From an uncultured Bacteroidales bacterium (lineage in GTDB: Bacteria > Bacteroidota > Bacteroidia > Bacteroidales > TTA-H9), in NCBI GenBank assembly GCA_937981455.1, contig CALJNV010000140.1, positions 1-38,176 of the forward strand: a stretch of DNA of 38,176 nt. The letters run 5' to 3'. Under the pieces are notes generated by a model. The model saw only the letters and a list, made by a program, of their open reading frames with translations. It searched no databases and was not told the DNA's origin. The position numbers and the translations under genes were made by a program. This document shows positions 1 to 38,176 of the stretch, piece by piece; position 1 is the stretch's first letter, and each line of letters opens with the position of its first letter.

Positions 1-777
1 ATACTCATCATTTTCGGTATATATGCCGGAAAAGAATATTTTGCTGCCTTGATGTTGATAGCCGGAATTCTTTCATTGCATGAGCTTTACAATATCATTA
101 TTCCAGGCAATCGGCCAATTTATATTGCTGGGATGTTCACAGGTCTACTCATTTATGTAAGTTTTACATTCATTGCATTTTCTGAACCCGCATTTTTTAT
201 CAAGGCTTTGGCCCTTTCCCTGCCCGGCATCCCCATACTTTTTATTACAGCGCTGTACCAGAAAAGCTCCAGAGCCTTTACCCATGCAGCCCTTGCCTAT
301 ACAGGGGCTATTTATAACTTTTTCCCTTTAGCGTTATTAAATATCATGTTCAATCCTTACATCGTAAAAGTTGATTCCCCCCAAAAGATAGTACTGGGAT
401 TTTTTTTATTGGTATGGACCAATGATACCTTAGCCTATCTCATTGGAATGAGCCTGGGAAAACATAAACTTTTTGAAAGGCACTCCCCACGAAAGACCTG
501 GGAGGGGACTCTGGGTGGGATCTTATTCACCCTCATTGCTTCTTGGCTGCTGTGGAGATTTTTCGGTCAATTAAATCTCGAGCAATGGGTTATAATGGGC
601 TTGCTCATTTCCATTGTCGGATTATATGGCGACTTGGCCGAAAGCATGATTAAAAGGGAGGCAAACGTCAAAGACAGTGGAACTCTTCTCCCCGGACATG
701 GAGGCGTGCTCGACCGCTTTGATGCTACCCTATTGGCAGCCCCAGCAGCGCTGGCTTATCTTATTTTATCCACGTAA
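1..777 (+). CDS. cdsA: Phosphatidate cytidylyltransferase (CDP-diglyceride synthase), 5' truncated by window edge
   Basis: Reading frame is open from base 1; C-terminal CdsA signature 'GDLAESMIKREANVKDSGTLLPGHGGVLDRFDA'; multiple TM helices. Confidence 0.93.
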   Translation: MLIIFGIYAGKEYFAALMLIAGILSLHELYNIIIPGNRPIYIAGMFTGLLIYVSFTFIAFSEPAFFIKALALSLPGIPILFITALYQKSSRAFTHAALAYTGAIYNFFPLALLNIMFNPYIVKVDSPQKIVLGFFLLVWTNDTLAYLIGMSLGKHKLFERHSPRKTWEGTLGGILFTLIASWLLWRFFGQLNLEQWVIMGLLISIVGLYGDLAESMIKREANVKDSGTLLPGHGGVLDRFDATLLAAPAALAYLILST

Positions 778-822
778 ATTTGCAAACCATTCATCCTTGC
801 ATTCCAATTTAACTTTACTCCA

Positions 823-1506
823 ATGCCAAGCTTACACAAAGAAGGTTTCAAAATTGTACCCTTGCTAGGAGGAGTTCTACTAATTTTGGCTGGAGCAATG
901 ACCTTCATCCTTCCTGAATTTACAGGCAAGCATTGTATCATATGGGGCTCATTTTTAGTCATACTCACGCTGATCATTCGCTTTTTCAGAGAGCCCAGGC
1001 GTCTAAGCCCTCAAAACAGCCAGCAGGTTTTTAGTGCAGCCGATGGCGAAATAGTAGTTATTGAAGAGACTATCGAAAAGGAATACTTCAAAGATCGACG
1101 CATTCAGGTTTCCACATTTATGTCCATTTATAATGTACATATCAATTGGGCCCCTGTCACAGGTGAAATTGTTTATCAGAAATATTTTCCAGGGAAGTTT
1201 TTACCGGCCTGGATGCCCAAATCATCGGAGCTAAATGAGAGAAATACCTTTGTAATTAAGACAGAAGGCAGACAAGAAATATTGGTGCGACAGATTGCCG
1301 GTACTGTAGCTCGACGCATAGCCTGGTACATGAAACCCGGTGACCGGGTTCATCCAGGCGATCAATTAGGATTCATTCGTTTCGGAAGCCGGGTAGATAT
1401 CTTCCTTCCCCTGGGCAGCGAGGTAAAGGTAAAGTTGGGGCAAAAAGTTAAAGGTAGCGAAACCTTACTTGCAGAGCTTCATTCAAACGCATTGTACTAT
1501 GACTAA
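823..1506 (+). CDS. psd: Phosphatidylserine decarboxylase family protein (short form)
   Basis: Psd-like core 'SAADGEIVVIEE', 'STFMSIYNVHINWAPVTGEI' and 'RFGSRVDIFLP', with the GS self-cleavage site; lies next to cdsA. Confidence 0.9.
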   Translation: MPSLHKEGFKIVPLLGGVLLILAGAMTFILPEFTGKHCIIWGSFLVILTLIIRFFREPRRLSPQNSQQVFSAADGEIVVIEETIEKEYFKDRRIQVSTFMSIYNVHINWAPVTGEIVYQKYFPGKFLPAWMPKSSELNERNTFVIKTEGRQEILVRQIAGTVARRIAWYMKPGDRVHPGDQLGFIRFGSRVDIFLPLGSEVKVKLGQKVKGSETLLAELHSNALYYD

Positions 1507-2008
1507 TTTCTCCCCACTCCCTCCTCAACCCCCACGAATTGCCGTGTTTCCTGGCTCCTTCGACCCCCTTACGGCCGGTCATTATGGCCTGGTAATCAGA
1601 GCCTTGGCCTTCTTCGATCGCATCATCATTGCTATTGGGAACAATGCCGATAAAAAAGCATACTTCTCGCCTGAAATTCGCTTTCAAATGATTCAGGACA
1701 TTTTCAAAGATCAACCTCGGGTTGAAATTGCAATATACTCCGGCCTCACAGTGAATTTCTGCAAAGGAAAAAGAGCACAATTTATCCTTAGAGGCCTCCG
1801 AACCTCAGCCGATTTTGAATTCGAAAGAGTGGTTGCCCAGGTCAATCGAAGACTTCACCCCGACATCGAAACAATTTTTCTACTCACCGCTCCAGAACAT
1901 AGCTTCATCTCCAGTTCTATCGTAAGAGAAGTGCTGGCAAATGGTGGTGACCCCACACCCTTCTTACCCCCTGGGCTCGACCTCAATAAATACCCATGCA
2001 ATCGATAA
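1499..2008 (+). CDS. coaD: Phosphopantetheine adenylyltransferase
   Basis: 'AVFPGSFDPLTAGHYGLVIRAL' nucleotidyltransferase motif and 'FILRGLRTSADFEFE'. ATG at 1499 overlaps the end of psd by 8 nt; the ORF-track start at 1469 is in frame upstream. Confidence 0.93.
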   Translation: MTNFSPLPPQPPRIAVFPGSFDPLTAGHYGLVIRALAFFDRIIIAIGNNADKKAYFSPEIRFQMIQDIFKDQPRVEIAIYSGLTVNFCKGKRAQFILRGLRTSADFEFERVVAQVNRRLHPDIETIFLLTAPEHSFISSSIVREVLANGGDPTPFLPPGLDLNKYPCNR

Positions 2009-2019
2009 ATCGATTTTTT
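2000..2019 (+). terminator. Weak candidate intrinsic terminator at the coaD 3' end
   Basis: AATCGA-TAAA-TCGATT inverted repeat followed by a T run (AATCGATAAATCGATTTTTT). Low GC, so weak. Confidence 0.3.
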
Positions 2020-2079
2020 GGGGGATCAAGCGCTTGAACCATAATTCAACACAACCCTTGAAAATGTTGCCTTAGCACT

Positions 2080-3495
2080 ATGAAAATAAAATCCATAGTA
2101 ATTACCCATTGGCTGATGGTCCTTGCGGGTCTTAATATGGCACAGCCGGTAACTATTCATGGGCATTTTCCAAAGGCAAGCGGTGAAACCGTTTATCTCA
2201 TAGGATACACAGATTATTTAAGCCAAAAAGAGAAAGTCTGGGCCCAAGAAATACTGGACAAAGACGGCCATTTTACACTTCAGGTCAACCTGCAACATAC
2301 GTCCCCCCTATTTCTTGAAATTGCCTTTTATAGGTGCAGTTTCTTTGCGCCTCCAGGCTCTTCATGGTATTTTTCCTCTGATGAATTTCATGTAATTGAA
2401 AATGGAAATCCTCTCCTGCCCCAGTCTGTCCTTCCATGCAAAATCAAAGGGCCCAACTCTGATTCTTTATGGCGCCTGATAGATTCACAAATCTCCAAAT
2501 TTGTAGATACAGCTGCTTATGAGATTTATTTAAAACGAAATACCGCCCTGCTTGATTCACTCCTTCACCGGATTCTTAATGCAAGGGTTGAGGATGAATT
2601 TTTTCGCACAAACATTCCATTCTATTTAGCTACCCTCTATCCCACAGCGCATCTGCCTATAGGCATTTCATCGTTGCAAGAAATAAAGCACGATTACACC
2701 TCATGGTTCTTTTATCTGTGGCTCGAAGACTACCTTACCAAAACCCTTACCCGAGAAAATCCTCTTTCGGCCCAGTCCCATCTTACTCGAAGCCTCGTCA
2801 AGGCGGTCAATAAAGATGAAAACCTGGATACAATAAAAATGTTGATAAAGACGCAATTTCAAATCGAAGACCCGTTTTTATCGGACCTGCTCACCCTGAC
2901 AGCCTTAAAAATATTTTACAAAACTCCTATTTTCCAAAATAAATCCGTCCTCAAACTCATAAAACAAATGCCAGCACACTCTTCGTATCAGGCAATTGCA
3001 TCGATGGCTGAGAACCTGGTTCAACGTTTTACCGCATATGCACCCGGAACAAAATCACCTGATTTTAAAGTTTTAACGACTAAGGGTGATACCCTTGACA
3101 CACAAAAACTTAAAGGCCGCCCGTTCTACATGGTATTTGCGCGGCAGCACTGTAGCACTTGCCTCAACAGCCTCGAGCTTCTTCGTCCATTGTATCAACG
3201 ATACAAAGACAGAGTGGAAATCATAAGCTTTTTTACCTCACACGACACACTCTCAGAAGCCAGATTTACTGGACGTATGAATTATCCTTGGCCCGTTTCG
3301 GTGGTCGGGAGGAATTACGACTTTTTAAGAGCTTTCCAGGCCTATTCTTTACCCCTTGAGATATTCATTAACGAAAACGGCGAAATTATTGCATGGCCCG
3401 CTTACCGCCCTGGGGAGGGATTAGAGGCAATTTTAGAAAAAATGTTAGCCAGTCCTTCTACTCCGAGGCGCTCTCCAATTCAGCGAAAAGAGTAA
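2080..3495 (+). CDS. Thioredoxin-like (TlpA/DUF4369-type) exported protein
   Basis: N-terminal signal-like segment; DUF4369-like N-terminal half; C-terminal 'PGTKSPDFKVLTTKGDTLDTQKLKGRPFYMVFARQHCSTCLNSLELL' thioredoxin fold with a CSTC active site. Confidence 0.8.
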   Translation: MKIKSIVITHWLMVLAGLNMAQPVTIHGHFPKASGETVYLIGYTDYLSQKEKVWAQEILDKDGHFTLQVNLQHTSPLFLEIAFYRCSFFAPPGSSWYFSSDEFHVIENGNPLLPQSVLPCKIKGPNSDSLWRLIDSQISKFVDTAAYEIYLKRNTALLDSLLHRILNARVEDEFFRTNIPFYLATLYPTAHLPIGISSLQEIKHDYTSWFFYLWLEDYLTKTLTRENPLSAQSHLTRSLVKAVNKDENLDTIKMLIKTQFQIEDPFLSDLLTLTALKIFYKTPIFQNKSVLKLIKQMPAHSSYQAIASMAENLVQRFTAYAPGTKSPDFKVLTTKGDTLDTQKLKGRPFYMVFARQHCSTCLNSLELLRPLYQRYKDRVEIISFFTSHDTLSEARFTGRMNYPWPVSVVGRNYDFLRAFQAYSLPLEIFINENGEIIAWPAYRPGEGLEAILEKMLASPSTPRRSPIQRKE

Positions 3496-4009
3496 AATGA
3501 ACCCGGCCATATATTTTATGAGCCACAAAACGGGGATGTGATGCAAAATTGTATGCTTCGGGGTGTTCCAAAATGAACCATCCGCCGGGATGAAGCAAAC
3601 AATGGGAGAAAACCAGGTCAGGTAGAGTTGGCAAAGAGGCAAGGTCGAATGGGGGGTCGGCGAAAATAATATCGTAACGCTGCGTGTGTGTGTTAAGAAA
3701 AACAAACACATCATGCCGGATTACCGTTAGGTTGGAAAAGCCGAGTTTTTGGGCTGCTTGCTGCACCCATTCAGCACATCGGGGATTTTGATCAATAGCG
3801 GTCACATGCCCAACGCCACGACTGCAAAATTCGAATGAAATATTGCCCGTACCCGCAAAAAGATCCAATACGTTCAGGCCTTCCATTTCCCAATTGTGCT
3901 CTATAACATTAAAAATACCCTCCTTAGCCATGTCGGTGGTGGGTCGCACAGGCAGATTAGCAGGAGGTCTTAATATTTTCCCTTTATGACTACCTCTTAT
4001 AATTCGCAC
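3458..4009 (-). CDS. rsmD: 16S rRNA (guanine966-N2)-methyltransferase RsmD
   Basis: 'MRIIRGSHKGKILRPP...VRPTTDMAKEGIFNVIEH', 'DLFAGTGNISFEFCSRG', 'DIIFADPPF'. GTG start. Confidence 0.93.
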   Translation of the reverse strand: MRIIRGSHKGKILRPPANLPVRPTTDMAKEGIFNVIEHNWEMEGLNVLDLFAGTGNISFEFCSRGVGHVTAIDQNPRCAEWVQQAAQKLGFSNLTVIRHDVFVFLNTHTQRYDIIFADPPFDLASLPTLPDLVFSHCLLHPGGWFILEHPEAYNFASHPRFVAHKIYGRVHFTLFAELESASE

Positions 4010-4887
4010 AGCTGACTGTATATGAGGGAATAAAAGACATGGCCTGGAACCTCGTTAAATTCATATGTCCACGTAAGATGATCGGGGCGGGTGGGGAAGC
4101 TCACTTTTCGAATATATCGAGTCAAAATAGAATGTAGAGGGGAACCTTCTTCTATATCACCTACCAGCCACACAGGGGTTATTTCAGGATTTAAATTCAA
4201 CTGCTCAAAAACAAAAAGCACAAAATAGATAAAGTCTTCTGGGCTTTGGTAATGAAAAGTATTATAGAACACCAGGCTGCTACGGGCGAAATATGCCATT
4301 TCGAACCAATCGCGCCCTGGCTGAATGAGGACAGCTTCGGCATGACGGTTGATACGACAAAACAGCATTCCGGATTCAATGAAGGCTGATGCGGCGTGCG
4401 TATGTTGAGCGCCTGGCATTAACAGAGGAATTTGCTTACCCCATTCTAGTGGCAAGGCGTATACACTCCAGGCCTCGAGATCCGTTAAATAATCAACGGC
4501 AACTACAAAGCCGGCTGGAATAGGAAAGTTAAAATTCAGATAGAGTTCCTTTTGATTCTCATCAAACAAAGGGGCTGGGACCAGGGTTACCCACCGATTA
4601 GAAATCAAAACCTTAGCCCTATCAAAAGGTTTGCCCAACCAGGGATGATTCATAACAAATGAAGCAAATTGCTTCAAAAAATTCTCAGCCTTCAGCGTTG
4701 TGTTGGCCTGAATGCGGCTATCGAGCGTATAATCGGCAAGACCAACCAGTTTTCCGTCAACCTTTTGGGCGAGAACATAAGAAAAACCATCCTCCCTTAG
4801 AAGGATGGTGATGCTATAATCTAAAGTTCGGAAAGCGTCAAAACTCTTGTCGGTAAATCCCTGATTTAAAACAAACTTTCCGTTCAC
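3997..4887 (-). CDS. DUF3822 family protein
   Basis: ~296 aa protein overlapping the rsmD start by 13 nt; size, position and residues such as 'LYLNFNFPIPAGFVVAVDYL' resemble the Bacteroidota DUF3822 family. GTG start. Confidence 0.6.
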   Translation of the reverse strand: MNGKFVLNQGFTDKSFDAFRTLDYSITILLREDGFSYVLAQKVDGKLVGLADYTLDSRIQANTTLKAENFLKQFASFVMNHPWLGKPFDRAKVLISNRWVTLVPAPLFDENQKELYLNFNFPIPAGFVVAVDYLTDLEAWSVYALPLEWGKQIPLLMPGAQHTHAASAFIESGMLFCRINRHAEAVLIQPGRDWFEMAYFARSSLVFYNTFHYQSPEDFIYFVLFVFEQLNLNPEITPVWLVGDIEEGSPLHSILTRYIRKVSFPTRPDHLTWTYEFNEVPGHVFYSLIYSQLCEL

Positions 4888-4913
4888 AACAATTTTTTTT
4901 TAAACGGATAGGT

Positions 4914-5510
4914 TTATTCCCAGTTTCCGTCTATAGATACTTCAGTCATTGAACCCACTTTGAGGCCTGGAAACTTATTAAGCTGATTCAATGTGGCATC
5001 TAGATTACGAACAAGTTGATCGTCCAAACCTTTTAAAATATCAACATTAAGGGCTGAGGCTTGAAAAACGGGTACTTTTAATCCACCTTTGTCTATAAAA
5101 CCGGCTTCAAGTTTAATGGGAACCTCAGGGTTGAAAGGATTGGTCGACAATTCTTTAATTTTAAAATCGGATCGCTTGCCAAAAAGAGAATCAAAGACTT
5201 TTGTATAACCCACAATTTCGGAAATGGTGCGAGTAAATGTGGTATCGTTGGGGTCAGGGATCATTCGTACTACAGGAATGCTATCACTAAAAGCAAATGA
5301 GATCAGGGTATCGAAACTACCTGTATATTTGTTATTAGCGGCTTTGTAAAACTTTTCAATTTCCCTGATGTCTTTCAATTTCTGAATAATGATGCTGTAC
5401 CGGTAACTCTTCTGTTTTTCGAAACGAACCGGCTCCATGATGCTCTCATAAATAAAATAAGCCAGCACAACAATGGCTATTCCGAGTACGATTCTGATGA
5501 CGTTCTTCAT
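4914..5510 (-). CDS. Hypothetical protein with N-terminal membrane anchor
   Basis: 'MKNVIRIVLGIAIVVLAYFIYESIMEPVRFEKQK' gives one TM helix followed by a soluble domain. ATG at 5510 preferred over the ORF-track start at 5534. Confidence 0.75.
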   Translation of the reverse strand: MKNVIRIVLGIAIVVLAYFIYESIMEPVRFEKQKSYRYSIIIQKLKDIREIEKFYKAANNKYTGSFDTLISFAFSDSIPVVRMIPDPNDTTFTRTISEIVGYTKVFDSLFGKRSDFKIKELSTNPFNPEVPIKLEAGFIDKGGLKVPVFQASALNVDILKGLDDQLVRNLDATLNQLNKFPGLKVGSMTEVSIDGNWE

Positions 5511-5598
5511 GATGCATGGGTTTGTGTGGTGCAAAAATAGGGTTTTTCCAGTTTCTTAAATTCAAAACAGAGTTTTTTAAATGAAAATTTTATGGTGT

Positions 5599-6834
5599 TT
5601 ATAAAAAATTATAGGAAGCAACAACCTGCAAACGAAGATTTCCAACATAAGAGAGATTTTCTACAAGAAATTTTTCGTTGGGTGTTCCATAGGCTGCGAT
5701 TGTATACTCCCATTCCATATTCAAAGACAAGGGGCCATTTGCGTATCCCAAGCGAGGGGCGGTCCTCCAGGCCTCAGCAATATTCTCACCACGTCCGAAA
5801 AACAAAGGCTGGGCAGGTCTGTAGGTGCCAAAGTTTTTGAACCAACCCCCAAAAAACCCAATTTCAAAATTTTTCCAACGATACGATACATCCAACCAGG
5901 CCATCCCATGATTGAGATTTAGATATTTATAGGATTTATCAGCCTCTATTGTTTCCACGGCATAACCCCCAGCCATCAAATGATCGGAGAGATTTTGTCC
6001 GTAGAGGCCCTGAAACTTTGATAGGAAACCCTTGTAACTTATTTGTCCAAAAACTGTAAAAGACACAGAACGAATTTTTTCATCGGTAAAACAAAGTGAA
6101 TCGGTTGTCAGCCGAGGGGCCAACTGCTTAAAATCGATACCAGAACCCATAAATATTTTTGGGGCATTGTAGTGCAATTGAAGATGCAGATTGGGTAGCT
6201 TGGAAAACCTCAGATAATCGGGATGCACACCGCTGGGGCCAGAAGAAGCATAATCGCGTTGAGTCAGGGCCATGCCAGCTAATTTTAACCTTCCTCTGCC
6301 CCATTCTATCCTAATCTGAGGGTTGCGTGCGAAGGAATGAAAGGGGGCTCCGGTATTCAATCCCAGCGGACGAGGGAGGGCTTCTGGGACATCCAGAGGG
6401 GTCCAATATTGGCCGGCCAAAAGACGTATCGCTGACCACTGAATGACAAAATACGCATGCCGAAGACGAAAAGCATTGTTCTCGATGTTTGATGGGCCTG
6501 TAAAATCTCCTTCAACAAAGGCATAGGCTTTTCCATTAAGCACAAAACTTTCTCTTGTGCGTGCAAAGAGACGTGTAGTCATGGCCCACATATTAAACCC
6601 TGGCCTTGCATTGAGGTCGCGCCCGTCATTACCTATTCGAACCGGTTTGGGCCAGAAAATAAAAAATCCTTCTCGGCTTTCTACGTTGAGTCGGGTATCG
6701 TAAGCTGCATCAGCTCGCACAAAACCGCCCCATTCCAGAACTTGAGCGGCCTCCTGCCCTGATAACTTCAATTGCAATCCTACCAGGCCTACAAGCATTA
6801 ATAAGCCAGCTCTCAAAAATAAATTCAACTGCAT
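5599..6834 (-). CDS. Outer-membrane porin-like protein (DcaP/porin-type beta-barrel)
   Basis: Signal peptide, 'WGGFVRADAAYDTR' start, alternating beta-strand pattern, terminal 'LRLQVVASYNFL'. Confidence 0.65.
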   Translation of the reverse strand: MQLNLFLRAGLLMLVGLVGLQLKLSGQEAAQVLEWGGFVRADAAYDTRLNVESREGFFIFWPKPVRIGNDGRDLNARPGFNMWAMTTRLFARTRESFVLNGKAYAFVEGDFTGPSNIENNAFRLRHAYFVIQWSAIRLLAGQYWTPLDVPEALPRPLGLNTGAPFHSFARNPQIRIEWGRGRLKLAGMALTQRDYASSGPSGVHPDYLRFSKLPNLHLQLHYNAPKIFMGSGIDFKQLAPRLTTDSLCFTDEKIRSVSFTVFGQISYKGFLSKFQGLYGQNLSDHLMAGGYAVETIEADKSYKYLNLNHGMAWLDVSYRWKNFEIGFFGGWFKNFGTYRPAQPLFFGRGENIAEAWRTAPRLGYANGPLSLNMEWEYTIAAYGTPNEKFLVENLSYVGNLRLQVVASYNFL

Positions 6835-6920
6835 GGATTAATGGGTTGTTTGATAAATTTGTTGGGTGCGATTGGTGGAAAAGGAAGAAAAAATCATGGA
6901 GTTGCCAGCAAGAAAATTCA

Positions 6921-7343
6921 TCATTCGAGGTAAGTCGGAAGGGCATCAAGCATGACAACCTGTCCTGTCGTGTAATCTGGTTTAAGGCAGTAAGTGGTTT
7001 TTCCATTCGTTAAGGTAATATACGGCGCTTTAAAAACGAAATTGTATTGTGCTACTTGTTCAAACGTTTTTTGACTTAGGGTAACGTCACCTGCCTTACA
7101 TTCCACAACCATCCAGGGAGAAGACTTGTCATCGAATACCACAATATCGCAACGGCGCTTCTGCCTTTGGATTTCCAGAGATATTTCAATGCCTATTCTT
7201 CCTGAGGGGTATTTCATTTTTTCCACAAGAAATTTGGCAAAATGCTGACGAACCCATTCTTCGGGCGTAAGGGATACCCATTTTCCCCGGAAAGAATCGT
7301 AGACTTCCTGTCGGTCGCCATTTTGTCGAGTCAAAAGATTCAT
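6921..7343 (-). CDS. HsdR_N-like (type I restriction enzyme R protein N-terminal domain) nuclease-fold protein
   Basis: 140 aa; 'ISLEIQRQKRRCDIVVFDDKSSPWMVVECKAGDVTL' fits a PD-(D/E)xK core (E...D...E-C-K); 'RKxWVxLTPEEWVRQHF'-like N-terminus. Confidence 0.8.
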   Translation of the reverse strand: MNLLTRQNGDRQEVYDSFRGKWVSLTPEEWVRQHFAKFLVEKMKYPSGRIGIEISLEIQRQKRRCDIVVFDDKSSPWMVVECKAGDVTLSQKTFEQVAQYNFVFKAPYITLTNGKTTYCLKPDYTTGQVVMLDALPTYLE

Positions 7344-7453
7344 ATCACGAACGATGTATTTTTTACCATTAAAAAATTCAAGAATAACTTCCCGGATGAG
7401 TTCCTCAATGAATAAAAGATGGATCGATTGAGCCAGAGAGTGTCAAAAATGAA

Positions 7454-8812
7454 TTATTCCTCGCTTACTACAGCCAGGGTATTTTTTACTATCCCTTTCT
7501 TTTTCCATTTGCCGGTTTTGTAATAAATGTAGCTAGCCGATACACCGCAAGACCAGGCAAGAGGTATGGCCCACCAGATACCTTTTTCACCCATAATGCC
7601 AGATAGGGCATAAGAAAGCGGTACCCGGATAAGCCACAAAGAAAAGAGCGTTATAAACATTGGTATCAACGTATCGCCCGCACCCCGCAATACGCCATTG
7701 ACGGTAAACATAGTAGTTAAAAGAAGATAAAATGAGGCCACAATCCTAAGGTAATCAACGCCTTTGCTTATTACAACGGGATCAGTGGTAAATATCAGCA
7801 TGAGCTGCCGACCAAAAACCCAAAAAATGAAAGTACCTGCGAGAGCCACCACAGCCGACATTTTAAGGGTAGCTCTGAGACCATTTTTCACACGGTCGGT
7901 GCGGCCAGCGCCCATATTCTGGCCGGTGAAAGAGGATAGAGCAGCAGAAAGATTCATGGCAGGCATGGTGGCAAAAGAGTCGATACGGCCAGCGGCTGAA
8001 TAAGCAGCTACGGTGTCGGTGCCAAAACGGTTTACAATGCTGTAAATAGCCATCATACCCAAAGAAAACACAGTATGTTGTACTCCGGAGGGAAGACCGA
8101 TTTGCAGGCTTCGACGCATGATGGCTTTATCGTAAGTAAATTTACGAAAACTCAGATTGATAAGCTTATGATTATGGTTGATCCACAATACCATGGTAAG
8201 AAAGGCTCCAGCCTGGGCAATAACCGTAGCAATAGCAGCCCCTTCTATACCCCATTTAAACACTAAAACGAATAAAAGGTCAAGGCCTATATTAACTACC
8301 GTAGAAATGATGAGAAACCACAAGGGGGTAGTGCTATCGCCAATGCCCCTAAGCAAAGATGTCATGCCATTAAATCCAAAGAAAAAAAGACTACCGCCCA
8401 TGTAAATGTGAAGGTAACTAACGGCATAGGGCAAAACCTCATCAGGGAGCCTTGTTAACCTGAGAATGGGCCGGCTTAGAGCTATGCCGAGCAGAGTAGT
8501 TATCAACCCTGACCAAAATAAAAAAATCCACATAGTATCCATGGAGACCTTCAATTTATCCATTTGTTTGGCTCCGAAATACTGAGAAATTATAATACTA
8601 AAACCCATTCCTATCCCTATGACAAGGGCCACAAACACGAAGATGAAAGGAAAAGAAGCACCCACAGCAGCCAGAGCCTCTTTTCCCACAAAATGTCCGA
8701 TAATGATACTGTCGACGATGTTGTAAAGTTGTTGAAATACATTACCGGCAAGCATGGGTATAGCGAATCGTAAAATAATTTTCCCTTCATGGCCTGTGGT
8801 TAAATCTTTCAT
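7454..8812 (-). CDS. MATE family efflux transporter
   Basis: 452 aa with ~12 TM helices; 'GHEGKIILRFAIPMLAGNVFQQLYNIVDSIIIGHFVGKEALAAVGASFP', 'GQNMGAGR'. Confidence 0.93.
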   Translation of the reverse strand: MKDLTTGHEGKIILRFAIPMLAGNVFQQLYNIVDSIIIGHFVGKEALAAVGASFPFIFVFVALVIGIGMGFSIIISQYFGAKQMDKLKVSMDTMWIFLFWSGLITTLLGIALSRPILRLTRLPDEVLPYAVSYLHIYMGGSLFFFGFNGMTSLLRGIGDSTTPLWFLIISTVVNIGLDLLFVLVFKWGIEGAAIATVIAQAGAFLTMVLWINHNHKLINLSFRKFTYDKAIMRRSLQIGLPSGVQHTVFSLGMMAIYSIVNRFGTDTVAAYSAAGRIDSFATMPAMNLSAALSSFTGQNMGAGRTDRVKNGLRATLKMSAVVALAGTFIFWVFGRQLMLIFTTDPVVISKGVDYLRIVASFYLLLTTMFTVNGVLRGAGDTLIPMFITLFSLWLIRVPLSYALSGIMGEKGIWWAIPLAWSCGVSASYIYYKTGKWKKKGIVKNTLAVVSEE

Positions 8813-8816
8813 TTTT

Positions 8817-9665
8817 TTAACTTCGAACGATTAGTTTTTGGTCGGCACAAAATAATTCTACTTTTAAAGCAGACAAAAGGTCGTTACCCATAATCCCATC
8901 GAGGGGAGGGAAACCCAACCGCAGGTAGGCATGGTTTACATTTTCTAAATCAATCAATTTACCCGAGAAATCATGCAAAACCACATGACCTATCTCCAAC
9001 GTATTAAAATTCACGTTGCCCAAAGGCGCATATTCATCTTTAACACCTTTGCAGGGTTCATCCACAGGCTCGAGAAGGTTTTCATCAAATTCAACAATTT
9101 GATGAAAACGGCGGCTATTAAAAATAGTGACGGTGGCTCCGGTGTCAATAAACATATTTACTTTTTTCCCCATGATTTTGATTTGAACAACCAGGTGAGA
9201 GGCACCGGGAACAACAGAGAGTGCCCGAAAACGCAAAGCACGTGAATTACCCAGACGGAGAAGCTGTTTTCGAAAGCTGATCAGGGACCCAGGCAAGGTG
9301 AGTAGATCCCCGCCCAACACACCATGCACGGGACCTTCAATAAGCCTACCGAAGAGCTGTTCCAGGAGGGTGAGATCCGACATTATAACCTCGTAATGAG
9401 GAATTTGAATCTTGCCTACGGTAAAACTTCTCACAGGCAAGACGTAGGCCTCAAAATTTTCGCCCATACCCATGGCATGAAAAGTCGGGTCCTGGTATGG
9501 AAACTTGGCGGCAAAATAATGAATACGACGTTGGCAAAACACGGTGTGGGATGCACCGGTATCAATAAGCATTCGAGCGGGCAACCCGTTAATCTGTATA
9601 TTGACGAGTTGATGAACGCCCCGATCTTCTTTAACGTAAAACACCGGCAATACAGATTTTGCCAT
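8817..9665 (-). CDS. Tandem retropepsin-like aspartyl protease
   Basis: Two parallel active-site segments, 'VNIQINGLPARMLIDTGASHTVFCQRRIH' and 'VQIKIMGKKVNMFIDTGATVTIFNSRRFH', each followed by a G-x-x-G-x-D motif ('GVLGGDLL', 'GIMGNDLL'). Confidence 0.85.
   Translation of the reverse strand: MAKSVLPVFYVKEDRGVHQLVNIQINGLPARMLIDTGASHTVFCQRRIHYFAAKFPYQDPTFHAMGMGENFEAYVLPVRSFTVGKIQIPHYEVIMSDLTLLEQLFGRLIEGPVHGVLGGDLLTLPGSLISFRKQLLRLGNSRALRFRALSVVPGASHLVVQIKIMGKKVNMFIDTGATVTIFNSRRFHQIVEFDENLLEPVDEPCKGVKDEYAPLGNVNFNTLEIGHVVLHDFSGKLIDLENVNHAYLRLGFPPLDGIMGNDLLSALKVELFCADQKLIVRS
9078..9109. repeat. Perfect 14-bp inverted repeat with 4-nt loop inside the retropepsin-like CDS
   Basis: GTTTTCATCAAATT-CAAC-AATTTGATGAAAAC read directly from the + strand. 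Confidence 0.95.
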
Positions 9666-9680
9666 AAGTTGAGTATTGGG

Positions 9681-11339
9681 TTAGTAAACGAAACTACTGC
9701 CGCCCAAAAATTCTCTCAAAATGCTAGTGGGAGGAATCTCGCGTGCCGAAATAGGCTGGAAATAAGACAAAAACTTAAGCAAGCGATTTGCTTCTGCGTA
9801 TTCTGGCTCACATTCTGGAATCGTTTTAAGCAATGGCTCGGCATAAGTTTTAAGCACAGCCAGTTCATATAAAAGCGCAGAGTTAAACATTACTTCCGCA
9901 TTTTCCTGATAAGGAAAGATATATTTTTCTTCACCATTACGTACACTGGGCCAGCGACGAAGAGTTTCAAGGGCTGAGTAGCCTCTAAATCGATAGTCGC
10001 GCACCATACGCCGAATGAGTCGATTATCAGTGGAATGAATAGGATTTTGTGCATCAATAGAAATCTGGGTGAGCGCTGATACAAAAATGCCAAATTTACA
10101 GGATGGTTCAATAGCCGGGGTGAGCTCTGGATTCAACCCATGAATACCCTCTACCACCAAAATCTGATCCTTGGTCATGCGAACCGGTGCTGGAGATAAA
10201 CTTCTTTTACCGGTTGTAAAATCGAATCGAGGCAACCTTACCTCTTTGCCTTGCATGAGATCATTGATATTTTGATTAAACAGAGCAATATCAATGGCTT
10301 TGATGGTTTCGAAATCGTAGTCTCCGTTTTCGTCGCGAGGCGTAAGCTCGCGATCCACGAAATAATTATCGAGCGAAATCTGCATAGGCCTTAGGCCCAA
10401 AACCATAAGTTGTATAGATAAGCGCTTGCTGAATGTGGTCTTGCCCGACGATGAGGGTCCAGAAATAAGTATCACTCTTACGTGATCCCGCATCTTATAA
10501 ATTTTATCAGCAATGCGCGCAATGCGTTTTTCATGCAGGGCTTCGGCAATTTTTATCAAGTCAGTGTCGCGCTTTTCCCGGGTGGCCTCATTCAAATCGC
10601 CCACATAAGCGGCCCCCAAAATATTAACCCATTTTCGATGTTCGCGAAATACTTTGAATAATTTAGGCTGATAGTAAACTTTATCGGGTATTTCAAAGGT
10701 TTCGGGATCGGGAACCCTGAGGAGAATACCCTTGTAATAGGGTTGAAGATCAAAACGGGTGAGATAGCCAGTTGAGGGTACCAGGTAACCATAAAAATAA
10801 TTGATGTAACCGTTCATTCCATATACCGAGGTGTACATCTCATGTCGCAACCTGAAAAGTTTAGCCTTTTCGAAATGGCGGTGTTTTTCAAACAATTCAG
10901 CGGCTTCAGGTGTAGGGATTTCATTCCGGGTAAATGGAAGATCTTGCTTTACAAGCTCTTCCATCTTCGATTTCAATTCATAAATCAAGTCGGCATTTAC
11001 CTCGGCACCATCCACCTCGGCATACCATCCCTTGCTTACACCATGCTCGATGCGCAAAAAAGCTTGTGGTTTGAGTTCCCTCAAAGCAGCGTAAAGCAAA
11101 AAAGCAACACTGCGTACATACATCCGGTAACCAATCGGATGCGTGTAATCTATGAACAAAATGGTCTTGGGTTTGTAGAGATCGTAATTGAGCTCTCTTA
11201 ATTTGTTGTTGACCAAGGCACCCAAGACGGGATAACGGGTTTCAATCTTTAAATCTTGTGCAATTTCACGCAAAGTGGTTGCTCTGGGATAAGATTTGCG
11301 TACATTGTTGTTGATACAAATTATTTCTATGGTGCTCAT
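9681..11339 (-). CDS. Nucleoside (uridine-type) kinase with N-terminal TGS/ThrRS-like domain
   Basis: 'VILISGPSSSGKTTFSKRLSIQLMVLGLRPMQISLDNYFVDRELTPRDENGDYDFE' kinase core; N-terminal 'TTLREIAQDLKIETRYPVLGALVNNKLRELNYDL' TGS-like. Confidence 0.9.
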   Translation of the reverse strand: MSTIEIICINNNVRKSYPRATTLREIAQDLKIETRYPVLGALVNNKLRELNYDLYKPKTILFIDYTHPIGYRMYVRSVAFLLYAALRELKPQAFLRIEHGVSKGWYAEVDGAEVNADLIYELKSKMEELVKQDLPFTRNEIPTPEAAELFEKHRHFEKAKLFRLRHEMYTSVYGMNGYINYFYGYLVPSTGYLTRFDLQPYYKGILLRVPDPETFEIPDKVYYQPKLFKVFREHRKWVNILGAAYVGDLNEATREKRDTDLIKIAEALHEKRIARIADKIYKMRDHVRVILISGPSSSGKTTFSKRLSIQLMVLGLRPMQISLDNYFVDRELTPRDENGDYDFETIKAIDIALFNQNINDLMQGKEVRLPRFDFTTGKRSLSPAPVRMTKDQILVVEGIHGLNPELTPAIEPSCKFGIFVSALTQISIDAQNPIHSTDNRLIRRMVRDYRFRGYSALETLRRWPSVRNGEEKYIFPYQENAEVMFNSALLYELAVLKTYAEPLLKTIPECEPEYAEANRLLKFLSYFQPISAREIPPTSILREFLGGSSFVY

Positions 11340-11343
11340 AGCT

Positions 11344-14202
11344 TTACTTTAAAATGCATTGTAGAAACTGACCGGTATAACTCTCGGGATGGCGAGCAAT
11401 TTCTTCGGGGGTACCGGCAGCTACAATTCTACCCCCTTTTTGCCCGCCTTCGGGGCCAATGTCGATTATGTAATCGGCTACTTTAATCACTTCCATGTTA
11501 TGTTCAATCACCAAAATAGTATTCCCCCTGTCGGTTAGGGTTTGCAATACTTGAAGCAATACATTTACATCTTCGAAATGAAGACCTGTGGTAGGTTCAT
11601 CGAGAATATAAAGTGTTTTTCCTGTATCGCGACGCGAAAGTTCAGCCGCCAGCTTCACTCTCTGGGCTTCACCCCCTGAAAGGGTAGTCGACGACTGCCC
11701 AAGCGTAATGTAACCTAAGCCCACATCCTGCAAGGTTTTAATTTTTTGAACGATTGAAGGAATATTTTCAAAAAACTCCACGGCCTGATCGATGGTCATG
11801 TTCAGCACATCGTTGATACTTCTTCCCTTGTATCGAACTTCGAGTGTTTCCCGATTGTATCGTTTACCCTGACAGGTTTCGCAAGGCACCATCACATCTG
11901 GAAGAAAATTCATTTCTATAACCCTAAGTCCGGCTCCACCACAGGTTTCGCATCGACCTCCCTTAACATTAAATGAAAATCGACCGGGTTTATAACCCCG
12001 TATTTTGGCTTCAGGCAAAGAGGCATACAATTGACGAATCTCATCGAAAACTTTAGTATACGTGGCTGGGTTGCTTCTAGGGGTTCGACCAATAGGGGTT
12101 TGATCGACCTCAATAACTTTATCGATGTATTTAAGACCCTCCAGAGAATCATAGGGCAGGGCCGCTTTTTGGGAACGATAAAGTTCACGACTCAGTATGG
12201 GGTATAACGTTTCATTAATAAGGCTCGATTTTCCGCTGCCCGATACGCCTGTAACGCAGACAAAAAGTCCCAGCGGCAAATCCAGCGTAACATTTTTTAA
12301 GTTGTGTCCTCTTGCGCCTTTCAGGATAAGGTGCTTTCCATTTCCCTTACGTCGGGTAGAAGGTATAGGAATACGTTTTTCGCCCCGCAGATATTGACAA
12401 GTTAAAGAATTTTGTGTGAGCAATTGTTCAGGGGTGCCAATGGCCACAATACGTCCCCCATGAATACCTGCACCAGGGCCCATATCAATTACATAATCCG
12501 CAGAACGGATCATCTCTTCGTCATGCTCCACCACGATTACTGAATTACCACTGTCGCGCAGGGCTTTCAATGAATCGATCAACCGATGATTGTCGCGTTG
12601 ATGAAGGCCAATACTTGGTTCATCGAGGATATAAAGTACGCCCGTAAGTTGACTCCCAATCTGCGTAGCCAGGCGTATTCGTTGGCTCTCACCTCCCGAA
12701 AGACTTCGAGCGGTTCTGTTGCACGATAAATAACCCAATCCAACATTGAGCAGAAACTTTAGCCGCGATCGTATTTCTCGAATAATCTCTTTCCCTATAA
12801 TAAATTCTCTATCACTGAGGCGTTCTGGCAATTCTGCAAACCATGCGTCAAGGCTCTCCAAATCCATTTGGGCCAACTCGGCAATATTCTTTTCAGCTAT
12901 TTTATACCATAGAGATTCTTTTTTAAGCCGCGTACCTTCGCACTCAGGGCACTCTACTTGATTGATAAAACCGCTTACCCATTTGCGAATGTTAGCCGAC
13001 TCGCCTTCTTCATATTGATTCAAAATAAAATTCACCAGTCCGTCGAAATCGAGGCGATAGGTATTTACAACCCCAGCGTATTCTTTTTGAAAAACAAAAC
13101 CTTCACTACTGCCATAAAGTATAGTGTTGATGGCTTCTTCTGGCAACTCCCCTACTGGGGTGTCGAGGGTACAGCCGTAACGTTTTACAATACCTTCGAA
13201 TTGGGTAAAAATATAGTTGTTTTTAAATTCACCCGCCGGAGCGATGCCTCCTTTGCGAATACTTAGCCTGGGGTCGGGAAAGACCTTTTGAAGATCAATT
13301 TCGCTGATTTGCCCCAATCCCCTGCATCGTGGACAGGCACCATAAGGCGAATTAAAAGAAAAGGTATTAGGCTCGGGTTCTTCGTAGGCTAAGCCCGTTT
13401 CAGGGTCCATTAAATTGCGGCTTAAATGGCGCAGCTCACGCGGGTCATCTTTCAATAGAATTATACTTCCCTTGCCTTGCCTCATGGCAGTATCTATTGA
13501 GCGCACCAATCGATCGTGATTCTCCTCATTGATCACTATCCTATCGACCACCAACTCGATATCGTGAACTTTGTATCGATCGAGCTGACGAACATCACTG
13601 AGTGATTTCAAATCTCCGTCAACCCTTACCCGGGTATATCCCTGCTTTCGCAGGTTATCGAAAACTTCACGGTAGTGCCCTTTGCGTCCTTTAACTAAAG
13701 AGGCTAAAATATAGAGTTTCTCACCGGCATATTCTCTTTCAATTAGTTCCCTGATTTCTTTCTCAGAATATTTAATCATAGGCTTTCCGCTCAGATACGA
13801 ATAAGCCGTGGCTATGCGAGCAAACAACAATCGCAAAAAGTCGTATATTTCAGTAATGGTGCCAACGGTAGAACGTGGATTGGTAACCGTAGTCTTTTGA
13901 TCAATAGAGATTACGGGGCTCAGGCCGGTTATTTTATCTACATCGGGCCTCTCAAGATTTCCAATAAATTGCCGGGCATAGGCCGAGAAGGTTTCCATAT
14001 ATCGGCGTTGTCCTTCAGCATAAATCGTATCGAAGGCCAGCGAGGACTTACCGCTGCCACTCAAACCTGTAAAAACCACCAGCCTGTTGCGAGGTATGAC
14101 CACATCAATGTTTTTCAGGTTGTGAACCCGAGCCCCTTCCACCCTGAGTTCTTCCTGCATCAATACTTCAGCGTGCAATTCAACAGTATCTTTCACACTC
14201 AT
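11344..14202 (-). CDS. uvrA: Excinuclease ABC subunit A
   Basis: Two ABC ATPase domains ('[14 protein letters not shown]', '[14 protein letters not shown]'; '[12 protein letters not shown]', '[12 protein letters not shown]'), zinc-binding CxxC motifs, 952 aa. Confidence 0.98.
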
Positions 14203-15188
14203 TTCGATGTATCCACCTCATTAACTGACTCCCTGAGCAGGGCATCGTAATCGTTATACTTACTTGTTGCTATTTTTATTGTATAAACTTTTCCAGATTT
14301 TACTACAAGTGCAGTATCGCGAATCCAAGGATTCAATTCTCGTAAAATACGGTAATTGATTCCTTGTTTACGAGACCATTCTACCAAATTTGGTATATTT
14401 TCCGAAACAGTTACTTCTTTTATGGGAAGTCTTGGATACAAATCTTCCTTGCGCAGCACATACCCATATCGTTGAGGATGTTCGAAGATGAGTTTGAATG
14501 CCAAAATCCTGAAAACATAACGCGAAGTTTCTGGATTCATATACATTTCATAGTAATTGGATGTTTTTTGGGTTCCTACAATGCGATCCATACGCCCCAT
14601 ACCCCCATTAAAGGCAGCAGCGGCAGTGGTCCAACTGCCGTATTTTTGGTAAGCTTTTTTCAAAAACTTACAAAAAGCCTGGGTTGCTTTTTCAAGATGA
14701 TAGCGTTCGTCAATCTGAGGATTAACCTCAAGCCCGTATTCTTTAGCTGTTTCAGGCAGAAACTGCCAATAGCCTGCTGCACCCGCAGGGGAAACATCGT
14801 GTAAAAAACCACTCTCAGCCAATACCAGATACTTAAAATCTACAGGAACACCTTCACGCTTGAGTATAGGTTCAATGACAGGAAAAAATCGATGCGCACG
14901 TTTAAAAAGTATCAACGATTGACTGTGCCAATAAGTATTTATGGTTAGCTCCCTGTCAAGGGACTCACGAACATAAAAAAGGTTGAGGGGAACATTTTCG
15001 CCTGCAAACGACATTTTTCGAGGTAAAGGGACTGCCACTGTGGCAGCACCGGAACGTTTCATAAAGTCATCGTCGAAAGGTTCTGCAGTAAAATGCCAGG
15101 CAGCAAAAACAAGGATTACCAATAAAATGGCAAGATGAGCTAATAAAAGAACCCGATATTTTTTCTTAAAATCGAATAATTTTCTCAT
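14199..15188 (-). CDS. Membrane-anchored lytic transglycosylase (SLT domain)
   Basis: 'LAESGFLHDVSPAGAAGYWQFLPETAKEYGLEVNPQIDERYHLEKATQAFCKFL' SLT motif. ATG at 15188 preferred; 4-nt ATGA overlap with the uvrA start. Confidence 0.9.
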   Translation of the reverse strand: MRKLFDFKKKYRVLLLAHLAILLVILVFAAWHFTAEPFDDDFMKRSGAATVAVPLPRKMSFAGENVPLNLFYVRESLDRELTINTYWHSQSLILFKRAHRFFPVIEPILKREGVPVDFKYLVLAESGFLHDVSPAGAAGYWQFLPETAKEYGLEVNPQIDERYHLEKATQAFCKFLKKAYQKYGSWTTAAAAFNGGMGRMDRIVGTQKTSNYYEMYMNPETSRYVFRILAFKLIFEHPQRYGYVLRKEDLYPRLPIKEVTVSENIPNLVEWSRKQGINYRILRELNPWIRDTALVVKSGKVYTIKIATSKYNDYDALLRESVNEVDTSK

Positions 15189-15302
15189 AAAACTCTTATA
15201 AATCGCAACACAGGTCAAAAAAAAGCTTTGCAAAATTACACCATATTACTGCAAGCAGAAGAACCCATATGGGGATAAAACCTATATGCAAGCCTGAACT
15301 AC

Positions 15303-15338
15303 AAAGAGAAAACAGCCGGAATATGGCATCTCCGGCTG
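15303..15338 (-). terminator. Intrinsic terminator downstream of clpC
   Basis: On the minus strand: CAGCCGGA-GATGCCATAT-TCCGGCTG followed by TTTTCTCTTT, beginning ~24 nt after the clpC stop. Confidence 0.8.
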
Positions 15339-15361
15339 CAGCTCAAAGAGGTTGGACCCTA

Positions 15362-17938
15362 TCACGACAGGCCAGGCGTTTCCTGGGGTGTAGTATGTGA
15401 AGAGGTTTGAATAACAATCTCTTGTTTATCATTGTCGAAATCTATAATGATGGTATCACCCGCCTGCATTTTGCTGCGAATAATTTCCTCGGCAAGGGCA
15501 TCTTCTACATATTTTTGAATAGCTCGTTTTAGAGGACGAGCGCCAAAATTGGGATCCCATCCTTTTTCTACGAGAAAATCTTTGGCACTGGTGGTAACCA
15601 TGATTTCGTATTTCAGAGAGCGCACCCTTTCATAAAGAAATTTCATCTCTATATCGATAATCTTGTGTATGTCTTCACGCTCTAAATTTTCGAAGATGAT
15701 GATGTCGTCGATACGGTTAAGAAACTCAGGCGAGAAGGTTTTTCTGAGGGCATTTTCTATCACACTACGGGCATGCTCATTTTGTTGGGCCGTTTTAGCA
15801 GCTGTAGCAAAGCCTACACCTTGACCGAATTCTTTTAATTGGCGCGAACCGATATTGGAGGTCATGATAATGATGGTATTTTTGAAATCCACCTTACGAC
15901 CCAGGCTATCCGTTAGAACGCCATCATCGAGTACTTGCAGGAGCAAATGAAAAACATCGGGATGGGCTTTTTCAATTTCATCCAGCAGTACAATGGAATA
16001 AGGTTTACGACGAACTTTTTCGGTAAGCTGTCCGCCCTCTTCGTATCCTACATAGCCTGGAGGTGCGCCAATGAGGCGAGATACAGCGAATTTCTCCATG
16101 TACTCGCTCATGTCTATGCGTATCAAAGCATCCTCAGAGTCGAAAAGATACCTAGCCAACACCTTGGCCATGTGGGTTTTCCCTACACCTGTAGGCCCCA
16201 AGAAGATAAAATTACCAATAGGTTTATTAGGATCCTTCAGCCCAGCCCGATTTCTTCGAATGGCACGTACTATTTTGCGAATGGCTTCATCCTGCCCAAT
16301 GACGCTGCCTTTCAACTCTTCTTCCATATGTAACAGCCTTTCGCTTTCATTTTGGGCCACCTTCTGTATCGGAATGCCTGTCATCATGGCCACAACCTCC
16401 GAAACATTTTCTTCGGTAACCCATTCCCGATGTATACGCGACTCTTCTTCCCAGCGTTTTTTGGCCCGCTCCAGTTCATTGCTCAACTTACGCTCCGTAT
16501 CGCGATGCATGGCGGCTTCCTCAAACTTTTGGGCACTAATAGCTGCATTCTTCCTTGCCCTCACCTCTTCTATGTTTTTCTCTATATGAAGGATTTCTTC
16601 TGGCACTCTGATATTCTTCATATGCACACGGGCTCCTGCTTCGTCGAGGGCATCAATGGCTTTGTCAGGCAAATAGCGATCTGTAATGTATCGCAGGGTA
16701 AGATTAACACATGCTCGAAGTGCCTCGTCAGTATATTTTACCAAATGATGGTCTTCATACTTTTCTTTGATATTGTTAAGTATTTCAAGAGTTTCTTCGG
16801 GTGTGGTGGGGTCAACCATAACCTTCTGAAAACGCCGTTCGAGGGCACCATCTTTTTCAATATATTGGCGATATTCGTCAAGTGTAGTAGCCCCTATAAC
16901 TTGTATCTCGCCTCTGGCCAAGGCGGGTTTAAACATATTGGATGCATCGAGGCTTCCTGTAGCGTTGCCAGCTCCTACCAACGTGTGAATCTCATCAATA
17001 AAAAGAATCACATCCGGATTTTTTTCCAGTTCATTCAAAACGGCCTTCATCCGCTCCTCAAATTGGCCTCTGTATTTGGTTCCGGCTACCAAGGAGCCTA
17101 AGTCGAGAGCTACAATGCGCTTGTTGAAAAGCGACCGAGGTACCTGCCGCTTGATTATACGAATGGCCAGTCCTTCAGCAATGGCCGACTTACCCACACC
17201 GGGCTCTCCTATTAATATGGGATTGTTTTTCTTACGGCGACTTAAAATTTGCGCAATCCGCTCCATCTCCCTTTCTCTTCCTACAATGGGATCCAATCTA
17301 CCCTCTTCGGCAGCACGCGTAATGTCGCGCCCAAAATTATCGAGTACTGGTGTGCGGCTTTTAGGATCTGCGTTGCGCTTGAGATTCTGAAATTCTTTAT
17401 CTTCATCCGGCTCATCTTCTGCGTCACCTCCTCCGCCCCGGGAATATCCATCCCTGGGCTCCTCATACCGCGATTCCTTTTCTTTGTCCTCGGGGCGAGC
17501 TGTCATGGTCCTTACTTCATTCTTAATGTCTTCATAATCAATGTTGTAATCCTCCAGAACCCTAACTACCAGATTGTCACCTACTTTTAAAATGGCTAAT
17601 AAAAGATGTTCGGTCCCAATGAGCTCACTTTTCAAGTCTTTAGCTTCTAAATAGGTCATCTTAAGCACCCTTTCAGCTTGTTTCACCAAACCGATGTTCT
17701 TGCTTTCTGCATCGGGTAATGGGGCTACAGGCTTTGCAATGGCACTTTCAATTGTCTTACGCATTTCGTTCAGGCTGGCACCCAAATACAACATAATTTG
17801 CACAGCCATGCCCTCCCCTTCTCGCAATATACCCAAAAAGATATGTTCTACACCAATTACATCGCTTCCCAACCGGATGGCTTCCTCGCGGCTGTATGAC
17901 AAAACGTCTTTAACTCTTTGTGAAAATTTAGCTTCCAT
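15362..17938 (-). CDS. clpC: ATP-dependent Clp protease ATP-binding subunit ClpC
   Basis: Two Clp N-repeats, AAA+ modules '[15 protein letters not shown]' and '[12 protein letters not shown]', UVR-type middle segment, 858 aa. Confidence 0.96.
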
Positions 17939-18032
17939 CTATTTTTTATCGTCTCTAATATTAACAATCAATCTTAAATTTTTGTTCTTCAGTGTCTTTT
18001 AAGAAGAACATGAAGTTCAATAAATTTCGATG

Positions 18033-18040
18033 CAAATTTA
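18033..18040 (-). promoter_or_regulatory. Candidate -7 box for clpC (TAAATTTG)
   Basis: Minus-strand TAAATTTG matches the Bacteroidota TAnnTTTG -7 consensus, ~95 nt upstream of the clpC start; no well-spaced -33 TTG seen. Confidence 0.4.
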
Positions 18041-18198
18041 CGACCAAAGCTGCAGGTGTCACATATTTTTTTTCAAAATTAAAGCCTATCAGCCATTCAG
18101 ATCCTATTTCTTGGTTTATTTTTTCAACAATCTGCCATTAGTTTATCAACAGCATCATTCCTGTTGTGGGTTGATGGGGGGGGTAATTATATTTTTCG

Positions 18199-18206
18199 TA
18201 ACTTCG
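18199..18206 (+). promoter_or_regulatory. Candidate -7 box for gyrA (TAACTTCG)
   Basis: One mismatch to TAnnTTTG, ~54 nt upstream of the gyrA ATG; a G8 tract lies 15 nt upstream of it. Confidence 0.4.
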
Positions 18207-18259
18207 CAGTTCGGTATTTGAAGATGCAAATACTTCATTTTGTTAATTTTATAAATTGA

Positions 18260-20869
18260 ATGGAAGAATTACAGGCAAAAGTAGTTCCGGTAAACATTGA
18301 GAATCAAATGAAATCGGCCTACATCGATTATTCGATGTCGGTCATTGTTTCAAGGGCATTGCCGGATGTAAGAGATGGTTTAAAGCCGGTGCACCGCAGG
18401 ATATTGTATGGAATGTATGATCTGGGGATACTGAGCAATCGACCATACAAAAAATCAGCCCGAATTGTGGGGGAAGTATTGGGTAAATACCATCCCCATG
18501 GCGACTCATCGGTGTATGATGCCATGGTAAGAATGGCGCAGGATTGGTCATTGCGTTACCCATTGATTGACGGTCAGGGCAACTTTGGCAGCATCGACCA
18601 AGATCCACCCGCCGCGATGCGATATACCGAAGCCAGGCTGCGCAAGATAGCCGAAGAGATGCTGGCAGATATAGACAAAGACACTGTTGATTTTCAAAAT
18701 AATTTCGATGATTCGTTGCAAGAGCCGGTAGTTTTGCCCGCTAAATTACCTAATTTGCTTGTGAACGGCTCCTCAGGTATAGCCGTGGGAATGGCTACCA
18801 ACATGCCGCCTCACAATCTGCGCGAGGTTGTTGAGGGTTGTATCGCTTACATCGACAATCGCGATATCACCGTTGCCGAGTTGATGAATTATATCAAAGG
18901 GCCCGATTTTCCCACCGGGGGTATCATCTATGGCTACGACGGGGTGAAAGAAGCCTACGAAACAGGAAGAGGCCGCATAATCATCAGAGGAACAGTTAAA
19001 ATAGAAGAAGAAAACAACCACGAACGCATTGTGGTTACCGCAATTCCTTATCAGGTTAACAAGGCTGAAATGATCAAAAAAACAGCCGAGCTGGTGAATG
19101 AAAAAAAGATTGAAGGCATTTCTGATATTAGAGATGAATCGGATCGCTCAGGGCTTCGCATTGTTTATGAACTCAAACGTGAAGCCAATACCAATGTGGT
19201 GCTCAACCAACTTTATCAACACACACCCCTGCAGACCTCCTTTAATGTAAACAACATAGCGCTGGTCAATGGCCGGCCTATGACCCTCAACTTGAAAGAC
19301 CTTATCATTCATTTTATTAACCATAGGCATGAGGTTATTACCCGTCGTACACGCTTTGAGCTGGATCAGGCTGAAAAAAGAGCCCATGTGCTCGAAGGCC
19401 TCCTCATTGCACTCGACCATATCGATGAAGTGATAGCGCTCATCAGGGCCTCAGCCGATACAGAAATTGCCAAAAACGGACTAATGGAGCGTTTTGGCCT
19501 TACCGAAGTGCAGGCTAAAGCGATACTGGCCATGAGGCTCTCCACCCTTACAGGACTTGAAAGAGAAAAACTGCAAACTGAATACGATGAGCTCATGCGC
19601 ATGATAGACTATTATCGACAGATCTTAGCCGATGAAGGGATGCGCATGGATATCATAAAAAAAGAACTCATTGAGCTCAAAGAAAAATACGGAGACGAAC
19701 CCAAAACCGAAATTGAATACCGAGCACAGGATTTTCGTATCGAAGACACTATCGCTGACGACAGCGTAGTGGTCACCATTTCTCATCTGGGATATATAAA
19801 ACGCACACCCTTAAGAGAATATCGCCGCCAAAAAAGAGGCGGGCAGGGCGCCAAAGGCAGTGATATACGCGACGAAGATTTTGTTGAACACCTTTTCACA
19901 GCCACCAATCACAATTATTTGTTGCTTTTTACTGAAAAAGGAAAATGTTTCTGGTTAAGAGTCTTTGAAATTCCGGAAGGTAACAAAAACTCTAAAGGCC
20001 GTGCCATACAAAATCTCATCAATATCGACCCAGAAGATAAAATAAGGGCCTATATTAATCTGAAAAATTTGACAGACCCTGATTACATCAACAACAACTA
20101 CATCATTCTGTGTACCCGCAAAGGAACCATAAAAAAGACAAGCCTTGAAGCCTACAGCCGGCCTCGTGCCAATGGCATCAATGCCATAAACATCAGGGAA
20201 GGAGATACGCTTATTGAAGCTCGGCTGACCTCGGGTAATAGCGTAATCATCATGGCCTTGCGGTCGGGCAGAGCGATTCGCTTTCCGGAGGAAAAAGTAC
20301 GCCCCATGGGCCGCAATGCCACTGGGGTGAGAGGAGTGACCCTTGCTCACGACAGGGATGAAGTCATCGGAATGATTTGCATAGACGACCCCAACGATAC
20401 CATCCTGGTAGTTTCAGAAAAAGGTTTTGGGAAACGTACCCCACTGGACGATTATCGTGAAACCAACCGAGGAGGCAAGGGGGTAAAAACCCTGAACGTC
20501 ACCGAAAAAACTGGAGAACTGGTAGCCATCAACAATGTGAAAGATACCGACGACTTAATGATAATCAACAAGAGTGGCATCCTTATTCGCATACCTGTGA
20601 GTGATCTTCGCTTGCAAGGTAGGGCCACCCAAGGCGTCAAACTCATCAATCTGAAAGATGGCGATGAAATTGCTGCTGTAACGCGTGTTGAACCCGAAGA
20701 TGAAGAGGTAGGCAACGAAAGCGAAAATTTACCTGAAATTAACGACCGCATTCATCCGGCACCTGAAGACGCTCCAGACGTTATGCCTGAGTTCGAGAGT
20801 GGTCCTATGGAATCAACCGAGGATGTATTCAACGACGAAATTCCAAAACCAGATGAGGACGAACTTTAA
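18260..20869 (+). CDS. gyrA: DNA gyrase subunit A
   Basis: '[21 protein letters not shown]', '[38 protein letters not shown]', catalytic '[10 protein letters not shown]', C-terminal beta-pinwheel repeats, GyrA-box-like 'QKRGGQG'. Confidence 0.98.
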
Positions 20870-20922
20870 TTAAGTTTTTCCTAAACCATTGTCCATATTT
20901 TTTTAACTCCCAGGCACAACTC

Positions 20923-20953
20923 TTGTAAGATGCTTACTATCAATTTATATTTG
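20923..20953 (+). promoter_or_regulatory. Bacteroidota-type promoter for the TPR gene
   Basis: TTG (20923-20925), 20-nt spacer, TATATTTG (20946-20953), ~33 nt upstream of the ATG. Confidence 0.65.
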
Positions 20954-20985
20954 CAACCTCAAAATCAATCTTAAAAACAAGTCAC

Positions 20986-22125
20986 ATGAAACGAATTATT
21001 CTTTTATTCCTCTTGGCCGGATCCATCGTTTTTGCTCAAGGCCAAACTGCTAAAAGGACTACCGCATTCAATTACCTCAAAAACGGGAAACTCGACAAAG
21101 CCCTGGAAAATATTGAACCCACCCTCACTCACGAAAAAACCATGAATGAAGCTAAAACATGGTTTTACAGAGGAAATATTTATCTGCAGATAGGCCTTTC
21201 TGAAAATCCTGAATACAAAAAATTAAGCGACAACCCTTTCCAGGTAGCACTCGAAAGCTATAAAAAAGCCCTCACACTCGAAGGGGCCAACGAATTTAAA
21301 CTCGACATCCTGCAAAACATGAATGTAATTGCTGAAGGTTTTTATACCCAAGGTGTCAATAAATTCAATTCACAAGACTTTTTAGGTGCGGCACAAGAAT
21401 TCGACCGAGCTGCCCTTGTAAAAAGCGAACTCGGTGTTTTCGACACGGCATCCATTTTCAACGCCGGTCTGTGTGCTGATTTTGGTAAAGATTACAACTT
21501 TGCCTTGCAGAAATACAAACAAGTATATAATGCAGGACAACGTACGCCTCAACTTTTAGTTGCTCTTACCCAAGTGGAAACTCGTTTAGGAGATACCGCC
21601 TCGGCTTTTAATACCATTGCAGAGGCCAGAAAACTCTATCCCGAAGATTTCAATGTTTTGATCACAGAAACCAACCTTTTCCTGGCAAAAAACCTTACCG
21701 AAAAGGCCCTTGAAAATTTAGAAATTGCCAAAAACTTCGATCAAACTAACCCCAGTATCTTCTTTGCCGTAGGGGCCAGCTACGATCGATTGGGTAATTT
21801 TCAAAAAGCAGAAGAAGCCTATCTTAAAGCTATTGAGATTAAACCCGACTATTTTGATGCAGTTTACAACCTGGGTGCCTTGTATGTAAACAAGGCCGCT
21901 TCGGTGCTCGATTTAGCCAATCAATTGCCATTGGAAAAAGAAAAAGAATATGAAGAAATGAAGGCACAGGCTGAAGAGTACCTGGCCAAAGCGCTACCTT
22001 TCCTAGAAATAGCCCACCAACTTGACCCTGGGGATCGCAACACCATGATTTCTCTCAAAGAAATCTATACACGACAAAATAAATTGGAAAAAGTGAAAGA
22101 AATGAACGAAAAATTAGGTCTTTGA
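20986..22125 (+). CDS. Exported tetratricopeptide-repeat protein
   Basis: Signal peptide 'MKRIILLFLLAGSIVFAQG'; TPR units such as 'PSIFFAVGASYDRLGNFQKAEEAYLKAIEIKPDYFDAVYNLGALYVNKA'. Confidence 0.9.
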   Translation: MKRIILLFLLAGSIVFAQGQTAKRTTAFNYLKNGKLDKALENIEPTLTHEKTMNEAKTWFYRGNIYLQIGLSENPEYKKLSDNPFQVALESYKKALTLEGANEFKLDILQNMNVIAEGFYTQGVNKFNSQDFLGAAQEFDRAALVKSELGVFDTASIFNAGLCADFGKDYNFALQKYKQVYNAGQRTPQLLVALTQVETRLGDTASAFNTIAEARKLYPEDFNVLITETNLFLAKNLTEKALENLEIAKNFDQTNPSIFFAVGASYDRLGNFQKAEEAYLKAIEIKPDYFDAVYNLGALYVNKAASVLDLANQLPLEKEKEYEEMKAQAEEYLAKALPFLEIAHQLDPGDRNTMISLKEIYTRQNKLEKVKEMNEKLGL

Positions 22126-22150
22126 TACGATCTTTATAGAAGAAATGAAG

Positions 22151-22177
22151 CCCCCCCCTTTTTGGGGGGTTTTTTTT
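22151..22177 (+). terminator. Strong intrinsic terminator after the TPR gene
   Basis: CCCCCCCC-TTTTT-GGGGGG-TTTTTTTT, 26 nt after the stop codon. Confidence 0.9.
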
Positions 22178-22210
22178 ATCTTTAACCCTCCAAACTGCAA
22201 AACCTAAAAC

Positions 22211-23767
22211 ATGAAACACTTTGTATTATTTACCCTGTTCGCCGCATTGATGGGCGGCTCGCTGCAGAGCCAAAATGTAATGATAAGCAACTCGAATTAC
22301 CCAGAGGAGCCCTCTATCAAAATAAACCCCAAAAATCCCCGATTCATTGTAGCCGGGGCAAATCTTAACAATTATTTCTTTAGCAGCGATACAGGCCGAA
22401 CCTGGCAACAGGGTATTCTTACTTCACCTTACGGAGTGTGGGGCGATCCGGTTATTGATGTAGATACTGCGGGCCATTTTTATTTCTTCCACCTATCCAA
22501 CCCCCCCACAGGTAGTTGGATTGACCGTATTGTATGTCAAAAATCAACAAACAATGGACAAACCTGGAGTCCTGGCACATTTACAGGTCTCAATGGAACC
22601 AAAGCGCAGGATAAGCACTGGAGCGTGGTAGACCGCAACACCAACACCATTTACCTTACCTGGACACAATTCGATGTATATGGTAGCAGCAATGCTGCTG
22701 ACAGCAGCATCATTCTTTTTTCGAAAAGCACCGACGGAGGGGAAACATGGACAACGCCTGTACGCATCAACAAAAAAGCCGGCGATTGCATCGATAGTGA
22801 CAACACGGTTGAAGGAGCCGTACCTGCTATAGGTCCACAGGGCGAAATATACGTAACCTGGGCCGGCCCTGCTGGCATACGTTTCGACCGCAGTACCGAT
22901 GGAGGCCTCACTTGGCTCGATGATGACATTTTAATTGACCCCATGCCTGGCGGATGGGATTACGATATTCCAGGCATCAGCCGTTGCAATGGTTTGCCTA
23001 TCACCCGCTGCGACCTGAGCGGCGGCCCTTTTCATGGAACAATCTATGTAAACTGGACCGACCAACGAAATGGCAGCAACGATACTGATGTTTGGTTGGC
23101 TAAATCGACAGATGGAGGGAACACCTGGTCGGCACCTAAAAGAGTGAACGATGATGCCCCAGGCAAACATCAATTCTTTACCTGGATGGACCTTGACCAG
23201 GCTACCGGATGGCTATGGTTTGTTTTTTACGATCGCCGAAACTATAACGATAACCACACCGATGTTTTTCTTGCTGTCTCAATGGATGGAGGAGAAACCT
23301 TTATCAATAAAAAAATCAGCGAAAGCCCATTTCTGCCCAATGCAGGCGTATTCTTTGGAGATTATACCAATATCAGTGCCTACAACAATATCATTCGGCC
23401 AATTTGGACACGCTTGCAGGGAGGGCAGCTCAGCGTCTGGACCGACATAACCCCTGTTGATCAAATCTTGACAGGCACCCAGCAAAAAGATACAGCCAAT
23501 CCAGCCATTGAGATAGAAACCTATCCCAATCCCGCAAACGAAAAATTTTACTTGAGTTTTAAAATCCATGCTTCCTCCCAGGTTACTCTAAAAATTTATG
23601 ATCCTTTAGGCCGCTGTGTTGCCACACCCATCGATAGTGTTATCTACTCATATGGAAAACATGTGATTGAACTGGAGCCTTCACACTTAGGACTTGCTGC
23701 GGGTAACTACCTCTGTGTGCTTAGCTACGAAAACAAAACCGTAACCCGTAAAATTACTATTAATTAA
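22211..23767 (+). CDS. Secreted BNR/Asp-box (sialidase-fold) protein with T9SS type A C-terminal sorting domain
   Basis: Signal peptide; repeated Asp boxes 'STNNGQTW', 'STDGGETW', 'STDGGLTW', 'STDGGNTW', 'SMDGGETF'; C-terminal 'YPNPANEKFYLSF...GLAAGNYLCVLSYENKTVTRKITIN'. Confidence 0.88.
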   Translation: MKHFVLFTLFAALMGGSLQSQNVMISNSNYPEEPSIKINPKNPRFIVAGANLNNYFFSSDTGRTWQQGILTSPYGVWGDPVIDVDTAGHFYFFHLSNPPTGSWIDRIVCQKSTNNGQTWSPGTFTGLNGTKAQDKHWSVVDRNTNTIYLTWTQFDVYGSSNAADSSIILFSKSTDGGETWTTPVRINKKAGDCIDSDNTVEGAVPAIGPQGEIYVTWAGPAGIRFDRSTDGGLTWLDDDILIDPMPGGWDYDIPGISRCNGLPITRCDLSGGPFHGTIYVNWTDQRNGSNDTDVWLAKSTDGGNTWSAPKRVNDDAPGKHQFFTWMDLDQATGWLWFVFYDRRNYNDNHTDVFLAVSMDGGETFINKKISESPFLPNAGVFFGDYTNISAYNNIIRPIWTRLQGGQLSVWTDITPVDQILTGTQQKDTANPAIEIETYPNPANEKFYLSFKIHASSQVTLKIYDPLGRCVATPIDSVIYSYGKHVIELEPSHLGLAAGNYLCVLSYENKTVTRKITIN

Positions 23768-24186
23768 AAATTTTTAGTGCTGTAAACCCCTGCTCTTCAA
23801 CAAATATTGATCCATATACCCTATTCAATGCCTATTTTCAACAGAATTCTAAATCATTCTGTTCCATTGATATGCTTAGATGTTTCAAACCTATTTTTGA
23901 TGAAATATGAGGTCATATTAGATTCAGGCACCCTAATGTGCATGTAAATTTTTTTGACGATTGTATTCCCCCTAGATTAACATAGAAACAATTGATATTC
24001 AATACATAATTACAATATATTAAAGACATAAGAAAAAAGTGGGCTTTTATTTTCATGATATTTCACCAAATATTTTTGATTTGAGCCACACCAAAACCCA
24101 TCGAGCCAAATTTCGTCTCTCTGTATTTAAAAAACAAAGGCATCATTTCAGTTTTTATTCAACCCAAAACAATATTAACACTCTAA

Positions 24187-24212
24187 ATTCCCTGACATTA
24201 ACCTCAGGGAAT
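24187..24212. repeat. 9-bp perfect inverted repeat in the long noncoding gap
   Basis: ATTCCCTGA-CATTAACC-TCAGGGAAT; a further TCAGGGAA occurs at 24237-24244. Confidence 0.85.
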
Positions 24213-25024
24213 AATGATTTCTAAAATAACAAAACATCAGGGAAGATACTAAATGGATTAAAAAACCACGGTGAAAATCTTTATCCATGAAAAGCATTTC
24301 AACACGCACTGAATGATTCGGGTGTCTCTATTGAATGGGTTTTGGAAATCTGTATAAAGATTAATTTACTGGGGTTTCACCCATGAATCCCAGAGGTATG
24401 CATACCCAAACATTATCTAACAAGTGATTTTTCATGGATTTGTTGAATGGCAGTTTCTTACGCACGCCGAGATAAAGCCTTTGCCAGAATACCCTGGTGG
24501 CTGGGCAAAGGATCTGCACATCACGAAGCAGGTCAATTAAATGATCGAATTTGTAAATCTGTAAAAATAATCGTATAAGAGAAGGCATAGCACACAAGGG
24601 CACAAGTAAAGAACGTATGCGATATAGACCGGCCAACACAAAGGGTTACAGACTTTTCGCTTCAATCGTCGAGTTCCTGATCGACAACTAGGGTATTGAA
24701 AATCAATCTTATTAATATAAGAGCATGAAAATATTGAACTAATATGCGATTTTGACAGAAAACACTCTTGAAAAATTAGATTAAGTATAGAAGGCGTAAA
24801 AGATGGAACAATACCCGGTAGAATGCTATGAAAACTACACCTAACAAATCATTTCGATTTTCATTGAAGAACATAACTTTAGTTGGAGCGGGGGGTCAAA
24901 ACTAGTCAAAAAAAGAAATTCCAAGTAACGCTTTACTTTTTATTGCAATCAAAAGAAATAATAAACTTAAGCAAATATCATCCTTCAAAAAAAATACAAC
25001 ACCCAGCATTATTTGGGGCAAAGC

Positions 25025-25054
25025 TTTGCGCAAACCCTGCATTGCATAACTTTG
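25025..25054 (+). promoter_or_regulatory. Bacteroidota-type promoter abutting the start codon at 25059
   Basis: TTTG (25025-25028), 18-nt spacer, TAACTTTG (25047-25054), only 4 nt before the ATG. Confidence 0.65.
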
Positions 25055-25058
25055 CATC

Positions 25059-25664
25059 ATGAAATCTACCTTTCTCAACATTCGCCGATTTACACGCGAG
25101 AAGCTGAATGAAGGCTGGAGCCGTCAGCAGATTTTCGATCATTTAATTGAAAAGGCAGGCTCTGATGCTCAAAAAGACTATAAGAAGGTAGCAAGATTGG
25201 CAACCCTGATAGCTCGTTTTCCGCTTCAGGCCTTAAATCGGAAGATTCGCTGGGTGAAAACACTCATGATATTGAGCATCATGGGAGCCATTGGGCTGAG
25301 CTGGTTGGAGCAGTTGCCTTTAGCACGCATGTTGGGTCTGTTGGAGCTTCCCTGGTACATGATTACCCTATGGATTTTGGGCGCTAATTTTTTTAATCTG
25401 CTTAACCTTCTACTCTTGGGGCCAGCTATACGAATGAATAGAAAAGCCTATTTATGGATAATGATATTGAATACCTTTTTATTGGCCCGTTGGATTTGGT
25501 CATGGGCACTGGCTCCGGTGGCAGTAGTGCCCATTTTGATACTCATGGCCCTGCTGCGTACCATCATTGTTGTCACATCTGGGTTTCTTTATTTTAAATC
25601 AAACATCGCATTCGATATTCAAAAAATGGGTCAAAGTTTATATCATGTAATATTTAGAACTTAA
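25059..25664 (+). CDS. Small polytopic membrane protein of unknown function, upstream of TamB
   Basis: 201 aa; basic helical N-terminal region then ~4 hydrophobic segments; well-matched promoter in front. Confidence 0.75.
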   Translation: MKSTFLNIRRFTREKLNEGWSRQQIFDHLIEKAGSDAQKDYKKVARLATLIARFPLQALNRKIRWVKTLMILSIMGAIGLSWLEQLPLARMLGLLELPWYMITLWILGANFFNLLNLLLLGPAIRMNRKAYLWIMILNTFLLARWIWSWALAPVAVVPILILMALLRTIIVVTSGFLYFKSNIAFDIQKMGQSLYHVIFRT

Positions 25665-25676
25665 TATTGTAAAAGC

Positions 25677-28600
25677 TTGTATTTGAGGAATATTTCCAAA
25701 GGTTTATTTTACTTTACTGTAGTACTTGCATTTATAATTTCTACAGCAAGTGCCCTTATGCTTCATCCCTATTTTCAGCGAAAAGCTGCCCGGGCCATCG
25801 CTAGCCGCCTCACATCCATTGCAGGCACACCCATCTATATCTATAGTGCCTATCTTTCTCCTTCAGGAACGTTGCACCTTAAAAATTTCATTGTTGAAGA
25901 TTCTACGGGCTTACCTGTTATCGATGCGGCCAAAGTAAGCATCAAACTCTCGTACATCAGCCCCCTGGGGCACCGGGTGGTTTTTAGTAACCTGGAACTT
26001 GAAAATGCCAACGTTCAGGTAGTAAAACATTACGGTGATTCTTCCATAAGCCTGGTAAAAATTCTCCGAAAATTCGTTCCTGCAGATACTACCCCTTTTG
26101 GAATTGGCAACAATCATCTGATAGTCAAAAGGATAAGACTCGAGGCCTGTCATTTCACTTATCAAAACGGCAATAAATGCGGCAGAAAGGAATCGGGCAT
26201 GGACTACCATTTTATCGAGGTTTCCCAAATTTCGGGACTCATCAGAAATTACCACTTTACAGGCGACTCCATGGAATTTACGATCGATCGCCTTGCCGGA
26301 CGCGAAAGATCAGGCCTTAACATAAAAAATCTGCAGGCAAAGGTAGAGCTCTCCTCTCACCATATGGTTGCCACAAACCTTTACGCCCTGACCCCTATCA
26401 GCGAACTTGACCTCGACCTGGCATTTCGATACAACCGATGGATAGATTGGGAAAATTTTATCGACAGCGTATATATGAAGGGAACCTTCAGAAAAGGCAA
26501 ATTGAACATGCAAGATTTAGGCCCTTTCTATCCTCCTTTTTACACCATGAATCAAGAATTGAGATTTGATGGAAGAGCCGAAGGCACGCTGCCTATGCTC
26601 TCAGCTTATGATTTAAACATAGAGACAGGAAAAGCCACAAGATTTTCAGGCAATCTAACCCTCATTGGACTTCCCGAGCCTGAAGAAACTTATATGCGCA
26701 TCAAAGCCCGTTCCTTTACCACCACTTACAGAGATATTTGCAATTTGGTGGTGCCCGGAGGTCAGAAACTTTGTCAAACCATTTCAATACCGGCTCAAAT
26801 CACCTCTCTGGGTTATTTAACCATCCAAGGCAATTTCACAGGCTTTTACAACGATTTTGTAGCCGATGCCATATTTTCTACTGCCTTAGGAAGAGTATAT
26901 ACCGACCTGCGACTTAATACAGACTCGCTTCAACATTTTTCATACAGTGGCAATTTAAGAACCGAGCAATTCTATCTTGGGAAAATTGTTAATCTACCTG
27001 ATGCCATTGGAAGAGTGAGCTTGCATGGGTCCATCCGCGGCAGAGGTACCGATCCCCGCGACCTAACTGCCGAGTTAAACCTAAATATACCTGCTCTCGA
27101 AATAGGGGGATATACCTACACTGGATCTACTATCGATGGAATGATAGAAAATGCAAGTTTTAGCGGAATTTTAAGCATAAATGATCCTAATCTTAAATTC
27201 GATTTCGATGGGAGTATCGATTTCAGTCATCCACAGATGGAATTCAATTTTGATGCTACCCTCCATCATGCCTATCTGCAAAAGCTACTAATAGCCGACC
27301 GAGGTGATTCCCTTTGTAAACTAAGCTTCACCGTCAATGCCAACTTTTTCGCCAGCAATTTGTATGACCTCGAAGGATATGTAAACATCAACCACCTCAG
27401 ATACATAGAAAAAAATACTGAGTACCAAACCGGAAAAATTATTCTGGCTACTTCAGTTCAACCCGATGGATTTCGCACGCTGAGCCTTCTTTCGGGTATT
27501 TTAGATGCCGATATAAAAGGCCATTACAACCTTGCTGCTCTGGGGCCATCGCTCAATATTTTTCTTCAAAACTTTATTGCGACATTCAGGCTTAAAGAAA
27601 AAACCCACCCGGATCCTGGGGATCAAAATTTTACTTATACGATTAAAATTAAAAATTTTGAATTAATCTCTGGAATATGGTTTCCCTGGCTTCGGGTTGC
27701 AAAAAACGCCACCCTCAGAGGTTCTTTCGATTCCCGAAAAACTTCTATCACCCTGAAAGCCTCAGCCGATACAATATCGATCTACGGCCTCAAATTGTCC
27801 CATTTTTACGTAAATGGTCAGACTCTTGATCATCGATTGGATATCAGTAGCGGAGGCCTAAGGGCTTTACTTTGGCCCGCCAAAGACCTCACCGCAATTT
27901 ATGGTATTGATAGTTTAATGCTGCGACTCTCCATGTATAGCGACAGCATACACTACATTCTTTCCTGGGGAAAAAAGCAAGAAAAAAATTATTCTGGACT
28001 TATAAAAGGATTTTATGCATTTAGCAATTATCCTTCCATAGCCATGAAAGTAACGAGCGGCTCATTTCGCATAGCCGATTCTTTATACAATATTTTGCCC
28101 TCTAACTCCATTATCTTCAAAGGAGAAGGTCTTACCGAGGTTAGAAATTTTGAAATTAAGGGAAACCAGGAACATTTGCTGGTGGACGGAATTTTTGGGA
28201 AGGACTCAGCCCAGGTAATAAAGGCCCAATTCGATAAAGTAAACCTCAGTCATTTCAACTTTTTACTCAGCACTTTCAACTCTCGTATAGCTGGCAAACT
28301 CAATGGAAAGATACTTTTAAGAAACATTCTCGGCAAACCCTTTCTGGAATCAAAACTCTCAGTCAATGACCTCAACTTCAACAACACGCCTTTGGGGCAA
28401 CTCAGCCTCAATAGCACTTACAATGCAGCAAGGGAAGAATTAAAAATTGATGCTGAGACAGTTTACACGCAAAATCATACGGTGTATCGACCTGTTTCCT
28501 TAAAGGGGAGTTATTTTCCGTTTCGCACTCAGAACAACTTTGATTTACGACTTATAGCAGATAACTTCAACCTCAATGCGCTCGAATCTCTTATTCATCA

Positions 28601-30182
28601 GATATTTCCGACGCTTAGTGGACATGTAAGCACCTCAATTCAACTTAGGGGTAGTCCTTCAAAACCAGAGCTTTCTGGTAAAATTAAATTTTCCCAGACT
28701 CAATTCCGCGTGGCTTTTATCAATACATCCTACTCGATAAACGATGAAATCAGCCTCACCCCTTCGGCAATTATTTTTAACAACCTTACGATAAAAGATT
28801 CGATAGGCAATAAGGCCTTGTGCACAGGCCGTATTGAACATACTTGGTTGCGGGATTTTAATTTTGACCTCAAAATAAAACCCGAAAAATTCTTACTTTT
28901 CAACAATGATGCTTTACAGAACCCCGTTTTAAGTGGTAGTGGGTTTCTAAGCGGAGTGATAAATATCAGTGGGCCTCTTAAAAACCTGAATGTGAATATT
29001 GCTGCCACAACCGAAAGGGGTACTGAAGTCTACATCCCCCTGGCCTCGTCCATCGATGCGCAGCAAGCAGATTTTATAAGCTTCAGGCAGCATGAAGAGT
29101 TGCCTGAAAAAAAATCTATGGTTAAAAGTACGGTTGAGTTGAAAGGCTTTTCGGTAGTTGCCAACCTCACCCTTACGCCTCAAGCTCGTTTGCGCATTAG
29201 CCTACCACAAAATGCCGGAACCATTGAGAGCCAAGGAGATGGAAATATTAGCCTAGCCATCAGCAATCGCGGCGACCTTACCCTCACGGGTGATTACAAT
29301 ATACAATCGGGTACTTTCCTGTTTAATCTTCAAAATATTTTAAGCCGGGTGCTTGAGATCGAGAAAGGGAGTCGCATACACTTCCCCGGTAACCCCATGG
29401 ATGCAGAGATTGATTTGGCAGCCTCTTTTACCACACGCACCACCCTTACCGGCCTGGGCCTCGACCTCGACAGTACTATAACTAGCATCAGAATGCCTGT
29501 AAAAACCCTCATTCGGCTCCAAAACAAATTGCTTGATCCTCGCATAAGCTTTTCGATTAAATTTCCTAAAATCGACGAGGACATTCGACGTATGGTTTAT
29601 ACCCGCCTCGATACCACCAATGAAGTCCTTATGACACAACAGTTTGTATCATTGCTCGTGCTCAACAGTTTCAGTTTTACCCTCACAAATAAATCGCTGA
29701 GCAACAGTATTGGAATATCTTCATTCCAAATGATTTCTAACCAGATAAGTAATCTCCTTTCACAAGTCAGCCGCGATCTGGATATTGGAATCAATTACAG
29801 GCCGGGCGATGCCATCTCGGCCCAGGAATTGGAACTGGCCCTGCGCACTCAACTTTTTGATGAACGTGTAATCATAGATGGCAGTCTGGGTATGATCGGG
29901 GATCCCTCGCGCCAGCAAACCAGCAACTTTGTGGGCGATATCAATGTAGAAGTGAAATTAACAGCAGATGGCAAAATACGATTAAAAGCATTCAACCGTT
30001 CAAACAATATGGAATTAATTACCGTGTCGGCTCCTTATACGCAAGGGGTCGGGTTATCTTATCGCAAAGATTTTGAAGCCCTGGGCGACCTTTTCCGTCG
30101 CAAACGTAAAACCCTACAAACCTCTCAGGCGTTGAAACCTGAAGAACCTGCCTTGCAAGTTGATCAAACCGACAAAATGTAA
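25677..30182 (+). CDS. TamB-like (DUF490) translocation/assembly module protein
   Basis: 1501 aa, N-terminal TM helix, long beta-rich repeats, C-terminal TamB-like 'LTGDYNIQSGTFLFNLQN...' and 'DINVEVKLTADGKIRLKAFNRSN'. Start is probably TTG at 25677; no ATG before 25758. Confidence 0.85.
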   Translation: MYLRNISKGLFYFTVVLAFIISTASALMLHPYFQRKAARAIASRLTSIAGTPIYIYSAYLSPSGTLHLKNFIVEDSTGLPVIDAAKVSIKLSYISPLGHRVVFSNLELENANVQVVKHYGDSSISLVKILRKFVPADTTPFGIGNNHLIVKRIRLEACHFTYQNGNKCGRKESGMDYHFIEVSQISGLIRNYHFTGDSMEFTIDRLAGRERSGLNIKNLQAKVELSSHHMVATNLYALTPISELDLDLAFRYNRWIDWENFIDSVYMKGTFRKGKLNMQDLGPFYPPFYTMNQELRFDGRAEGTLPMLSAYDLNIETGKATRFSGNLTLIGLPEPEETYMRIKARSFTTTYRDICNLVVPGGQKLCQTISIPAQITSLGYLTIQGNFTGFYNDFVADAIFSTALGRVYTDLRLNTDSLQHFSYSGNLRTEQFYLGKIVNLPDAIGRVSLHGSIRGRGTDPRDLTAELNLNIPALEIGGYTYTGSTIDGMIENASFSGILSINDPNLKFDFDGSIDFSHPQMEFNFDATLHHAYLQKLLIADRGDSLCKLSFTVNANFFASNLYDLEGYVNINHLRYIEKNTEYQTGKIILATSVQPDGFRTLSLLSGILDADIKGHYNLAALGPSLNIFLQNFIATFRLKEKTHPDPGDQNFTYTIKIKNFELISGIWFPWLRVAKNATLRGSFDSRKTSITLKASADTISIYGLKLSHFYVNGQTLDHRLDISSGGLRALLWPAKDLTAIYGIDSLMLRLSMYSDSIHYILSWGKKQEKNYSGLIKGFYAFSNYPSIAMKVTSGSFRIADSLYNILPSNSIIFKGEGLTEVRNFEIKGNQEHLLVDGIFGKDSAQVIKAQFDKVNLSHFNFLLSTFNSRIAGKLNGKILLRNILGKPFLESKLSVNDLNFNNTPLGQLSLNSTYNAAREELKIDAETVYTQNHTVYRPVSLKGSYFPFRTQNNFDLRLIADNFNLNALESLIHQIFPTLSGHVSTSIQLRGSPSKPELSGKIKFSQTQFRVAFINTSYSINDEISLTPSAIIFNNLTIKDSIGNKALCTGRIEHTWLRDFNFDLKIKPEKFLLFNNDALQNPVLSGSGFLSGVINISGPLKNLNVNIAATTERGTEVYIPLASSIDAQQADFISFRQHEELPEKKSMVKSTVELKGFSVVANLTLTPQARLRISLPQNAGTIESQGDGNISLAISNRGDLTLTGDYNIQSGTFLFNLQNILSRVLEIEKGSRIHFPGNPMDAEIDLAASFTTRTTLTGLGLDLDSTITSIRMPVKTLIRLQNKLLDPRISFSIKFPKIDEDIRRMVYTRLDTTNEVLMTQQFVSLLVLNSFSFTLTNKSLSNSIGISSFQMISNQISNLLSQVSRDLDIGINYRPGDAISAQELELALRTQLFDERVIIDGSLGMIGDPSRQQTSNFVGDINVEVKLTADGKIRLKAFNRSNNMELITVSAPYTQGVGLSYRKDFEALGDLFRRKRKTLQTSQALKPEEPALQVDQTDKM

Positions 30183-31177
30183 AGAATCATTTCGCGTGTA
30201 ATCTCCCCTGGTTGGGTGCTCTGATTATCAACGCCTTTGGCTCTTAAATCGTAATAATTAATTCTGCGCAAAATTCGATGACATTTTTCAACAGGAAAAT
30301 TCTTGGCTGCAGCCAGGTAATCCTTCAAGAAAAACCTATGGATTCCTAAGGCAGAGCTTACGTGCGATTCGGTCTTAACGGGCAAAAGATGATACAACCA
30401 AACTTTGTAAAACATAGCATATAAAGTGGCAGCCACCCGCACCGGATGATATTCCTTGGCATCGGCTGCATACCGCAGGGCAATTCTTGTAGCCATAGTA
30501 CGGTTTTTATATGCCAAATGCCTGAAAAGTTCATAGATACTATACTCCTTGCTAATTCCAATAAATTCTTCAATGTGTTTAGTTTGCACGGTGGTTCCCT
30601 GAGGAAGATTTAAAAACAATTTTGCGCATTCATTGACTATAAGCTCTATTTCGTTTCCTGTATATTCAGCAAGCATTTGTAAGGCTTCCTCGTCGATATT
30701 GTATTGATGCGCAGCCAGATAATTCTTTATCCAACCAGGAATCTCACTATCGTACAATTTTTTAAACTCTGCTTCAACGATATGCTTTTTGGCTTCAGCA
30801 TTCAGCCTTTTGATATGCTTATTTTTATCTGATTTGCTGGCAATTACCAGTAGGGTGGACGGGGTAGGTTTTTCAAAGTATTTCTGCAGACTATCGTCTT
30901 CATCCGTACGCAAATGCTGGGCTTCACGAACAATGACAATATTGTGTGAGGCACCTACAGGATAGCGCCTGGCTGCATCGACTACTTTACCAGCATGTAC
31001 ATCGAGACCATAAAAAACCGTGAGATTAAAATCTTTCTCATAATCCTGCAAAAGGTGATGCTGGATGTAATCGGTGAGGGAATCTATAAAGTAGGGTTCG
31101 GTGCCATAAAAATAATACACCGGCTTAAATATTCTGTGCTTCAAATCGTTGATTATATCAAGATAAAGGTTGGCCAT
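30164..31177 (-). CDS. holA: DNA polymerase III subunit delta
   Basis: 'PVYYFYGTEPYFIDSLTDYI', 'VIVREAQHLR', 'LLVIASKSDKNKHIKRL', C-terminal HolA-like helical region. ATG at 31177. Confidence 0.9.
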   Translation of the reverse strand: MANLYLDIINDLKHRIFKPVYYFYGTEPYFIDSLTDYIQHHLLQDYEKDFNLTVFYGLDVHAGKVVDAARRYPVGASHNIVIVREAQHLRTDEDDSLQKYFEKPTPSTLLVIASKSDKNKHIKRLNAEAKKHIVEAEFKKLYDSEIPGWIKNYLAAHQYNIDEEALQMLAEYTGNEIELIVNECAKLFLNLPQGTTVQTKHIEEFIGISKEYSIYELFRHLAYKNRTMATRIALRYAADAKEYHPVRVAATLYAMFYKVWLYHLLPVKTESHVSSALGIHRFFLKDYLAAAKNFPVEKCHRILRRINYYDLRAKGVDNQSTQPGEITREMILYILSV

Positions 31178-31192
31178 AAACAAAGAGCGGGG

Positions 31193-31972
31193 TTAGTCCT
31201 GGTCAAAAATAAGATGTTTAACGGTAAGGCCATTGTTAATAAGCTGGCGCAAGGAATCGATCCCGATGCGTACATGCAATTCGGTGAATTGACGAGACAC
31301 TTCCCTGTCTTTTTCTTCGGTTTTCACCCCGTCGGGTATCATGGGCTGATCGGAAACCAACAGCAAGGCGCCCGTAGGAATATGATTGGCAAAACCAGTA
31401 ACAAAAAGGGTGGCTGTCTCCATGTCAATGGCCATGCAGCGCGTTTTTCTTAAAAAATCTTTGAATTCTTGGTCATACTCCCAAACACGGCGATTGGTAG
31501 TATAAACGGTTCCTGTCCAATAGTCGCGGCCATAATCGCGAATGGTAGTGGATATAGCTTTTTGCAAGGCGAAAGCAGGCAAGGCGGGTACAATTTCAGG
31601 CATGTAGTCGTTCGAGGTGCCTTCTCCTCTTATAGCCGCAATAGGTAAGATAAGGTCTCCCAGCTTGTTTTTCTTTTTTAGTCCCCCACATTTTCCCAGA
31701 AATAAAACAGCTTTGGGAGATACCGCACTCAGCAGGTCCATGATGGTGGCAGCATTTGCACTTCCCATTCCAAAATTTATCATGGTTATATCTCCTGCCG
31801 TTGCTGCTGGCATGGTTCTGTCCTGTCCCTTAACCTCCACTCCCATAATACGGGCAAAAAGATTGAGATATTCTTTAAAATTGGTCAATAAAATATATTT
31901 TCCAAATTCTTCAAGGGGCATTCCCGTGTAGCGGGGTAACCAATTACTTACAATCTCTTCTTTTGTCCTCAT
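31193..31972 (-). CDS. amn: AMP nucleosidase
   Basis: 'TMINFGMGSANAATIMDLLSAVSPKAVLFLGKCGGLKKKNKLGDLILPIAAIRGEGTSNDYMP', 'MAIDMETATLFVTGFANHIPTGALLLVSDQPM'. Confidence 0.92.
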   Translation of the reverse strand: MRTKEEIVSNWLPRYTGMPLEEFGKYILLTNFKEYLNLFARIMGVEVKGQDRTMPAATAGDITMINFGMGSANAATIMDLLSAVSPKAVLFLGKCGGLKKKNKLGDLILPIAAIRGEGTSNDYMPEIVPALPAFALQKAISTTIRDYGRDYWTGTVYTTNRRVWEYDQEFKDFLRKTRCMAIDMETATLFVTGFANHIPTGALLLVSDQPMIPDGVKTEEKDREVSRQFTELHVRIGIDSLRQLINNGLTVKHLIFDQD

Positions 31973-32045
31973 TTTTTATCTGATTCTTAGAGATACGAAT
32001 TTTAATATGGAGCCTAAAGAATATTCAGGCCTTTTCATCGTATTG

Positions 32046-32072
32046 CAAAAGTAGTTGTTTTGAGTTACGCAA
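32046..32072 (-). promoter_or_regulatory. Bacteroidota-type promoter for amn
   Basis: Minus strand: TTG (plus 32070-32072), 16-nt spacer, TACTTTTG (plus 32046-32053), ~70 nt upstream of the amn ATG. Confidence 0.55.
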
Positions 32073-32094
32073 GCCATCCCGACAAATACAAAGC

Positions 32095-33024
32095 TTAGGC
32101 TGATAATTTCAACCGATTCAAGTTGATTATAGAGAAAATCATCACCGTGGCACTGAGCCATTGGATTGGGGTGAGCCAAGAAGCGTTGAAAAGGTAATCG
32201 AACAGAATAGCCGATAGTGGGAAAAAAAGTTCACAAACAGTGGCAATAGAAGCTTTTACCCTTTTAAGTCCGTAATAATAAATAAAAATAGCCCCAGAGC
32301 CTGTAGTAAGACCAATGAGTATAAATATAAACCAATTCATGGGAGTTGCTTGAAAAAACTGATGCATTTTTCCACTGCCCCATACCACAGGGAGCATAAT
32401 AGCTGTGGTAAGGCCATACCGAAAATAGGTAGCCGTGGGAAAACTCAAAGCACTCAATGCCTTTTTGCTGAAAACCGTACTGCTTCCAAAGGCAAGAGCG
32501 GCCAGCAGTGAATAAAGGGCTGCGTACAGATAATTTTTACCCCCTTCAATATGGGGCAGGCTCCATCCAAAGGTTAAAAAATAGCCGGCAATGATGGCTA
32601 GCGAAGCCCAGAAATAAAAAGCTACTCTGAGTTTTTCTTTAAGTAAAATTGTAGCCAAAGCGATGGCAAAAACAGGTTGAAGCTTTTGCAACAGCACAAC
32701 GATGGTTAATTTCTGAAAATTTACCAAAAACAATGCTTTGACGATGGCCATTGTCCCAATAGCCCCACCTGCCAGAGCAACCCAAAACAATGAAAACCAC
32801 TCCTGCCGGCTAATCCCCCGTGTCTTTCGATATTTGCCCGGTAAGAATAGAGTCATGAAAACGAAAGGGAGCAGGTGCAGGATAAAAACAACAAAACGAA
32901 CATCAAGATTGTAAAGTTGTGGAGTAAGAACAATGCCATCCAGCCCCCAGAGAATTGCTGCAAAGCTTATGGCAAAGGCTCCCCAAACCCTTTGACGAAA
33001 ATTATTTTCTGATGATTTTTCCAT
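32095..33024 (-). CDS. EamA/DMT family transporter
   Basis: ~10 TM helices in two EamA repeats; 'AISFAAILWGLDGIVLTPQL', 'PVFAIALATILLKEKLR'. Confidence 0.88.
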   Translation of the reverse strand: MEKSSENNFRQRVWGAFAISFAAILWGLDGIVLTPQLYNLDVRFVVFILHLLPFVFMTLFLPGKYRKTRGISRQEWFSLFWVALAGGAIGTMAIVKALFLVNFQKLTIVVLLQKLQPVFAIALATILLKEKLRVAFYFWASLAIIAGYFLTFGWSLPHIEGGKNYLYAALYSLLAALAFGSSTVFSKKALSALSFPTATYFRYGLTTAIMLPVVWGSGKMHQFFQATPMNWFIFILIGLTTGSGAIFIYYYGLKRVKASIATVCELFFPLSAILFDYLFNASWLTPIQWLSATVMIFSIINLNRLKLSA

Positions 33025-33085
33025 ACTGAAGGCAAAATTACGGCTTTATGCACTATCTTTGAAAGAAAGGAAAGGAGGGATTCCC

Positions 33086-34102
33086 ATGAAAACGCTGAAA
33101 CCCGCTTTATTCTATGAAAACACCGAAGATGCCACTCTTCGCTGTTTACTGTGCCCTCACCTTTGCTTGCTCAAAGAAGGGCAAACAGGTATTTGCCAGG
33201 CCCGACGCAACCATAATGGTATTCTTTATTCATTGAACTATGGCATCATTACTTCTCAAGCCCTGGATCCCATCGAAAAAAAACCCCTCTACCATTTCCA
33301 TCCCGCCCAGAAAATCTTCAGCATCGGGTCTTTTGGTTGCAACCTCTCCTGCAAGTTTTGTCAAAATCATGAAATTTCCATGCACGGAGCACCTGATTTC
33401 AATTACCTTGAGCCGCATTACCCCTGCGATATTATAGAAAAAGCAGCACAAATTGCAAACAATATAGGTATCGCATATACTTACAATGAACCCATAATTT
33501 CCATAGAATTTATCCTCGAGACCGCGCATCTGGCTAAACACAAGGGCCTACACAATGTAATGGTAACCAATGGCTTTATAAACCCCACCCCCTTGCGACG
33601 ACTGCTACCTTTAATCGATGCCTGGAATGTAGACCTAAAAGCCTTCAACGAAAATTTTTATAAAAAACTAACGGGTGGTAGCCTGCTGCCGGTGCTCAAC
33701 AACTTAAAAACTATTCGCAGGGAAGGCAACCATTTGGAGATCACCTATCTGGTAATCCCCAACGAAAATGACAATCCCAAAGAATTCAATGCCATGGTCA
33801 GTTGGCTGCGGGATGAACTGGGGCCCGACACCATATTGCACCTAACACGCTTTTTCCCCCATTACAAATACCAGGCCCCTCCCACACCCCCCGAAACCCT
33901 AATGAATCTCTACCAAATCGCTCGCCAGCAATTGCATTGGGTGTATTTGGGAAATATCCAACTGAGCATCGGCAACGAATCGCATTGCCCTAAATGTGGA
34001 GCCTTGTTGGTGCGCCGCAGCGGTTATTTTACAGAAATAGCAGAACTTGATGAACAGGGCCATTGCAAAAAATGCAGAACAGCTCTACCGTTTATCAAAT
34101 AG
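33086..34102 (+). CDS. amrS: AmmeMemoRadiSam-type radical SAM enzyme (AmrS-like)
   Basis: 'IGSFGCNLSCKFCQNHEIS' (CxxxCxxC), N-terminal 'LRCLLCPHLCLLKEGQTGICQARRN', C-terminal zinc-ribbon-like cysteines. ATG at 33086 with an AAAGGAGG Shine-Dalgarno 7 nt upstream. Confidence 0.88.
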   Translation: MKTLKPALFYENTEDATLRCLLCPHLCLLKEGQTGICQARRNHNGILYSLNYGIITSQALDPIEKKPLYHFHPAQKIFSIGSFGCNLSCKFCQNHEISMHGAPDFNYLEPHYPCDIIEKAAQIANNIGIAYTYNEPIISIEFILETAHLAKHKGLHNVMVTNGFINPTPLRRLLPLIDAWNVDLKAFNENFYKKLTGGSLLPVLNNLKTIRREGNHLEITYLVIPNENDNPKEFNAMVSWLRDELGPDTILHLTRFFPHYKYQAPPTPPETLMNLYQIARQQLHWVYLGNIQLSIGNESHCPKCGALLVRRSGYFTEIAELDEQGHCKKCRTALPFIK

Positions 34103-34167
34103 GACTTCTTTTCTGTCGCCTCCCCCAACAATATAGTATTTAATTTCGCACCCAAATTCTCATCTGA

Positions 34168-35469
34168 ATGAAGAAGATTTCTCTTACATCAATATTTTTT
34201 CTTCTGACGCAACTGCTAATGGCTCAAAGCCAAGATTATTATTCGCTAAACACCTTGCGGAACGAGAATAGAATTTACCAATCCAATATTAAAACCCCCC
34301 TCCTACATCCTGTGGATGACCCATTGGGCCTGCCCCTTTTGCCCCTCGAAGGTAACAAGCAACTCCTTTTGCAGTTTGACGATCTGGATGGAACCTACAA
34401 AGTCTGGCAATACACCTTTATTCATTGCGACGCACTCTGGAATCCATCGCCATTGCGGCCCAATGAGTATCTGGAGGGTTTTACCTTTGATGAAATAAGA
34501 GACTATGCATTTTCATTCAACACCACCACCTCTTTTGTACATTACTCCATTGCCTTTCCTAATGAATATATTCGTTTTTCTCGCTCGGGCAACTACTTAC
34601 TGGTGGTTTATGAGGAAACCCTGGAAAAACCTGCTCTTACAATGCGTTTTATGGTTTTTGAGGAAAAGGTGCGAATTGGAGACCTCCGGATTGCAAGGGC
34701 CACACTTCCAGCCTATATGAATAACTTTCAGGAGGTGGATTTCTCGATATACCCAGGAAAATACAAAATAGTGGCCCCTGAGCGTGACCTTAAGGTAGCA
34801 ATCATACAGAACGGTCGTTGGGACAATATTTTAATTCTTCGCAAACCCCGAAATGTAACACCCGATGCCCTCAGTTACGATTACGAAGAAGAAAACCTTT
34901 TCCCTGCAGGCAACCAATACAGACACTTTGATATCAAAAGTTTGCGTTACAGAACAGAGCGCGTAGCCGATATTCGCTTTTTAAACGATGGTTATCATGT
35001 CTATTTACAACCCGACCTGCCACGCGTTTTTAAACCTTTCGTCAGCGAACCCGACATCAACGGAAGAATGTACATACATACTGAAGATATGACGCATAGC
35101 CAAACCGAAGCCGATTATGCCTGGGTTCATTTCAAGGTACCCTTCGATTACCCCCTGGCGGGTGGCAGTGTATTCATCATGGGTGCCCTGTCAGGCAATA
35201 CACTCAACCCCCTCTCGCAAATGATTTACAATTACAACGAAAAATGCTACGAGGCCTCCTTGTTCCTCAAACAGGGGTACTACAATTATCTTTACGTATT
35301 TGCCAATAGCTCTGACGATCGGGGCGATCCATCGGTTATTGAAGGCAATAAATGGGAGACTCCCAACGAATATCTGCTGCTGGTTTATCACAGGGAACCC
35401 GGCGATATTACCGATAAACTTGTTGGATGGACATTATGGGGAAGAGAAGCCACCCTACGCAGACCGTAA
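34168..35469 (+). CDS. DUF5103 / type IX secretion system Plug-like protein
   Basis: Signal peptide; 'QLLLQFDDLDGTYKVWQYTFIHCDALWNPSPLRPNEYLEGFTFDEIRDYAFSFNTTTSFVHYSIAFPNE' matches the DUF5103 pattern. Confidence 0.85.
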   Translation: MKKISLTSIFFLLTQLLMAQSQDYYSLNTLRNENRIYQSNIKTPLLHPVDDPLGLPLLPLEGNKQLLLQFDDLDGTYKVWQYTFIHCDALWNPSPLRPNEYLEGFTFDEIRDYAFSFNTTTSFVHYSIAFPNEYIRFSRSGNYLLVVYEETLEKPALTMRFMVFEEKVRIGDLRIARATLPAYMNNFQEVDFSIYPGKYKIVAPERDLKVAIIQNGRWDNILILRKPRNVTPDALSYDYEEENLFPAGNQYRHFDIKSLRYRTERVADIRFLNDGYHVYLQPDLPRVFKPFVSEPDINGRMYIHTEDMTHSQTEADYAWVHFKVPFDYPLAGGSVFIMGALSGNTLNPLSQMIYNYNEKCYEASLFLKQGYYNYLYVFANSSDDRGDPSVIEGNKWETPNEYLLLVYHREPGDITDKLVGWTLWGREATLRRP

Positions 35470-35509
35470 TTATTAAAAAACAGGTATTTTTGCAAGAAAG
35501 CCAGGGGCC

Positions 35510-36298
35510 ATGAAAAATAACAAAAAAGATTTCATCATTTTAGGCGCCGGAAACGTTGCCCATGCATTGAGTAAAGAGCTCAATGCCAAAGGATACACCA
35601 TTAGAGGTATTTACAGTCGAACCACCAAATCGGCCCGAGCGCTGGCCAAGTATTTTTCGTGCGAAGTGTATGCCGATCCTTCCCTTGTACCTGCCGACGC
35701 GAGCTATTACTTGATAAGCGTAACCGATGAAGCCTTACCTGAAGTAGCTTCCCGTTTGCCAGATACTCAGGGACTGGTGTTACACACAGCCGGCTCGGTG
35801 CCTTTGGGTGTGCTGGCCCGCTTCAAGCACCATGGAGTATTGTATCCCCTACAAACCCTTTCAAAATCAAGAGAAACAGATTTCTCTATAGTACCCCTGT
35901 GCATCGAGGCCTCCGATAAATCAACCTTAAAAGATATCAAAAAATTGGCCCTCGAAATATCGGAAACAATTGTAGAGGTAACTTCTCAACAAAGAAAGAT
36001 TCTTCATGTAGCGGCTGTATTTTCCTGCAACTTTAGCAATTATATGTATATCGCTGCCCACGATATTTTGAAAAATGCCGGCATGGATTTTAAAATTTTG
36101 CTTCCATTGATTATTGAAACCGTGGAAAAACTCATGCTCATGGATCCCCGTCAAGCCCAGACGGGTCCTGCTGTTAGAGGAGATAAAACCATAATAAAAG
36201 AACATCAACAATTGTTGAACGACATGCCACAGTATCAAAAAATCTATGCCTACCTTTCTGCGGCTATAGCCGAAACCTTTTCGCAAAAAAAAGATTGA
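35510..36298 (+). CDS. Rossmann-like / DUF2520 domain protein (predicted oxidoreductase)
   Basis: 'FIILGAGNVAHALSKELNAKGYTIRGIYSRT' Rossmann motif; 'LHVAAVFSCNFSNYMYIAA' and 'LMLMDPRQAQTGPAVRGDKTIIKEH' C-terminal DUF2520 features. Confidence 0.9.
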   Translation: MKNNKKDFIILGAGNVAHALSKELNAKGYTIRGIYSRTTKSARALAKYFSCEVYADPSLVPADASYYLISVTDEALPEVASRLPDTQGLVLHTAGSVPLGVLARFKHHGVLYPLQTLSKSRETDFSIVPLCIEASDKSTLKDIKKLALEISETIVEVTSQQRKILHVAAVFSCNFSNYMYIAAHDILKNAGMDFKILLPLIIETVEKLMLMDPRQAQTGPAVRGDKTIIKEHQQLLNDMPQYQKIYAYLSAAIAETFSQKKD

Positions 36299-36302
36299 AA
36301 GC

Positions 36303-36827
36303 ATGGTACTTAATTACAAAGAGCTCCTTCACAATATCCACACCTTCATTTTTGATTACGACGGAGTGCTAACTACCGGAGAGGTTTACATCTTACCCAA
36401 TGGGGAAGCCTTGCGCGGTGGGCATGTAAAAGATGGCTATGCCCTTCAGCATGCCTTAAAAAACGGTTATCGTGTGGCTATCATTAGTGGTGGCAAAAGC
36501 GATTCTATGATTCACCGCCTCAACATGCTAAAAATTAAGGATTATTTTCTGGGTGTATCCGACAAACTGGCCACTTTTAAAGAATACATAACCCGTGAAG
36601 CCATCCATCCCCAGAATGTGCTTTATATGGGCGATGACATCCCCGATTTTGAAGTTATGAAAGAAGTAGGTTTACCTTGCTGCCCGGCTGATGCTGCCGA
36701 GGAAATTAAGGCTATATCGATGTATATTTCGCATCGCGAAGGAGGCAAAGGCTGTGTTCGCGACGTTATCGAACAAACCCTGCGACTCCATGGTAAATGG
36801 ATGAATGGCAACGCTTTCTATTGGTAG
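36303..36827 (+). CDS. KdsC-like HAD-family phosphatase
   Basis: 'FIFDYDGVLTTGEVYILPNGE', 'VAIISGGKSDSMIHRLNMLKIKDYFLGVSDKLA', 'VLYMGDDIPDFEVMKEVGLPCCPADA'. Confidence 0.9.
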   Translation: MVLNYKELLHNIHTFIFDYDGVLTTGEVYILPNGEALRGGHVKDGYALQHALKNGYRVAIISGGKSDSMIHRLNMLKIKDYFLGVSDKLATFKEYITREAIHPQNVLYMGDDIPDFEVMKEVGLPCCPADAAEEIKAISMYISHREGGKGCVRDVIEQTLRLHGKWMNGNAFYW

Positions 36828-36832
36828 CACTT

Positions 36833-37810
36833 ATGCTAAAATTTAAACTCAAAAACTTTTGGTTAAAAACCTCACGCAACGTTCCCGCATATCTGCGGCT
36901 TCTACGCTGGAAAAATCTTTTTATATTAGCCATGTCTCTTTTAGTGGTGCGCTATGGAATTATTCTCCGCTTCCTCCATGAATCAGTAGCTTTGCGAGAA
37001 ATTTCTCACAGCGTTTTTCTATTGATGAGCTTGGCCACAATATTGATTGCAGCTGCGGGTTATATCATTAACGATTACTACGATTTAAAAATAGACCTCC
37101 TCAACAAACCCTCGTCCATGGTGCTGGGTCGTATAATGAGCACTACACGAGGTATTGTACTTTATGTTTTTCTGAATGTCGTCGGATTGAGTGCAGGCCT
37201 GCTGGCTTCCTTAAAAACGGGGCATCCTTTTCTTTTCCTGTTATTTATGCTATCTGCCTCCCTTCTATGGTTCTATTCGTTTGATTTGAAAAGCCGATTG
37301 CTGTGGGGAAATATCGCCGTAAGCCTACTCGCCTCCCTTTCGTTGCTTTTACCTCTCATTTTTGAGTTTTACTTGTTCATCGCTTACCCCGACGATTGGA
37401 TAAAAAATATGCGCGCCTTCCGACAGGTTCTGCGACTAACAGTTGGGCTGGCCATCTTTGCTTTCCTTTTGACCCTGATTCGCGAGATCCTCAAAGACGC
37501 CGAAGATATAAAGGGTGATAAAGCCGAAAACTGTCTTACACTTCCTATTGCCCTGGGCTGGCCTTCCACCCGAAACATTCTCTCAGGCCTGATAATTTTT
37601 ACAATGATTCTGCTGGGTTTGGCCCAATATTACCTGAGCCATGCAGGCTTTCATTGGGCTTTTTTATGGTATTTCATCACACAATTCCTTCTTGTTTTTC
37701 TCTTTTCGCGATTACCAGAAGAATTGCAACCAGAAAAATTAATGATTGCCACTCGTTTAGCAAAAATCACCATGCTGGTTGGCGTTGCAGGTGTGTTTTT
37801 CATTTTTTAA
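36833..37810 (+). CDS. UbiA-family prenyltransferase ((di)geranylgeranylglyceryl-phosphate synthase-like)
   Basis: First motif 'NDYYDLKIDLLNKP', second motif 'REILKDAEDIKGDKAENCLTLP', ~8 TM helices. ATG at 36833 preferred over the ORF-track start at 36797. Confidence 0.88.
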   Translation: MLKFKLKNFWLKTSRNVPAYLRLLRWKNLFILAMSLLVVRYGIILRFLHESVALREISHSVFLLMSLATILIAAAGYIINDYYDLKIDLLNKPSSMVLGRIMSTTRGIVLYVFLNVVGLSAGLLASLKTGHPFLFLLFMLSASLLWFYSFDLKSRLLWGNIAVSLLASLSLLLPLIFEFYLFIAYPDDWIKNMRAFRQVLRLTVGLAIFAFLLTLIREILKDAEDIKGDKAENCLTLPIALGWPSTRNILSGLIIFTMILLGLAQYYLSHAGFHWAFLWYFITQFLLVFLFSRLPEELQPEKLMIATRLAKITMLVGVAGVFFIF

Positions 37811-37828
37811 TAAACCCAAACCTTCTCT

Positions 37829-38107
37829 ATGTACGACTTTTATCTGAAAGAGGCCCTTGTTGGAAAATTTTTTCGTTTTATTGCAGTGGGTTTCTCTGGC
37901 CTACTGGTAGATTATGGCATAACAGCCCTTTCCAAGGAAATCATTCGCTTACAGAAATACGCTGCCAATGCCCTAGGTTTCATTGTAGCTGCCACATCCA
38001 ACTACTACCTTAATCGAATTTGGACTTTTCATAGCCATAACCCCCAACTCTTGCTTGAATTTTCTCAATCAACAGTCCTTCCAAAACAGCGACAACCGGC
38101 CTTGTAA
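37829..38107 (+). CDS. GtrA family membrane protein, apparently frameshifted/truncated near the window end
   Basis: 'FFRFIAVGFSGLLVDYGITALSKEIIRLQKYAANALGFIVAATSNYYLNRIWTFHSHNPQLLLEF' is GtrA-like, then non-homologous residues and an early stop. Confidence 0.75.
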   Translation: MYDFYLKEALVGKFFRFIAVGFSGLLVDYGITALSKEIIRLQKYAANALGFIVAATSNYYLNRIWTFHSHNPQLLLEFSQSTVLPKQRQPAL

Positions 38108-38176
38108 GCAGCCTGTTAATATTTAATGGGTTTTTGTTTTGGAAACGGCCACGACGAGTTGCACCGTTGAGAGTGC

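Follow-up and report, generated by a model that had tools for sequence, protein, structure and literature searches.

A single-chain, two-domain retropepsin-like protein from a Bacteroidales bacterium, encoded by a gene best read as duplicated and fused in place

The window, which is the whole stretch of 38,176 nucleotides analysed here from an uncultured Bacteroidales bacterium, carries a gene for one chain of 282 amino acids with two DTG sites, and this raises the question of whether the two halves of the chain form one aspartic protease and how they came to be joined. Pepsin is thought to have originated by duplication and fusion of a gene for a half-size homodimeric protease, and whether retropepsins or pepsins came first is debated (PMC2761423). 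The open reading frame was found at 8817..9665 on the minus strand and starts with ATG; an earlier sequence-only reading had placed it correctly but gave no strand. The N-terminal retropepsin-like half (residues 1-141; 9243..9665, minus strand) and the C-terminal half (residues 142-282; 8820..9242, minus strand) showed scores of 151 and 148 bits, respectively, against a profile built from single-domain relatives. The first DTG codons (Asp35-Thr36-Gly37) lie at 9555..9563 and the second (Asp174-Thr175-Gly176) at 9138..9146, both on the minus strand.

As evident from the alignment of the two halves with each other, the protein is internally duplicated: 31 of the 102 residues in the local alignment were identical (30%) with a score of 98, and the shuffled controls gave a mean of 28 and a maximum of 48, with 0/2000 reaching the observed score. 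PF13650 (Asp_protease_2) matched two stretches of the chain (63.8 bits against a cut-off of 24.3; whole-protein E 2.5e-17), as did RVP PF00077 (39.5 bits against a cut-off of 20.7; E 7e-10), which bore out the proposal of an internally duplicated single-chain retropepsin-like protein. The two motif copies around the DTG sites quoted in that proposal, VNIQINGLPARMLIDTGASHTVFCQRRIH and VQIKIMGKKVNMFIDTGATVTIFNSRRFH, were exact in the sequence, as were the two hydrophobic-Gly-x-D-L-L copies, GVLGGDLL in the N half and GIMGNDLL in the C half. DTGA was present in both halves, and both contained the DTG/DSG motif and the hydrophobic-hydrophobic-Gly psi-loop element that define the retropepsin-like clan AA. 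Additionally, the C-terminal half has kept the D-L-x-x-V-N-x-x-Y motif found in the single-domain relatives. The NCBIfam model TIGR02281 (clan_AA_DTGA) scored 45.4 bits, below its cut-off of 57.95, and the Pfam search at E up to 1 gave no match of the fused protein to PF00026 (pepsin family A1).

The fused gene was present in 9/9 genomes examined from the host's family, so the frame is neither a chance product nor an assembly artefact; the shuffled controls and the purifying selection on the gene also rule this out. Horizontal import was ruled out by a GC of 0.448 and a GC3 of 0.442, which resemble those of the neighbouring genes, and by the conserved locus. In the window's own genome, an assembly that is 65% complete and comprises 221 contigs, the only two PF13650 matches both fell within the fused gene, and at E 0.01 no further gene of this 65% complete assembly matched. 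No hydrophobic or signal-like N-terminal segment was found in the fused protein, whereas the secreted two-domain relatives have one; judged from the sequence, the protein is probably cytoplasmic, as had been suggested before.

We found Asp35 and Asp174 to be invariant in 12/12 fused cytoplasmic homologues; the routine loss of one Asp among homologues, which the sequence-only reading had named as evidence that would speak against it, was thus not observed. The N-half motif was DSG instead of DTG in 6/9 members of the host family, and DCG occurred in one distant homologue; the Asp was always kept in the host family, and the second DTG was invariant in alignment A1. A Thr-to-Cys change with the Asp kept was seen in one half of the two-domain proteins at L104:5080-5940 (+) and L110:247-1518 (+). 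Both halves are under purifying selection, with dN of 0.13-0.20, dS of 1.1-2.5 and dN/dS of about 0.1 per half, these ratios being rough, as they come from two measurable pairs with dS near saturation. An inactive scaffold or binding protein, in which the fold was retained and no protein is cut, would accommodate the DSG and DCG variants of the N half, and sequence motifs by themselves are no proof of catalysis. The constancy of both Asp residues, the retention of the single Asp in all single-domain relatives examined and the strong selection on both halves argue against such a loss of function, which we consider improbable. DSG is, moreover, a usual variant among active pepsin-like enzymes.

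Outside the fused cases, the homologue was nearly everywhere in Bacteroidia a protein of about 145 aa that has a single domain and one DTGA. Among 80 loci from named genomes, 74 carried such a single-domain gene and 6 a fused one; in the survey of the class, 158/395 genomes gave a match and, among the matches listed, only that of the window's own genome spanned both halves. This comparison of one versus two DTG copies in Bacteroidota, which had been proposed from the sequence, yielded mostly single-domain proteins and a few cytoplasmic fused ones, and the latter were also present in two further families of the order (G041/G247; G068). Unfused tandem pairs, which would represent an intermediate stage, were absent from the loci examined. 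The three genomes that had two matches or a long frame (L139-L141) turned out to have single-domain genes. We also observed a protein of 415 aa (L113:1149-2396, +) in which one retropepsin-like domain is joined to an unrelated C-terminal region; the latter contains HDYG in each of two similar repeats and looks like DUF1599.

Chains with two such domains are less unusual in Bacteroidota than the sequence-only reading had implied, since secreted DTG/DTG forms are common and there is a solved structure, 9iy9, of an exported Bacteroides fragilis protein that contains two retropepsin-like domains. The secreted two-domain proteins are about 315-425 aa long, mostly DTG/DTG, and common in the order (L105-L109, L111, L112); apart from PDB 9iy9, they seem little described. 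The literature searched contained no papers that deal with retropepsin-like proteins of Bacteroidota or with 9iy9.

On the minus strand, the fused gene is preceded by an SLT lytic transglycosylase gene (14199..15233; PF01464), which is the first of a tight cluster with the same order in relatives, uvrA (11344..14202; NCBIfam UvrA equivalog) and a gene for a uridine-kinase-like protein of 552 aa (9681..11339; PRK/uridine kinase match), which ends 15 nt upstream of the protease gene, and it is followed after 4 nt by a MATE efflux transporter gene (7454..8812; TIGR00797). The gaps in this order range from -4 to 15 nt, and the cluster is therefore probably one operon. A terminator-like stem-loop at 15312-15339 (-), between a Clp-type chaperone gene and the SLT-to-MATE cluster, is consistent with a separate operon. 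The cluster order was kept in the host-family loci examined, except for MATE in one genus, and the uridine-kinase-like upstream neighbour was common to all of them.

In other genomes, both the single-domain and the fused protease genes have uvrA and the SLT gene upstream; in G068, there is an overlap of 4 nt between uvrA and the fused gene. The single-domain genes of other families were found less than 200 nt after a LOG-family gene (46 loci) or after a malate dehydrogenase gene (16 loci), and some of the LOG-linked loci had uvrA and then SLT farther upstream. Across L029-L102 and L115-L120, this pairing was conserved, the single-domain gene coming directly after a LOG-family (PF03641) gene in most loci or after a malate dehydrogenase gene in the 16 others named above. 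Given the SLT-uvrA neighbourhood that single-domain and fused genes have in common, the most plausible reading of the fused gene is that a retropepsin gene was duplicated and fused in place. The partner genes, uvrA, uridine-kinase-like and MATE for the fused form and LOG or malate dehydrogenase for the single form, point to some general role in the cytoplasm.

A tree of 91 domains was used to place the two halves. The N halves of the host family grouped in one clade (99/95) and the C halves in a second (100/98), and the fusion is therefore older than the radiation of the host family. The N and C clades were not sisters in the best tree, so that a fusion of two diverged paralogues is possible as the source of the halves; a joint clade was not rejected (AU p 0.225), and a tandem duplication within the lineage is likewise possible. 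The tree separated the fused forms of the host family (f1) from those of f34 and f61, and shared ancestry of the three was not rejected by AU tests for the N halves (p 0.243) or the C halves (p 0.285). On these AU results, which allow common N and C halves, at least two fusions are likely, one cytoplasmic and one secreted; the secreted two-domain proteins of Bacteroidota probably come from another duplication.

The N half was modelled alone with AlphaFold from an alignment of 48 rows, which gave a contiguous domain with a pLDDT of 84 and a pTM of 0.77. The best PDB match of this model was Rickettsia APRc (5c9f/5c9d), with a TM of up to 0.63 on the query and 0.72 on the target, followed by EIAV protease and Ddi1; the N half alone is thus predicted to adopt a retropepsin fold. 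The full chain was modelled from a fused-only alignment of seven rows, as MAFFT had spread the single-domain rows of a mixed alignment over both halves and that alignment was dropped. This model was compact, with a complete strand pattern in each half, a pLDDT of 86.5 and a pTM of 0.86, and its low-confidence stretches lay around residues 50-70 and 200-215. In a fold search with the full chain, the best matches (9iy9, pepsins and tethered HIV proteases) reached a query TM of only 0.17-0.30 with an rmsd of 14-24 Å, and the two lobes of the seven-row model together could not be superposed in sequence order on either pepsin or tethered HIV protease; the model therefore does not confirm a canonical cleft in which the DTG loops face each other.

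Several single-domain viral or phage retropepsins aligned across both halves of the full-chain model over 263-283 columns with a target TM of 0.44-0.54, so that parts of both halves are needed to form one lobe, and the model seems to swap segments between the lobes. Taken at face value, this would describe a bilobed protein in which the chain crosses over and each lobe combines the leading part of one half with the trailing part of the other, with both Asp residues catalytic and a topology unlike that of pepsin; the failed sequence-ordered alignment to pepsin and the coincidence of the low-confidence stretches with the expected lobe crossing sites fit such an arrangement. The alignment had only seven rows, however, the internal repeats blur contacts within and between halves for AlphaFold, and the N half modelled alone was an ordinary contiguous domain; the swap may therefore be an artefact of the repeat, and we regard the exchanged arrangement as unlikely. 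Its fuller version, a bilobed aspartic protease with exchanged lobe segments and a non-pepsin topology that arose by an in-place duplication independent of that of pepsin, is a long shot. The fused chains could also pair with each other, N half with N half and C half with C half, to give two active sites per dimer. Both halves have homologues that are expected to form homodimers, but the halves have diverged consistently into two clades, a single chain gave one compact model with a pTM of 0.86, and the two DTG motifs of one chain are enough for one site; we find this pairing very unlikely.

We favour the reading, with a probability of roughly 0.7, that the gene encodes a fused retropepsin derived from an in-place duplication, whose halves correspond to the two subunits of a homodimer and each contribute one Asp and one flap to a shared cleft. 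The protein would most likely be a single-chain pseudodimeric aspartic endopeptidase of the cytoplasm, with its activity, substrate and cleft being what we infer. On this reading, a Bacteroidales gene for a cytoplasmic, single-domain retropepsin-like protein would have been duplicated and fused in place, the two halves of one chain would stand in for the two subunits, and Asp35 of the N half and Asp174 of the C half would each supply one catalytic Asp to an intramolecular cleft. Each half would also place a flap over this common cleft. The flap is probably the Gly-rich segment about 30 residues past each DTG; in the N half, we placed it at residues 62-72 (FHAMGMGENFE; 9450..9482, minus strand) because of the conserved Gly-rich segment at this distance and the low model confidence nearby. 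For renin, HIV protease and the bacterial pepsins, an Ala after DTG has been linked to near-neutral activity (PMC2761423). APRc, which has DTGA and dimerises, is most active at pH 6 (PMC4140852). Because Ala follows each DTG here as well, proteolysis with a near-neutral pH optimum may be expected, presumably of a specific cytoplasmic substrate. The fusion could have brought obligate assembly and left the lobes free to diverge, which would allow asymmetric substrates to be read.

The fused form is not a new kind of protein, as two-domain relatives in Bacteroidota are already known, and the main interest is the traceable transition from single to fused. The gene parallels, in bacteria, the step thought to have given pepsin. 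Single and fused forms occur at a shared locus in one order, with halves that are 30% identical, and the transition is thereby open to direct study: the dimer and the fused enzyme can be compared, and the fused form can be split, to learn the effects of fusion and lobe divergence. If the favoured reading is true, bacteria gain a cytoplasmic, single-chain aspartic protease that is not a pepsin.

To place the fused protein among known systems, we compared it with its nearest counterparts. The single-domain Bacteroidota proteins (PF13650/PF13975, about 145 aa) belong to the same domain family, have no apparent signal peptide and, in a share of loci, have SLT-uvrA upstream like the fused gene; they differ in that each chain has a single domain with one DTG and in that the gene usually directly follows a LOG-family or malate dehydrogenase gene, not a uridine-kinase-like one. 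The RVP domain of Ddi1/Ddi2 was the best profile match of the single-domain family among solved structures, with human Ddi2 matched across the whole domain (E 1.3e-10). In Ddi1/Ddi2, the RVP domain is joined to ubiquitin-related domains. In contrast to the fused protein, these proteins are eukaryotic and dimeric with one RVP domain per chain (PMC2761423). Homodimeric retropepsins (MEROPS A2 type) have one lobe and one Asp per chain, whereas the fused protein has two and falls outside that type. APRc (RC1339) of Rickettsia conorii (5c9b/5c9d/5c9f), a membrane-anchored protein, is likewise bacterial, carries DTGA and was the best structural match to the N half. It differs in being a single-domain homodimer (PMC4140852). 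RimB and RloA of Pseudomonas are also bacterial retropepsin-like proteases, RimB being cytosolic, but they are single-domain homodimers that cut polyglutamate (PMC11957791, PMC12239564), and their Pfam family was absent from the Pfam matches of the fused protein. 9iy9 and the secreted Bacteroidota proteins resemble the fused protein in having two retropepsin-like domains per chain, usually DTG/DTG, but they have a signal-like N terminus and were distant in the domain tree. The family A1 pepsins, including the bacterial shewasins, also have one chain with two lobes and two DTG-type motifs, and bacterial A1 members are predicted to be intracellular (PMC2761423). The A1 lobes are alike only at the psi-loops (PMC2761423), whereas the similarity between the halves of the fused protein extends over 102 residues. 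The fused protein is therefore pepsin-like in plan, with two Asp residues in one chain, but not a member of A1 by the PF00026 profile.
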